From an uncultured Erythrobacter sp. (lineage in GTDB: Bacteria; Pseudomonadota; Alphaproteobacteria; Sphingomonadales; Sphingomonadaceae), in contig CANNCZ010000002.1 of NCBI GenBank assembly GCA_947503275.1, positions 1,074,733 through 1,138,732 of the forward strand: a stretch of DNA of 64,000 nt, given 5' to 3'. Below, piece after piece: positions 1 to 64,000 of this stretch (positions are counted from its first letter, which is position 1; each line of letters begins with the position of its first letter). The notes under the pieces are model-generated. The model was not told the origin of the DNA. It worked only from the letters and a program-made list of their open reading frames with translations, and searched no databases. The position numbers and the translations under genes were made by a program.

Positions 1-412
1 GAACGCCGAAACCAGTTTGCACGACCATCAGGCCTGCATCGCAAAGCAGATCGACAAGATTGCTCAACGCTTTCCCGTTCAGCCAGGAAGGGCCATCGTC
101 ATAAGGGCCGTGTCGGCGAAAGTACGCCACACGCGCCGGGTTTCGATGGAAAAAGCAGCGGAGCGCGTTTGCTGATACCTTTCTCAGCAACTTCTCTCGA
201 TTGCGCTGATCCTGAGGCTTAAGTGCCCGCTTTCGATGCTCCACGCTTTCGATAAGCGGCTGAATTCGCGCCATCAAAGCTGCGCCTTCTGGCTCTCGAA
301 GATCGATGCGATGATCGAAAAAAGTTCCACTATGTGAGTATGGCCCAGCCCTAACTTCGGTTTTACCCGCCTCGTCTGTGTTGCCGATAGTTTTGTCCGC
401 AAGTTCGATCAT
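1..412 (-). CDS. Hypothetical protein, N-terminal part only (runs off left edge)
   Basis: Manual minus-strand translation from ATG at 412 stays open to position 1 (MIELADKTIGNTDEAGKTEVRAGPYSHSGTFFDHRIDLREPEGAAL...). Overlaps the stop of the upstream HTH ORF; not in the ORF track because it is truncated. Confidence 0.55.
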   Translation of the reverse strand, partial: MIELADKTIGNTDEAGKTEVRAGPYSHSGTFFDHRIDLREPEGAALMARIQPLIESVEHRKRALKPQDQRNREKLLRKVSANALRCFFHRNPARVAYFRRHGPYDDGPSWLNGKALSNLVDLLCDAGLMVVQTGFGV

Positions 413-627
413 CAGAGAGTTTCTCCCGACGAAACAAAATTGCTGACAAAATCCAGAACCTCAGACTTGAGATAGCGAGGCGACCGACCAATATAATGAG
501 GGTCAATCGCCAGGAAGTGAGGTTGGCCCTTTCGCCGCTTGTGCCTTTGTACGCGGACCCAAGAGGGCGAAAGAGCCAAGAGGTGAGCGACATCCCTGTC
601 GCTGTAGAACGACGGCTCAATTGACAT
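412..627 (-). CDS. Small helix-turn-helix / AlpA-excisionase-like DNA-binding protein
   Basis: MSIEPSFYSDRDVAHLLALSPSWVRVQRHKRRKGQPHFLAIDPHYIGRSPRYLKSEVLDFV has the MerR/AlpA-type 'DVAxLLxxSxxWVR...GRSPRYxxxEV' layout. ORF track start is 732; ATG at 627 is more plausible. Confidence 0.6.
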   Translation of the reverse strand: MSIEPSFYSDRDVAHLLALSPSWVRVQRHKRRKGQPHFLAIDPHYIGRSPRYLKSEVLDFVSNFVSSGETL

Positions 628-951
628 GAGCTTCTCCTTTATTGGACGAGTTTTTTCGCAGGACAGAGCGCATTGCACTGCCTGTGAAAAAGGGTTCTCG
701 TCGATTTTGAAAAAAGAAAGCCGAATTCCCAACTTTCTACCTATAGTATATCAGAATTGTTCACAAAAGTCAAGAACATTCTGAACGGTAAATCCGTTGA
801 GCAAGTGCGAAGGCTGAAAGAAGCTGATTGATCCCGGCGACTGTCTAGTAGTGAAAGTCTAGCAATTGTCGTGTGTTAGCGTTCCACTGCACAAGGCAAC
901 ACAAGACATGAGCCGCTCGCGCTATTCCGATTTCTTGGCTATCAGTGGGCG

Positions 952-1236
952 CTACGGTTCCGAGCGGAAGCCCCTGTAGACCCACCATCCCACGAGGCTG
1001 AGCACGAGCAAGAGGGTCGGCAATATGACCCCCATAGTTATGGCGAGTACCAGGTTTTCGAGCGTCATCATCAGCCAGTCTGTGTTGCCCTCAGCCTGAG
1101 CACGTTGGTAGCTCTGATAATTGGCGTACCCAACATAGCCCCACCAAGCGAACCAAGGCAGGCCAATAGCAATAGCTAGTCTCTTGATGCCTCGTCGAAT
1201 GCTCACTTGGGGTCCTCCAAGCGGCTGGGATAGCAA
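952..1236 (-). CDS. Small membrane protein, unknown function
   Basis: 94 aa with two hydrophobic segments; same strand and downstream of the res-like gene. Confidence 0.45.
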   Translation of the reverse strand: MLSQPLGGPQVSIRRGIKRLAIAIGLPWFAWWGYVGYANYQSYQRAQAEGNTDWLMMTLENLVLAITMGVILPTLLLVLSLVGWWVYRGFRSEP

Positions 1237-1303
1237 ACTGCCGTTGACAATTAGTTCTCGCTCAAGGCCGATTGATGGCGTTTTTGCTCAACCTTTGCTG
1301 ATC

Positions 1304-3901
1304 CTAATCGTACGGATTGCCAAATTCGCCCAGATAGGCGGCCTTGGCGCTCGCGGCTGAGCGTATCGATTCACGTACCGGAGGCAGTTGCAGGTCAAGA
1401 ACTCGGTACTTGCCGTCGATTTCCGATACGGCCTCGATCCTCCCAAACAAGTGTCCATGCCTTTCAGCATACGCGGCAAGGCCCTTCAACTTCGGAAGGC
1501 TGTCGGCCAGATGGTGTCCGTGTGGGTCCACTATATCCGCTGCGCACCCTTCATTCTCGCCATCGCTGAAGAACACAAAGTCCGGACGCATTATGCTTGG
1601 CTCCCCCGCATCGTCGTACACGATCCCGAGCGAATCCTGACTTGTGCGAGATGGATTTCGATACCACCCGATGCGCCCCTTCTTGGCCATCTCGATATCC
1701 AAAACGTGACGTTCCCAAGGATTCAGGTCATCCGGGAATTTGCCTCCATCATTGCACATCAAATGCCTATCGTAGGTCGGCAACGTCCTTTCGGTGCCAT
1801 CCGGGTCCTTGGCTTTGCTCATCTGAAGCCAAGCGTCGGGCAGGGTCAGCCGCACGTCAAACGGTGTGGCGCTAAGTTCGCTGATTTCCCGATAAGCTTC
1901 TTGCCGCTTGTCGGTGAGCTTTGCGATTGATGACTGGTATTCGCTGAGCCATTCATTGGCCAAGGCTTCCGCAGCCTTTTCCAACTTCACCTTCACCGCT
2001 TCAAGCAGGCCAAGTGCCGCAATATCGGTATGAGCATCGATGAGGGCTTCTTCATCATCCTCGGCGTCGTCATTAATCGCCGCCAAATGCTCGCTATAGC
2101 TCTTTGCCAGATCGGGGCTAATGATCCTGCCAGCACGTCGATATGCGTCCTCGATAACCGCGTAGTCAGCAGCCTCCACGAAGTCATCGAAGCTTGTGTC
2201 TCCGCTCGCAATATCGGCGGTTAGCGTCTTTCCTTCGACCGTGAGCACGTCCTGACGTGCCTTCGCAATGTCGCCAGCCAGATCGGAGCGCAGCCCGTCG
2301 AGCACCTTGTGCATGGCTGAGTGCGCCTTCTTGCCTGCATCCGGCAAAAGCCCGTCCAATGCCAATTCGTGTGCAAGCGCGGTAAGCCGCTTGACCGGAC
2401 GTGCAGTCTTCTTCGGAAGCGATTGGGAAGGCAGAGAGACAAACTTGTCCCAGACTGCTTGGGGAATCTCCGGATTGGGTATCAGGTCTACTGGCTGGAT
2501 CAGAACCCTCTTGAGCGGCGTGTCACCCTCAACCTCATTGCCCGACATTATAGCCTTGGCTACCGCCTCGACTGCAACCTTGTCGAAGCGGGGCAACAGG
2601 CAATCTACAGCGTTTAGCTGGTCATTGCCCGGAATGCGCCGCGCGAGCGGAGAGCGGACCATTCGACCGAGAAGCTGCGTAATGTGGGTCTTGTCGCTCG
2701 CTGCGCGGAAGGACACCATCACTTCGGCGCGAGGACAGTCCCAGCCGGTGCTGATTGCATCCTTGGCGATAAGGATTTGAATATCATCGCGTTCCTGCAC
2801 TCGCTCCGGTTCAATGTAGGGGACAGAGTGGCTACCGAATTGTTCGGTTCGATGCTCGCCAAGGACGTTGGCAATGCAATTCGGTGGCAAATCAGGCCAC
2901 GTCTCGAAAATAGTATCGAGCCAGCGCCCAATCTCATTGTGATCGGGATTGTTCGGAACCTGGAGCACCATGAGCGGCTGGACCAGTTCACCGTTGCCTT
3001 GCTCTGCGCTGTAGTCTGCCCAAGCCTTGGACATAACCCGCAGGCGTTCCGTCCCTCGGCGCAACAGGACGGTCGTGAAGTCGCCTATCTCGTCAGGAAC
3101 GTCGAGTTTGATCGTATCCTTGATTAGCCCGCTGTCCTGCACTTTCTTGGCATCGACCACGACATTGGGAAGCGTACTGCGTTCCGTCATGTCCTGCATC
3201 GCATCGTTGAAACGCTGCACGGTCGCGGAAATACCCCAGACAATCGGAACGCCGGGAACCGAGCCTGTGCCGTTGATGAGTTGCTTTACGATTGTAGGTT
3301 TGCCGCGTTCCGCGCTGCTGCCCCCGTCGCGCATCCCACGGTGCGCTTCATCGAGCACCAGATAGAGCGTCAAGTCCGTGTCCTCGATAGTGTTCTGGAT
3401 CGTGTCCCAGATCGTGTGCGATCGAAGATCAGGCATCAGGCGTTCGCCTGTGGCGGTCTTCTCCAGTCCCTCATCATCGGGATCGTGACCCCGCACCAAG
3501 AGGCTCTTCTTTCCCAGCTTTTGGGTGTTGAGAAAATAGACCTTCCCCGCTTCGAATTTCTCGCGGCTGAAGGTGTTCTCCACCGTCACCAGATCGGAAA
3601 CGGTCAGCTTGTCTGAAGCCTGGAGCAACCGCCACTTCGATTGCTCGTTTAGGGACGGATCATCGCTGAACCAGATGACCACTGCGCCCGGATCGGGTTC
3701 GAAATTGTGATCGTCATTGCCGTAGAACAGCGCCTCGAACACCGCCGCAGCCATGACGGTCTTGCCCGCACCCGTCGTTGCAGTGAGCGAGAAAGCGTTC
3801 TTGCGCTTCCACTCACCTTGCCAGTCATGCCTTGCCTGCCTGAGCCGCAACAGGGCCGTTGCAACCGCTTCGTCCTGATAATCCTTCAGCGTGAACTTCA
3901 T
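1304..3901 (-). CDS. DEAD/DEAH-box helicase, Type III restriction Res-like subunit
   Basis: Walker A TATTGAGKTVMAAAV, DEAH box LVLDEAHRG, STGWDCPRAEVMVSFR and QLLGRMVRSP helicase motifs; 3-nt gap after the mod stop. Confidence 0.85.
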   Translation of the reverse strand: MKFTLKDYQDEAVATALLRLRQARHDWQGEWKRKNAFSLTATTGAGKTVMAAAVFEALFYGNDDHNFEPDPGAVVIWFSDDPSLNEQSKWRLLQASDKLTVSDLVTVENTFSREKFEAGKVYFLNTQKLGKKSLLVRGHDPDDEGLEKTATGERLMPDLRSHTIWDTIQNTIEDTDLTLYLVLDEAHRGMRDGGSSAERGKPTIVKQLINGTGSVPGVPIVWGISATVQRFNDAMQDMTERSTLPNVVVDAKKVQDSGLIKDTIKLDVPDEIGDFTTVLLRRGTERLRVMSKAWADYSAEQGNGELVQPLMVLQVPNNPDHNEIGRWLDTIFETWPDLPPNCIANVLGEHRTEQFGSHSVPYIEPERVQERDDIQILIAKDAISTGWDCPRAEVMVSFRAASDKTHITQLLGRMVRSPLARRIPGNDQLNAVDCLLPRFDKVAVEAVAKAIMSGNEVEGDTPLKRVLIQPVDLIPNPEIPQAVWDKFVSLPSQSLPKKTARPVKRLTALAHELALDGLLPDAGKKAHSAMHKVLDGLRSDLAGDIAKARQDVLTVEGKTLTADIASGDTSFDDFVEAADYAVIEDAYRRAGRIISPDLAKSYSEHLAAINDDAEDDEEALIDAHTDIAALGLLEAVKVKLEKAAEALANEWLSEYQSSIAKLTDKRQEAYREISELSATPFDVRLTLPDAWLQMSKAKDPDGTERTLPTYDRHLMCNDGGKFPDDLNPWERHVLDIEMAKKGRIGWYRNPSRTSQDSLGIVYDDAGEPSIMRPDFVFFSDGENEGCAADIVDPHGHHLADSLPKLKGLAAYAERHGHLFGRIEAVSEIDGKYRVLDLQLPPVRESIRSAASAKAAYLGEFGNPYD

Positions 3902-3904
3902 GGC

Positions 3905-6079
3905 TCAGCGCCCCATCGAGAATTTGAAGTTGGTTAGATACGATTCGTACAGCCGCACTGGCTCAACCATGTCGGGAAGCTGTCGAACTACGGATTGGAA
4001 GCGCCGCTCATCATCGGTGACGATATAGGCAATGCGAAGGTTGCCCTTCTCGACAACCGCTTCGGCAAACGGTGTTGCCTTATCCAGGTCGATCAAAAGC
4101 CCGTAGCGATCTGCGACCTCCCAGCCGTTTGTCGGGAGTTTGTCGATCCGGCTTCCTTCACTTCCGGCGCGCATCCACAGCAGCGGTGCAATGCGCTCGA
4201 AGGCGCGATTGTGGCTGACAGCTACAGGGGTTTCATAGGTGAGCGTGAAAAACTCGGCATTTTCCTCGAAGCCATCCGCCATCGGAAACTCGTCCGTAAA
4301 CTTGTAATCGCCCTTGATCGGCTGGCCTTCCGGAGTTTCGCCTGTGATCGCGGCCTTGATCCGGGGCTTTGTGATGTAGTCGCAAATGCCCCATTGCTCC
4401 CAATCGGGGTCACCGGGACGCAGGCCATCTTGGCGGAGCTTGGCCTGCTCATCTGCGCTGACTTCGTTATTGGTGACTGAGATGCACTGCCGCTGCCCTC
4501 CATCCTGTTTGTTTAGGCGTGCTAAGGCGTGAGCAGTCGTTCCTGACCCGGAGAAAAAATCGAGCACTTTCGCATCCTGCTTGTCGAAAAGGAAAAAACG
4601 AAGTGCATCTTCGACGGCATACAAAGACTTTGGAAACGGAAAGCTCCGCCCCGGCAAGAGTTGCTCCAAAATGCCTGAACCATGTTCTGAAGCATTGTGG
4701 GACTCAATCTTCCATTGGGTAGGTGCTATTCGTTCATCCCCGTCTTCAATCTGAAAGGCGATGACGGAGCCATCATGGGCGTATCCTTCAATCTCAAATG
4801 TGTCTGACAATACCGCTTCATAAGCTCCATCAGGCAGATAGTTCACGACGAAACCATAGGAAGTCGCCCTCCCAAGCCTAATACGGCCTTGCTTGATCCT
4901 CGCCCTCAACTCGGCAGCCGAAATCTGCCAGCGGCCCTGATCGCCATTCCGGCGGATGGGCAAAATCGGAACTAATCCCTCCTTTTTCGGAGCTTCATCA
5001 ATGCCTAGGGGAAGAGCTTCCCCTACCTCCACGATCACCTTAGAAACGGGATCGGCATAGATTGGATAGAACATCGACTCACGGTCAGTGCGCGCGGCTT
5101 CTGATCCACGCCGCATCATAGAAGTCCAAGCGGGCTCAATTCGCTTCGCACTTGCTTCTTCTTCATCCTCGTCCAGCTTCGGGATTTTCGACGTTCCGCT
5201 GACGATTGATGACGGCGACCATTCTTTGCTCAAGCGCAGCCGCTTCGGTGCAGCGTCACCCAACATTACAAAGAATAGATATTCATCTGCTCGCCGAAAG
5301 CCACCCGCTACCGAGACACCTTTCGGATTGATCACGCTCGACACCATTTGGATGCGGGCTTCAGGAAATATCTGGGGAAGGAGCAGTCCGAGCCGCAGAA
5401 ACTCGCGGGCGTCGATGGTCACGATCAAGACCGAACGACTTGGATTCAGAAGTTCCCTCGCCAAGAATAGTCTTCGCTCGATCATCGCGAGCCACTTCGA
5501 ATGGCGATATACGTCTTCTTTTTCGACATAGGAATTATTGTATTTCCAGTCCGTCGCACCGGAATTGTATGGCGGGTCGATATAGATCGCGTCCAACTTG
5601 CCGCGATGGGTGAACGTTAGTGCCTCGAGCGCATGAAAATTCTCGCCATTGATCACGGTGTGAAATGGCTTGTCGCCGCCGCGTTCAACCTTTCCGGTGC
5701 TGACAAGGCCGGGATAGATGTAATCCCGAAACTCGGCCACCACGACCAGATCGGCAACAGCGGATTCAGCGGTTTCCGGCTCGTCGGTGTAAAGCAGGGA
5801 TAGCTTGGCCATCCGCTCTGATCCTTTTCCCGCGAGGCTCGTCACTTTCCAAAGGCGCTGATCGCCTCTCTTGGTCGATCCACGTTCAGGCAGGATGCGC
5901 ACTTTGTCGCCCTTGCGGATCGGGCGACCGGGCAACTCCACATTCTCCGGGCGGTGGCGTTCGAAATTCAGGCCAAAGGCTCTCCGCGATGAGAGCGCCT
6001 TGAACTCCCGCTCAAGCTCCCTCCCCAGATCGGCATCCTTGGCCTTTGCCCTCGCAATCAGTTCAGTCAGACGCGACAT
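3905..6079 (-). CDS. Site-specific DNA-methyltransferase (adenine-specific), Type III Mod-like, beta class
   Basis: DAIYIDPPYNSGATDWKYNN (DPPY motif) N-terminal to DFFSGSGTTAHAL (SAM-binding motif), the beta-class order. Confidence 0.88.
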   Translation of the reverse strand: MSRLTELIARAKAKDADLGRELEREFKALSSRRAFGLNFERHRPENVELPGRPIRKGDKVRILPERGSTKRGDQRLWKVTSLAGKGSERMAKLSLLYTDEPETAESAVADLVVVAEFRDYIYPGLVSTGKVERGGDKPFHTVINGENFHALEALTFTHRGKLDAIYIDPPYNSGATDWKYNNSYVEKEDVYRHSKWLAMIERRLFLARELLNPSRSVLIVTIDAREFLRLGLLLPQIFPEARIQMVSSVINPKGVSVAGGFRRADEYLFFVMLGDAAPKRLRLSKEWSPSSIVSGTSKIPKLDEDEEEASAKRIEPAWTSMMRRGSEAARTDRESMFYPIYADPVSKVIVEVGEALPLGIDEAPKKEGLVPILPIRRNGDQGRWQISAAELRARIKQGRIRLGRATSYGFVVNYLPDGAYEAVLSDTFEIEGYAHDGSVIAFQIEDGDERIAPTQWKIESHNASEHGSGILEQLLPGRSFPFPKSLYAVEDALRFFLFDKQDAKVLDFFSGSGTTAHALARLNKQDGGQRQCISVTNNEVSADEQAKLRQDGLRPGDPDWEQWGICDYITKPRIKAAITGETPEGQPIKGDYKFTDEFPMADGFEENAEFFTLTYETPVAVSHNRAFERIAPLLWMRAGSEGSRIDKLPTNGWEVADRYGLLIDLDKATPFAEAVVEKGNLRIAYIVTDDERRFQSVVRQLPDMVEPVRLYESYLTNFKFSMGR

Positions 6080-6113
6080 TCAATTCCCTTGTCGGTTCGG
6101 CTTGGCAGGCGGA

Positions 6114-7808
6114 TCATTCTTCCTCGCCCTCAAGCTCCCAATTCTCAATCAGCACGTCCAGCAACTGCTCCTGACGCGCTTGCAGGATCGCAGGCGTCCA
6201 TTTCTTCTTGGAGAGAACCTGACTGGTCAGCGCGTAGGACGATACGTCGCTCTTGCCCTTGAAGTAGGTATCGCACTTTTTGTCGAAATCGTAGTTCTGC
6301 GCCGCGCTGTTCTTCTTCTTGTTTAGCGGAACGAGATTGGCAAGGCGATGCACCCAGGCTTTGCGCTGATCGCCATCCGGCCACCATTTGGCCCACTCGG
6401 AATCGTCATCCACCGTTTGCGGCAAGACGTGTTCGATGGTGAGAATTTTGGGATCATAGGTGGCCGCGCCATCCGCAATGAATGAATCGAGACGGAGCAG
6501 CAGATAGTTCCTTCGGCGTGGTGTGAACTCGTACACATTGCCATCAAGCGTATCTCGGAACAGTTCCATCTCGTCCTCGTCGAGGTGGAGCCAGTCCATA
6601 TCGTCTAGCTCCTTGCCCTCTTCGATTTCTGCGATGAGATTGCCGAAGATTTCGATGCGCTCATTCACGTAGATACGGCAGACGTGCATGTACGCAGCCA
6701 GCCGCTCAAGCCGTTGAAAGAAGTCCGCCAGGAGCGCGGGGCTGTTCTTGTGCTTCTTGAGAAACAGCATGGCGGGCGGAATCCAGTCCGAATTGTCGAT
6801 CCGGTTGAGCCAGGTGATGTAGAAGTTGACCGTCTCGGCATGGCTAACCGCAGTGTACGAGGCCTTGCGAATGTCCTCCAGCGCGTCGGCGTAAGGCTCC
6901 AGCACGTCATCGATGAATTTTCGAGGGTCCGGATTGTCGGGCAGAACATGGAGACGGAATTCCTCCAGCAATGTCCGTTTCGCCTTCTCCTTGGCATAGA
7001 TCATCCTGAGATAGGTGAAGAGGTCGCGGAAGCCATCGCGGGTTAGCTCGACCTCCATTTCCTCCCATTTGTCGTTGTACTCCTGACGATCCTCTTCCCC
7101 GGTAATCTTGCCAATGATGTCGGCCTTGATGATGTCTGTCGGCTGCAAATCCAGACCTCGGCTGTTCATGACCGAAAAGACCCGGAATGCCGAAGCCTCG
7201 TTGGGGGTGGCTACGGCTACAAGGAAGCAGCGGGTGAGCAGGAAGCTTGCAAACTCAAGCAACTCCTCAGGAGTGTCGAAAGCAGCCTCCACCGATTTCC
7301 GCAAGTGAACCGCGTTACGCAGGATATTGGCGCGAGCCTCATTCTCGACAGCGGACTCATCAAGTTCGGCAAGTTCGTCCAGCCTGAATTCCTGCACATA
7401 CTTCCGGAAGAATGCCTTGTCGCGCTCCCGCAAGGTTAGGCGGGGTTTGGGATCGATCTTTTCCGCCTTCTTTCCAGGCTCGACAACATAACCCTTCAAC
7501 TCGTCCTTGTTTGCTCCATCGTGGACCGACGAGAGAACCGAAAAGAGGATGGTGAGCGTGGTGAGACGCTGCTGACCATCGATGACCTCCGCAAGAGGCC
7601 TGTCCTCGTTCTTGATTAGAACGATGCTACCAAGGAAGTAGCCTTCTTCGTCCTCGGTTTCGTAGAACGACTTCAGGTCGTCAAATAGTTCGGAAGCCTG
7701 ATCGACAGTCCATGCGTACGGCCTTTGGTACGAGGGGATGACATATTCGAACTCTGAACTGAATATCTTGGAGAGTGGATATTCCGCACCGCTGATTTTC
7801 TTCGACAT
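6114..7808 (-). CDS. DUF262 / DUF1524 (GmrSD-like) domain protein
   Basis: IPSYQRPYAW, EVIDGQQRLTTLT (DUF262 DGQQR motif), TIEHVLPQ and HRLANLVPLNKKKNSAAQN (DUF1524 HNH-type). Start taken at MSKKISGAEYPLSKIF. Confidence 0.85.
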   Translation of the reverse strand: MSKKISGAEYPLSKIFSSEFEYVIPSYQRPYAWTVDQASELFDDLKSFYETEDEEGYFLGSIVLIKNEDRPLAEVIDGQQRLTTLTILFSVLSSVHDGANKDELKGYVVEPGKKAEKIDPKPRLTLRERDKAFFRKYVQEFRLDELAELDESAVENEARANILRNAVHLRKSVEAAFDTPEELLEFASFLLTRCFLVAVATPNEASAFRVFSVMNSRGLDLQPTDIIKADIIGKITGEEDRQEYNDKWEEMEVELTRDGFRDLFTYLRMIYAKEKAKRTLLEEFRLHVLPDNPDPRKFIDDVLEPYADALEDIRKASYTAVSHAETVNFYITWLNRIDNSDWIPPAMLFLKKHKNSPALLADFFQRLERLAAYMHVCRIYVNERIEIFGNLIAEIEEGKELDDMDWLHLDEDEMELFRDTLDGNVYEFTPRRRNYLLLRLDSFIADGAATYDPKILTIEHVLPQTVDDDSEWAKWWPDGDQRKAWVHRLANLVPLNKKKNSAAQNYDFDKKCDTYFKGKSDVSSYALTSQVLSKKKWTPAILQARQEQLLDVLIENWELEGEEE

Positions 7809-8254
7809 TTGTGTCATTCCGCCCTGTTTCATGATCGATATAGCAACGCTCGATCACGCTAGACCCAAAGATTGCCCGGAGTTGAGTAGCATTATGTCTC
7901 GGCATTTCGGAAGGGCCTATCTGCTTAGCTAAGGCATTCTTTTCTTTGGTGCGAAGGTCACACAGTCATCCATCTTGTTCTGCCTCTGTTTGCGGCCCAC
8001 GCTTCACTTTTGGAGTGCGTCGGTCTGGCGCGTGGGAATGCCCGCTCTTTTCGCTGTCGCTGGCTCCGCACCGCCCTCCCATTTCAAGATCACATTAATA
8101 CGAAGGATTGGACAGCTACGGCTTCATGCACCTGTATTGAAAATTGGGGATTGGGCTTGGGTCGATGCCGTTGGTGAAGACATGAGAGGCGGAACCTTTG
8201 GCTTCAGCGAGTGTCTTCCGCGTCAAAACAAATTCTCTCGGAAGTCAGTCGCTC

Positions 8255-9559
8255 TCATTCAGCCACGCCTCCATTTGTGCTTGGTGCGGAATCTGGACTG
8301 TCGGCTGGCCCTTGGTGCTGGCTGGCTTTTCGCCCTAAGCCGAATTTCTGAGCAGCTTCCTTGTCGCCGCGATCAACCGCGTAGTGCTTTGAGAGCATAG
8401 CTGTGCCTTTGTGGCCTAATCGGCCTGCAACCGTACGCGGGTCCACGTTGTTGCGGATGAGCATTGAGGCGTGTGTCCTCCGAAGGTCGTGCAGGCGCAC
8501 ATCTTTGAGGCCAGTCTCAGCCCACAATCGGGTTAGCGCCCGCTTGGCAGTGGTCAACGATACAGGGAAAAGTCGGTCGTCACCCTCTGTGCGCTCCAAG
8601 CCGCGAAGTTGCTCTAGTATTCGCTCCATCTCCGGTGTGCAGGTAATGGTACGGCCTTTTTCTGTTTTCGTTGTCGCCTTCGGAATTTCGATTTCGGTAT
8701 GACCCTCAGCGATCTTTCGCACGTTCCCGAAGCGCAGCCCAAGGATTTCGCCGCGTCTCATGCCGGAGTGGAGCGCCCACATGATGAAATGCCGGAGCCA
8801 TCCCCTGATCTGCTGTGTATGGACTTCCTTGTTTTCCTCTTGCTCGGCTTCGATCCGCTCCGCAGTGGCCAAGATCGTCTCAATCTCTTCGTCAGTCACA
8901 TATCTCTGGCGAGGCTCATCCGCGCCCTTCAACTTATCAGCGCGCCGCGATGGGTTCTGATCGATTATCCCAACGCGCACCGCATCGTTCATTATGGCAT
9001 TGAAGGTCGCCAGTTGTCGCTTCACGGTTGCAGCGGATAACGTTCTACGCTGGGAGGAAATCCAAGCATTGATGTCTCTTGGCGTGATTGCATCAAGAGC
9101 AAGTTGCCCAAACGTTGGTGCCAACGCTTTCTCTACGTGGCCCTTAGTAACCCCGTATCCCCGTAGGGTCGGTTGCCGACGCTCCAGCCAACGTGCAGCA
9201 TAGTCCGCGAACGTGTCCGCTTGTTGAGGCTCGATAGATTCTCCTTTGTCAGCGAGGCGTTGAAGGCGGTCACGCTCCTGTACGAGTTCCGGCCAATCCC
9301 AAGAGGTGCGTTTGCCAAGCTTGTGTTCAACGGACTCGCCAGGGCGGATTGAGCGTCCCCTATAAAGCCCACCCCTTGGGAATCTGATCTTGACCCATAC
9401 GGTGAAGTCTCTTGCGCCGCGAAAGAGGCCTATGCCCTCACAATACAGCGGGCGCTTGCTCATGACTTTCGGGAGAGAAGATTCGAGTTCCTCGAATTGC
9501 GCGTATTTTCGCGGTCTGCCGCGAGGTCGTGAGGCTGTAGGTGTTTCGGGCTTTTGCAT
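8255..9559 (-). CDS. Tyrosine recombinase / phage-type site-specific integrase
   Basis: LHSGMRRGEILGLRF (Arg), HDLRRTHASML (HxxR), GRLGHKGTAMLSKHYAV (H...Y). ORF opens to 9652; start at 9559 (MQKPETP) is an alternative because 9580-9653 holds an inverted repeat. Confidence 0.9.
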   Translation of the reverse strand: MQKPETPTASRPRGRPRKYAQFEELESSLPKVMSKRPLYCEGIGLFRGARDFTVWVKIRFPRGGLYRGRSIRPGESVEHKLGKRTSWDWPELVQERDRLQRLADKGESIEPQQADTFADYAARWLERRQPTLRGYGVTKGHVEKALAPTFGQLALDAITPRDINAWISSQRRTLSAATVKRQLATFNAIMNDAVRVGIIDQNPSRRADKLKGADEPRQRYVTDEEIETILATAERIEAEQEENKEVHTQQIRGWLRHFIMWALHSGMRRGEILGLRFGNVRKIAEGHTEIEIPKATTKTEKGRTITCTPEMERILEQLRGLERTEGDDRLFPVSLTTAKRALTRLWAETGLKDVRLHDLRRTHASMLIRNNVDPRTVAGRLGHKGTAMLSKHYAVDRGDKEAAQKFGLGRKASQHQGPADSPDSAPSTNGGVAE

Positions 9560-9579
9560 CTTGGGTGGCTCGTGTTGCC

Positions 9580-9653
9580 AGTGGGGAATTAAGTGGGGTA
9601 TAGGCATATCCTCACAAAATTGTGAAGCAGAAACACCCCACCAAATCCCCACT
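9580..9653. repeat. Near-perfect inverted repeat at the integrase 5' end (candidate operator or Int/Xis arm site)
   Basis: AGTGGGGAATTAAGTGGGGT (from 9580) against ACCCCACCAAATCCCCACT (to 9653); inner palindrome TCACAA-AA-TTGTGA at 9612-9625. Confidence 0.6.
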
Positions 9654-9766
9654 CGGAACGGCTAGAAACTCCAGAAATTCGCTATAACTGCAATAACCAT
9701 AGTCGGTTGATCGATACGCTCCACCCTCGAACGATAGTAACGACGTGATCGCTTGGGAACAGGTGG

Positions 9767-9819
9767 CACTTACCTTGCCAAGGTTGGGGTCTGGCGTTCG
9801 AATCGCCTCGCCCGCTCCA
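9767..9819 (+). other. Partial tRNA-Gly(GCC), 3' portion: probable attachment site (att) of the integrative element
   Basis: cacttaccTTGCCAAggttggggtctggcgTTCGAATcgcctcgcccgcTCCA has anticodon arm (GCC at 9777-9779), T-loop, 3' acceptor strand and CCA. No matching D-arm or 5' acceptor strand (GCGGGCG) upstream. Confidence 0.75.
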
Positions 9820-10051
9820 TTGACTTCCCAAAATAGCTGTTATTTCATAGGGGCTTGTTTGCCCTTGGGTGGAGCTTTGCCTAGGCTCGCGAGGAATTTG
9901 CGTACCAAACACCTTGTTGGAGCCGACGGTACAAGGATCGCGTCCTCTCGAATTCGGGGCAGGGCACTGACACCGCAATCGCCGCGTACCTGCCGAAGAA
10001 CTGCTTGATCTGATCGGCAACAAACCGATCCTTTCAACCATTCGGCAATAG

Positions 10052-10212
10052 GTCCAAGCCTTCTACAATTGGTGGCGCCATCTGAGTGAGCAGTTCAGCC
10101 AATCGCAAGATACCGTGGCCGAACTGCCGCACTTGGATGCCGATTGTCGGTCGAACACTGCATTTCGTCGAGCTTTGAACATTTGTGGTTGCGCTTTGCG
10201 GACCACGCTCTA
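10052..10212 (+). pseudogene. Possible remnant of a transposase C-terminus (IS1380-like)
   Basis: Open frame VQAFYNWWRHLSEQFSQSQDTVAELPHLDADCRSNTAFRRALNICGCALRTTL resembles the 'YNWWslf' region of IS1380-type DDE transposases as recalled; short, no start. Confidence 0.25.
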
Positions 10213-10218
10213 GGTGGA

Positions 10219-10247
10219 TGATACATTGTCACAATGTGACGTTATCA
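10219..10247. promoter_or_regulatory. Palindromic operator candidate upstream of the ZnuD-like receptor gene
   Basis: Perfect 13-bp palindrome GTCACA-A-TGTGAC (10228-10240) with outer TGATA/TATCA half-sites, about 30-55 nt before ATG 10276. Confidence 0.5.
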
Positions 10248-10275
10248 CATCTAATTTGACTTAAGAGAGTTCGCT

Positions 10276-12453
10276 ATGAAGCCTATCACTTCTCGTATCG
10301 CTGTTGCGACCGCCCTAACTTTCGCTTTCGTCGCCACTCCCGCTTTTGCTAACGATACCAGTAACAGCGAGACGGCGACCGCCGATGAGCAGGAGCAGGC
10401 CGAACGCCGGGCCGCACGAGAGGCTGCGCGCGAGGAGGACCCGCATTATCGCGGCGAAATCGTCGTCGCTGCGGAAGGTCTGGACGAGCTGGATTTCATC
10501 TCTGGTCAGGACATTGTCGAAATTGATGAGATTCAGCGCGACCTGAGCGGACAGCTCGGCGAAGTGCTTTCCAAAGTCCCAGGTGTTTCATCGACCAGCT
10601 TCACCCCTGGTGCGTCCCGTCCAATTCTGCGCGGGCAAGATGGCGAGCGGGTGCGTATCCTGATCGACGGTCTTGGCACCGCAGATGTTGGCAACACGTC
10701 GGCAGACCATGCGACCACGATTGACCCGCTTACAGTCGAGCGGATCGAAGTCTTGCGCGGTCCAGCCGCCCTGCTCTTCGGCAGTCAGGCGATTGGCGGC
10801 GTCGTCAATGTTATCGACCGCCGCATCCCTATCGCTGTCCCAGAAAACGGCGTGCACGTCGAAGCGATCACCGCCTTTGATACCGCTAGCAGCCTGCGCA
10901 GCGGCGGTGCCTCGATTGATGCTGCCTTGAATGACATGTTCGTCATCCATCTCGACGGGTCATTCCGCGAGACCGAGAATCAGGGCATTCCCGGCTTTCA
11001 ATTGACCGATGATCTGCGCGCCGACTTGCTTGGCGATGCCGCAGAGGAAGAGGCAGAAGGCGAATTCGAAGAAGCTGCCGAGCTGCGCGCGGCGGCCAAT
11101 CAACGGGACTTTTTGCCGAATAGCGCGACCGAAACCTGGACCTTGAATGGCGGTATCGGCGTTATCTTGGGCGATTCGTCCTTTGGTGCCTCGGTTGGCT
11201 ATTACGACACCGATTACGGCATTGTCGGCAACCCTGAAGGCGGGCACCATGGCGAAGAAGGTGAAGGCGGCGAGGAAGAAGAGGAAGAGGGTCCAGAAAC
11301 CGTCTCCATCGGACTTGAACAACTGCGCGTTGATGTTCGCGGTGATATTGCGCTGGGCAGCGGGTTCTTCTCGCGCCTGAAATTGCGCGGTGGCTATTCT
11401 GACTACACTCATACCGAATTTGAAGGCACTGAAGTTGGCACAGTGTTCGACACCGAAACTGTCGAAGTTCGCGCCGAATTGATCCAAAGCAGCGGCGGCG
11501 TGATTGGCGCACAATTCACCTCACGCGATTTCGAAGCGGTCGGCGAAGAGGCATTCGTCGCCCCCAACGAAACAACCCAATTCGCCGTGTTCACCGCGCA
11601 GGAATTCGACTTCGACGACATCCAGATCGAGGCCGCTGGCCGATATGAGCGGGTTGACGTGGAATCCGAACCGCTTGGTTTAGAACGCGACTTCGACCTG
11701 TTCTCCGGCGCATTGTCAGCGATCTTGGTCACCGAAGGCGGCACGCGCTTTGGCGCAACAGTCTCCCGCTCAGAACGGGCGCCAGCTGGCGAAGAACTGT
11801 TCGCCAATGGCCCGCATATCGCGACACAAATCTTCGAAATTGGTGACCCCGATCTCGACACCGAAAGCGCATGGGGCCTCGAGACATTCCTGCGCGCCAA
11901 TTCCGGGGATGTCGAATTCAACGCGTCCGTCTTCTATCAAACGTTCGACGATTACATCTTCCTTTCACCGACGGGGGCTGAAGAAGACGATTTGCCGGTT
12001 TTCCAATTCCTCCAACAGGACGCCGATTTCTTTGGCTTTGAAGCCGGATTGACAACACCGATCATCGAAACCGATGACTATGTGATTTCCACCGATCTGC
12101 GCGCTTCATATGTTTCGGCCGACTTTAGCGACAACTCAAACGTCCCCCGCATTCCGCCAGTAAGCCTGCTTGGCGCGGTGGAAGTCGAGGTCGATGCATT
12201 CGAGCTGCGCGGCGAGGTTCAATGGTTTGGTGAGCAAGACGACGTGGCGGAATTTGAGACCCCGACCGACGACTTTGCATTCGCGAACCTGTACCTTGCT
12301 TGGCGTCCGATAGAGGCCAACCAGAATGTTGTGTTCCAAATCGCCGGTGAGAACCTGTTCAATGTAACAGGCCGTCGCCACACGAGCTTCACCAAAGAAT
12401 TCGTCGCGCTGCCCGGTCGTAATTTGCGGGCGAGTGTCCGGCTTAGCTTCTGA
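10276..12453 (+). CDS. TonB-dependent receptor, ZnuD-like (putative zinc receptor)
   Basis: Signal peptide, plug domain (SRPILRGQDGERVRILIDGLGTADVGNTSADHATTIDPLTVERIEVLRGPAALLFGSQAIGGVVNV), C-terminal F; His/Glu-rich loop EGGHHGEEGEGGEEEEEEGPE. Confidence 0.85.
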   Translation: MKPITSRIAVATALTFAFVATPAFANDTSNSETATADEQEQAERRAAREAAREEDPHYRGEIVVAAEGLDELDFISGQDIVEIDEIQRDLSGQLGEVLSKVPGVSSTSFTPGASRPILRGQDGERVRILIDGLGTADVGNTSADHATTIDPLTVERIEVLRGPAALLFGSQAIGGVVNVIDRRIPIAVPENGVHVEAITAFDTASSLRSGGASIDAALNDMFVIHLDGSFRETENQGIPGFQLTDDLRADLLGDAAEEEAEGEFEEAAELRAAANQRDFLPNSATETWTLNGGIGVILGDSSFGASVGYYDTDYGIVGNPEGGHHGEEGEGGEEEEEEGPETVSIGLEQLRVDVRGDIALGSGFFSRLKLRGGYSDYTHTEFEGTEVGTVFDTETVEVRAELIQSSGGVIGAQFTSRDFEAVGEEAFVAPNETTQFAVFTAQEFDFDDIQIEAAGRYERVDVESEPLGLERDFDLFSGALSAILVTEGGTRFGATVSRSERAPAGEELFANGPHIATQIFEIGDPDLDTESAWGLETFLRANSGDVEFNASVFYQTFDDYIFLSPTGAEEDDLPVFQFLQQDADFFGFEAGLTTPIIETDDYVISTDLRASYVSADFSDNSNVPRIPPVSLLGAVEVEVDAFELRGEVQWFGEQDDVAEFETPTDDFAFANLYLAWRPIEANQNVVFQIAGENLFNVTGRRHTSFTKEFVALPGRNLRASVRLSF

Positions 12454-12474
12454 TCATTCGACCAGATCAAGGAA

Positions 12475-12508
12475 AAAGGCGGGGTCGGCATGTGCCGGCC
12501 CCGCCTTT
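12475..12508 (+). terminator. Rho-independent terminator-like hairpin
   Basis: AAAGGCGGGGTCGGC-ATGT-GCCGGCCCCGCCTTT followed by a T-rich tract. Confidence 0.75.
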
Positions 12509-12529
12509 CTCTTTTTTGGGATAAGAAAC

Positions 12530-13708
12530 TCAGTTCTCGACCGCGAATGTGATCTCTGCGTGTTCTTGCAAACGGTCGACCAACGCTTCACCAAGGAACG
12601 ATCCCGGTGTGCCAATGCCACCCGGCGCATCCGATGAGAGCAACGCGATGCCGGTTTCTGCGATCATCCGGCTGGTTGAACCATAGCCCGGATCATATTT
12701 GCCTTTGACCCCGAAATGCAGCGTGTCTTCGCCGTTTGGATTGTCCGCCACGAATAGCACATCGTAGAACCCGTTTTCCCGCTCCTCCTTGGTCGGGCCT
12801 TCACCGGGCTTGGGCGGTTTTGCGCCGAATGGGTTCTTCATCATTTCAGCAGCCGCTTCGGCCATTTTCTTGCCAGCCTCACCAGGACTGGTCAGCATCA
12901 TTTCATCATACTGAAAGTCTTCGCCGTATGGGTGGCCCAGCAGGAAATTGGTGCGGTGCACGTTCTTCGTGTTGATCGGGGCCATGACGAAAGGCGCGGC
13001 CCATTTGTCCAAATCCTTTTCGTACATCGGCACCATGCCGGTCGGTTGGCTTGGTCCGTCAAAGCCCGGCGTCAGAGCAAAGCTGTCGCGCAGCACATTG
13101 ATGATGCGCGGGTTCTTTGCCGCCGCTTTCATCGTCGCGCCCAGGCTGGCTGCGGTGCCGCCGGAAAATGTCCCCGCCATCGCGCGCACACGGCCGCGAA
13201 TTTTGGGCGAGGGCGCACCAAAGCGTTCTTGTGCCGCTTTTTGAGTCATCAACACGCCGAGGTCGAAGGGAATGGAATCAAACCCGCTAGAGAAACAAAT
13301 GCGCGCGCCGCTGGCTTCTGCTGCCGCTTGATGCTCGTCGATCTTCTCGGCCATCCAAGCGGGTTCGCCGCTTAGGTCGGCATAGTCGGTGCCAGTTTTC
13401 ACACAGGCTGCGACTAAGTCATCGCCATAGAGTTGGTATGGGCCGACGGTTGTGATGACGACTTTGGTGCGTGCGCACATCGCCTCCAGATCGGCAGGAT
13501 GATCGGCATTGGCGACCACCAGCGGCGTATCGGCAGGCGCGCCAATCTCATCGCGCACGGCTTCCAGCTTTTCCTGTGAGCGGCCAGCCATTGCCCATTT
13601 TGGGGCGTTGTCCGAACTGCCATAGTGGCTGTCCAGATATTCTGCGACTAGCCGCCCGGTATATCCGGTTGCGCCATAGACGATGATGTCGAATTCAGTG
13701 TCTGCCAT
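12530..13708 (-). CDS. Saccharopine dehydrogenase-like / trans-acting enoyl reductase family protein
   Basis: MADTEFDIIVYGATGYTGRLVAEYL Rossmann fold; length and pattern typical of the family. Start moved from 13759 to 13708. Confidence 0.8.
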   Translation of the reverse strand: MADTEFDIIVYGATGYTGRLVAEYLDSHYGSSDNAPKWAMAGRSQEKLEAVRDEIGAPADTPLVVANADHPADLEAMCARTKVVITTVGPYQLYGDDLVAACVKTGTDYADLSGEPAWMAEKIDEHQAAAEASGARICFSSGFDSIPFDLGVLMTQKAAQERFGAPSPKIRGRVRAMAGTFSGGTAASLGATMKAAAKNPRIINVLRDSFALTPGFDGPSQPTGMVPMYEKDLDKWAAPFVMAPINTKNVHRTNFLLGHPYGEDFQYDEMMLTSPGEAGKKMAEAAAEMMKNPFGAKPPKPGEGPTKEERENGFYDVLFVADNPNGEDTLHFGVKGKYDPGYGSTSRMIAETGIALLSSDAPGGIGTPGSFLGEALVDRLQEHAEITFAVEN

Positions 13709-13777
13709 GAAGTGTTCTCCTTTGCCGGTGGGCATGGAGTAGCGCTTAGTAAGAGTCAAAACTCGCCGCAGAAATGT

Positions 13778-14560
13778 TCAAACACGCGGTGTCCTTGGCA
13801 GGACGCCTGTCTGGCTGGAAATTGCCAGCAAGGTGCCGTCCTCGGCGAAATGCCGAGCTTGCCCATGAACAGTGCCGCGATCAAATGCACCCAATTCAGT
13901 CACTGAAAGCACCCATCCCGGCGGCGAACTTTGGATGAAGCGGAAAGTTGCATCAAGGCTCGATCCGGTTCGTGTTTGCGGATGTGCGCCAAGGAAAAAA
14001 TCGGAAATCACGGCAAGAATGCCCACATCGTTGGCAAAACCAGCGCGGGACCGTGTCCACATTGCCTCTATTCCGAGGTCATTATCCTCCCAGGCGGTGC
14101 GGCGTTCCAATTGACCGATCAAATTGTCGTCAAAGCCGTTGGGATCAAGTGGTTTGACTTCACACTCGTCCGGTGCAGGCACATCGGGCATTCGCGCAAA
14201 CAGGCGCTGATCGCTGGGCTCGCGCGCGCCCAAAGCTGCGACGACTTGTGAGACAGTGCGTTCGCCGACGCTTAGCTTCGCCTGCCATTGCCCAATACTG
14301 CGCCCACCGCCGATCTGTTCACACTCAATATGCAATTCATCTGCACCTTGCGTGGGGCTTAGGAATTGTATGGTTGACCACAGCAAAGGCATGCCGCTCG
14401 CCAGTTCAAGCGCATCAATCGAGGCAGCAAGACATCCACCGCCCATGACAAAGGGATGTTCTGGAGGTCCAACTGTGGCGGGGCGCGTGACGGGGAGAAT
14501 GAATTGTTCTGCGCTGGTCCCGGACACCACGCGCCAGAACGGATATTTGGCTATGCTCAT
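13778..14560 (-). CDS. Acyl-CoA thioesterase-like family protein
   Basis: Double hotdog-like layout (MGGGCLAASIDALELASGMPLLWSTIQFLSP...; DATFRFIQSSPPGWVLSVTELGAFDRGTVHGQARHFAEDGTLLAISSQTG). Confidence 0.65.
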   Translation of the reverse strand: MSIAKYPFWRVVSGTSAEQFILPVTRPATVGPPEHPFVMGGGCLAASIDALELASGMPLLWSTIQFLSPTQGADELHIECEQIGGGRSIGQWQAKLSVGERTVSQVVAALGAREPSDQRLFARMPDVPAPDECEVKPLDPNGFDDNLIGQLERRTAWEDNDLGIEAMWTRSRAGFANDVGILAVISDFFLGAHPQTRTGSSLDATFRFIQSSPPGWVLSVTELGAFDRGTVHGQARHFAEDGTLLAISSQTGVLPRTPRV

Positions 14561-14585
14561 TCGCGCAAGGGTAACGCAGCCGAGA

Positions 14586-15140
14586 TCAGAGTCGAGGCAA
14601 AGTCACTCCGCGCTGGCCCATATATTTGCCTGCGCGGTCGGCATAGGTGACCTCGGGGCGTTCATTGCCCTTTAGGAACAGGAACTGGCATGCGCCTTCA
14701 TTGGCGTAGATTTTGGCAGGCAGCGGCGTGGTGTTGGAAAACTCCAGCGTCACATGCCCTTCCCAACCCGGCTCAAGCGGGGTGACGTTCACGATAATCC
14801 CACAGCGCGCATAGGTGCTTTTGCCAAGGCAGATGACCAACACATCCTCTGGGACGCGGAAATATTCGACCGTGCGTGCGAGGGCAAAGGAGTTGGGCGG
14901 GATGATGCAGACATCAGTTTCGCGGTCGACAAGGCTGCCTTCGTCGAAGTTCTTGGGATCGACGGTGGAGGAATTCACATTGGTGAAAATCTTGAATTCC
15001 GGCGCAACTCGCGCGTCATAACCATAGGACGACAGGCCGTAGCTGATCACGCCTTCGCGGCGCTGAGCCTCCACAAAGGGTTCGATCATGCCGTGGGACT
15101 GCGCCTGTTCACGGATCCATTTGTCTGAGAGAATCGCCAT
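14586..15140 (-). CDS. dcd: dCTP deaminase
   Basis: [12 protein letters not shown]..., [66 protein letters not shown]. Confidence 0.95.
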
Positions 15141-15294
15141 GGCAGCATAATCCCGCAAAGCGGTTCGTTAGAGCAACCGCAGCGCCCAGGTTATCCGGAA
15201 GAGTCTTTCGTTGTCGGCACCCCATGCGGGGCGTCAAATCCTCGCTCACCCGCCCTTAGGACGCGTCGCGGATGCGATGCGCAAACACAAACCT

Positions 15295-15839
15295 CTAATC
15301 GATCAACTCTGCGCCCAATCGCGGGTTGAGTGTTGTGATGTGGTTGAGCCACCTTTTTGGCCTGCGCAGCATGTCTTCAGGATACGCTACCCGCAATCCC
15401 AGTATTCGCGCCATTTCCCCCACGAAATGGATGCAATTGCGCGTTTCCAGATCGTAATATTTGCCCGGCGCATTCTGCCATGCGCGCACCTCTGAGATGA
15501 TGCGGCGGTATTGCGCGTCGGTTATTGTCATGGAGAAATGGCGGTTTGTGCGCCTCACAGTGCGGGCGCTTTCGGCCAGAACCATGTGCTCAACCGGGCC
15601 ATTCAACACGGCGGTATTCGCCCGGCGCGCGGAGAAACCGTAATTCTCATCAATGGTCTCACCCGTGCTGTCCAGTGTCCCTTCGAGCACAATGAAAGTG
15701 TGAGGATAGCGCCCGAACAGCACAGAGCCATTGAAGCTGTGGAAGTGGATTTGCACCTCCGCCATGGCCGCGCCGCTCCACATAAGAGCAAGCAGAGCGA
15801 TCAGGTGCGTGGTGAGCCGGGAAAGACGAGTAATCATAG
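15295..15839 (-). CDS. Secreted protein of unknown function, possible permuted papain-fold hydrolase
   Basis: Signal peptide MITRLSRLTTHLIALLALMWSGAAMA; YPHTFIVLEG and TRNCIHFVGEMA motifs. Start moved from the long ORF to 15839. Confidence 0.6.
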
Positions 15840-15889
15840 GTACGGATTTATCGCGTTTATCGCCGCACTTGCAAGAGCTTAGAGAGCGT

Positions 15890-18800
15890 CTAGAGGCTGG
15901 CAAGCAGGCTTGCATTCCCGCCCGCAGCCGTTGTGTCGACGCAGGATACACGCTCTGTTGCAAATCGCGCCAGGTAATGCGGGCCGCCGGCTTTGGGACC
16001 GGTGCCGGACAGGCCCTCTCCGCCAAAAGGTTGGCTTTCCACGATCGCGCCGATTTGATTCCGGTTGACGTAGAAATTGCCGACGCGTGCATGCGCCTGA
16101 ACAAAACGGCGTGTCTCTGCGATGCGGCTGTGCAGGCCCAGGGTGAGGCCGTATCCGGTGGCGTTGATATCCGCGACGATTTGGCCAAGCTCGTCGCTCT
16201 TGAAACGAGCGACATGGAGGATCGGTCCGAAATTCTCACGTTTCAGATCGAGGATCGAGCCGACTTCTATTATGGTGGGCGCGACAAAGCATCCCTTGTC
16301 CAAACCCGGATCGATCTCTTTGCGCCAGATCGTGTGGCCACTGGCCTCGCGCCGGGCGACATGGCGTTCCAACGCCGCTTGCGCATCGGGATCAATCACT
16401 GGTCCGCAATCCACTTCGAGCAATGCGGGATCACCGATATTGAGCGCTTCGAAGCCGCCGCGGATCATCGCCAGCATTTCGTCGGCGACATCGTCTTGCA
16501 GATAGAGGACGCGTAGGGCCGAACACCGCTGGCCTGCACTTTGAAACGCACTGGCCAAGACGTCGCGCACCACCTGTTCGGGCAAAGCGCTGGAATCGAC
16601 GATCATCGCGTTTTGGCCGCCGGTCTCTGCGATCAAAGTGGCGATAGGTCCGTCGCGCCCGGCCAGTGTCCGGTTGATTGCCTGCGCGGTTTCGGTTGAG
16701 CCTGTAAACGCAACGCCTGCGAGACGCGGATCAGCGGTGATCATCTGACCGACATCTCCAGCTCCCGGTAGCAATTGCAGCGCCTCTGGCGGGATGCCTG
16801 CTTCGTGGCACAATTTGACCGCAAGCGCAGCGATCAAAGGCGTCTGTTCGGCAGGCTTGGCGATAACCGCGTTGCCCGCAGCGAGCGCGGCCGATGCCAT
16901 GCCGATAAAGATCGCGAGTGGGAAATTCCAAGGGCTAATCGTCGCAAACACACCGCGCCCATGCATGGTCAGCGTGTTCTCCTCACCCGTTGGCCCGGGC
17001 AAGGCGACGGGCGCAGCAAACTGGCGGCGCGCCTCGCTGGCGTAATAGCGCAGGAAATCGACCGCTTCGCGCAATTCTGCAACGCCATCGAGCAATGTCT
17101 TGCCCGCCTCGCGCTGGCATAGGGACAGGAACTCATCGGTATGCGCTTCGAACAGATCGGCGGCTTCTTCGAGCAGCAGCGCACGACGTTCTCCGCCCAA
17201 TGCGTCCCATCCCGGCTGAATCGCGGCGGCGCGTTCGAAGGCGGCGTCGACCTCTTCCTGAGTGGAATCGCGGCGTGTTCCGACCGCGACGGTCAGGTCA
17301 TGCGGCATGGTGATTGGCGCCATTTCACCTGCTTCTTCAGCAGGGAAAGTTGGCTGCGCATGCCAATGCAATTCGCGCAAAGTCTCCAACCGTGATTGCA
17401 GTGGCTCAAGCACCATGGGATCGGCCAAATCAACGCCCGCGCTGTTGCGTCGTTCACCCAGGATATCTTGCGGTAGCGGGATTTTCGGGTTGCGATGCGG
17501 GCGCTTTCCGGCAAGTTCAGCGACCGGATCACCGACCAGTTCCTCAGCGGCGATTTCCGCATCACCCATGCGATTGACGAAGCTGGTGTTCGCTCCGTTT
17601 TCGAGCAAGCGCCTCACAAGATAAGCGAGCAATTGCTTGTGCCCACCAACAGGCGCGTAAATCCGCACAGGGGTGGGGTTGTTGCCTTCGATTTTGTGGA
17701 GTGCATCGAAGACTTCTTCGCCCATGCCATGCAGGCGTTGGAATTCGAAGGGGCGGGATTGCGCCATCTCCTTTACCACAGCCACAGTGTAGGCGTTGTG
17801 GGTCGCAAAGGCTGGGCGGATCACATCGTCGTGTTCGAACAATCGCGCCGCGCAGGCGAGGTAGGACACATCGGTCGCGATCTTGCGGGTGAAGACCGGA
17901 TAATCATCATATCCGCCAACCTGCGACAGCTTTACCTCAGTGTCCCAATAGGCTCCTTTGACCAGCCGCACGAACAGTTTGCGCCCATGCCGCCGTGCCA
18001 GTTTGGCAACCCAATCGCATAGGGGCACGCCGCGTTTCTGATACGCTTGAACGGCCAGTCCAAACCCTTCCCACCGCGATCCATCGTCGCGTGAGAACAA
18101 TGTGTCATCGGCGACAAGAGTTTCGATAATATCCATCGACACTTCAAGCCGTTCGGCCTCTTCGGCATCGATGGTGAAATGGATGTCGGCATCGCGCGCT
18201 TTGATCGCCAGTTCGCGAACAATCGGAACGATGTCGTCATGCGCCTGTGCAGCGTGGAAGTGCGTGTATTTGGGGTGCAGCGCGGACAGCTTAACCGATA
18301 TTCCGGGCGAAGGGCTAACGCCGCGATTCCCATCCTTTTGAACCTCATGCGCCAGCCGCTCAATCGCGCTGTCATAGGCGATCCGGTAGTTTTCCGCATC
18401 GGCATAGGTCATGGCGGCCTCGCCCAGCATATCGAAGCTATGGGTCAAACCCTTCGCGCGTTCGGGTTTTGCCCGTTTTAACGCTTCGCCGATGTCGCGT
18501 CCGAAGACGAATTGTCCGCCCAAAATCCGCATCGCTTGCAGTGTCGCTTTGCGGATCACTGGCTCACCAAGGCGGTTCATGGTGCGTTTCAGCGTGCCGC
18601 CCATTCCGTTTTGGTGCGCTTCGGGTTGCTCCAACACTTCGCCCGTCAACATCAACGAAAACGTCGCCGCATTGACGAAGGTGGAGGAGCTTTCGCCCAA
18701 ATGTTCACCCCAGTCGATTTCGCCAATCTTGTCGCGGATCAAAGCATCGGCGGTCTCATCGTCGGGCACCCGCAACAAGGCCTCGGCCAAGCACATCAGC

Positions 18801-19132
18801 GCGATGCCTTCTTCGGTGTCGAGGCCATATTGTTGCAGGAAGGCATCGATCCCCGACGCCTTTTGCCGCCGCGCGCCCTCGATAATTTCGATTGCTAGAG
18901 CGGCCGCATTTTTGCTCACTTTGCGCGCCGGCGCCGCCTGCTCCAAACGCTGCGCAACGCATGCGTTCTCTTCGGCGCGAAAGGCGCGGCGCAGCTCAGT
19001 GCGGTCGAGGAAATGGGCGGTGCTTGCAGGCAGGCTAGGCGTGGTCACTTCTGGCTTTTGTCCCTTCGTTGGAGTCGCAGTCGATTTTCGCGATTTGGAC
19101 CCGTCAGACGCGGTGCGCAAGAAAAGTCGCAT
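15890..19132 (-). CDS. putA: Bifunctional proline dehydrogenase / L-glutamate gamma-semialdehyde dehydrogenase
   Basis: PRODH domain (DAEEAERLEVSMDIIE..., LFVRLVKGAYWDTEVK) plus ALDH domain (ISPWNFPLAIFIGMASAALAAGNAVIAKPAEQTP, AGQRCSALRVLYLQ). Confidence 0.95.
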   Translation of the reverse strand: MRLFLRTASDGSKSRKSTATPTKGQKPEVTTPSLPASTAHFLDRTELRRAFRAEENACVAQRLEQAAPARKVSKNAAALAIEIIEGARRQKASGIDAFLQQYGLDTEEGIALMCLAEALLRVPDDETADALIRDKIGEIDWGEHLGESSSTFVNAATFSLMLTGEVLEQPEAHQNGMGGTLKRTMNRLGEPVIRKATLQAMRILGGQFVFGRDIGEALKRAKPERAKGLTHSFDMLGEAAMTYADAENYRIAYDSAIERLAHEVQKDGNRGVSPSPGISVKLSALHPKYTHFHAAQAHDDIVPIVRELAIKARDADIHFTIDAEEAERLEVSMDIIETLVADDTLFSRDDGSRWEGFGLAVQAYQKRGVPLCDWVAKLARRHGRKLFVRLVKGAYWDTEVKLSQVGGYDDYPVFTRKIATDVSYLACAARLFEHDDVIRPAFATHNAYTVAVVKEMAQSRPFEFQRLHGMGEEVFDALHKIEGNNPTPVRIYAPVGGHKQLLAYLVRRLLENGANTSFVNRMGDAEIAAEELVGDPVAELAGKRPHRNPKIPLPQDILGERRNSAGVDLADPMVLEPLQSRLETLRELHWHAQPTFPAEEAGEMAPITMPHDLTVAVGTRRDSTQEEVDAAFERAAAIQPGWDALGGERRALLLEEAADLFEAHTDEFLSLCQREAGKTLLDGVAELREAVDFLRYYASEARRQFAAPVALPGPTGEENTLTMHGRGVFATISPWNFPLAIFIGMASAALAAGNAVIAKPAEQTPLIAALAVKLCHEAGIPPEALQLLPGAGDVGQMITADPRLAGVAFTGSTETAQAINRTLAGRDGPIATLIAETGGQNAMIVDSSALPEQVVRDVLASAFQSAGQRCSALRVLYLQDDVADEMLAMIRGGFEALNIGDPALLEVDCGPVIDPDAQAALERHVARREASGHTIWRKEIDPGLDKGCFVAPTIIEVGSILDLKRENFGPILHVARFKSDELGQIVADINATGYGLTLGLHSRIAETRRFVQAHARVGNFYVNRNQIGAIVESQPFGGEGLSGTGPKAGGPHYLARFATERVSCVDTTAAGGNASLLASL

Positions 19133-19178
19133 CCGCTCTCTGGCTTGATCGCAACCGCGCCCGTGGTATCAGTGACCC

Positions 19179-19472
19179 ATGGCTCTTTTCTGCTTTTACT
19201 GCCGCGATGGCGAACACAGCGACAAACTGCGCGCAATCCACCTTGAGGCGCAGCGCGAATGGATGAAAAGCCACGATGAAAATTACCTCACCGCAGGGCC
19301 GCTTACCAATGACAAAGGCGAATTTGTCGGATCATTGCTCATCATCGAAGCCGAAGACGAAGCCGCCGCACGCGCAACGGTAAACGATGATCCCTATGTG
19401 GTCGGCGGCGTGTGGCAATCGATCCGGGTGGACCGGTTTGAGCCGGTTAAGGGGCGCTGGACGGAACGGTAA
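19179..19472 (+). CDS. YciI family protein
   Basis: MALFCFYCRDGEHSDKLRAIHLEAQREWMKSHDENYLTAGPLTNDKGEFVGSLLIIEAEDEAAARATVNDDPYVVGGVW. Confidence 0.85.
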   Translation: MALFCFYCRDGEHSDKLRAIHLEAQREWMKSHDENYLTAGPLTNDKGEFVGSLLIIEAEDEAAARATVNDDPYVVGGVWQSIRVDRFEPVKGRWTER

Positions 19473-19550
19473 GATCGTCCGCTGTTAGTCGATCTGGTTT
19501 CGCATCAAACGACCGACATTGGGGGTAGGAGCGGACGTTCTCGATCCAGA

Positions 19551-20024
19551 TCAAGCTAGAGCGAGCAGCCAGTCACGTTGCAGTTGCGTATCCGGCACGG
19601 GAAGGCCCCGCGCGTTCGCAATCCTTTCTAGGGCCTCGTCTGGGTCTTGGCCGAGGAGAACCAGAACTGCAGCGGCTATTGTTGAAGAGCGACCAATGCC
19701 CGCCCGACAGTGAACGACTACCGATTGCCGACCCTTGCCAAGCTCTTCCGCCAAAGCGATGGCGGCGGACCTATCTTCGGGCACGCCCCTGTCGGGGATG
19801 GGGAAAGACGTGAAGGCGATTCCTCTTCCTTTGCACGTCGATGATTCCGCATGAAGCTCCAATTCTTCAACTTCGTGCTGTTCGAGAAGGCTCACGACGT
19901 GCTGAACCCCTGATCGCTCCCAATGAGCAATCTCGTCTTCTAGCCAATCGCCTGACCGTGGCCGCGCTGCTATCGCGAGTTGTACGCCAAGTTCGTTTTC
20001 GATCCAATGAATGTCTGTGAACAT
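19551..20024 (-). CDS. Protein tyrosine / dual-specificity phosphatase-like protein
   Basis: VVVHCRAGIGRSSTIAAAVL, the HCx5R(S/T) active-site loop. Confidence 0.8.
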   Translation of the reverse strand: MFTDIHWIENELGVQLAIAARPRSGDWLEDEIAHWERSGVQHVVSLLEQHEVEELELHAESSTCKGRGIAFTSFPIPDRGVPEDRSAAIALAEELGKGRQSVVVHCRAGIGRSSTIAAAVLVLLGQDPDEALERIANARGLPVPDTQLQRDWLLALA

Positions 20025-20060
20025 TCGGCGGGGCTACTCCAAATTCCTAGGGTTGGCCAA

Positions 20061-20087
20061 TGTCCGCTATTGGGTCGCTAGCGGACA
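20061..20087. repeat. Intergenic hairpin TGTCCGCTA-N9-TAGCGGACA
   Basis: Perfect 9-bp stem; the GTCCGCT/AGCGGAC core recurs near 19478-19536 and at about 53145. Confidence 0.6.
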
Positions 20088-20120
20088 GACTGCTTTCGAA
20101 AATGGATGCAGACGTGGGCG

Positions 20121-20987
20121 TTACCCCAATACCCGGCCCGCCACAGCATCCAGCTTTGCCAGTAATGCTGGATCATGTTCGTCGGGAATGGTGATGATCG
20201 CATTGTCCAGCGCGGTGTCGATGGGTGAGGTTTTGCGTGTCTTGGGCAGGCTCTCGATGAATTTAAGCACCGCCTCGCGCGCAAGCTGTCCGTTTTCTTT
20301 CATCTGCGCGACCACTTGGGCAACATCGACCGCATCGCCATCTCGCCAGCAATCATAGTCGGTCGCCATACCGATCAGCGCGTAAGGCAGCTCGGCTTCG
20401 CGGGCGAGTTTGGCCTCTGGCATGGCGGTCATGCCGATCACATCGGCGCCCCAAGCCTGATACATCCTGCTTTCCGCGCGGGTGGAGAATTGCGGGCCTT
20501 CCATCGCGAGATATGTCGCGCCTGTCGCGACTTTGCCTTTGCACGCGGTTATCGCTTTGGCGGCCATTTCGGAGAGGCGCGGGCATACCGGGTCAGCCAT
20601 GGAGACATGGGTGACAAAGCCGCTGGTGAAATAGGTCGACTGGCGGTGCTTTGTGTTGTCGATGAATTGTTCGACAATCGCAAAGCGTCCAGGCTCAATC
20701 TCTTCGCGCAATGAACCCACTGCAGAAATCGCGAGGATATCGGTGCAGCCTGCGCGTTTCAGCGCGTCGATATTCGCACGCGCATTCAGATCGGTGGGCG
20801 AAATGGGATGTCCGCGGCCATGGCGCGGTAAAAAGCGGACTTGCACATCGCCAATCCGCCCGCACAAAATCTCATCGGATGGGTCACCCCAAGGGGTATC
20901 GATCATCAGACGCTGCTGATCCTCAATCCCCTCAATATCATAGAGGCCCGAACCCCCGATAATTCCAATGCACCAATTCTTGGCCAT
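20121..20987 (-). CDS. mtnP: S-methyl-5'-thioadenosine phosphorylase
   Basis: IGIIGGSGLYDIEGIED, LPRHGRGHPISPTDLNARANIDALKRAG, YLAMEGPQFSTRAESRMYQAWGADVIGMTAMPEAKLAREAELPYALIGMATDYDCW. Confidence 0.93.
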   Translation of the reverse strand: MAKNWCIGIIGGSGLYDIEGIEDQQRLMIDTPWGDPSDEILCGRIGDVQVRFLPRHGRGHPISPTDLNARANIDALKRAGCTDILAISAVGSLREEIEPGRFAIVEQFIDNTKHRQSTYFTSGFVTHVSMADPVCPRLSEMAAKAITACKGKVATGATYLAMEGPQFSTRAESRMYQAWGADVIGMTAMPEAKLAREAELPYALIGMATDYDCWRDGDAVDVAQVVAQMKENGQLAREAVLKFIESLPKTRKTSPIDTALDNAIITIPDEHDPALLAKLDAVAGRVLG

Positions 20988-21023
20988 GCTTTTGCGCGCG
21001 TCCTTTCGATTGAAAGAAAGCCC

Positions 21024-21740
21024 CTAGGTCAGGTCGATATGCTCGGGCAAGGCCTTGCGGATCATGCGGTCCGCTTTGCCATAGGGTCCAGAGATAGAGG
21101 GGCGCTCGCGCATCATATCATAATGGGCAGCCAATGATGGGTAATCATCGAGCTTCATTTCGGCGACGAGCGCGATTTGCATCAGCACGGTCGTGATTGA
21201 AATGTCAGCGATAGAGATCCTGTCTTCGGTACAGAATGTGCGCCCTTCGAGCTCCTTATCCAGAAAGCTAAAAATCGGCGGCAGGCCGTCTGCCCAGGTG
21301 GCGCGTGCTTTTGCGATGTCAGGCTCTTTGCCCTGATTGATCGAAAAGAAGATCGGACGGAAAATGCCAAGACCGCCCGATGCGGCCAGCGTGGTGTCGA
21401 CATATTCCTCCATCATGAGGGCGCGCCCATGCGCAAACGGGTCCGAGCAATAGAGCGAGGGTTCGGGGTGCTTGCGCTCAATATAGGCGCAGATGGCTGA
21501 GCTATCTGCGATGGTGCCGCCGGTTCCTTCGGTTGCGATGGAGCGGTCCCGCAGAACCGGAATGCGTTTCATAGGGGAGATATCGCGGAACCATTGCGGC
21601 GGGTCGAAGACATTGACCGCCTCGATCTCGAACGGGACGTTCTTTTCGATGCAAACTGCGGCGACTTTGCGCACAAATGGCGACACGGGACTGCCGTAAA
21701 TTACCAAGTCGGCTTGGGTGTCTGATTGGCTGTCGGTCAT
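21024..21740 (-). CDS. Glutathione S-transferase family protein
   Basis: LVIYGSPVSPFVRKVAAVCIEKNVPFEIEAVN... SPMKRIPVLRD... ADSSAICAYIERKHP. Start set at MTDSQSD. Confidence 0.8.
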   Translation of the reverse strand: MTDSQSDTQADLVIYGSPVSPFVRKVAAVCIEKNVPFEIEAVNVFDPPQWFRDISPMKRIPVLRDRSIATEGTGGTIADSSAICAYIERKHPEPSLYCSDPFAHGRALMMEEYVDTTLAASGGLGIFRPIFFSINQGKEPDIAKARATWADGLPPIFSFLDKELEGRTFCTEDRISIADISITTVLMQIALVAEMKLDDYPSLAAHYDMMRERPSISGPYGKADRMIRKALPEHIDLT

Positions 21741-21935
21741 GGTGTTCTCCTCTTGCATGAAGGGATAGCGCGCCAGTTGCCGTTTGCAACGCATATAGCG
21801 CAACTGTTAGGCGCAACGGTCCGCAGTAAGCCCTAAAGCGCTCTAACAATCGCGATTGATTTTTGCGCGCGATGGTCCAACTTGGGCAGGTGAGAGACGA
21901 ATCCGGATGAAATTCCGGCACCAGAGAGGAAAATC

Positions 21936-23363
21936 ATGGTCACGCAGTACAAAAACCTAATCAATGGCGAGATGATCACCACCGGCGCAATGCTCGATGT
22001 GGTCAATCCCGCAACCGAAGAAGTGATCGGTCAGGTCCCCTCTGCCGGTCCGGCCGAGCTTGATAAAGCGGTCGCCGCAGCGCGTGCCGCGTTCAAGACG
22101 TGGAAGAACACTTCGTTTGAAGAGCGTCAGGCCGCGTGCATGGCGATCTCCGGTGCGATCAAGGAAAACGCTGACGAGCTGTTCCGCTTGCTGACCAGCG
22201 AGCAGGGCAAGCCGCATGAGCAAGCGAAGAGCGAGATCTATGGCGCAGCTGGCATGTCGGCTGCACAAGCCACATTGAAACTCGAAGAGGTCATCAACGA
22301 AGACAGCGAAGCCCGCCTGTCGCGCACTCGCCGTGTACCCGTTGGTGTGGTTGGCGGCATCGTGCCGTGGAACTTTCCATTAATGATGGCGGTTCAGAAA
22401 ATTGTGCCTGCGTTGATGAGCGGTTGCACAATCGTGCTCAAACCTTCGCCCTTTACCCCACTGACAACATTGCGTGTGGCAGAATTGATCGCGGACAAAG
22501 TGCCAGCGGGCACAGTCAACATCATCACCGGCGAAGACTCGCTTGGACCATTGATCACCGGTCACCCTGACATCGACAAGATTACCTTCACCGGCTCAAC
22601 CGCGACGGGTAAGAAGATCATGGAAGGCGCCAGCAACGATCTTAAACGCATTACGCTGGAGCTGGGCGGCAATGACGCATCGATTGTGATGCCCGATGCC
22701 GACCCGAAAAAGGTCGCAGAGCAATTGTTCTGGTCGAGCTTTTCCAATGCGGGCCAGATCTGCATCGCGGCGAAGCGTATCTACATCCACGAAGACATCT
22801 ATGATGAGCTTTCCGCAGCGCTCGCCGAATATGCCAAAAACGTCAAAGTCGGCGATGGTAGCGAGCAAGGCACGGGCGTTGGTCCGATCCAGAACAAGAA
22901 GCAATATGAGCGCGTTCTGGAATTGATCGAAGACGCCAAGGATAAGGGCTATAAATTCCTGACCGGCGGCGACACCGATCCATCGGGCACGGGATATTTT
23001 GTGCCGCTGACGATCCTCGATAACCCACCCGAAGAAGCGCGGATTGTGGCAGAGGAACAGTTTGGCCCGGTCATGCCGTTGATGAAATTCTCAAGCGAGG
23101 ATGAAGTCATCCAGCGCGCCAACAATTCCGAATATGGGCTTGCAGGTGCAGTGTGGACGGGCAACCCTGAAAAGGGCGTCGAAATCGCTGAGCAGCTTGA
23201 AACGGGCACTGTGTGGGTCAACGAATTCCTGCACCTATCGCCGTTCAGCCCGTTTGGTGGTCACAAACAGTCCGGCTTTGGCGCGGAATACGGTCTCGAT
23301 GGCTTGAAAGAGTTTACCTATCCGCAGGTGATTACGGTCAAAAAGGACAATGTTCCGGCGTAA
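21936..23363 (+). CDS. NAD(P)-dependent succinate-semialdehyde dehydrogenase-like aldehyde dehydrogenase
   Basis: VPWNFPLMMAVQKIVPALMSGCTIVLKPSPFTPL, ELGGNDASIVMPDADP, SNAGQICIAAKRIYIHEDIYDE. Confidence 0.88.
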   Translation: MVTQYKNLINGEMITTGAMLDVVNPATEEVIGQVPSAGPAELDKAVAAARAAFKTWKNTSFEERQAACMAISGAIKENADELFRLLTSEQGKPHEQAKSEIYGAAGMSAAQATLKLEEVINEDSEARLSRTRRVPVGVVGGIVPWNFPLMMAVQKIVPALMSGCTIVLKPSPFTPLTTLRVAELIADKVPAGTVNIITGEDSLGPLITGHPDIDKITFTGSTATGKKIMEGASNDLKRITLELGGNDASIVMPDADPKKVAEQLFWSSFSNAGQICIAAKRIYIHEDIYDELSAALAEYAKNVKVGDGSEQGTGVGPIQNKKQYERVLELIEDAKDKGYKFLTGGDTDPSGTGYFVPLTILDNPPEEARIVAEEQFGPVMPLMKFSSEDEVIQRANNSEYGLAGAVWTGNPEKGVEIAEQLETGTVWVNEFLHLSPFSPFGGHKQSGFGAEYGLDGLKEFTYPQVITVKKDNVPA

Positions 23364-23382
23364 ATGCGCATATTGGCTGATT

Positions 23383-23421
23383 AAAAAAGCCCGCTTGGAC
23401 GTGATCCGGGCGGGCTTTTTC
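23383..23421 (+). terminator. Rho-independent terminator
   Basis: AAAAAAGCCCGC-loop-GGCGGGCTTTTT just after the ALDH stop. Confidence 0.85.
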
Positions 23422-23450
23422 TTAGCTGGCGCAGGCGTTCTCGCCGCGCT

Positions 23451-24803
23451 TTATTCCCCAGCTGCTTTGCTGTGCATTTCCAGCCCCAGCGCCCAGCGCC
23501 GCTGAAATCCGCGCCAATGGTCGGGCTGTTCTTCGCCCGCCATTTTGCCATTCAGCTGTTCACCAAAGGACACCTCCCATGTGCCATCATTCGCATTGAC
23601 TGTTGGCACGTCGAGATAAGACGCCATGCTCTTATCCCCCTTCAATGTGCGGTCCAGAAAGGAGGCGACGAAGTGCTGATTGATGCCGTTGATCCGGTCC
23701 TGTCGCCAGACCGGCTCATTCATAAATTCAATCGCGCGAAATGGCACCCCGGCTCCGGAATCAAGGGTGGCAAAATCTAGATCATTGCCGACGACATTGT
23801 GCCGCGCATCGCGGTAAACGAGCATGTACCGGTCTGCACCGGTCAGACTGTCAAAGATCCAGCGGATACCCTCACCATAGTTGGAGACATCATCCTCGCT
23901 GCCTGCGACCAAAAGGACAGGGATCGCAATATCGCCAAGGCCGCCAGCGGACCACACGCGGTTATCCGGCTGGCCGCCCCACGGCGCAAAGGCAACCACA
24001 GCATCGATCCCGGCGTCTTCACTCGCAGCCGCACGCACCGGAGCCAACGCGTCCGTCGGCACCGCGTCGAATGTGCCGCTCTCATAATCATAGTCCCCGC
24101 CAGCGCTGGCCAGCGCGCCGTAACCCCCCATCGAATATCCGATCAGGCCGATATTTTCCGTATCGATGAGAGAGAATGCGCCCGCCTCTTCAGACCCCGC
24201 CCGCTCCACGATCTGCGCTAGCACTTGGCGCTGATCAAGCGACCGACTGGCGAGCACGCGCGCGAAGGAATGGAGGAAGTCGCTCGCCCTTTCCAACTTC
24301 ATATCGGCATGGTCAATCGAGGCGACGACATAGCCGCGCGAGGCTATGTGTTCCGCCAGATTGCTGAACTGAGTGCTCCAGCCGTTAAACCCGTGCGACA
24401 TGATGACGAGCGGGAATTGCCCCTCTTCGACTGGCGCCGCATCGGCAAAGGCGCTGCCTGTATACTCAAACGTGATCGGCTCCATATCGGGAGGATCCAT
24501 CGTGTGGGAATAAGTGATCGGCTCTGCGCCGCTCTCCGCCGCAGGATAGTACATCCGCACCTGCAACGTGCGCGTCTCGCTCTCGGTCCCGCCGGTCGCC
24601 ATATCCAATTTGCCGAAGGTCAACCGATCCGGCATCGCAAACGCCATTTCCTGCGTGCCGACGGCATAGTCGCCCATCCGGCCCAATTCAGGCGTTTCGC
24701 CCGGTGTCCCCTCATGCACCGTTGGTGTCGCAACGTAAGCGGCGGTGGCTCCACCGACGCTGACAAGAGCAAGAGCGGCGAGAGCGATGTGACGTTTCTT
24801 CAT
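23451..24803 (-). CDS. Secreted alpha/beta hydrolase (dienelactone / PAF-acetylhydrolase-like)
   Basis: Signal peptide from MKKRHIALAALALVSVGGATAAYVA; GLIGYSMGGYGALAS nucleophile elbow; FPLVIMSHGFNG. Confidence 0.8.
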   Translation of the reverse strand: MKKRHIALAALALVSVGGATAAYVATPTVHEGTPGETPELGRMGDYAVGTQEMAFAMPDRLTFGKLDMATGGTESETRTLQVRMYYPAAESGAEPITYSHTMDPPDMEPITFEYTGSAFADAAPVEEGQFPLVIMSHGFNGWSTQFSNLAEHIASRGYVVASIDHADMKLERASDFLHSFARVLASRSLDQRQVLAQIVERAGSEEAGAFSLIDTENIGLIGYSMGGYGALASAGGDYDYESGTFDAVPTDALAPVRAAASEDAGIDAVVAFAPWGGQPDNRVWSAGGLGDIAIPVLLVAGSEDDVSNYGEGIRWIFDSLTGADRYMLVYRDARHNVVGNDLDFATLDSGAGVPFRAIEFMNEPVWRQDRINGINQHFVASFLDRTLKGDKSMASYLDVPTVNANDGTWEVSFGEQLNGKMAGEEQPDHWRGFQRRWALGLEMHSKAAGE

Positions 24804-24931
24804 TCGGGTTCCTAAATCCAAACTGGCATTAGCGAGAGCTTGCCTCGTGCCTCTATTCCGAGGCACTCTTTGCAGTGAAACGGGAAAAGGGGAAGTGCGG
24901 GTGAGTGGTCGGTACGGTTGGAAATTGAATT

Positions 24932-26273
24932 TATGATCGGCAGCGATGCGCTTTTGGCTGGACTTGCGCGGGTTTGCGTACGGGCTGGGATGGATGAGCC
25001 GCGGGGGCTGGAGCGGCTGACCGGTGGTGCGACCATGGAAAGCTGGCGTTTTGAGGCGGGAAGCAATGCGTGCGTTCTGCGCCGCGCTCCAAGCTTGGAA
25101 TTTATGGAAGGGCGCCCGTTCGGCCACGATGTCGAAGCTGCGATTATCCGCGCTGCGAATGCGGCCGGTGTGACGGCTCCAGAGGTCTTGGCAGAACTGA
25201 TCCCCGAAGACGGGATCGGCAGCGGATTTGTCATGCGCGCTTTGCCGGGAACACCGAACCCCAAAGAGATCCTCCAGATGGAAGATGCGAGCGGACTGCT
25301 CAAAGAGGCCGCGCGCGATCTGGCGCGTATCCATTCATTGCGCCGCGCGGATTTGCCGGAGGCGGTGCCCGTCATGGACTACCGTGAGGCCATCGCAGAC
25401 TTGCGCGCGCAGTTTGAAGAGGCTGGCGGCGACAGGCCCATCATCGCGCTGGGCCTAAAATGGATGGAGGACAATTGTCCTGCCCCGTGCGAGCCCGTTC
25501 TGATCCACGGCGATTATCGCATGGGCAATCTGCTCGCTGAGAATTCTCGACTTACTGGTGTGCTCGATTGGGAGCTGGCGCATTTCGGCGATGCCCATGA
25601 GGATTTGGCGTTCGGTTGCATGGCAGTGTGGCGGTTTGCGCGGTATGATCGGCCTGCTTTGGGGCTGGGTTCATTGGAGGATTACTTCACAGCCTATGAA
25701 GCCGAAAGCGCCATTGCCGTGGACCGCGCCCGGTTCCGATATTGGTTGATTCATCGCACCGTGTGGTGGGCGCTGGGATGCCTGAAAATGGCGGCGCAAT
25801 GGCGCTCAGGTGCTGACCGGATGCTGGAGCGGGTGGTCATTTCCAGGCGGACTTCTGAGCAGGAATTGGACCTGCTGATGTTGCTTGAGGAGGATGCACC
25901 GGAAGCGGAGAAATCGCGCGATGTCGAGTTTACCGAGCCACCGATACCAGTGGGTGAAGCCACAGATGGCGAGCTGGCAATCGCGATCTATGAATGGCTT
26001 GGAACGGTCAAAGACCGTTTCGAAGGACACGATAAGTTTCAGTATGCGGTTGCTCGCAACGCTCTTGGTATGATCTCCCGCTATAACCCAGCAGCCATTC
26101 CCGCGTTTGAAAATGCGCCTCTCGCGCGGCAGATTATGGATGGCGATGTAGAGCTGTCGCAGCATGGTGTGCTTGCAGAATTGAGAGCTGCCATTCTCGC
26201 CACTTTGACGCAGGATGTTCCCAAATACCCAGCCCTCGCCGTAGCCCGCAAAAAGTGGACAGGAAAAGACTAA
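24932..26273 (+). CDS. Phosphotransferase (APH-like) family protein
   Basis: PVLIHGDYRMGNLLAENSRLTGVLDWELAHFGDAHEDLAFG (HGDxxxxN...DWE). Start uncertain: ORF track 24918, later ATG 24932 used. Confidence 0.83.
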
Positions 26274-27559
26274 TGGACTTCGCAATACCCGCCGATCTTC
26301 AGGATTATCTCGCCGAATTGGACGCCTTTATTGAGGCCGAGATCAAGCCGCTCGAAGCGCAGGACGATAATATCCGTTTCTTCGACCACCGCCGGGAATA
26401 TGCTCGGACCGATTTTGAGGCGGGCGGTTTGCCGCGTGAGGAATGGGAAGACCTGCTTAAAGAAGCGACTGCGCGCTCTGACAAAGCGGGTCATTGGCGA
26501 TATTCTGCGCCGAAGAAATATGGCGGTCAAGACGGCTCGAACGTTGGCATGGCGGTCATCCGCGAACACTTTGCGCGCAAAGGTTTGGGCCTGCACAATG
26601 ACCTTCAAAACGAACACAGCATCGTTGGCAATTTCCCCTTCGTCGCCATGTTCGACCAATGGGGCACGGAGGCGCAGAAGGCCGAATTCATCACGGGTGG
26701 CTTTGAGCGTAAACGCCGCGTTGCATTCGGCCTGACCGAACCGGATCACGGATCGGACGCCACGCACATGGAAACCACGGCGGTCCGCGAAACCCGCGAC
26801 GGCGTCGACGGCTGGCTGATCAATGGTGAGAAGATGTGGATCACCGGTATGCATGTCGCCACCCATTGTGCGATGTTTGCGCGGACTAGCGGCGATGCGG
26901 GCGCGGCCAGCGGGATCACGTGTTTCCTGGTCCCCAATCCCAATCCGGGCATCAAAATTGAGGAGTGGATGTGGACCTTCAACATGCCCACGGATCACCC
27001 GCGCCTCAGCGTCAACGATGTCTGGGTGCCCGATGAAGCGATCCTCGGCGTTGAAGGCCGGGGCCTCGCTCTCGCGCAAAGCTTCGTCCACCAAAACCGC
27101 ATTCGTCAGGCGGCCTCAAGCTGTGGGGCTGCGCAATTCTGCGTCGATGAAAGCGTCAAATATGCGCGCAAACGCAAACCCTTTGGCACTGAACTCGCGC
27201 GCAATCAGGCGATCCAATTCCCGTTGGTTGAGCTGGAAACGCAATGCGAAATGCTGCGGCTGCTGATTTTCAAAACCGCGTGGCAGATGGACAACATGCC
27301 GCATGAGGAGATTGAACGGACGATCTCTGATAAGGTGTCGATGTGCAATTACTGGGCGAACCGGCTGGTCTGCGAGGCAGCCGACCGCGCGATGCAGGTC
27401 CATGGCGGCATCGGCTATTCGCGCCACACACCGTTCGAACACATCTACCGCCACCACCGCCGCTATCGTATCACCGAAGGATCGGAGGAGATCCAGATGC
27501 GCAAGGTGGGCGCCTATCTGTTTGGGTATCTGGGGCCGAAGCGGGGTCAATTCGACTAA
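26273..27559 (+). CDS. Acyl-CoA dehydrogenase family protein
   Basis: VAFGLTEPDHGSDATHMETTA, QVHGGIGYSRHTPFEHIYRHHRRYRITEGSEEIQMRKVGAYLFG; TAATG overlap with the upstream gene. Confidence 0.9.
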   Translation: MDFAIPADLQDYLAELDAFIEAEIKPLEAQDDNIRFFDHRREYARTDFEAGGLPREEWEDLLKEATARSDKAGHWRYSAPKKYGGQDGSNVGMAVIREHFARKGLGLHNDLQNEHSIVGNFPFVAMFDQWGTEAQKAEFITGGFERKRRVAFGLTEPDHGSDATHMETTAVRETRDGVDGWLINGEKMWITGMHVATHCAMFARTSGDAGAASGITCFLVPNPNPGIKIEEWMWTFNMPTDHPRLSVNDVWVPDEAILGVEGRGLALAQSFVHQNRIRQAASSCGAAQFCVDESVKYARKRKPFGTELARNQAIQFPLVELETQCEMLRLLIFKTAWQMDNMPHEEIERTISDKVSMCNYWANRLVCEAADRAMQVHGGIGYSRHTPFEHIYRHHRRYRITEGSEEIQMRKVGAYLFGYLGPKRGQFD

Positions 27560-27630
27560 CGACTTCGCCTCGCCCCTAGCAATATAATTTCGCCTCGCTA
27601 GTCTCCCGTTGCAACACAGGGAGATATTCG

Positions 27631-30600
27631 ATGCGCCGCCTTGCCCCCCGCTTTACCGCGACCCTTCTCGCAGGCTCGATGCTTGCGATGCCCAGCCTCG
27701 CTCTCGCACAGGATGACGAGGATTGGGATGTCGAAGCGCCGCGCGGGGCGGTGATTGAGCAGGTGCCGATCCAGACGGACGAGGCCACATGGATGGATGT
27801 TGATGTCTCGCCCGATGGACAGACGCTCGCTTTCACAGTGCTGGGTGATATCTACACTATGCCGATCACGGGCGGCATGCCAGATCGGATCGCCGAAGGG
27901 CTAAGCTGGGAAGTTCAGCCGCGCTTTTCGCCAGATGGTAGCCGCATCGCGTTCACCTCTGATCGGGGTGGCGGCGACAACATTTGGGTGATGAACAGCG
28001 ATGGTTCGGACATGCGTCAGGTCACTGATGAAAGCTTCCGCTTGCTCAATCAGCCGAGCTGGTCGCCGGACGGACGCTTTATCATCGCCAAAAAGCACTT
28101 CACCACCCAGCGTTCCGCCGGAACGGGTGAGATATGGATGTATCACGTCTCTGGCGGCGGCGGCGTTGCGATTGTTGAGCGACCCAATGAGCAGCAGCAA
28201 AAAGAGCTGGGCGAGCCAATTTTCTCTCCTGATGGGGAGGCGATATATTACACCCGCAACACGACCGGTGGAAACACCTTCATCTATGCGCAAGACAGCC
28301 AAAGCGGCATCTTTGCAATCGAGCGCCGCGATCTGGAGACCGGCGAAGTTACGACGGCTGTCGATGGGTATGGCGGAGCAGTGCGCCCGACCCCTTCGCC
28401 CGATGGCGCGGAGATCGCCTTTGTCCGGCGCGACACGGATACCAGCCAGCTGTGGGTGAAGGATATCGCCAGCGGACGCGAGCGGATGATTTACGATGCG
28501 CTCGACTTGGACCTGCAAGAGACCTGGGCGGTGTACGGCGTCTATCCGAATATGGATTGGACGCCCGACAGCCAATCGATTGTGTTTTGGGCTGGCGGAA
28601 AGCTCAACCGGATTGACCGCGACGGGTCGAATATGGCCGTGATCCCCTTCACCATTGATGACACACGCGGCGTGGCCGATGCACCGCACCCAGACATTGA
28701 GGTCGCACCCGACCGCTTCACTACCAACATGCCGCGTTTCGCGCAATTGTCGCCTGATGGCAGCAGCGTTGTGTTTGAAAGCCTTGGGCGGCTCCACACA
28801 AAATCCGCACGCGGCCGGGATGGCGCGCGTCCTGTTACCGGTGCCAGCGATGTGGTCGAAGCCTTCCCCGCATTCAGCCGCGATGGATCCATGCTCGCGT
28901 ATGTCGAATGGAGCGATGCAACTTTGGGCCGGATCATCGTTGCCGATGCGAACGGAGCCAATCCTCGCGCGGTCACGTCCGAGCCCGGCCACTACGCCAA
29001 TCTCGCTTTCTCTCCCGATGGATCAAGCATCGTGTTTGAGAAGCGTTCGGGCGGCTATCTGACCTCGTCGGATTATTCGGAAAACACCGGCATTTACAGC
29101 GTGCCTGCATCAGGCGGCACGGCGGAACGGATCAGCCGTTCCGGCTCCAACCCGCAATTCGGCGCGGATGGCGACCGTCTGTTCATGACCGCCAGTGAAG
29201 GTGGCGATTTCGCTCTGGTCTCCACCAATCTCGATGGAGAGGATCGGCGGGTCCATGTCACAGGCGATCTGGCCAATGATTTCCGCGTATCACCCGATGG
29301 TCAAAACGTGGCTTTCCGCCAGAATTACGAAGTATTTGTGATGCCTCTGATCCCCGGTGGTCAGGCGGTTAGCGTCACCGAAAGCGGCGGTTCGCTACCA
29401 GTCACACGGGTTAGCGAAGGCGGCGCGGATTACATCGGCTGGGCGCGCGGCGGCAACACCGTGTTCTGGTCTATCGGTGCGGAATTGCGCAGCGCACAGG
29501 TCGCTGATTTCTTCAGCAATGGCCCGGCTGGCGATGACGAGGATGACAGCTACAGCCCGCCCGAAAATGGCATCTCGTTGGCTATGACAGTGACGGCGGA
29601 TAAGCCCACTGGGACCACGGTAATCACCGGCGCGCGTATCCTAACCATGGCCAATGGCTTGGAGGCCAATGACCCCGGTGCAATCGATAATGGCGTGATC
29701 GTTATCGAAGGCGATCGGATCGCCGCCATCGGTGCGGCGGGCGACGTAACCGTCCCGGCAGGCGCAACCATGATCGATGCCAATGGCCGCACAATCATGC
29801 CCGGCCTAGTCGATGCGCACGCCCACGGACCGCAGGGGGTTGGCGACTTCATCCCTCAACAAAACTGGCGGATGGTTCAGGACCTGGCGATGGGCGTGAC
29901 CACAATCCACGATCCGTCCAACCGCGCGAGCCAAATCTTTGCCGCCGCCGAACGCCAGCAAGCAGGACTGCTCCTCGCCCCGCGCATCTTCTCCACCGGA
30001 GAGATCATCTACGGCGCGAAAGCACCCAGCGTCTATGCCCGGATCGACAGCTATGACGATGCGCTTGCGCATGTCCGCCGTATCCGTGCTCAGGGCGGCA
30101 TTTCGGTCAAGAACTACAATCAACCCCGCCGCGAACAACGCCAGATGGTTGCACGTGCAGCGGCGGCTGAAAATATGATGGTCGTGGCTGAGGGCGGGTC
30201 GCTCTTTGGGATGGATATGAACCTGATCGCCGATGGCAATTCGACGATTGAGCACAATGTGCCGGGCGATGTTCTGTACGAAGATGTGCTGCAATTCTTC
30301 AGCCAGTCGAACTCCAACTACACGCCGACTTTGAACGTCACCTATGGTGGGCTAGCGGGTGATCCCTACTGGCGTCAGGCGATGAATGTTTGGGAGCACC
30401 CCCTGATGGTGCACACGCCGCCGCGCTTGCTTTTGGCGGAAACCGGACGTCGGACGACCGCGCCGGATTGGGCGTTTGTCGATGACAATGCCGCGCGAGA
30501 GGCGCGCAAATTGGCGCAGCGCGGGGTGGAGGTTTCTATCGGTGCGCATGGTCAGCAAGCGGGTGTCGATGCGCATTGGGAGCTGTGGAGTTTTGCACGC

Positions 30601-30915
30601 GGCGGCATGAGTGCGGCAGAGGCCCTGAGAGCAGGCACAATCGCGCCTGCACGCTCGCTGGGCATGGCCGACGATGTCGGCAGCCTGGAGGTGGGCAAAC
30701 TCGCTGACCTCGTGATCCTCAGCGCCGATCCCAGTGAGGACATCAGCAATTCGGATGACATCGTGCAGGTCATGCTAGGCGGGCGGTTGTACGATTCCGT
30801 AACCATGAATGAGGTTGCGACCGGTACGTCAACACGCCGCGCCTATTGGTGGGAGGGCACCGGAGCGGGCGGCTCTGAAACCGCCACGCATGCGGCAGCC
30901 GCGCACCAGGATTAA
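27631..30915 (+). CDS. Secreted amidohydrolase with N-terminal TolB-like/PD40 beta-propeller
   Basis: Repeated SPDG blades ([27 protein letters not shown]...) then [16 protein letters not shown] and [14 protein letters not shown]. Confidence 0.88.
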   Translation: [1094 protein letters not shown]

Positions 30916-30921
30916 GGCAGG

Positions 30922-31653
30922 CTAATCCGGCTCCGCTTCCATCAGCTTGCGCAGGTCTTTTAGAGCCTTTGCGCGAAGTTGATGGACGCGCGGGACGCTG
31001 ACTTCGATAATTTCTGCGATTTCGGTCAGGTTCAATTCTTCGACAAAGAACAGTTGCAGAACCAGTTTCTGCCGATCTTGCAACTGCGTCATCGCAGCGA
31101 TCAGTTGGTCGCGATCTTCTTGTCCGCACAACGCCTCAAACGGGTCAGGATCATCGCTGGCAAAGGCGGTGTTGCTGTCGTCATATTCGTCATTGATGGA
31201 TGAAAGGGTGACGGAGGAGCTTTCGATCTCGACCAGCTCGCCATCGCTCACGCCCATCGCCTCTGCGATCTGAGCGCGAGAGGGGTCTTGACCGGTTTGC
31301 GCGCGCAGTGCCTCCACCGCTTTGGTGTAGCGTGCGCGCTTCTTTCGCGCGGTGCGGGTGTCGTTCATTTGCCGCCGCAAAAGGTCGATCATGGCCCCGC
31401 GTGCGCGGATCTTGGCATAGGCGGCAAAGCCATCTTCGGTCGGGCCGCTATGACGCTGAGCGCATTCGGTAAGGGCAACAATGCCCGCTTGGATCAGGTC
31501 CTCGACCTCTAATCCGGCATGGCCTGAACCGTAAATGTGCCAGGCCGCGCGGTGGATCATGGGAAGGAACCGGCGCACGCGATCTTCCACCTCCTCACGC
31601 GAGGCAGTGCTGTAAGGCTGAGCGCCTGCAAAACTGGCTGTGTCGTGCTTCAT
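30922..31653 (-). CDS. fliA: Flagellar RNA polymerase sigma factor FliA
   Basis: Sigma-70 regions 2-4: DLIQAGIVALTECAQRHS, FAAYAKIRARGAMIDLLRRQ, LQLFFVEELNLTEIAEIIEVSVPRVHQLRAKALKDLR. Confidence 0.87.
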   Translation of the reverse strand: MKHDTASFAGAQPYSTASREEVEDRVRRFLPMIHRAAWHIYGSGHAGLEVEDLIQAGIVALTECAQRHSGPTEDGFAAYAKIRARGAMIDLLRRQMNDTRTARKKRARYTKAVEALRAQTGQDPSRAQIAEAMGVSDGELVEIESSSVTLSSINDEYDDSNTAFASDDPDPFEALCGQEDRDQLIAAMTQLQDRQKLVLQLFFVEELNLTEIAEIIEVSVPRVHQLRAKALKDLRKLMEAEPD

Positions 31654-32606
31654 GATGCAGGAATATGCATGGGCAACGGTTCAGGTGGCGCGCCAGGCGA
31701 CCCACGGGTTTCTACGGATTGAGGCGCGGCGAGTTGCTGCGGCTCTGAGCCGATTACACCGATGACGCTGACCGGCTGTGTCGCGGGCAATTCATTGATT
31801 GATAGCACAAGACAGCGGCTTGCTCTTTGGCTCAAAAGGCCAGTCAGAGCACGGCGTGCCGGCGGTTGAACGATCAGTGCAATCGGCCCTTTGGCCTCGT
31901 CGATGTGAGCACCGATGCGTTCAACGATCATGCTGCCGCAATCGGGCTCAATGATCGGTTGACCGGTACCCGGATCGACCATTCCGCCTAAGATCGCTCC
32001 CTCAAGCGCAGCGTCGAGTGTCACCACTTTCAGATGGTCACCCTGCTCGCAGATACGCGCGATCAGGCGGGCGCCCATATCTGCGCGCACGGCATCAATG
32101 ACCATATCAAAGTCTTGTGTGGTCTGAAGCGATAGTGCGAGACTGGTAAGCAATGGCTGTGGGTGTGACAGCCCAATCCCGTCCGCGATCAAAGCGCGGA
32201 ATATGCGGGTCAATGCGCCGAGCGACAGCGGGTCGGGATGGATCGCTTCGATCAAAGCCGGTGCGCGATCCTTGAGGTCATCAACTAGCGCGCGCACTTC
32301 TTCTGGGCCGAGCAATTGGTGGCTCTGCGCGAGCAATTCCTGATTGGCGTGAGTGGCGATAACGGTGCTCGGATCGACGGTCAGAAAGCCTTCCGACACG
32401 GCATGATCACGCGCGGATGGGTCGATCCACAGGGCGGGACAGTCAAAGCTGGGATCGCGCGTTGCCTCTCCATTTACGCCATGGCCGGGCCGGACATCGC
32501 CGGTATCAATCGCGAGCAGCCGTGATGGCTTGGCGGTCCCTTCCGCGATAGGCAGACCGCCCAGCAGCACGCGATACTCATTGGCGCTCGCATCGAGCGC
32601 AACAAA
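31650..32606 (-). pseudogene. flhA: FlhA C-terminal cytoplasmic domain only (N-terminal membrane domain absent)
   Basis: LDASANEYRVLLGGLPIAEG...RLLAIDTGD...ALWIDPSARDHAVSEGFLTVDPSTVIATH..QLLGPEEVRALVDDLKDRAPALIEAIHPDPLSLGALTRIFRALIADG matches the FlhA cytoplasmic region. The ORF from 32606 to 32768 is antisense to flhB, with no FPF (TM) domain. Confidence 0.75.
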
Positions 32607-33104
32607 CGGCTCAAGATGAGCATGCAGGACATGAAAGACGAGGGCAAGCAGACCGAAGGATCGCCCGAGGTCAAAATGGCCCGGCGTCAGCGTCAGCGCG
32701 ATCTCGCACGCGGTGGCGTGAGCAAAGCGATGCAAGACGCGCAGTTCGTCGTGGTCAACCCGATGCATTTTGCGGTCGCTCTAAAATACGATCCTGACCT
32801 TGCGCCCGCTCCCATAGTGCTGGCCAAGGGACGCGGGGAAACCGCCATGGCGATGCGCGAATTGGCGAGCGAACAGGACTTGCCGGTGCTGCATTATCCT
32901 CAACTCGCCCGTGCGCTCTATTTCACGACCCGCGCGAACCAGATGGTGCGCGAGGAATTGTATGTTGCCATCGCGTCACTGGTTGCATTCGTCCTATCAT
33001 TGAAGCGCGGCGACCGGCCCATTCGGCCGCAAGTTGATGTGCCGTCAGACCTCCACTTCGATGCCGATGGCAAGCCCGAACGCCCCGTCAAATCCCCCTC
33101 TTAA
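32595..33104 (+). pseudogene. flhB: FlhB C-terminal cytoplasmic domain only (N-terminal membrane domain absent)
   Basis: ERNKRLKMSMQDMKDEGKQTEGSPEVKMARRQRQRDLARGGVSKAMQDAQFVVVNPMHFAVALKYDPDLAPAPIVLAKG matches FlhB from the linker through the cleavage region. ATG 32616 is an internal Met. Confidence 0.75.
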
Positions 33105-33134
33105 TCCTGCCTGCGAAAGGCCGTTCTACGACCC

Positions 33135-34562
33135 ATGGATAATCCTGGCTCCTCAATCATCTCCGCCTTTGGTGCAGGCAGCGGCGTGAACTTTGTTCAG
33201 CTGGCTGACGACCTGTCAGAGGCGACGTTCTCCTTTCAACGCGGCAATCTGGAAACGCGCAATGAGACGCTGGAGGCGCGGATTTCCTCCGCCTCGTTGC
33301 TGCGCAACGCTCTGACGGGACTCTCCAGTGCGCTAGGCGACAGGATTCGAACGGGTGATCTCGCTCCGCGTGCGACCATCGGCAATCCGTCCGTGGTGAG
33401 CGTCTCGACCACACCTGGGCTTACGCCAACAGGCAGCTATTCGCTCGAAGTGTCGCAATTGGCTGAAAGCCAAACGCTAGTTTCGCAAAGCTTCGGCGCG
33501 AGTAGCGATTTGGTGGGCGAAGGCAATCTGTTTGTCCGTTTCGGCACAGTGGATGGCGCGAATTTCACCGAAGACACAGGGCAAACCGGGCTCAACATTG
33601 AAGTCACAGCCGACGATACGCTGGCAAGTCTGGCGAACAAGATCACTGCGGCCAGCGATGGCGGGCTGAGCGCCTATGTCGCCAATGGCACGGACGGTGC
33701 GCAGCTGGTGATTAAGGGGCGCGAGGGTGCGGTGAACGGATTTACTCTAGAAGGGCAAAGCAGCGCTTTGCTGCCGCTCGCGAACCCCGGCGATCTGTCT
33801 TACCTTTCATGGAATCCCGGCAGCGATGCTGTCGAATTGCGCACTACCGCGCAGGATGCCTTGTTTGAGCTAGACACTGTTCAACTCAGCAGCACCAGCA
33901 ACACCGTCACTGGCTTGCCCGAGGGGCTTACCTTTGATCTGAAAGCTACCAATATCGGCGACCCGACAGAGATTTCTTTCGAGAATGATGCAGGCGCGAT
34001 CACCAGCCTGATGACCGATTTCGTCGCCGCGCTGAATGATGTGACGCAGTTGCTAGGTGAAGAAGCGGCCAATGGCGGTATTCTGGCCAATGATCCGGGC
34101 GCACGCGAATTGCGGCGCGATTTGGGGCGTCTGACCAATCAAGTCATGATGCCCACCGCTGGCGAAGGCGAACCGTCCACTCTGGCGGATCTTGGCGTGT
34201 CGATCACGCGCGATGGTGCGTTTGAATTCGATGCTGCAAGGCTTGATGCGACTTTGTCGGAACAGCCCGATGCGACCGCAGCGATCTTCACCACTGGAGC
34301 ATTTGGCCTGTTCGCGACGATTGATAATCTGGCACGTGACAACACGCTTAGCTCTGATCCCGGATCGCTGGGCGGTTCGGTGGAGCGCTATGAAAATCAG
34401 ATCGAAAACAATGATGAGCGGCTGGTTACTATCGCTGAACAGCAGGAAAATCTCCGATCGCGCCTGACGCGTGAACTGATCGCGGCGGAGCAGCGGATTT
34501 CATCCTCGCAATCGACCTTGGATTTCCTGCGCCTGCAATTCAATTCGTCCAACGATTCATAA
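33135..34562 (+). CDS. fliD: Flagellar filament capping protein FliD
   Basis: N-term ISAFGAGSGVNFVQLADDLSEA, SYSLEVSQLAESQTLVSQSF, C-term coiled coil LTRELIAAEQRISSSQSTLDFLRLQFN. Confidence 0.83.
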   Translation: MDNPGSSIISAFGAGSGVNFVQLADDLSEATFSFQRGNLETRNETLEARISSASLLRNALTGLSSALGDRIRTGDLAPRATIGNPSVVSVSTTPGLTPTGSYSLEVSQLAESQTLVSQSFGASSDLVGEGNLFVRFGTVDGANFTEDTGQTGLNIEVTADDTLASLANKITAASDGGLSAYVANGTDGAQLVIKGREGAVNGFTLEGQSSALLPLANPGDLSYLSWNPGSDAVELRTTAQDALFELDTVQLSSTSNTVTGLPEGLTFDLKATNIGDPTEISFENDAGAITSLMTDFVAALNDVTQLLGEEAANGGILANDPGARELRRDLGRLTNQVMMPTAGEGEPSTLADLGVSITRDGAFEFDAARLDATLSEQPDATAAIFTTGAFGLFATIDNLARDNTLSSDPGSLGGSVERYENQIENNDERLVTIAEQQENLRSRLTRELIAAEQRISSSQSTLDFLRLQFNSSNDS

Positions 34563-34578
34563 GAGGTGAGAGAGGCAC

Positions 34579-34956
34579 GTGATGCACAAATTGTTGCCAC
34601 AACCTGCCGACGCGTATCGCCGGGTCGATCTCGACGCGCGGATTGAAGCATCGTCGGGTTCGGATCTGACACTGATCTGTCTCGAAGAGGCTGTGGCGGC
34701 TTTGAACCAAGCTTTGCTGGCTCTTGAGCGCAATCCGACGAAAGCACCAGCGGAGCCGCTATCGCGCGCCAATGGCATCGCGGTTTGGCTGGCGCGCAGC
34801 GTTGCGTCTGAGAACCCGCTGGCGACGGCGATGCAGCAGTTTTACGGCGGGCTCGCATCGACCATCACGCGAAATATGGTCCGCGCGTCTGTGGCCGAAC
34901 TGGAGCAGGCTCGCGATGACTTTGGCGACTTCCTTGCCGCAGCCAAGGCCGTTTAG
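34579..34956 (+). CDS. fliS: Flagellar export chaperone FliS
   Basis: Small helical protein immediately downstream of fliD; AYRRVDLDARIEASSGSDLTLICLEEAVAALNQAL. Confidence 0.72.
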   Translation: MMHKLLPQPADAYRRVDLDARIEASSGSDLTLICLEEAVAALNQALLALERNPTKAPAEPLSRANGIAVWLARSVASENPLATAMQQFYGGLASTITRNMVRASVAELEQARDDFGDFLAAAKAV

Positions 34957-35828
34957 CGGGCGTCGAATTCCGCGATGATTTCCGCTGCGTCGGCCGGGTC
35001 TTCGAACGGGTGAAAATGGGTGCGGTCGGGGCGATACATGTCTTCTCCCTGAGCAAACAAAGCCGCCAGTTTTGGCCAAGTGGGAGAGCCTTTGAAATCG
35101 TTGAGGTCGCTTTGTTTCGCGCGCACCACCAATGCTGGGATTTGCACGCGACTGACCGCTTCGTGGATCGCTGCATTGCTGCGGCTGGATGCGTAGATAC
35201 TGGCCTCCATTTCCGGCAAACACGCGAGTTCGTAGGTGCCATCATCAATCCGGGTCAGGCCATGGCGGCAATAATCCTCGAACACGCGGGGATCGAACAG
35301 ACAGTAAGGATCGCGCGGAGCAAACCGTTCGATCATCGCCTCAGGGGAGACAAAATCACGCTTTCGCCGGATACATGGATGCGGGGCGTCAGACGTGAAC
35401 AGGGCCGCACCCTCAGCATAAAACTCAGGCGCAAGAATCACCGGATCGAACAGCACCAGCTTGCTGAATGCATCGGACCGTTCGCTGGCGCATTGCGCCA
35501 AAGTGTGCGCGCCCATCGAATGACCAACGCCAACCGCGCCGCGAATGTGCAATTGCTCCATCAGCGCATTCACATCCGCCGACATCACCCGCCAATCGTC
35601 AATGGGCTCACCTTCGCTACGCCCATGACCGCGAAGGTCCAACGACAGCACGCGCCGGTCGGGAAACCGCTCGACAATCGCCTCAAAGGTCCGCCCGTGA
35701 AACCCCGTCGCATGAGCGAAGAGCAGAGGCGGTTCCTGATTACCCGGCTTTGCTCGCCATTCGTAGTAGGTGAGGGCGATGCCATTTACCTGAATTCTGC
35801 GGGTCGCAGGTTGGCCTGATGCGGTCAT
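34953..35828 (-). CDS. Alpha/beta hydrolase
   Basis: PPLLFAHATGFHGRTF, RVLSLDLRGHGRSEG, GVGHSMGAHTL nucleophile elbow. Confidence 0.85.
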   Translation of the reverse strand: MTASGQPATRRIQVNGIALTYYEWRAKPGNQEPPLLFAHATGFHGRTFEAIVERFPDRRVLSLDLRGHGRSEGEPIDDWRVMSADVNALMEQLHIRGAVGVGHSMGAHTLAQCASERSDAFSKLVLFDPVILAPEFYAEGAALFTSDAPHPCIRRKRDFVSPEAMIERFAPRDPYCLFDPRVFEDYCRHGLTRIDDGTYELACLPEMEASIYASSRSNAAIHEAVSRVQIPALVVRAKQSDLNDFKGSPTWPKLAALFAQGEDMYRPDRTHFHPFEDPADAAEIIAEFDAR

Positions 35829-35849
35829 ATTTCGGCGTCCTTGGCGAGA

Positions 35850-37061
35850 TTATTGGGAGGGTTCGGCTTTCTCACCGTCAATGTCCCCAACCGCTTCGTC
35901 CGGCAGGGCAGCCTTTAGGATCAAGAATCCGAGGATTGCCGCCACTAGCGAACCTGACAGGACGCCGACTTTTACCGCATCAATCTGCGCCGGATCATCG
36001 AATGCGAGGTTGCCGATAAACAGGCTCATCGTGAAACCAATCGCAGCCAACAAGGACAGGCCGTGGATTTTTCGCCAGCCAACGCCCTCAGGAAGGTTGG
36101 CGATACCGGCTTTCACCGCGACCCAAGCAAAGCCAACAATGCCCACTTGCTTGCCAATCAACAGACCCAACGCAATGCCGAGCGGCACGGGCTGTAACAG
36201 GTCTGCTGGCGACAGGCCGATCAAAGTCACGCCCGCATTGGCAAAACCGAAAATGGGGATGATTAGGAAAGCGACCCATGAATGTAGGCCGTGCTCCATC
36301 TTTTCAAGCATATGCGAACCATCGCGCGCGACCATCGGCACCATCATCGCTGCCGTCACTCCGGCAAGCGTCGCATGAACGCCTGATTTCAGGACAAAGA
36401 CCCACATGATGACGGTCAGCAGGACATAGGGTATAGTGGAAGCAATCCGCATCCGGCCAATGGCGAACAGCAAAGCAAGCGCAACGCCGCCACCGATCAG
36501 CATGTCGATCTTGATCTCTCCGGTGTAGAACAGAGCGATAACGGTAATCGCGCCAATATCGTCGATCACCGCAATGGCCAGCAGCAGGGCCTTCATTGCA
36601 ACCGGCACACGGGGGCCGAGCAGCGACAAAATGCCCAAGGCAAAGGCGATGTCAGTCGCTGCCGGGATCGCCCAACCACCAATCGTATCGGGTGAGTTGG
36701 CGTTGAAGCCGACGTAGATCAGCGCCGGGATCGCCATGCCGCCAATCGCTGCGGCTAAAGGCAGGGATGCCTTGTCCCAGCTCGACAATTGGCCGCCGAT
36801 AATCTCGCGTTTGACCTCTAATCCGATCAGGAAAAAGAAGATCGCCATCAAGCCGTCATTGATCCAAAGGAGCAACGCTTTGTCTATCTCAAACGCGCCG
36901 AATGACACGTTGAGCTTGGTTTCGAGCGTGCCGAAATATGCGGGGGCCAGCGGGCTGTTGGCAATAACCAATGCCAATGCAGCCGCGATGATCAAAACGA
37001 TCCCGCCTGCACTTTCCTGCTTGAGGAAGTCTTTGAGAGCGACGCTCACCCGATCGATCAT
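35850..37061 (-). CDS. nhaA: Na+/H+ antiporter NhaA
   Basis: FLKQESAGGIVLIIAAALALVIANSPLAPAY, GGWAIPAATDIAFALGILSLLGPRVPVAMKALLLAIAVIDDIGAI. Confidence 0.95.
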   Translation of the reverse strand: MIDRVSVALKDFLKQESAGGIVLIIAAALALVIANSPLAPAYFGTLETKLNVSFGAFEIDKALLLWINDGLMAIFFFLIGLEVKREIIGGQLSSWDKASLPLAAAIGGMAIPALIYVGFNANSPDTIGGWAIPAATDIAFALGILSLLGPRVPVAMKALLLAIAVIDDIGAITVIALFYTGEIKIDMLIGGGVALALLFAIGRMRIASTIPYVLLTVIMWVFVLKSGVHATLAGVTAAMMVPMVARDGSHMLEKMEHGLHSWVAFLIIPIFGFANAGVTLIGLSPADLLQPVPLGIALGLLIGKQVGIVGFAWVAVKAGIANLPEGVGWRKIHGLSLLAAIGFTMSLFIGNLAFDDPAQIDAVKVGVLSGSLVAAILGFLILKAALPDEAVGDIDGEKAEPSQ

Positions 37062-37207
37062 GTTCTATTTCACCTGAGAGAATTTGCAGATTGTTAGTCA
37101 CTAAACGTGCAAAAACCGCATCGGTGCCCGGAATTCTGACGGATTCAACCAATCTTTGCCAAAACCCTTCCGTGTAACTACCCTGCCCGAGGGGTTGGCG
37201 CTGTATA

Positions 37208-38302
37208 GTGCGCAAGGTTCGGGGGGACTGGGTGAAATTTGCGATTCGAAAATGGCTGGCGCGAGCGAGCGTGTTTGGAGCAGGGGTTGCTCTGACGAGT
37301 TGCAATATCGCCGATATCGAGGGGAAACAGGCTCCTCCGCGCCCCGTCAAACTCATCACGATTGCAGAAGCCTCATATCAGAGCTCCGGTAGCTTTCCTG
37401 CTGTCGTGCGCTCCGTCCGCACCACGAACCTAGCCTTTCAGGTCGGAGGCCAGATTATTGAGTGGAACGGTCGCAACGGTACGCAATTTCGCCGCGGTGA
37501 TGTGATCGGCCGTTTGGATGCGCGCAGTTTTCAGGCGTCTGTCGCACGGGCAGAAGCACAATTCTCCAACGCCAAAAGCGAGTTTGAGCGCGCTCAGCGA
37601 CTGATCGCAGAAGATGCGATTTCACGCAGTGTTGTCGAAGGGCGCGAGGCGCAGATGCAGGTTGCGCAGGCTGCCTTGGACACTGCGCGTAAAAACCTCT
37701 CGGACACTGTCCTGCGCGCGCCGTTCAGCGGTGCAGTGGGCCGATCGACGGTTGAGCAATTTCAAAATGTCGGGCCGCAGCAAACCGTCTTGGTCATGCA
37801 GAGCCGTTCAGTCGAAGCCATTGTGAATGTACCAGCGAGCTTTGTGCTCAACTCCAATTTGGTGCGCTATTCCAATGTAGAGGTCGAGCTGGACGCAGCG
37901 CCCGGCCGCCGCTTTGCCGCGCAGTTTCGCGGCGCCGTGGGACAGGCAGACAGCTCCTCGCAAACATTCGAAGTGAAATTCGGCTTTGAACCGCCGAGCG
38001 AATTGGTGGTCCTGACCGGTATGACCGCGACGTTCTTTTATGATGTGGAGGACATTGCGCTCGATGAAGAAGAGCGCGGCGTTTCGGTCCCCTTGACCGC
38101 TATCATGGCCGAAGGGGATTCGCGTTATGTTTGGATCGCCACCGGCACTGACAAGGTGCTGGAGCGGCGTGAGGTTCAGACTGCTGACGGAGTCGGAGAG
38201 AGTCTGACTGTGATTGATGGGCTAGGCGTTGGCGACACGATTGTCGCAGCGGGCGGGGCCTATTTGCAAGCCGGTGATCGTGTGCGCCAGTGGCAGGAAT
38301 GA
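37208..38302 (+). CDS. RND efflux periplasmic adaptor (MFP) lipoprotein
   Basis: Lipobox-like ALTSC; AFQVGGQIIEWNGRNGTQFRRGDVIGRLD; LSDTVLRAPFSGAVGRSTVEQFQNVGPQQTV. Confidence 0.88.
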   Translation: MRKVRGDWVKFAIRKWLARASVFGAGVALTSCNIADIEGKQAPPRPVKLITIAEASYQSSGSFPAVVRSVRTTNLAFQVGGQIIEWNGRNGTQFRRGDVIGRLDARSFQASVARAEAQFSNAKSEFERAQRLIAEDAISRSVVEGREAQMQVAQAALDTARKNLSDTVLRAPFSGAVGRSTVEQFQNVGPQQTVLVMQSRSVEAIVNVPASFVLNSNLVRYSNVEVELDAAPGRRFAAQFRGAVGQADSSSQTFEVKFGFEPPSELVVLTGMTATFFYDVEDIALDEEERGVSVPLTAIMAEGDSRYVWIATGTDKVLERREVQTADGVGESLTVIDGLGVGDTIVAAGGAYLQAGDRVRQWQE

Positions 38303-38327
38303 TGCGCAAATCACTGGGGTGTGCGCC

Positions 38328-41300
38328 ATGGATTTAGCCGCATATTCGATCCGCAACCGGCTGGTGATGTGGTTGGTGATTGGCCTGTCGCTGTTCGCGG
38401 GCTGGTTCGCCTTTTCCAATATGCCGCGTTTTGAGGACCCTGAATTCACAATCCGAACGGCGCAAATCTTCACCCCCTACCCCGGTGGTAGTCCTGAGGA
38501 GGTTGCGCGCGAGGTGTCTGCTCCGCTCGAAGAGGCGTTGCAGGATATGGCTGAGGTGGATGAGGTCCGCTCGGTATCCTCATCCGGTTTTTCCGAGATC
38601 ACGGTCGAGATCAAAATCTCCGAATCTCCTACCAAAGAAGACCTCCAGGTGATCTGGAGCAAGCTGCGCAACAAGGTCCGCGATGCCGCCACTGAATTGC
38701 CGCCCGGTGCCGGAACCAGCGTGGTGTTCGATGAATTCGGCGATGTGTTCGGGATCTACTATGTGCTTACCGGCGAAGGCTATTCGATGGCGGAGCTGCG
38801 CCGTTATGCCAAGACTTTGCGACAAGACCTGCTCGCAGTGGAAGGCGTCGGCAAAGTCAACATTGCTGGCGAACAGGACGAGGCGATTTACGTCGAAATT
38901 TCGCGTCAGAATGCCGCTGCATTGGGCTTCACGATCAACTCAATTTTCCAGCAATTATCGACGCAGAATACGGTGGTTTCAGGCGGCTCGGCAGAGGTCG
39001 ATGGCCAAAGGCTGACCATAACGCCCACCGGCGATATTGATTCCGTCGAGGCGATCTCGAGCTTGCTTGTTTCTGCAGGCGGCGGTCGCGTGATCCAACT
39101 GGGCGATATTGCCGACGTCTCACGGGGCCTGCGCGAACCGGCGCGGTTCGTGACCTACTACGATGGTCAGCCCGCTTTGGTGCTGGGCATTGCTGCGGTT
39201 TCCGGATCGAACGTGGTTGCGGTGGAAGAAGCGATGGCGGCCCGGCTTGTCGAGCTAGAAAGCCAGCGCCCGGCTGGAATGGTGCTTCACGAATTCTACA
39301 ATCAGGGCAAGATCGTCGATCAGTCTGTGATGAACTTTGTCATCAATGTCATGATCGCCTTGTTCATTGTGATCATCACATTGGTGATCTTTATGGGAGT
39401 CCGGTCTGGCGTCGTGATCGGGGCTGGCTTGATCCTGACCATCGCTGCGACATTGGGCACGATGTATGTGGCCGAAGTTTCGATGCACCGCATATCGCTT
39501 GGCGCGCTCATCATTGCGTTGGGCATGTTGGTCGACAACGCGATTGTTGTGACCGACGGTATACTGACCGGGTGCCAGCGCGGAAAACGGATTGTCGAGA
39601 TCGCCAGCGATGTGGTCAAACGCTCGATCTGGCCGCTCTTAGGCGGAACGGTGGTGGGCATTCTGGCATTCGCGCCGATTGGACTTGCACCGGGTAAGAC
39701 CGCTGAGTTCACCGGCGACCTGTTCTCAGTGATCCTGATCTCGCTGCTCTACAGCTGGATATTCGCGCTTACCTTGACCCCGTTCCTGTGCTCGATCCTA
39801 TTCAAATCGATTGAGGGCGATTGTGAGGAAGGCGCGGATGAAAATTTGAATGAGGAGGAGCCGACAAGCGCATTGATGGGTCGCTTCAAAAACCTTGTCG
39901 GTCAGCTGATTGCCTACCGCTACGCAACGATTGGGGGAGCTGTCGCGCTATTCGCGATCTCCATTGCCGGGTTCGGATTGGTAAAGCCGGGCTTCTTCCC
40001 AACCTCCACCACGCCGCAAATGGTGGTCGATGTCTGGATGCCAGAGGGCACCGATATCGCCGTCACCGACGCCAATATGCGCGAGTTGCAAGAGCATATC
40101 TCGACACTGGACGGGGTGGAGCATGTCCATACGCTCGTCGGGCGCGGAACCTTGCGCTATATGCTGACCTATCAGTTCGAAAGTTCGAACAGCGCCTATG
40201 GCCAGCTGCTGGTAAAACTGGATGATTACCGGCGACTAGAGACGCTGATCCCCGAGGTGCAGGCCTATATCGATGCCAATTTCACTCAGGCACAGGGAAA
40301 GGTCTGGCGTTTTGTGCTGGGGCCGGGTGGCGGCTCAAAGGTTGAAGCGACATTCTCCGGACCAGAACCCGAAGTTTTGCGAGAGCTTGCGCGGCAGGCG
40401 CAGGATATCTTTCACGAAGATGGCGGCGCAATCGCGATCAAGGACAATTGGCGACAGCCTGTGCCAATGATTGAGCCTGTCTATTCTGAGGCAAAGGGGC
40501 GTCTTGCAGGCGTCAGTCGGTCCGATGTTGGCGCGGCTTTGGCACGCAATTATTCTGGGCAAGCGGTCGGTGTCTATCGAGAGAACGATGACCTGATCCC
40601 GATCATCACCCGCGCGCCCGAGAATGAGCGACAGGATGTTGGTCGCATGGGCGCCATTCAGGTCATCTCGCCCAATGGCGCAGTGCCGCTTGAACAGATC
40701 ACCGATGGGATAAACACCGTATGGCGCGACAGCCGTTTGCGTCGCACAGACAATGTCTGGTCCATCAAAGCGCAGGCCGACCCGGCGCCCGGAGTGATAG
40801 CGGGCGACTTGCAATCGCGGGTTGAACCCTTGGTCGAAGCGATCCCGTTGCCACTGGGCTATTCGCTGAAATGGGATGGAGAATCCGGAGGCAGCGCCGA
40901 GGCGAATGGCCAGCTGGCAGGTGTGGTTCCGTTTGGATTTGGCGCGATGGTCTTGGTGGTGATCTTGTTGTTTAATGCTCTGCGCCAACCGTTGGTGATC
41001 TGGTCAGTCGTGCCTCTATCGCTTGTTGGCGTGGTGTTCGGCTTAGTGGTGATAGGCGTGCCGTTTGAGTTTATGGCGATCCTTGGCTTGCTGTCGTTGG
41101 CGGGTCTGTTGATCAAGAATGCGATTGTGCTGGTGGATCAGATTGATCTTGAAATCGGCGAAGGCAAACCGCGCTTTGATGCATTGGTCGATAGCGCAGC
41201 GAGCCGGGTTCGCCCCGTCTTGCTGGGTTCGGGAACTACCGTTTTGGGCGTGATCCCGCTCTATTTCGATGCATTCTTTCAATCCTTGGCTGTCGTGCTA

Positions 41301-41420
41301 ATTTTCGGTCTTAGCTTTGCGACGGTGCTCACGTTGGTGATGGTCCCTGTGGTCTATGCGGCCGTGTTCCGCATCGGTATGGATGAGACCGCGCAAAAGA
41401 ATGAGGCGGTGGCAGCATGA
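38328..41420 (+). CDS. RND efflux permease (AcrB/HAE family)
   Basis: MDLAAYSIRNRLVMWLVIGLSLFAGWFAF..., GALIIALGMLVDNAIVVTDG, AGLLIKNAIVLVDQID. Confidence 0.93.
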   Translation: MDLAAYSIRNRLVMWLVIGLSLFAGWFAFSNMPRFEDPEFTIRTAQIFTPYPGGSPEEVAREVSAPLEEALQDMAEVDEVRSVSSSGFSEITVEIKISESPTKEDLQVIWSKLRNKVRDAATELPPGAGTSVVFDEFGDVFGIYYVLTGEGYSMAELRRYAKTLRQDLLAVEGVGKVNIAGEQDEAIYVEISRQNAAALGFTINSIFQQLSTQNTVVSGGSAEVDGQRLTITPTGDIDSVEAISSLLVSAGGGRVIQLGDIADVSRGLREPARFVTYYDGQPALVLGIAAVSGSNVVAVEEAMAARLVELESQRPAGMVLHEFYNQGKIVDQSVMNFVINVMIALFIVIITLVIFMGVRSGVVIGAGLILTIAATLGTMYVAEVSMHRISLGALIIALGMLVDNAIVVTDGILTGCQRGKRIVEIASDVVKRSIWPLLGGTVVGILAFAPIGLAPGKTAEFTGDLFSVILISLLYSWIFALTLTPFLCSILFKSIEGDCEEGADENLNEEEPTSALMGRFKNLVGQLIAYRYATIGGAVALFAISIAGFGLVKPGFFPTSTTPQMVVDVWMPEGTDIAVTDANMRELQEHISTLDGVEHVHTLVGRGTLRYMLTYQFESSNSAYGQLLVKLDDYRRLETLIPEVQAYIDANFTQAQGKVWRFVLGPGGGSKVEATFSGPEPEVLRELARQAQDIFHEDGGAIAIKDNWRQPVPMIEPVYSEAKGRLAGVSRSDVGAALARNYSGQAVGVYRENDDLIPIITRAPENERQDVGRMGAIQVISPNGAVPLEQITDGINTVWRDSRLRRTDNVWSIKAQADPAPGVIAGDLQSRVEPLVEAIPLPLGYSLKWDGESGGSAEANGQLAGVVPFGFGAMVLVVILLFNALRQPLVIWSVVPLSLVGVVFGLVVIGVPFEFMAILGLLSLAGLLIKNAIVLVDQIDLEIGEGKPRFDALVDSAASRVRPVLLGSGTTVLGVIPLYFDAFFQSLAVVLIFGLSFATVLTLVMVPVVYAAVFRIGMDETAQKNEAVAA

Positions 41421-42820
41421 CATTGCGGCGGATGATCCCACTCACTTTGGCAACTGCGCTGCTCGCCAGCTGTGCCACGCTCAGCACCGATGCGGATGTC
41501 GCACAGGCGACCGCTGAGAGCCTGCCGGAACTGCCCGAGAGATGGGCTGTCGAAGGGGCAATGCCCGGCGAGGTTCGGATTGGTTGGATTGAAGCTATCG
41601 GCGATCCCGTGCTCACCGAATTGGTGTTTGAGGCGCAGGCCAACAATCCCGATATCCGCGCGGTCGCGGCCAATCTCGATGCGGCGCGCGCCATCACACG
41701 TCAGGCACGCGCGGCATTGTTCCCTCAGGTCTTTGGATCGTTTGAGGTTGACCGGACTGACACACCGCGACCCTTCACCCCGCAAACCCCGGTCACCACA
41801 CTGACCGCACAGGCGCAGTGGGAATTGGACCTTTGGGGCCGCATCGGTGCAGGTCGCAATGCCGCCTATGCCAGTGCACAGGCGGTAGAGGCCGATTTCC
41901 GCTTTGCTCAATATGCCCTCGCACAAGGTGTGGCCGCGACCTACTTCACCTGTCTAGAGGCACAGGAACAGGTCAGCGTTGCACGACGCACGGTTGATGC
42001 CTTGGCAGAGATCGACCGGATTGTGCGGGTGCGATACCGCGAAGGGTTTGCGTCGCGTCAGGACACCGCGATTACTGGATCCGATCTTGAAGTGGCGCGC
42101 AACAATTTGGTTCAGGCGCAGGCCGGGGCAAGGACCGCCCGGCGCGCTTTGGAGGTATTGTTGGGGCGGTATCCGTCCGATGCGATTATCCTGGATCAAG
42201 GTCTGCCAGAGGCACCGCCTCCACCGCCTGCGGGCCTTCCATCGCAGCTTTTAGAGCGCCGCCCCGATGTCATAGCCGCAGAGCGCCGTGTGGCCGCGGC
42301 ATTTGCGAACCTTGATCAGGCAAAGGCCGCGCAATTGCCGGTCGTGACGTTGACCGCTGCGGGCGGGGTCACGACGAGGGACCTGTTCGATATCGCTAAT
42401 GGGCCAGACCTGCTGTGGTCCATCATCGGCAGCGTTCTACAACCGATCTTGGATGGCGGATTGCGCGGCGCGCGTGAGGATGAAGCCGACGCCAATCGCC
42501 GAGCTGCAATCGCCCTTTATGCGTCAACCGCGCTCGCCGCATTGCGAGATGCGGAGGAGAACCTTGATCAAGTGCAAGTGCTGACGGAACGCACATTGAT
42601 CCTCGAAAATGCAGCCGAGCAGTCGGGCACGGCCTATGCTCTAACCCAACTGCAATATGCCGAAGGGGAACGCGATTTGATCGATGTCCTGAGCGTGCAA
42701 CAACGCCTGTTCGCAGCAGAGCGCAATCTGGTGGCGATCCGACGTTTGCGGATAGAGCAGTGGGTGGCGCTGAACCTTGCGTTGGGCGGTGATTGGACGT
42801 CGCAGAGGGGCGAACTCTAG
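41417..42820 (+). CDS. RND efflux outer-membrane lipoprotein, NodT/OprM family
   Basis: LLASCATLSTDADVAQA lipobox, QWELDLWGRIGAGRNAAYA, LLERRPDVIAAERRVAAA; 4-nt overlap with the permease. Confidence 0.9.
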   Translation: MTLRRMIPLTLATALLASCATLSTDADVAQATAESLPELPERWAVEGAMPGEVRIGWIEAIGDPVLTELVFEAQANNPDIRAVAANLDAARAITRQARAALFPQVFGSFEVDRTDTPRPFTPQTPVTTLTAQAQWELDLWGRIGAGRNAAYASAQAVEADFRFAQYALAQGVAATYFTCLEAQEQVSVARRTVDALAEIDRIVRVRYREGFASRQDTAITGSDLEVARNNLVQAQAGARTARRALEVLLGRYPSDAIILDQGLPEAPPPPPAGLPSQLLERRPDVIAAERRVAAAFANLDQAKAAQLPVVTLTAAGGVTTRDLFDIANGPDLLWSIIGSVLQPILDGGLRGAREDEADANRRAAIALYASTALAALRDAEENLDQVQVLTERTLILENAAEQSGTAYALTQLQYAEGERDLIDVLSVQQRLFAAERNLVAIRRLRIEQWVALNLALGGDWTSQRGEL

Positions 42821-42937
42821 AGTGCCCGCACATTCGGGCACGGTTTGATCCTTTGTGCGTTTGATTGACAATTGCATGCGCGTGGTCGAACGCGCGAAAC
42901 CAATCCTTTCTCCACTTTTCCACCCTCGGAGTTTCCC

Positions 42938-43477
42938 TTGAGCGACGTTGAGCAGGCGCAAATGCCCAGCACCGATGATCCTCGCGCCGAATTCAGGCGA
43001 TTGATGGGCCTGTTCACGACGGGCGTGTGCGTAGTCGCTGTGGAGACAGAGAATGCGGGAATCGCTGCCATGACGGTGAATTCGCTGGTCTCAGTGTCGT
43101 TGGAGCCGCGCTTGGTTTGTTGGAGCCTGCAAAACGCGGCGAGCCAGTTTGATATCTACAATGCCGCACAGCGGTTTTCGATCAGCATTCTAGGCGAAGG
43201 TCAGGCCGATTTGGCGAGGCGCTATGCCGGGCGGGGCGATACGCTGTTGCAATCGGGTGATTTTGCAAAGAGCGCGCAAGGTTTGCCGGTTATTTCCGGC
43301 GCATTGGGGCATTTGGAATGCTGCCGTTGGTCCGAATTCTTGGCCGGCGATCACACCATGATCTTTGGCGAAGTCATCGGATTGAGTGATTTGGCAGGGT
43401 CATCGCCGGCTGCTGTTGCGTCTGTTGCACCCCTTGCCTTTTTCGATGGGCAATTTTGCGCTATTCAGTCGTCATGA
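42938..43477 (+). CDS. Flavin reductase family protein
   Basis: FRRLMGLFTTGVCVVAVETENAGIAAMTVNSLVSVSLEPRLVCWSLQNAAS. Start TTG 42938 or ATG 42962 uncertain. Confidence 0.8.
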   Translation: MSDVEQAQMPSTDDPRAEFRRLMGLFTTGVCVVAVETENAGIAAMTVNSLVSVSLEPRLVCWSLQNAASQFDIYNAAQRFSISILGEGQADLARRYAGRGDTLLQSGDFAKSAQGLPVISGALGHLECCRWSEFLAGDHTMIFGEVIGLSDLAGSSPAAVASVAPLAFFDGQFCAIQSS

Positions 43478-44091
43478 ACGTTCAACCCACTGCCATTACG
43501 CCGGATGATACGCGCGAAAAGCTCCTGGTTGCTGCGCTCAATCAGTTTGCGGAGCGTGGGTTTTATGGCGCCAGCATTGCACAGATTGCAGGTGAAATCG
43601 GGCTGACCAAACAGGCGCTGCTGTATCATTTTCGCCGCAAGGAAGACCTCTATAGCGAGGTACTGAAGCGCATTTCAGAGCGTATGCAATCTGCCATGCC
43701 GAAGCAGGTTGATCCCGGCAGTGCGCCCGAGCAGCGGCTCGAGGATATTTTCATCAGCTTCTACAAGGTTGCGCTCGACCATCCACTCGACAGCAAAGTG
43801 TTGATGCGCGAATTGATAGATGATCAACGCCGCGATTCTCCCGAAGAGGAATGGCACTTTAAAGCGATGCTCAACCGGATGATGGCCGCTCTCGATGCGA
43901 TTGAGGGGATGCCGGCGCTGTCTTTTGCAGAGAAATTGGCGCGCATTTACAGCGTTGTTTCGATGGTTCAGTATTTCGTGGGTTCCGCCGCCGTCTTGAA
44001 GCGTTTCTATGGCGACGCTGAGTTCGCTAAAATCACCTCAGCTTACCCCGAACAGCTGCGCAGCCACGTGCGAAGCTTGATGGCGCCCTAA
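43474..44091 (+). CDS. TetR/AcrR family transcriptional regulator
   Basis: REKLLVAALNQFAERGFYGASIAQIAGEIGLTKQALLYHFRRKEDLYSEVL; ATGA overlap with the upstream gene. Confidence 0.88.
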   Translation: MNVQPTAITPDDTREKLLVAALNQFAERGFYGASIAQIAGEIGLTKQALLYHFRRKEDLYSEVLKRISERMQSAMPKQVDPGSAPEQRLEDIFISFYKVALDHPLDSKVLMRELIDDQRRDSPEEEWHFKAMLNRMMAALDAIEGMPALSFAEKLARIYSVVSMVQYFVGSAAVLKRFYGDAEFAKITSAYPEQLRSHVRSLMAP

Positions 44092-44100
44092 AACGCGCAC

Positions 44101-44502
44101 CTAATACAAAATCATCTGAGTGCACCGGAACAGGGCCAGTTTGCGGCCTGTTTCTTTGTGAGTGACCGTCGATGACCAAACCTGCGTCGTCCGGCCCAAA
44201 TGTTCCGCGTCAGAACGTCCAATCAAGGTGCCGTCGCTAGCGCTGCCCAGAAAGTTCGATTTGAGTTCTATTGTGGTGTAGCCCTTGGCACCTTGCGGCA
44301 AAACCAGTCCGGCCGCAAAGCCGCATACGCTGTCTGCCAATGCGATCATGCTGGCCGCGTGCAAAGCTTTTGCGCCAGAGCGCAAATGATGTGGCTGGAT
44401 CGGCATCGCTGCCTCAAGCCACCCTTCACCTTCATCGATCAGAGTGATCCCCATATGCGGGACAAGACCGCCTGCGGGCGGATGAAAACGCGTGTCGATC
44501 AT
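44101..44502 (-). CDS. PaaI-like hotdog thioesterase
   Basis: LVPHMGITLIDEGEGWLEAAMPIQPHHLRSGAKALHAASMIALADSVCGFAAGLVLP. Confidence 0.75.
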   Translation of the reverse strand: MIDTRFHPPAGGLVPHMGITLIDEGEGWLEAAMPIQPHHLRSGAKALHAASMIALADSVCGFAAGLVLPQGAKGYTTIELKSNFLGSASDGTLIGRSDAEHLGRTTQVWSSTVTHKETGRKLALFRCTQMILY

Positions 44503-44758
44503 GCGTGCGAAGTTAGGGCCAAGCGACGCGAATGTCATCTGCGAACACACTGGACTTCGCAAATCGCCTTTGGCTCAAAGGCGGTCCAATTGCAGGCTTT
44601 CAAGGGAAATAGTCACACAACCACGCGCGCTTTTTCAGCCTGCGCAAGGGCTCTCAAATTGGCGTGACAGCCCCGTCCGGCTCGTCCCCAGTTTCGAGAA
44701 GCTGTTGCGCGGATGAGCTATTCAGCTACGTTTTATTGATGTTGGGAATTCCTAAAGC

Positions 44759-45280
44759 ATGACATCTTCAGCCGCTGATGAGCCAACACAGAGCGCGCGC
44801 GCTGCCTTCGTTGCGCGCTATCAAGGGCCCCTTCGGTCCTTCTTTGCGAAGCGGGTCAATCGTCAGGAAGATGTCGACGATCTTGTCCAAGAATTGTTTG
44901 GCAGGCTTTGGTCATCAGATAGCAACAAGACTATTGAGAATCCCGACGGATACATTTTTCAAGCGGCTAATAATCTCTTGAAAGAAAGGTATCGGAAGCA
45001 AGGGACGCGCGCGGCAGCAATGGCAGATCTGCCATTTTTTCATTTTGACAATGAGGATATTACTCCGGAGCGCATCTTACAGGGGAGAGAAGAACTTCGT
45101 CTGTTAGAACAAGCACTCAACGAGTTGCCACCCCGTACTCGTACAGTGTTTCTTTTGCATCGCTTCGAAGGCTTCAAGTATCGGGAAATTGCAGAGCGTA
45201 TCGGTGTGTCGGTGAGTTCAGTAGAAAAGCATATCGCGGCAGCAGCGCGCCATTTGTCGGTGCGGATGGATCGCAGCTGA
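44759..45280 (+). CDS. ECF sigma-70 factor, FecI-like
   Basis: RSFFAKRVNRQEDVDDLVQELFGRLW; RTVFLLHRFEGFKYREIAERIGVSVSSVEKHIAAAARHL. Confidence 0.9.
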   Translation: MTSSAADEPTQSARAAFVARYQGPLRSFFAKRVNRQEDVDDLVQELFGRLWSSDSNKTIENPDGYIFQAANNLLKERYRKQGTRAAAMADLPFFHFDNEDITPERILQGREELRLLEQALNELPPRTRTVFLLHRFEGFKYREIAERIGVSVSSVEKHIAAAARHLSVRMDRS

Positions 45281-46452
45281 TGGCCGAACGTGACGGTCTG
45301 GATAGCTGTGCCTCCGAGACGCGTAATGTCGCGAGCGAAGAAGCTGCTGACTGGTTTGCAAGGCTCGCGAATGATGATGTGAGCGACGCCGAATGCGCTG
45401 AATATCGAGTATGGCGAGAAGCTGATCCAGCGAACGCTGCGGCTTTCGATAAGATTGCACAGACATGGAATTCGTTGGGGCATTTTGCCGATGACCCAAA
45501 GATTATGGAAATGCGTATATCAGCATTGGCTGAGCAGGCTGATCGTGACGATGTGCCAGCAAGCAAATTTCGGATGGGCGCACTGGCAGCGTCCATCGCG
45601 CTGGTCGCTGTGCTGACTGCTCTGCTGGTTTCAGGGGTCGGTTCGTTTTCTGATGATGCGGAAGCGCTTGGCGACCGCGTCGCTGTGGCCCCGGAAGTCG
45701 ATGAATCAGGCGCTTTACCCAAAGCTGTGCCTGCTTCTTCTATAGAGGCACAGAGCGAGACACTCAGATTCAGCTCAGGATACTCGACTCGATTAGGACA
45801 GATGGCGCAGTTCACGTTGCCTGATGGGTCAGTTATCGAACTCAACACCAGTTCAGAAGTTCGCGTCAATTTCTCAGAGGCGCAACGCAATCTGACTCTG
45901 GTCCGCGGAGAAGCCGTCTTCACCGTTGCGAAAGATGCAGACCGACCCTTCATTGTTGCAGCGGGAGAGAACAAGGTGGTCGCGCTCGGCACGATCTTTG
46001 CTGTGCGGAAATCCGAAACCAATACGCAGGTTACACTGATTGAAGGGCGCATCAGAATCGATCGAGACGACTCGTCAGGAAGCGGAAGTAGCGCTCAGCT
46101 GGTAGCTGGCGAGCAAATCAGCATATTGGCGAATAGGCCGTTTGAAATCAGGCGGGCCGAGCTTTCTGAGGTTGCGAGCTGGAGAGACGGACGTCTCATT
46201 TTTGAACAAACACCTCTTCGTGACGTCTTAAAAGAGTTCAATCGCTACTCGATCGAGCAACATGTATTGAAAGACGAAAGCCTTGGCGATCTCTTGGTGA
46301 GTGGCAGGTTCCGCATCAAGTCGGGCGAGCATTTTGCCGCTACGCTTGAAGCAGGCTTTCCTGTCATAGTGCGGGCGCGCTCTGATGGTTCCGTTCTGGA
46401 GGTAACAGCGACGGAAGAAACTACGAGTATTGGCTCTGTTTCAGGCAACTAG
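45280..46452 (+). CDS. FecR-family anti-sigma / signal transducer
   Basis: EAADWFARLANDDVSDAECAEYRVWREADPANAAAFDKIAQTW; YSTRLGQMAQFTLPDGSVIELNTSSEVRVNF. Confidence 0.9.
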   Translation: MAERDGLDSCASETRNVASEEAADWFARLANDDVSDAECAEYRVWREADPANAAAFDKIAQTWNSLGHFADDPKIMEMRISALAEQADRDDVPASKFRMGALAASIALVAVLTALLVSGVGSFSDDAEALGDRVAVAPEVDESGALPKAVPASSIEAQSETLRFSSGYSTRLGQMAQFTLPDGSVIELNTSSEVRVNFSEAQRNLTLVRGEAVFTVAKDADRPFIVAAGENKVVALGTIFAVRKSETNTQVTLIEGRIRIDRDDSSGSGSSAQLVAGEQISILANRPFEIRRAELSEVASWRDGRLIFEQTPLRDVLKEFNRYSIEQHVLKDESLGDLLVSGRFRIKSGEHFAATLEAGFPVIVRARSDGSVLEVTATEETTSIGSVSGN

Positions 46453-46588
46453 ATTACCTTTCACCCCCTTCACGTGCCATTAATTTACGCCATTTGGTGA
46501 GGACATTTGTCCGAGCTGCATCCTTCTAACTAAGGGTGGAGAATAAAACAGGCACCCTTCGATACGAGACCGAGGAAAAGGGGTATCT

Positions 46589-49500
46589 ATGATCCGGACG
46601 AAATTCGTTGTTGCCGCACTTATCGCAGGCTGCAGTCTGACCGCCATGTCCGCTTCTGCACATGCGCAAGAGGCCAGCCGTCAACCAGTCGATGGCGAGA
46701 GGCAAACTTATAATATCCCTGCCCAACCCCTAGAAACTGCACTCAACACTTTTGCCGAGATTTCGGGGTCGGATCTTCTCTATGCATCAAGCCTTGTCGC
46801 CGGAAAACAGTCTGCGGCCATCCGCGGGAGCTATACTGCCTCTGAGGCATTGCGGCTTCTGATCGGTGGCACTGGCCTTACTACTACCCAAGTCTCGGAG
46901 AACGTATTTTCACTGCGAGCTCAAGCGGAGCGCTCGACATCAGATGGGACCACGAGCCCGGTCGGCGGATTGGTTCGAAGTTCGGAAACAGGCGCTCCGG
47001 TGCCGGGAGCAAAGGTGGAGGTTGTTGGTAGTGAACTTGAAACAACCACCGACGGTCGCGGCTTCTTCTACTTCCCACAAGTACCACCGACAGCGACTGA
47101 GCTGCGTGTCACTTACCTGGGTGAGCCGACCGCAGTGTTCCCCCTGCCTGACAGCCTGAATGAGCGTACTCGCTTGACCATCGCATTTGGCGAGGATCAG
47201 GGCGACGGCATTCTTGTGCGCGGTTATCTCAGCAGCATCCAGCGGTCACTGAACCAGCAATTGCGCGCCCCGAACAATTCGACGGTGGTTTCGGCGGATC
47301 AGCTTGGCGGTTTTCCAGCAGAGAATATTGCTGAAGCGCTAAGGCGTGTCCCGGGCGTCGGTTTTGGCCGGGACGCAGAGACGGGCGAAGGGTCGCGGAT
47401 CACCATTCGCGGATTTAGTTCCGAGGCTATCAACGTGCAACTGAACGGCGTTGAGCTGCAAGGCACAAGCTTCGACCGTACAGTCGATCTAAGCGGCTTC
47501 CTCACTGAAAACCTTTCAGAAGTGACGATCCACAAATCACTCTTGCCCAGCCACGAGGCGACAGGGTCGGGCGGGCTTGTTGAAATCGAGACCAAATCGG
47601 CACTCGACTACGGAGATTTCTCGCTAAACCTCAACGCGGAGGGCGAATTCAGCACCGACCGCGATTTTGGTGAAGAGTATCAGTTAAACGGGACGCTTGC
47701 GAAAACCCTGACCGACAATTTTGGTATCGTCGGCACGTTTCAGTATCGCAACACTGACCGTACGAACGTCGATAGCCGGGTGAGTGACATTATTCCGCCA
47801 GTCTTGCCGGAAGGTCAGATATTCTTCAGCCGCATTCGCGCCAGCACCGAATTCCCCTTTGATCCCGATTTGCCGCAGCAACTGCTTTTCGGCAGCAACT
47901 TCATTCAAAGAGACCGTCAAGAAGAGACCTACACAGGCTCGATCGGCTTGGCCTGGGACGTCAGCGACCATACCCGGCTGCGGCTGGATGTGCAGCGCAA
48001 TGTTCGTGATGTCGTCGCGCTTACCACGAACAATACATTTCTTGCCTCCACCCCCGCCGTCAACATGCCAATTGCGGAGCTTGGTGGCGAGGTTCGGCGT
48101 AGGGAGACGCTTTCGAATCTCCGCGCGAATTACACAATCGAAGATCTCGACAATCGCCTGACCACTGACACGATCAGTTTCCGAGGTGATACAACTATCG
48201 GTCGATGGGATTTCGAATATCGCGCAGGGTACACCCGCGCTACTGAAAAGGGCAACAATTCCCGGCTCACATTGCAGGGCGACCTCAACACCGACATATT
48301 CAACCTTATTGATCCCAGCTCGATTGTGACTGCCCCGGATACCAATGGTAACCTGCGGGTTATCGACGGTGCATTCGTCTTTGCACCAAACGGCTTGGCC
48401 GTGCCTTCTCTGTCAGCCGCAGGGCAAGCGGCCATCGTTGATCCAGCGCAATTCAACATTCTGATCGCGACGCGCAACCTGATCGACAATAAGACAGAAA
48501 GCTTCAATTTTGAGCTTCAGACGCGATACAGCCCCGCCACAGATTTCATTGAATATATTGAGGTCGGAGCACTCTATCGACCGACAGAACGCAACACGAT
48601 CGACGCGGCAACGAACCCGCGCAATTCTAACATCGAAAGTTACGTAAGGCGCTTGGGGCAAGAAATCTCGATTGGTGAAATCGACAGCTCACTGCTTGGC
48701 ACTCGCGAGCTTGGCATTGTCGGGTTGCCGGACTTTACGGTTGCAAGCATCGATCCGTCGATTTTGCCAAGAGCCTTTGATGCGATACGCGCGGCGGGTG
48801 ATGCTCGCTTCACTGTCACTGACAGAACTGGTTTGGATCCGATCCTCGATGCGGCGGCTTTCGACCCGACGACCACCATTGAGGACAAATGGGCAGGGTA
48901 TCTCGAAACTCAGTTTAACTTTGGCGATTTCGATTTGATCGCAGGGGTGCGGTATGAACGCCAAAGCCGCTCAAATCAGACGATCATAGCCCCATCAATT
49001 AGAACAGGGCCGGGAATCGCCGGAGCTGAACCACGCGAGACTTTTCTCGATGCTGGCCTAATCGGGATTGAAGAGGTTTCGGGAACTGTAGATAGCTGGA
49101 CGCCAAGCTTCCTGCTGAATTACCGCCCTGCTAGCAACTTGGTTGCACGCTTGGGATATTTCAGGTCGACAGTTAATCCCGACATTAGCCTATTGAACCG
49201 TACACAGCGGATCATCGCCGACCTTCGCCCCGGTTTTGGGCGGGTGACGCTGTTCTTGCCAAACCCGGATCTCAGGCCAACAATAACGGACAATCTCGAT
49301 CTCGATCTCGCATACTATTTCGAGGACACTGTCGGACTTGTCCGTGCCGGTTTCTTTTATAAAAACGTGAAGAATAACTTCACCAACGTTCTATTCGAGA
49401 ACGGTGATGGCTCGGGGGTGCGCGCCGCGTATGAGGATTTCTTTGCACCGCTGGCAACTGACCGTCCTGATCTGTTTGTCTTCCCGGACGGCACCGAATT

Positions 49501-50071
49501 TGTGCTGAATCAGCCGGTGAATGGGGAAGGCGGAGAGATATACGGCTTTGAATTCGAGGTCATTCGCGAGCTCGATTTCCTGCCTGGATTTCTCAGCGAC
49601 TTCGGCATTGTTGGTAATGCGACATACACGACAGCTGATTTCCCAACCCTAGTCTCCGCTCGCGACGATGATGATCAACTTGTCCAACTCGCCCTCGACC
49701 GACCGCTGCGCGATCAGGCCGAATGGGTCTACAATGCTTCGCTGACATACAACAATGACGGCTTTGATGCGGTGGTCATCTACACCTACCAATCCGCCTC
49801 AGCCGAGGCGTTTGACGAATTCAACATCAATACCGTTGTCCCGTCATTCGACACGCTGGACGCGCGTTTCGCGTACACATTTGATCGCGGACCTGGCCGG
49901 TTCACGCTCTACCTAGAAGGCGACAATCTCTTGCAGAGTGGAAGCGATGCGGAGGTCCGATCAACCACCAGCTCGCAATTCGGTGACGGAGCGGCATCGT
50001 TCAACTTCCCGCAGCTGTACCAATTCAACGGTGGTCGGACGATAACGGCAGGGGTCAGAGCAATTTTCTGA
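46589..50071 (+). CDS. TonB-dependent receptor with N-terminal STN (signalling) domain and an Ig-like carboxypeptidase-regulatory domain
   Basis: STN: NIPAQPLETALNTFAEISGSDLLYASSLVAGKQSAAIRGSYTASEALRLLIGGTGL. CarboxypepD_reg-like: GGLVRSSETGAPVPGAKVEVVGSELETTTDGRGFFYFPQVPP. Plug: FPAENIAEALRRVPGVGFGRDAETGEGSRITIRGFSSEAINVQLNGVEL. Confidence 0.9.
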   Translation: MIRTKFVVAALIAGCSLTAMSASAHAQEASRQPVDGERQTYNIPAQPLETALNTFAEISGSDLLYASSLVAGKQSAAIRGSYTASEALRLLIGGTGLTTTQVSENVFSLRAQAERSTSDGTTSPVGGLVRSSETGAPVPGAKVEVVGSELETTTDGRGFFYFPQVPPTATELRVTYLGEPTAVFPLPDSLNERTRLTIAFGEDQGDGILVRGYLSSIQRSLNQQLRAPNNSTVVSADQLGGFPAENIAEALRRVPGVGFGRDAETGEGSRITIRGFSSEAINVQLNGVELQGTSFDRTVDLSGFLTENLSEVTIHKSLLPSHEATGSGGLVEIETKSALDYGDFSLNLNAEGEFSTDRDFGEEYQLNGTLAKTLTDNFGIVGTFQYRNTDRTNVDSRVSDIIPPVLPEGQIFFSRIRASTEFPFDPDLPQQLLFGSNFIQRDRQEETYTGSIGLAWDVSDHTRLRLDVQRNVRDVVALTTNNTFLASTPAVNMPIAELGGEVRRRETLSNLRANYTIEDLDNRLTTDTISFRGDTTIGRWDFEYRAGYTRATEKGNNSRLTLQGDLNTDIFNLIDPSSIVTAPDTNGNLRVIDGAFVFAPNGLAVPSLSAAGQAAIVDPAQFNILIATRNLIDNKTESFNFELQTRYSPATDFIEYIEVGALYRPTERNTIDAATNPRNSNIESYVRRLGQEISIGEIDSSLLGTRELGIVGLPDFTVASIDPSILPRAFDAIRAAGDARFTVTDRTGLDPILDAAAFDPTTTIEDKWAGYLETQFNFGDFDLIAGVRYERQSRSNQTIIAPSIRTGPGIAGAEPRETFLDAGLIGIEEVSGTVDSWTPSFLLNYRPASNLVARLGYFRSTVNPDISLLNRTQRIIADLRPGFGRVTLFLPNPDLRPTITDNLDLDLAYYFEDTVGLVRAGFFYKNVKNNFTNVLFENGDGSGVRAAYEDFFAPLATDRPDLFVFPDGTEFVLNQPVNGEGGEIYGFEFEVIRELDFLPGFLSDFGIVGNATYTTADFPTLVSARDDDDQLVQLALDRPLRDQAEWVYNASLTYNNDGFDAVVIYTYQSASAEAFDEFNINTVVPSFDTLDARFAYTFDRGPGRFTLYLEGDNLLQSGSDAEVRSTTSSQFGDGAASFNFPQLYQFNGGRTITAGVRAIF

Positions 50072-50102
50072 CCTCCTTCTGATGCAAACGCAGGACAAAC
50101 GG

Positions 50103-50136
50103 CGCCGCAGTTCTCACCAAGAACTGCGGCGTCCTT
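50103..50136 (+). terminator. Rho-independent terminator
   Basis: CGCCGCAGTTCT-loop-AGAACTGCGGCG followed by TCC and a T6 tract. Confidence 0.85.
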
Positions 50137-50250
50137 TTTTCTCTCCCCGATGGAAATTAGGTGAGGAAAGTGATCAACCACGCATCTTACTTTTCGTACG
50201 AATTGCGGTGGCATCCACTTGATCGCCACCATCCATTTGCGGAGAGTTTT

Positions 50251-53139
50251 ATGCCAGTCGCCATCCCCAGGTACCTTCTCGCGACTATTGTGCTTCTTTC
50301 TCTATTCGCCGTGATTGGAGCAATGCAAAACGTTGCGCATGCGGAGAATTCCGCGGCCGCAGATGATGCACCCTTCATCCACGATGTGAGTGATTTGGAA
50401 GCGGATCCCCGCGTTGTTTACGGCAGGTTGGACAACGGGCTGCGCTATGCGGTGATGCGGAACGATACGCCCAGCGACGCAGCGGCGATCCGGATGCGGA
50501 TTGCAACCGGCTCGCTGAATGAAACTGATGCTCAGCGCGGCCTTGCTCACTTTCTTGAGCATATGGCGTTCAACGGTTCGGAAAATGTTCCGGAGGGCGA
50601 AATGGTGAAGCGGCTCGAACGTCATGGACTGGCGTTCGGGGCCGACACCAATGCCAGCACTGGTTTCGATCAGACCACGTACAAATTGAATTTGCCGTCA
50701 GTCGATGAAGATGTGCTGGACGAGGCATTCTTCCTCATGCGGGAAACCGCAGATAAGCTTTTGCTCGATAGTGATGCAATTGAACGAGAGCGTGGTGTCA
50801 TTGCCTCAGAGAAACGCGCCCGCGATTCCATAGAGTTCCGTCTCTTCGTGGATCGACTTGGCTTTCTTACGCAAGGAAGCGGACTGATCGACCGTCTGCC
50901 GATCGGTGTCGATGAGACAATTGCCACGATGCCGCGAGAGGAGTTCGTCCGTTTTTACCGTGGCTACTATCGTCCAGAAAACGCTTTTATTGTCTTTGTG
51001 GGCGACATTGAAACGGACGATGCAATTGCTCGGATCGAAGAATACTTCGGGGACTGGCAGCCGGCTGGTGAGGCTCTTGCCGATAGTCCGCGCACTTTGG
51101 CGGCAGTTCCTCCAGGGTCTGTGAAGACCTACCACGCTGACGGGCTGATGACGTTCATCACGCTCGCCACTTTTCGCCAGTTCGAGGCGCAATTGGACAG
51201 CGCTGCGACGAGACGCGAAAGGCTCATTGTCTCTTTGGGTGCGCGGATCTTTAACGCGCGGATGCGGCGCAATGTTGAGAATGGGAGCGCACGATATCTA
51301 TCCGGGACTGCCGGAAGATTCCGGCAATACGAGGTGGTTGATGGGATGACACTTCGTTTGCGGACTTCTCCGGATGATTGGCAGGATGCATTGACGGATG
51401 GCGAACAGGCGCTGCGCCAAGCGTTGGAGTTTGGCTTCACTCAACAAGAGCTTGATGAGCAGGTCGCAATTGCCGTTCGCGCTCAGGAAACGGCTGTCGA
51501 GCAAGCAAACACGCGGAAAACCTATGCCAGCGGCTTCGGTTACAGTTATGTCGATGCGCTGGTCGGTGCATTTGCCGATGAGAGGGTCTTCACTTCGCCG
51601 CAATCGGGTCTCGACCGACTAAACGCAGTGGTGGCGGATCTGACCTTGGATGAGGTCAACCAGGCCTTTCAGGAGGCATGGTCCGGCTCCGAAAATCCCG
51701 CGATCTATTTCGTATCTAGCGAGCCGCTTGAGAATGCAGAAGTCGCTCTAGGCGACGTGCTTGAGCGATCGCGGCAGATCGCAGTCACCCAGCCCGAGGA
51801 GCGCAGTGCAGCGACTTTTGCCTATACCGATTTCGGACCTCCCGGAGAGGTGGTATCTGAGGAATATGTAGAGGATGCCGACGCCCATCTGATCAGGTTC
51901 GCGAACAATGTTCGTCTTAACTTCAAGCAGACCGATTTCGAGGATGGGACAATCAATGTGCGCGTGCGTGTCGGCGGCGGATTCATGTCTATGCCGCGCA
52001 AGGATGAAGGTCTGCGTCGATTGGGCCTGAACTTACTCAGCCGAAGCGGCGTTGAAGGACACACCGAAGATGATTTGCGCACCCTGTTCGCAGGCCGCAG
52101 GGTTTTCACCCGAACACGCACCCTTATCGATAACGATGCATTCGAAGTCTTGGGCTCAACGGGCATAGAAGACCTACCGGCTCAACTTAACATAGTGACC
52201 GCGAGAGTTTCCGCGCCCGCATTCCGTGAAGAGGTTGCAGAGCAGTATTTCCGCAGCATGCGCGCTTGGTACCCAACGCATGACGCATCTCCGGGCAGCG
52301 TAGCGGACAAATATCTGCCTCGCTTGGTTCGTTCCGGGGACCGTCGCTATGGATATGATGATCTTGAGAACTTTCTCGCACCCACTGTTGCTCAGGTCCG
52401 CGATTGGATTGAACCGCAGCTGCGCAATGGTCTGATCGAAATCACCATTGTCGGTGACGTTGAAAAAGATGTGGTTGTGCAAGAAGTCGCCCGCACCCTT
52501 GGTGCATTGCCTGAACGGGCCGATCAAAAAGCAGACTTTGGCCCCAATTCTGATCTTGCATTCCCAGAAGGAAGCGAAACACCAGCCCGGTTTTTCCACC
52601 GCGGTGCTGAAGAACAGGCGCTAGTTGATGTCTATTGGCCTGCTCCAGACGCCAGCGACCCAGCCGATGCCTATCGTATGCGCTTGCTGCGGAGCCTGTT
52701 TCGTAATCGCTTGACCGAAGTGCTGAGAGAGGAAATGGGTTCGACCTATTCGCCCGGTGCCGGTGTTTTCTCAAGCCGTCTATTTGAAGGCTACGGCTAC
52801 ATATTGGCCCGTGTAACTACGACGCCTGATGATGTGGATATTGTGCGCGAGGGTATCATGCGTGTGGCCGAAGAAATGGCGAGCCAAGGCGCTGACGAAG
52901 ACGCTTTCCAGCGCGCAGTCACACCGCTCATTGAAGATATCGATGCAACTTTGGAGAGTAACGGTTTCTGGCTCGCCACATTGGGCAACGCTCAAACGGG
53001 TGGATATGGGCTTGCTAGTTTTCGCGCGCAGGAGGCAACCTATCGCGCGGCGAGTGCAGACGAAATCAATGCTCTTGCGCGGCAAGTGTTCTCACAAAAC
53101 GAGCGAAGCGTTTCGGCTTACATTCTCCCTGCCCCTTAA
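50251..53139 (+). CDS. Secreted M16 family metalloprotease, PqqL/FusC-like
   Basis: Signal peptide MPVAIPRYLLATIVLLSLFAVIGAMQNVAHA; RGLAHFLEHMAFNGSENVPEGEMVKRLERHGLAFGADTNASTGFDQTTYKLNLP (HxxEH). Single-chain, four-domain length. Confidence 0.9.
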   Translation: MPVAIPRYLLATIVLLSLFAVIGAMQNVAHAENSAAADDAPFIHDVSDLEADPRVVYGRLDNGLRYAVMRNDTPSDAAAIRMRIATGSLNETDAQRGLAHFLEHMAFNGSENVPEGEMVKRLERHGLAFGADTNASTGFDQTTYKLNLPSVDEDVLDEAFFLMRETADKLLLDSDAIERERGVIASEKRARDSIEFRLFVDRLGFLTQGSGLIDRLPIGVDETIATMPREEFVRFYRGYYRPENAFIVFVGDIETDDAIARIEEYFGDWQPAGEALADSPRTLAAVPPGSVKTYHADGLMTFITLATFRQFEAQLDSAATRRERLIVSLGARIFNARMRRNVENGSARYLSGTAGRFRQYEVVDGMTLRLRTSPDDWQDALTDGEQALRQALEFGFTQQELDEQVAIAVRAQETAVEQANTRKTYASGFGYSYVDALVGAFADERVFTSPQSGLDRLNAVVADLTLDEVNQAFQEAWSGSENPAIYFVSSEPLENAEVALGDVLERSRQIAVTQPEERSAATFAYTDFGPPGEVVSEEYVEDADAHLIRFANNVRLNFKQTDFEDGTINVRVRVGGGFMSMPRKDEGLRRLGLNLLSRSGVEGHTEDDLRTLFAGRRVFTRTRTLIDNDAFEVLGSTGIEDLPAQLNIVTARVSAPAFREEVAEQYFRSMRAWYPTHDASPGSVADKYLPRLVRSGDRRYGYDDLENFLAPTVAQVRDWIEPQLRNGLIEITIVGDVEKDVVVQEVARTLGALPERADQKADFGPNSDLAFPEGSETPARFFHRGAEEQALVDVYWPAPDASDPADAYRMRLLRSLFRNRLTEVLREEMGSTYSPGAGVFSSRLFEGYGYILARVTTTPDDVDIVREGIMRVAEEMASQGADEDAFQRAVTPLIEDIDATLESNGFWLATLGNAQTGGYGLASFRAQEATYRAASADEINALARQVFSQNERSVSAYILPAP

Positions 53140-53182
53140 TCGTTTAGCGGACACCACTGCGAAATCACACTTGCTGCCATTA

Positions 53183-53398
53183 TCATTGCGCACTTTGTGT
53201 GCGTTTCCGATCATAAGGGCGCCAAAGCGATATGCGGGCTGGGCTCTTTTCGCTCATTTCAATTTTCAGCTCACATCGCAGCGAGCGCGCTCTGGATGTC
53301 ATATTCGCAAGACCTTTTCCTGCGGACTCCTCCCGAAGGCTAAATCCAGTGTCGTAGTCTGCGACATAGGCCTCGATGCCTAGCTGTCCCTGATGCAA
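53183..53398 (-). pseudogene. Remnant of a sensor histidine kinase C-terminal (HATPase G-box) region
   Basis: VADYDTGFSLREESAGKGLANMTSRARSLRCELKIEMSEKSPARISLWRP resembles 'DNGxGF...GxGLxNMxxRAxxLGGxLxI...G(T)xxxLxxP'; no kinase N-terminus upstream. Confidence 0.45.
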
Positions 53399-53433
53399 TC
53401 GTTCGGGGCACCCGAGTTATTCTGAAGATTGTT

Positions 53434-53520
53434 TGGTGCGGTCGAGAAGACTCGAACTTCCACGGGCGTTAGCCCACAACGACCTCAACGTTGCGCGTCT
53501 ACCAGTTCCGCCACGACCGC
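53434..53520 (-). tRNA. tRNA-Leu (anticodon GAG)
   Basis: Reverse complement GCGGTCGTGGCGGAACTGGTAGACGCGCAACGTTGAGGTCGTTGTGGGCTAACGCCCGTGGAAGTTCGAGTCTTCTCGACCGCACCA; class II variable arm and encoded CCA. Confidence 0.95.
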
Positions 53521-53669
53521 ACTCAAAAAGCTGGAAGCCGCTTGAACAAGCGCTCCGCTGGGTAGGAGCGGGCCACTAGCAAGGGGGCATTGCAGGTGCA
53601 AGAGATTTGATGCTCTGATGGTGAGCTGACGCGTTTTGGAGTGGCTTAACCCCACACTCAGACCCATGC

Positions 53670-54659
53670 CTAGCTGGGTGACCATCCGATTTCGGCAGCC
53701 TTGGCAGAGGCAGGGATATTGGTCACGGCCTCTGTGACATTCAGAGTTTCGCCGGGTGCCAGTTCGCTTTTCGAAGGGACCACAACCCAGCTGTAGACGT
53801 TCTTTTCGCGTTCATCGCGGAACACGATGAGAAGGCTGGGCACGCTGACGCTCGATTGGCCCGAATTGCGGATACTGCCGCGCACTTCGAAGATTTCCTC
53901 ACCTGTATCCAACTCGGCTTTGCGTTGTTGATTTTTGGGGAAATCCAATTCGAGGTCTTCTTGGCCAATGCCAAAGGTTGGTTGGTCGACGGGGAACCAG
54001 TCCGGCAGGCCGTAATAATTGACAGCAACGACTGTGCCGGTTGCCAGCAGCGCAAAGACGCAGGCCGCCAACGTCCACATTTTCAGCGGATTGCGACGCC
54101 CGGAAAATGGTGGGCTGTAGTCGAAGCGCGATCCCTCATCCGCGTCATAGTTGTCGTCGAAATCGTAATCGTGATCATCTGCCAGAGAAGCGCTGGTTTC
54201 ATTGGCAAGCGGATCATCGCCAAAACTCTCACCCAGCGGCGCTTGTGCATCTTGCGCCTCTTCTGGCTCGGGTGTTTTCGACTTCTTACTGGGTTGCCCC
54301 TGCTTGAGCGCGCGCGCTGCAATTCCGCTACTGGCGACTTCCGCCGCTTCGTCTTTCGCAGGATGATCGTTGGTGCGCCAATGGTTGATCGACGGGCCAG
54401 AAGACGCGTCATCCTTTGTCTCATCGGTTGCGGCAGGCTCTGCCTTTGCTGGTTCAACAGGAGCAGGCGCTGGAGGCGCGGGAGGTGGGGCAGGTTTTTC
54501 CGCCCTCACCGTTTCCACTTGCTCTGTCAGATCGAGCAGGTCGGGTTCCTGAAACCAACTGTGTTTGCACTTGGCGCAGCGCACCGTCCGCCCATCACCA
54601 CCAATAGCGGTTTCAGGCACCACATAGCGCGTTCCGCAGGCTGGGCAGGATATAATCAT
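53670..54659 (-). CDS. MJ0042-type zinc-ribbon domain, membrane-anchored protein
   Basis: MIISCPACGTRYVVPETAIGGDGRTVRCAKCKHSWFQEP; TM segment ending in NYYGLPDWFP; DUF3426-like C-terminus. Confidence 0.85.
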   Translation of the reverse strand: MIISCPACGTRYVVPETAIGGDGRTVRCAKCKHSWFQEPDLLDLTEQVETVRAEKPAPPPAPPAPAPVEPAKAEPAATDETKDDASSGPSINHWRTNDHPAKDEAAEVASSGIAARALKQGQPSKKSKTPEPEEAQDAQAPLGESFGDDPLANETSASLADDHDYDFDDNYDADEGSRFDYSPPFSGRRNPLKMWTLAACVFALLATGTVVAVNYYGLPDWFPVDQPTFGIGQEDLELDFPKNQQRKAELDTGEEIFEVRGSIRNSGQSSVSVPSLLIVFRDEREKNVYSWVVVPSKSELAPGETLNVTEAVTNIPASAKAAEIGWSPS

Positions 54660-54849
54660 TGCCCCTTTGGCAATAAACAGCGCCCGCCCGTGCACAAGAG
54701 CGCAGAGCCGCCTAGGTGTGGCAATTGCGCGGCTTTTCCACATTGCTGCGCAAGAATTGCATGTGTGGGCAGAAAAATGGTGGGAAATGATGGGCGATTG
54801 CGCGTCTCTTGGGCTTCCCCCGACCATGGTGCGCTGTTAGGTGCGCTGG

Positions 54850-55587
54850 ATGAGCGACCGGCCGAGCGAAATCGTTAAGTTCGACAATGTGGGCCTGCGC
54901 TATGGCACCGATCCAGAGGTGCTGAGCGATCTCAGCTTCACGCTTTTTCCCGGCAGCTTCTACTTTCTGACCGGTGCAAGCGGCGCGGGTAAAACGAGCC
55001 TGCTTAAGTTGCTTTACCTCGCGCAGCGCCCATCGCGCGGGTCGATCCGCATGTTTGGCAAGGATATGATCACTTTGCCGCGCACGCGCCTGCCTGATTT
55101 TCGCAGGAGGCTGGGCGTTGTGTTTCAGGACTTCCGCTTAGTCGAGCATCTGTCGGCGTTCGACAATGTCGCGCTGCCTTTGCGGCTGTCCGGCACGGAT
55201 GAGGCGCGGGTGATTAAGGCTGTGTCTGACATGCTCGATTGGGTCGGCTTGTCGCACCGCGCTCAGGCCATTCCGGCGACCATGTCAGGCGGTGAACAAC
55301 AGCGTGTCGCGATTGCGCGCGCAGTGATTGCTCGCCCGCAAATGCTGATCGCGGATGAGCCGACGGGCAATGTTGACCCCGATATGGCGCTCAAATTGCT
55401 GCGCCTGTTTGAAGCGTTGAACAACCGGGTTGGCACCACCGTTATCGTGGCAACGCACGATGTGCACTTATTGAAGAAGGTGCCGGATTCGCTGATTATG
55501 CGTCTGCAAAAAGGGCGGTTGTCAGACCCAACCGGCGCTTTGCGCTATCCGCCGCGCCCATCGGTAAAGGCGAGGGATGCGGGATGA
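54850..55587 (+). CDS. ftsE: Cell division ATP-binding protein FtsE
   Basis: [17 protein letters not shown] Walker [34 protein letters not shown]; followed by ftsX. Confidence 0.93.
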
Positions 55588-56516
55588 AAACACCGCCAAC
55601 CCCAGACGAACAACCGAGCGATGCAGCGCCTGACCTCAAAGGCCCAGCCAGTGCACGGTTGCTGCCCAACACGCGGTTTGGCGGGCCAATCCCGTGGGTT
55701 ATTGCTCTCCTTATTGCTCTGGTGGTGATTGCTGCTGCTGGCGGGCTGTCACTGCGCAATCTGGCCGATAACGCACGCGCCGACCTATCCGATGCGGTCA
55801 CGGTGCAAATCATCGAGGCCAATCCCGAGATTCGTGATCAACAGGCGCAATTGGCGGCTGATACGCTGGCGGATAATCCGCTTGTGACGTCTGTCCGCAT
55901 CGTGCCAGAGGCGGAGCTGGTCGAGCTGCTTGAGCCATGGCTTGGTGCAGCAGCCGCAAGCGAGGATGTGCCGATCCCCGCTCTGATCGATATCGAATTG
56001 TCGCGCCGCGCCTCGCCTGATGAAATCGCGCAATTGCAAGACGCGCTTTCTGGCGTTGTCGCAGGGGCGAAGGTCGATGCACAATCGGAGTGGCTGCGAC
56101 CGGTTTATGATGCGCTCGCCGCTCTGCAGTATCTTGCGCTCGCCTTGATCGCGTTGATCGGATTTGCGACCGCAGCGGCTGTGTGGTTGGCCGCGCGCAG
56201 TGCGTTTTCCAATCACCGCGATACGGTCGAAGTGATCCATTTGCTGGGCGGGACCGACAAACAGATCACCCGCATCTTTCAGCGAGCCGTTCTGCGCGAT
56301 GCGGCGTTCGGCGCGATTATCGGCATTGGTCTGGGTCTGGCCGCAGTGTGGCTGCTGGGTCAGCAATTTGCCGCCTTGGACAGTGGAATGGTCGGTGGCG
56401 GGGGCCTCGATTGGACCGATTGGGTGGTGATTGCTGCGATTCCTGTCGGCGGCGTTCTGCTTGCGCTCATAACAGGGCGCATAACTATCGGTTTTGCGTT
56501 AAGGTCGATGCTGTAA
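55584..56516 (+). CDS. ftsX: Cell division protein FtsX
   Basis: FtsX-like four-TM permease; FSNHRDTVEVIHLLGGTDKQITRIFQRAVLRDAAFGAIIG; overlaps ftsE. Confidence 0.9.
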   Translation: MKTPPTPDEQPSDAAPDLKGPASARLLPNTRFGGPIPWVIALLIALVVIAAAGGLSLRNLADNARADLSDAVTVQIIEANPEIRDQQAQLAADTLADNPLVTSVRIVPEAELVELLEPWLGAAAASEDVPIPALIDIELSRRASPDEIAQLQDALSGVVAGAKVDAQSEWLRPVYDALAALQYLALALIALIGFATAAAVWLAARSAFSNHRDTVEVIHLLGGTDKQITRIFQRAVLRDAAFGAIIGIGLGLAAVWLLGQQFAALDSGMVGGGGLDWTDWVVIAAIPVGGVLLALITGRITIGFALRSML

Positions 56517-56522
56517 CCTGCC

Positions 56523-57059
56523 ATGTCTGTGCTTCGATATATTCTCTCTGGTAGCATCCTTATCTGGGTGCTCGGCTTCCTGTGGTTCACCGTGTCCTTG
56601 CCGCAACCCGCTGCGTCGATCGCAACCGATGCCGTGATTGTGCCCACAGGCGGGGCAGGACGGATCGCGCAAGGTCTGTCGGTTCTGGATCAGGGTTTGG
56701 CTGGCAAGATGCTGGTCACGGGGGTCGATCCTGAAGTGAAACCAGATGAATTCGCCGCTCAATTCGAAGTGGAGGCGGTGCAAATGGATTGCTGTGTGAC
56801 GCTTGGCTTTGCCGCAGTCGATACGCGTGGTAATGCGACAGAGACGGCAGAGTGGGTGGCGGCAAACAACATTGCGTCGCTGCGGTTGGTGACGACCGAT
56901 TGGCATATGCGCCGTGCCGCGAATGAGCTTAATCAAACCCTTCCTGAAACTGTCACAGTTGTGCGCGATGCTGTCCCTTCGGAACCAAGTGTCGCCAGCC
57001 TGTTTCTAGAATATCATAAGCTGCTCGCTAGCTGGGTCGCGGGCCTTTTCGGTTTTTAA
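56523..57059 (+). CDS. YdcF (DUF218) family protein
   Basis: DAVIVPTGGAGRIAQGLSVLDQGLAGKMLVTGVDP...DTRGNATETAEWVAAN...LVTTDWHMRRA. Confidence 0.85.
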   Translation: MSVLRYILSGSILIWVLGFLWFTVSLPQPAASIATDAVIVPTGGAGRIAQGLSVLDQGLAGKMLVTGVDPEVKPDEFAAQFEVEAVQMDCCVTLGFAAVDTRGNATETAEWVAANNIASLRLVTTDWHMRRAANELNQTLPETVTVVRDAVPSEPSVASLFLEYHKLLASWVAGLFGF

Positions 57060-57068
57060 GGGGCATTT

Positions 57069-57788
57069 GTGCCGTTTTTTCGCAGTCTTTTGTTCTATCC
57101 CGTGTTCTACGGTTTCAGCGCGCTGATGGTGATTGCATCCGTGCTCGCGATCCCGTTTGGGCGCGAGGCTTTGAAGAAAGTCGTCTTGCAATGGGGCGGT
57201 TGGCATCTGTGGTGCGTGCAGAACATCCTCGATATCACGATTGTTCAAGAAGGCAGCATCCCGGATGAGCCTGTATTGATTGCGGTGAAGCATGAGAGTT
57301 TCTTCGAGGCGATCGATATGCCGCGTCTGTTCCGTTACCCGACCGTTTTTGCGAAGCGCGAGCTGTTCTGGATTCCCGGTTGGGGAATTTCCGCTAAGAT
57401 CTACGGCTTGATCCCGGTTGCCCGCGATAAAGGCGCGCGCGCTCTGCGTGAGATGATCGCCACAGCAAAACTGCGCGTTGCCGAGGGGCGCCCGCTCATC
57501 ATCTTCCCCGAAGGCACACGGGTGGAGCATGGCGATGAACCGCCTTTGCAATCCGGATTTGCAGGCATGTACAAATTGCTGGGCCTGCCGGTGGTGCCGG
57601 TCGCAGTGAATAGCGGGCCGCTCTATCATCGGTTGGTCAAACAGCCCGGCACGATCACTTACCGTGTTGGCGCGACGATTCCCGCTGGTCTGCCGCGCGC
57701 AGAGATGGAACGCCGGGTGCACCGCGCGATCAATGTCCTGAATAGCGGTGAGAGCATTCCGACAGGGACTTTGCCGGTCGGCGCTTAG
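57069..57788 (+). CDS. 1-acyl-sn-glycerol-3-phosphate acyltransferase family
   Basis: LIAVKHESFFEAIDMP (H-x4-D-like), IIFPEGTRVEHGDEPPLQSGFAGMYKLLGLPVVPVAVNSG. Confidence 0.85.
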   Translation: MPFFRSLLFYPVFYGFSALMVIASVLAIPFGREALKKVVLQWGGWHLWCVQNILDITIVQEGSIPDEPVLIAVKHESFFEAIDMPRLFRYPTVFAKRELFWIPGWGISAKIYGLIPVARDKGARALREMIATAKLRVAEGRPLIIFPEGTRVEHGDEPPLQSGFAGMYKLLGLPVVPVAVNSGPLYHRLVKQPGTITYRVGATIPAGLPRAEMERRVHRAINVLNSGESIPTGTLPVGA

Positions 57789-58699
57789 GCTTTGCCGTGA
57801 TCCTCGCGGCCAAAGTCTGGCCGATCGTCATCTTGACCTTCCTCAATCACCGCGCGGCGGATCGCCCGAGTGCGGTCGAACAATTCATGCAAAGTGTCCC
57901 CATCGCCTGATCGGATCGCGCGCTGCAGTGCGGTCAAATCCTCAGTGAAGCGGCCCAGCATTTCCAGCACAGCGCCCTTGTTACTAAGGAACACATCGCG
58001 CCACATCACGGGATCAGACGCAGCGATGCGGGTGAAATCGCGAAAGCCGCCGGCGGAATATTTGATGACCTCTGACTGTGTCACATCCTCCAGATCGCTG
58101 GCCGTGCCGACTATCGTGAACGCGATGAGGTGAGGAATATGGCTGGTCACGGCCAAGACAAGATCGTGGTGCTCGGCATCCATAATCTCGACGTTAGAGC
58201 CCAGCTTGCTCCAGAATGCGCTGAGTGCTTCGATGGCAGCTGTATCGGCTCCGTCAGGCGGCGTCAGAATGCACCAGCGATTGGCGAAGAGTGTCGCAAA
58301 CCCGGCTTCTGGCCCGCTTTGCTCAGTCCCTGCAACAGGGTGTGCAGGGATGATTGTGCGACCGGGCAATGCACGCGCTAAAGCTTCCGCAACGCTCTGT
58401 TTCGAGGAGCCGACATCGGAGATAATCGCATGCGCCGGCGCATGATCGGCCAGCGCGTTTGCGGCGGCTTCCATCGCGCCGACGGGCACACATAGGATGA
58501 TGAGATCGGCATCCCGCACCGCTTCGGCCGCGCTGCCACACACATTGGCGACTAGGCCGCGTGCTTGAGCGGCGTCGCGCACATCTGCGTCTTGATCAAA
58601 GCCTGCGGTGGTAATCCCCGGCGCCAATGCCTGCACCGCCAACCCGATAGACCCGCCTAACAAGCCAAGCCCGATAATCGCGACGTTTTGGATGCTCAT
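57785..58699 (-). CDS. Prephenate/arogenate dehydrogenase
   Basis: [46 protein letters not shown]. Confidence 0.9.
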
Positions 58700-59799
58700 G
58701 CGGTCTCTCCGCACAGCGCTCGTAGGCAAGCGGTCACACGCGCCATATCCTGCGAAGTGCCGATGGTAATCCGTAATGCGTCGCGCAGTCCGTCGACCGG
58801 CAAATGCCGCACTGCGTATCCTGCCTCGGCCAGTGAATTGAGAGCCACCTCGGCGTGGAGCTCGCCTTCAAAGCGCACCAACACAAAATTCGCCTCGCTC
58901 GGCACCGCGCTCAAACCGTGATTGCCCAGTGCCGTGATCGCCTCCACAAAACGCGTTCGTTCCACCGCATTGTGATCGCGACTGCTTTCCACAAACGCTT
59001 GATCGCCGAGCGCCGCAACTGCCGCCTTTTGACCGCTTACCGTTACATTAAACGGGCCTCTGATCCGGTTCAGCACATCGATAAGGTGCGGCGCGCCAGT
59101 AGCCCAGCCAATCCGCTCAGCAGCAAGGCCGTAAATCTTGGAGAAGGTGCGCGTCACCAACACATTGTCATGCGCGGCGGCAAGTTCGAACCCGGTGCGT
59201 TGAACCGCCGGATCGCAATATTCGCCATAGGCCTCGTCCAACACCAACAGCACATTGCGGGGCAGGCCTGCATGGAGTCGCGTGACTTCACTTGGTGCGA
59301 TCCACGTGCCGGTGGGATTGTTGGGATTGGCGAGGAACACGACTTTTGTCCGTTCACTCACCGCGTCCAATATCGCATCAACATCTGCTGTCAGATCGCG
59401 ATCATCGGCCTCCACCGGAATGGCACCGCATCGGCGCGCAGCGATATCGTAAACGGCGAAGGAGTGGCGAGAAAACAGCACCTCGTCACCCGCACCGGCG
59501 AAGCCTTGTGCTGCGAGATTGAGCAATTCGTCCGACCCCGTCCCGCAAACGATCCGATCAGCATCAAGCCCGTGCACATCGGCAATAGTGCCGCGCAAAG
59601 CCTTCGCATCGGGGTCAGGATAGGTCGCCGCTTCCGCCCGCGCGTCCGCAAGCGCGCTCAAAGCCGCCGGAGACGTGCCCAGTGGGTTTTCATTTGCAGA
59701 CAGCTTTACGAGTGCGCGCCCGTCGCTCGCCGTCGCTTTGCCAGGCGTATAGGCGTGAATGCCGAGGATATAGGGTTTGGGGTTTGGGCGCATGGTCAT
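58696..59799 (-). CDS. hisC: Histidinol-phosphate aminotransferase
   Basis: [48 protein letters not shown]. Confidence 0.9.
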
Positions 59800-59885
59800 G
59801 TCAGCGCGGGGCGATAACCGCTTCGCTGTGCCAAGAACAGCCCAATTGACTTAAAGCGCCGCCTCGCCCACTTCGCTGATCGCCC

Positions 59886-60980
59886 ATGAACACTGCAAGC
59901 GCCTCGAATACTCACACAATTTCCGCGCTCCCGCTTGATAGCGGTCAGCTGCTGGAAAACGCCCAGATTGCGTATGAGACCTATGGCGAGCCGAATTCCG
60001 ATGCGTCCAATGCGATCCTGATCTGCCATGCTCTGACCGGGGATCAATATGTGGCGAGCACCCATCCGATCACGGGCAAACCTGGCTGGTGGGAGCGGAT
60101 GGTGGGACAGGGCAAGCCGATTGATACCGACCGCTTTTATGTCATCTGTGCGAATGTGATCGGCAGTTGCATGGGCTCAAGCGGTCCGGCAGCTATTGGA
60201 CCCGATAACAAACCTTATGCGATGCGTTTCCCGGTTATAACCGTGCGCGATATGGTGCGTGGTCTGGTGGCATTGCTGGATGGGCTGGAGATCGCGCAAT
60301 TGCACACCGTGGTCGGCGGGTCGATGGGCGGGATGCAGGCTTTGAGCCTCGCCGCGAACTGGCCGGACCGCGCGGCGCGAGTGTTGGTGATAGCCTCCAC
60401 CGCGAGGCATTCGGCGCAAAACATCGCCTTTCACGAAGTAGGCCGCCAAGCGATCATGGCTGACCCCGCATGGTCCGATGGCGATTATTATGCGAGCGGT
60501 GTGTCACCCGACAATGGCCTCGCCGTGGCACGGATGGCGGCTCACATCACCTACCTTTCCGAAGAAGGCCTAACTGCGAAGTTCGGGCGGCGTTTGCAGG
60601 ACCGGTCTTCGAAGAGCTTTGGCTTTGACGCCGATTTTCAGGTGGAGAGCTATCTGCGCTATCAGGGCAGCGGCTTTACCCAGCGTTTTGATGCAAACTC
60701 CTACCTCTACATCACCCGAGCGATGGATTATTTCGACCTCGCAGAGGAGCATGGCGGCAAGCTTGCCGATGCGTTTGCAGGCACATCAGCGCGATTTTGT
60801 CTGGTCAGTTTTGACACAGACTGGCTCTATCCCACCGCAGAAAGCCGCCACATTGTCCATGCTTTGAACGCTGCAGGGGCGAAGGTTAGCTTTGTCGAAT
60901 TGTCCGCGCCCAATGGGCATGACAGCTTCTTGTTGGAGCATGATGAGTTGGGCCGGGTCGTGCGGGGTTTTGTTGCATGA
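59886..60980 (+). CDS. metX: Homoserine O-acetyltransferase
   Basis: [48 protein letters not shown]. Confidence 0.93.
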
Positions 60981-61582
60981 CGACCAAATCCTCATCGGAC
61001 CTGCGCCCGGACCTTGCCGCGATCGCCGCGCATGTCAATCCGGATAGCCGAGTGCTCGATATTGGGTGCGGCGACGGCGATTTGATGGGTGTGTTGGAGG
61101 CGGAAAAGGGCTGCGATGCCCGTGGGCTAGAGCTGGATGCGGCGCTGGTCGGACGCTGTGTGGCGCGGGGTCTTTCAGTGGTGCAGGGCGATGCAAACAC
61201 CGACCTTGCGAATTACCCGGACAAGGCGTTTGATTACGCTATTTTGAGTCAGACGCTGCAAACCGCAACGCGGCCTGATCTTATGCTGGATGAGCTGTTG
61301 CGGGTTGGTCGCCGCGCCTTTGTCAGCTTTCCCAACTTTGCCCATTGGCGCACCCGTACGGCGCTCTTGCTGGGCGGACGGATGCCAGTGACGCGGGCTT
61401 TGCCGGTCAGCTGGTATGCGACCGACAACATCCACCACGTTACGGTTGACGATTTTCGCGACCTCGCAAATGCCAAGCGCGCTCAGATTGAGCGCGCTTG
61501 GTTCTTTGCCGATGAACGCGCGATTGGTCCGTTTGGAGCCAATTGGCGCGCCGAATTCGCGGTTTTCGAGCTCAGCCGTTAG
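60977..61582 (+). CDS. metW: Methionine biosynthesis protein MetW
   Basis: [72 protein letters not shown]; overlaps metX. Confidence 0.93.
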
Positions 61583-61591
61583 GGCACCCGA

Positions 61592-62272
61592 TCACTTGCC
61601 GATATTGTTGTAATCGACACTGCCGTCCAGATTGAGGCCAATGCCGCCTGAATCGAGGATGTCATTGGATTTGAGCCGACCCTCAAAGTTCACCGAAATT
61701 CGGTGTACGGCGCTGCCGGGACCCGGTGATTGCAGGCTCACTCGCGACAGAGCGTGGCTGCTAAATGTCTCGTCAAGCAATGCACCTTGATCGCTTACCC
61801 GGTCCGCAATTGCCGATGCGTTGATCGATGAAAGCGGGATCAGAAAGTCTTCCAAGCTGAAGTCAGCAGCGCTGCCTATGACAGAGATTTCGATCGGCTG
61901 CGGGTCTTTGAATTCACCCGTAGTGACATCCAAATCCCGCTGGAGAAGCTTGTTTGCATTCTCTGGATCTTGATATTTCACTGAGCAAGACTTGAGGACG
62001 CCGGGCTCAGTGGACACAACGGTGTACTGTTCCAGATTCTCACCAACGCCGAATGACGTCGAGAGTTCGGACACCTTCGCGTCGGCTCCAAGAGCTTCGG
62101 CTGCTGCCTCAAAACATACGGCAGGGCCGTTGCTTGCCAGTGTCATTGACGATTGGGTCGAGCCGCTGTCACCGGGAACCGCTGTGCCCGAGGTGGTCTC
62201 GTCTGCGCCGCTATCGCCACCACATGCGACAAGGATTAGCGACAATGTAGCTGCTGTGGCCGTCCGGCCCAT
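61592..62272 (-). CDS. Putative lipoprotein, unknown function
   Basis: MGRTATAATLSLILVACGGDSGADE lipobox; start inferred inside the longer ORF. Confidence 0.65.
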   Translation of the reverse strand: MGRTATAATLSLILVACGGDSGADETTSGTAVPGDSGSTQSSMTLASNGPAVCFEAAAEALGADAKVSELSTSFGVGENLEQYTVVSTEPGVLKSCSVKYQDPENANKLLQRDLDVTTGEFKDPQPIEISVIGSAADFSLEDFLIPLSSINASAIADRVSDQGALLDETFSSHALSRVSLQSPGPGSAVHRISVNFEGRLKSNDILDSGGIGLNLDGSVDYNNIGK

Positions 62273-62369
62273 TGTGTTCGTATTCAAGGCTTTGTTCCTC
62301 CAAACAGTGCCCCCGCTCACCTGATTTTGCAGAGCAGGGGCACAAACCATTCCAAATTCCTCGTCGTTC

Positions 62370-62759
62370 TTATGGACGGTGAATGCCGCAGACTTTGTGA
62401 CCATCGGGATCGGTGAAGTAGCAAAGGTTCATGACACCCATGCTGCCTTCGCGTGGGCCGGGAGGGTCTTCGATGCTGGTTCCGCCATTGGCCACCGCGA
62501 CGTCGTGAAGCTGTTGAATCTGCTCAAGTGAATCGCACTTCAAGCCGATAGTGAAACCGTTAGCGACGTTTGCCCGCTCGCCATTGATCGGCTCGCTGAT
62601 TGAGAAGGTGTCGCCATTGTGGTTGTAGAACAGCCGCGTCTGGCCAGTATCGTTAACATGCGCAAAGGGTTCGCTCGCGCCAAGCACGCCGAGAACCGCA
62701 TTGTAGAAGGATTTGGACCGTTCGATATCGTTCGAACCGATCATCACATGATTGAGCAT
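62370..62759 (-). CDS. VOC/glyoxalase family protein
   Basis: MLNHVMIGSNDIERSKSFYNAVLGVLG...MNLCYFTDPDGHKVCGIHRP. Confidence 0.87.
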   Translation of the reverse strand: MLNHVMIGSNDIERSKSFYNAVLGVLGASEPFAHVNDTGQTRLFYNHNGDTFSISEPINGERANVANGFTIGLKCDSLEQIQQLHDVAVANGGTSIEDPPGPREGSMGVMNLCYFTDPDGHKVCGIHRP

Positions 62760-62824
62760 TTACAGTCTCCTCTTGGGGTATCCGCGATGAGACCTAAGGC
62801 CGCTTCTGCACCGCGACAACCTGT

Positions 62825-63283
62825 TTGTTGAGGACATTTGCGACAGGCGGTAGCCGGGGGTTCATCTGGCCTGCGATAGGACACGGTATGATCCTTCCCA
62901 TGATGGCTGCGAGCGCCGCAATGCTCGCCCTCCAATCGGCCCCGCAAGCCGCACCCACGTCCCCGCCTATCACCACACTCGATCAATTGCCGATTGAGGA
63001 AGCGGCGGCTCCGCGCTGCGCCGTGGCCTTTGCGATTGTCGCGCGTTGGCAGGCGGCAAACGACCCCCGAGGCAGCGAGTACCCCGATATGCAAGAGGAC
63101 GGTGGACGTGAGTTCTTCGTCCGAACGCTCGCTGGCTTGATGGAGGCGCGCGAATTGAGCCGCGAGGCTGCAACGGATATCATCTTTGGCGAGGTGCGGA
63201 TGCTCAGCAACCCCGAAGGCGCTGAGCAGATCGCGGCGATGATGCCGGCTTGCCTGTTGATGAAGCGTTCTGTGGGCCTTTGA
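62825..63283 (+). CDS. Hypothetical exported protein
   Basis: Hydrophobic N-terminus then APRCAVAFAIVARWQAANDPRGSEYPDM...; start uncertain (internal ATG at 62888 plausible). Confidence 0.55.
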   Translation: MLRTFATGGSRGFIWPAIGHGMILPMMAASAAMLALQSAPQAAPTSPPITTLDQLPIEEAAAPRCAVAFAIVARWQAANDPRGSEYPDMQEDGGREFFVRTLAGLMEARELSREAATDIIFGEVRMLSNPEGAEQIAAMMPACLLMKRSVGL

Positions 63284-63313
63284 CACCAGTGGATTTCGTC
63301 CACGCTTTCGGGC

Positions 63314-64000
63314 ATGGGATTGATCATAATGTGGCAGCTTTACCAATTCCCCCTATGTCCCTTTTCGCGCAAGATCCGTCTGTTGATGGGCGAGAAGAAC
63401 GTTGCCTATGAATTGGTGCGAGAGGATCCGTGGGAGGCCTCTGACGACTTCTTGAATCTCAACGCCGCCGGGCGCACGCCTGTCCTCGTCAATGAGGGCA
63501 AGGGGATCACGCTCGCGGATAGCCGCGCGATCGGTGAGTATCTCGAAGAGACCGTTGACCGTTCGCCTATGATCAACGGCACGGCAACGGGGCGGGCTGA
63601 GATCCGCCGCTTGGTCGCTCTGTTTGATGAGAACTTCTACAACGACGTCACCGCGCCTTTGATGCTTGAGCGAATGAAGAAGCGGTTGGTGTTCAAGCAG
63701 CCCCCAGATAGCGGCGCTTTGCGTCAGGCGATGCGGATGGCGCATGGGCACTTGGACTATATGGACTGGCTGATTGATACGCGCCCTTGGCTGGCGGGTT
63801 CGACGATGAGCCTTGCTGACCTTACCGCCGCCGCTCAGATCAGCGTGGCTGACTACCTTGGTGGGATCGACTGGGCCGGGCACGAGCAAACGCGCGGCTG
63901 GTATGCTGTGTTCAAGAGTCGCCCGAGCTTCCGCCCGCTGCTGTCCGAACGCATGGATGTGATCAAGCCGCCAGAGCACTACGCCCTCGTCGATGGGTAG
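63314..64000 (+). CDS. Glutathione S-transferase family protein
   Basis: WQLYQFPLCPFSRKIRLLMGEKNVAYELVREDPWEASDDFLNLNAAGRTPVLVNEG; stop codon is the last three bases of the window. Confidence 0.85.
   Translation: MGLIIMWQLYQFPLCPFSRKIRLLMGEKNVAYELVREDPWEASDDFLNLNAAGRTPVLVNEGKGITLADSRAIGEYLEETVDRSPMINGTATGRAEIRRLVALFDENFYNDVTAPLMLERMKKRLVFKQPPDSGALRQAMRMAHGHLDYMDWLIDTRPWLAGSTMSLADLTAAAQISVADYLGGIDWAGHEQTRGWYAVFKSRPSFRPLLSERMDVIKPPEHYALVDG

Follow-up and report, generated by a model that had tools for sequence, protein, structure and literature searches.

Stand-alone paralogues of the FlhB cytoplasmic domain, known as the FlhX or YlqH type, accompany a working flagellum; a literature search returned no paper using the name FlhX. 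The remnant of flhB described below resembles them in carrying FlhB-C without membrane helices and with an NPxH-type motif, but its genome has no full-length FlhB and should, as argued below, give no flagellum. A second point of comparison is programmed excision or phase variation by site-specific recombination, as in Hin-type switching and the excision of nif elements in heterocysts. Here the likeness lies in fixed sites, in the base-precise loss of a large segment and in repeated occurrence, whereas no recombinase, conserved recognition sequence or circle junction was found in the reading frames and genomes that we searched. The presence and absence of flagellar genes has been tabulated across the family Erythrobacteraceae (PMC7660246), and the loss of flagellar clusters in non-motile bacteria, this family included, is similar in that a lineage lacks the cluster while its relatives keep it. 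Where that survey treats flagellar genes it gives presence or absence only; in the case reported here, the same two breakpoints appear at no fewer than five places in the tree. A literature search found no description of this deletion.

Remnants of flhA and flhB in an Erythrobacter genome

The window, a 64,000-nucleotide stretch of DNA, comes from an uncultured Erythrobacter genome of 3.41 Mb in 3 contigs with a completeness rating of 100% (G000); its nearest named relatives place it within Erythrobacter in a wide sense. Its flagellar features are collected in Table 1. On the minus strand, homology to FlhA covers Pfam FHIPEP positions 381/383-654 of 657, roughly the last two fifths of the profile, and ends at 32597; on the plus strand, homology to FlhB covers Bac_export_2 positions 201/205-335 of 335 and starts at 32596. 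The two remnants thus lie head-to-head with an overlap of two nucleotides, AG. Some 57 codons of the open reading frame at 31650-32768 are flhB read in antisense, and FlhA sequence proper therefore stops at 32597. The start of fliA overlaps the stop of flhA. No notable repeats surround the junction in the window.

Table 1. Coordinates of flagellar features at the window locus, and of the junctions in two sister species with a different partner for flhA
Feature	Coordinates	Strand	Basis
fliA (sigma-28 type), intact	30922..31653	-	Pfam Sigma70_r2/r3/r4; 97.9% identity to G122
flhA remnant, codons ~419 to end	31650..32597	-	PF00771 383-654; collinear with G122 to 32597
deletion junction, crossover within AG	32596..32597	.	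34,075 bp absent relative to G122
flhB remnant, codons ~227 to end, FlhB-C complete with NPMH	32598..33104	+	PF01312 205-335; solved FlhB-C matches
fliD, intact	33135..34562	+	FliD_N, FliD_C
fliS, intact	34579..34956	+	Pfam FliS
flhA-fliD junction, G129 (L092)	10748		
flhA-fliD junction, G130 (L093)	9219		

An initial annotation of the window, made from the sequence alone, had described flhA and flhB as both cut down to C-terminal domains, joined head-to-head with homologies abutting within 32590-32606 and with neither N-terminal membrane domain present. The profile matches confirm this arrangement and place the meeting point at 32596-32597. The two fragments differ in completeness. The FlhB fragment is a complete FlhB-C, its NPxH autocleavage motif (NPMH) aligning with that of solved FlhB-C structures. 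The FlhA fragment, compared with solved FlhA-C chains, begins at about Salmonella residue 413, inside subdomain D1 of the cytoplasmic domain; the solved chains have about 55-110 extra residues ahead of the matched part. By these alignments it is an incomplete FlhA-C that lacks the start of the domain. The earliest in-frame ATG of the flhB remnant is at 32616, and no well-placed start codon was seen for the flhA remnant in the window.

Profile searches of the whole window genome found FlhA only as positions 381-654 of 657 and FlhB only as positions 201-335 of 335; the N-terminal transmembrane domain of FlhA and the transmembrane domain of FlhB were absent, and there was no second FlhA, second FlhB, FliP or flagellin anywhere in the genome. 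The cell should therefore be aflagellate, and for the flagellum itself the proposal of a dead locus was right.

In intact relatives the divergent genes flhA and flhB bound the flagellar cluster on either side, with about 32-34 kb between them. The same holds for G122 (record L038), which is the nearest intact relative found for the window. The alignment of the window to G122 is unbroken to 32597 and resumes at 32596 past a 34,075-bp gap. The flanks are collinear at about 93% identity, and 50-bp bins beside the junction show 88-98%. The segment missing relative to G122 includes fliR, fliQ, fliP, fliM/N, the export ATPase, fliF, flagellin, motA/motB and the rod and hook genes, together with genes for a methyltransferase, a HAD-like protein and a diguanylate cyclase. 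Everything at the window locus is explained, on this alignment, by one deletion of the whole flagellar cluster. The ancestor had the layout typical of the genus, in which fliA-flhA on one strand is separated by about 34 kb of flagellar genes from flhB-fliD-fliS on the opposite strand; a single deletion running from about flhA codon 419 to about flhB codon 227 removed the genes for the export gate, ATPase, M-ring, motor, hook and flagellin, and the outcome was an aflagellate cell with two gene stumps head-to-head. The initial annotation had proposed one deletion across a divergent flhA/flhB junction, or an inversion plus deletion. The single deletion is borne out by the collinear flanks, and at a greater scale than had been proposed, but the two genes had not been neighbours, and with flhA and flhB at opposite ends of the cluster in intact relatives no inversion is needed.

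Over the region, identity between the window and G122 is a mosaic of 82-98%, evidently a sign of frequent recombination. Between window positions 10000 and 64000 the edges of this mosaic are sharp; in the compared G122 stretches nothing corresponds to 1-10 kb or to 45-53 kb. Beside the flagellar remnant, at 27631-30915, lies a gene whose 1094-aa product combines PD40 beta-propeller repeats with an amidohydrolase domain; this gene adjoins fliA in G122 too.

Recurrence of the junction across the genus

We compared 114 genomes of the genus, one per species. Loss of the flagellum is common among them, with FlhA absent from 33 of the 114. The unexpected fact, as read from the aligned DNA, is recurrence in other lineages at one pair of bonds, to the nucleotide. 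The same two fragments stand head-to-head in six further genomes (G020, G077, G084, G085, G090 and G092), and the crossover is identical in all seven, flhA ..TCGAG followed by flhB CGC.., with G084 differing by point changes. The proposed pair of sites is 5'-TCGA^GCGA in flhA, read against the gene, and 5'-CA^GCG in flhB. In most intact species AGCG is common to the two parental ends, but in G122, the sister of the window genome, this is reduced to AG. FliP and flagellin had no match in any of the seven deletion genomes, of which G084 and G085 are only about 70% complete. Misassembly is an unlikely source of the junction, since it is identical in six other separately assembled genomes and several of the deletion genomes are contiguous assemblies of 2-40 contigs.

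The distribution of the junction was compared with three trees. The species tree from rpoB and rpoC, in which five of the seven deletion genomes could be tested, requires four changes, all forced by well-supported branches. Six changes are required both by the FlhA-C protein tree and by a DNA tree of fliA plus flhA-C (60 rows), with at least five forced in each. The approximately unbiased (AU) test rejects a single clade of all seven deletion genomes (p=6e-46) and even the union of just four from one subclade (p=2e-7), so single descent is rejected for the flanks. The nearest relative is intact for four of the seven: the window genome and G122 (93.4% identity), G090 and E. donghaensis (93.3%), G092 and E. 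ramosus (91.3%), and G077 and E. oryzae (89.0%). G084 groups with G092 and E. ramosus, and G020 and G085 may share one common event. As judged from the trees, the junction is present at five or more separate spots, in seven species.

Species-typical flanks reach right up to the junction in the deletion genomes. In four-way comparisons of deletion genomes with intact relatives there was no excess of deletion-linked sites, even within 15-60 nt of the junction, and over about 47 kb G090 is mostly 85-95% identical to its intact sister, the junction coinciding with no tract edge. Introgression on a tract of normal size was discarded on these grounds, the flanks matching the sister species to the junction and carrying no deletion-linked sites. 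Regain of the cluster at the junction by the intact lineages was also rejected, as intact pairs show no step in third-position identity at flhA codon 418 or flhB codon 225.

Other breaks and the state of the fragments

In two sister species, G129 and G130, the loss took in flhB and fliD as well as the same cluster. Alignment with intact G123 puts the flhA break of this pair at TTTCGA^GCGA, where flhA now meets the final codons of fliD, adjacent to fliS, within DNA of 80-95% identity and with no recent-transfer tract. The flhA bond fits the main junction as well, while the partner differs, which suggests that the flhA position is itself prone to breakage. In G129 an ATG lies at the junction after TTGAGG and could serve as a start for the flhA fragment. 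Where other genera of the family have partial flhA genes, the breakpoints lie elsewhere. A G436 fragment starting at profile position 377 was excluded as the same break, having 28% identity to Erythrobacter FlhA and belonging to a different FlhA lineage. Two further genomes show losses of other kinds: G116 retains flhA from codon 462, and G022 keeps flhB only from codon 280 on. In G116 an apparent transposase-coding sequence, read by eye, lies directly past the break at codon 462 (L094, 10251). Six genomes (G004, G123, G125, G129, G130 and G132) have extra FHIPEP genes in which matches to profile positions 1-388 and 459-656 share a single frame on either side of a divergent middle. Since FliP is also present and flagellin absent in G129 and G130, the extra genes look as if they belong to non-flagellar type III secretion systems of Erythrobacter.

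The fragments in the deletion genomes are open across the conserved homology, and their dN/dS of 0.03-0.18 is like that of intact pairs. Where a row carries a single stop mark, it falls at the divergent gene end, and such marks are seen in intact genomes too. The window fragments have no internal stops and dN/dS of 0.097 and 0.025 against G122. On the window branch the flhA fragment has 6 nonsynonymous and 16 synonymous changes, equal to the 6 and 20 of intact G122, and for recent deletions such counts say nothing about constraint. The frame damage and relaxed selection of a decayed pseudogene were not seen in the window fragments, where the deletion may be too recent to show decay. The flhA fragment of G129 and G130 has 5/32 and 12/35 nonsynonymous/synonymous changes (17 against 67 in total), which argues for constraint on it since the deletion, or for exchange with intact alleles. 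The initial annotation had offered two stand-alone soluble domains as one outcome. The open frames and low dN/dS are in keeping with that, but the FlhA fragment is missing the first part of its domain and lacks a well-placed start codon, and for these reasons the window stumps are probably remnants, looking well kept because the deletion would be recent.

Competing readings of the repeated junction

The best reading of the repeated junction, to which we give about an even chance, is recurrent excision at a fixed pair of sites. The deletion would arise repeatedly by specific breakage and joining or by site-specific recombination, not by random loss, and non-motile cells would then be favoured. 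For this reading speak the crossover at the same nucleotide, the separate spots in the tree, the intact nearest relatives and the lack of a deletion-linked haplotype, as do the second use of the flhA bond in G129 and G130, the different breakpoints in other genera and the improbability of chance microhomology. The same crossover in separate events, as expected of site-specific recombination, is found in seven genomes with at least five changes, the separateness resting on the trees. Against it, no conserved recognition sequence was found: codon entropy is ordinary at both sites and intact species differ there. Extended homology between the breakpoints was rejected too, the identity of the two ends being ordinary for the region. 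Ordinary conservation, together with the lack of longer similarity between the ends, argues against a classical recombinase site. Nor is a recombinase family represented among the ten unassigned open reading frames of the segment that G122 retains, and a search of the 114 genomes for the reciprocal junction gave only two hits with three mismatches, taken as chance, and thus no junction of an excised circle. It is possible, though less likely than not, that an unrecognised site-specific excision system, or a guided nuclease, operates in the genus and takes out the whole flagellar cluster by cutting at fixed bonds in flhA and flhB. A further point against fixed-site excision is the low dN/dS between deletion genomes that possibly share one event, which is easier to understand if an old allele goes on exchanging its flanks with intact alleles.

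The main rival, a serious though tentative possibility, is built on such exchange. One ancient deletion would have been kept through speciation as a trans-species polymorphism of motile and non-motile cells, while within each species recombination with intact alleles exchanged the flanks as far as the junction, giving them their present species-specific look, and kept flhA-C and flhB-C looking functional. This would give an identical junction with no special enzyme and fits the open frames and low dN/dS of all the deletion genomes, and the mosaic between the window genome and G122 indicates that recombination is frequent. Yet no deletion-linked sites remain even at 15-60 nt or less from the junction, the identity of G090 to its intact sister stays even at about 90-93% and shows no tract edge, and the return of the flhA bond with a different partner in G129 and G130 is left unexplained. 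Spread of the deletion between species on very short DNA, by gene transfer agent or transformation, is improbable. Such pieces would pair across the gap, with mismatches corrected to the recipient and only the gap copied, so that the junction is transferred and the recipient flanks stay, as the identical crossover and absent haplotype would require; but flanks of different clades are only about 60-82% identical beside the junction, which should block pairing, and no footprint whatever is left. Selection on the stumps as stand-alone proteins, soluble FlhA-C and FlhB-C acting with FliA, FliD and FliS, could in principle pick the same deletion through its boundaries. Low dN/dS on deletion branches is in its favour, most clearly in the flhA fragment of G129 and G130, where no recent-transfer tract is seen. 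We consider it very improbable all the same, as the first part of the domain is missing from the FlhA fragment, the window offers only poor start codons and selection acting on proteins has no need of the same nucleotide. Least credible of all is that ordinary microhomology-mediated deletions struck one place by chance. The ends do share AG or AGCG, and flagellar loss is common in the genus, but in G066 flhA and flhB by themselves are linked by 14,204 exact repeat pairs of at least 4 bp, 4,436 of them longer than 4 bp, and five strikes on one pair are not believable unless the events were far fewer than the trees indicate; a literature search on short-patch illegitimate recombination yielded nothing on point.

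The usual view of flagellar loss is one of random decay. In this genus, however, one and the same 34-kb amputation, at the same two bonds, appears at five or more places with no homology to explain it. Either a precise deletion mechanism has gone unrecognised, or a deletion allele has been common to species for far longer than is expected of bacterial alleles. An excision system, if it exists, would switch off motility by acting on the cluster as a whole, and would do so time after time in different species. Both the recurrent-excision and the shared-allele readings would change how parallel gene loss is inferred from genomes.
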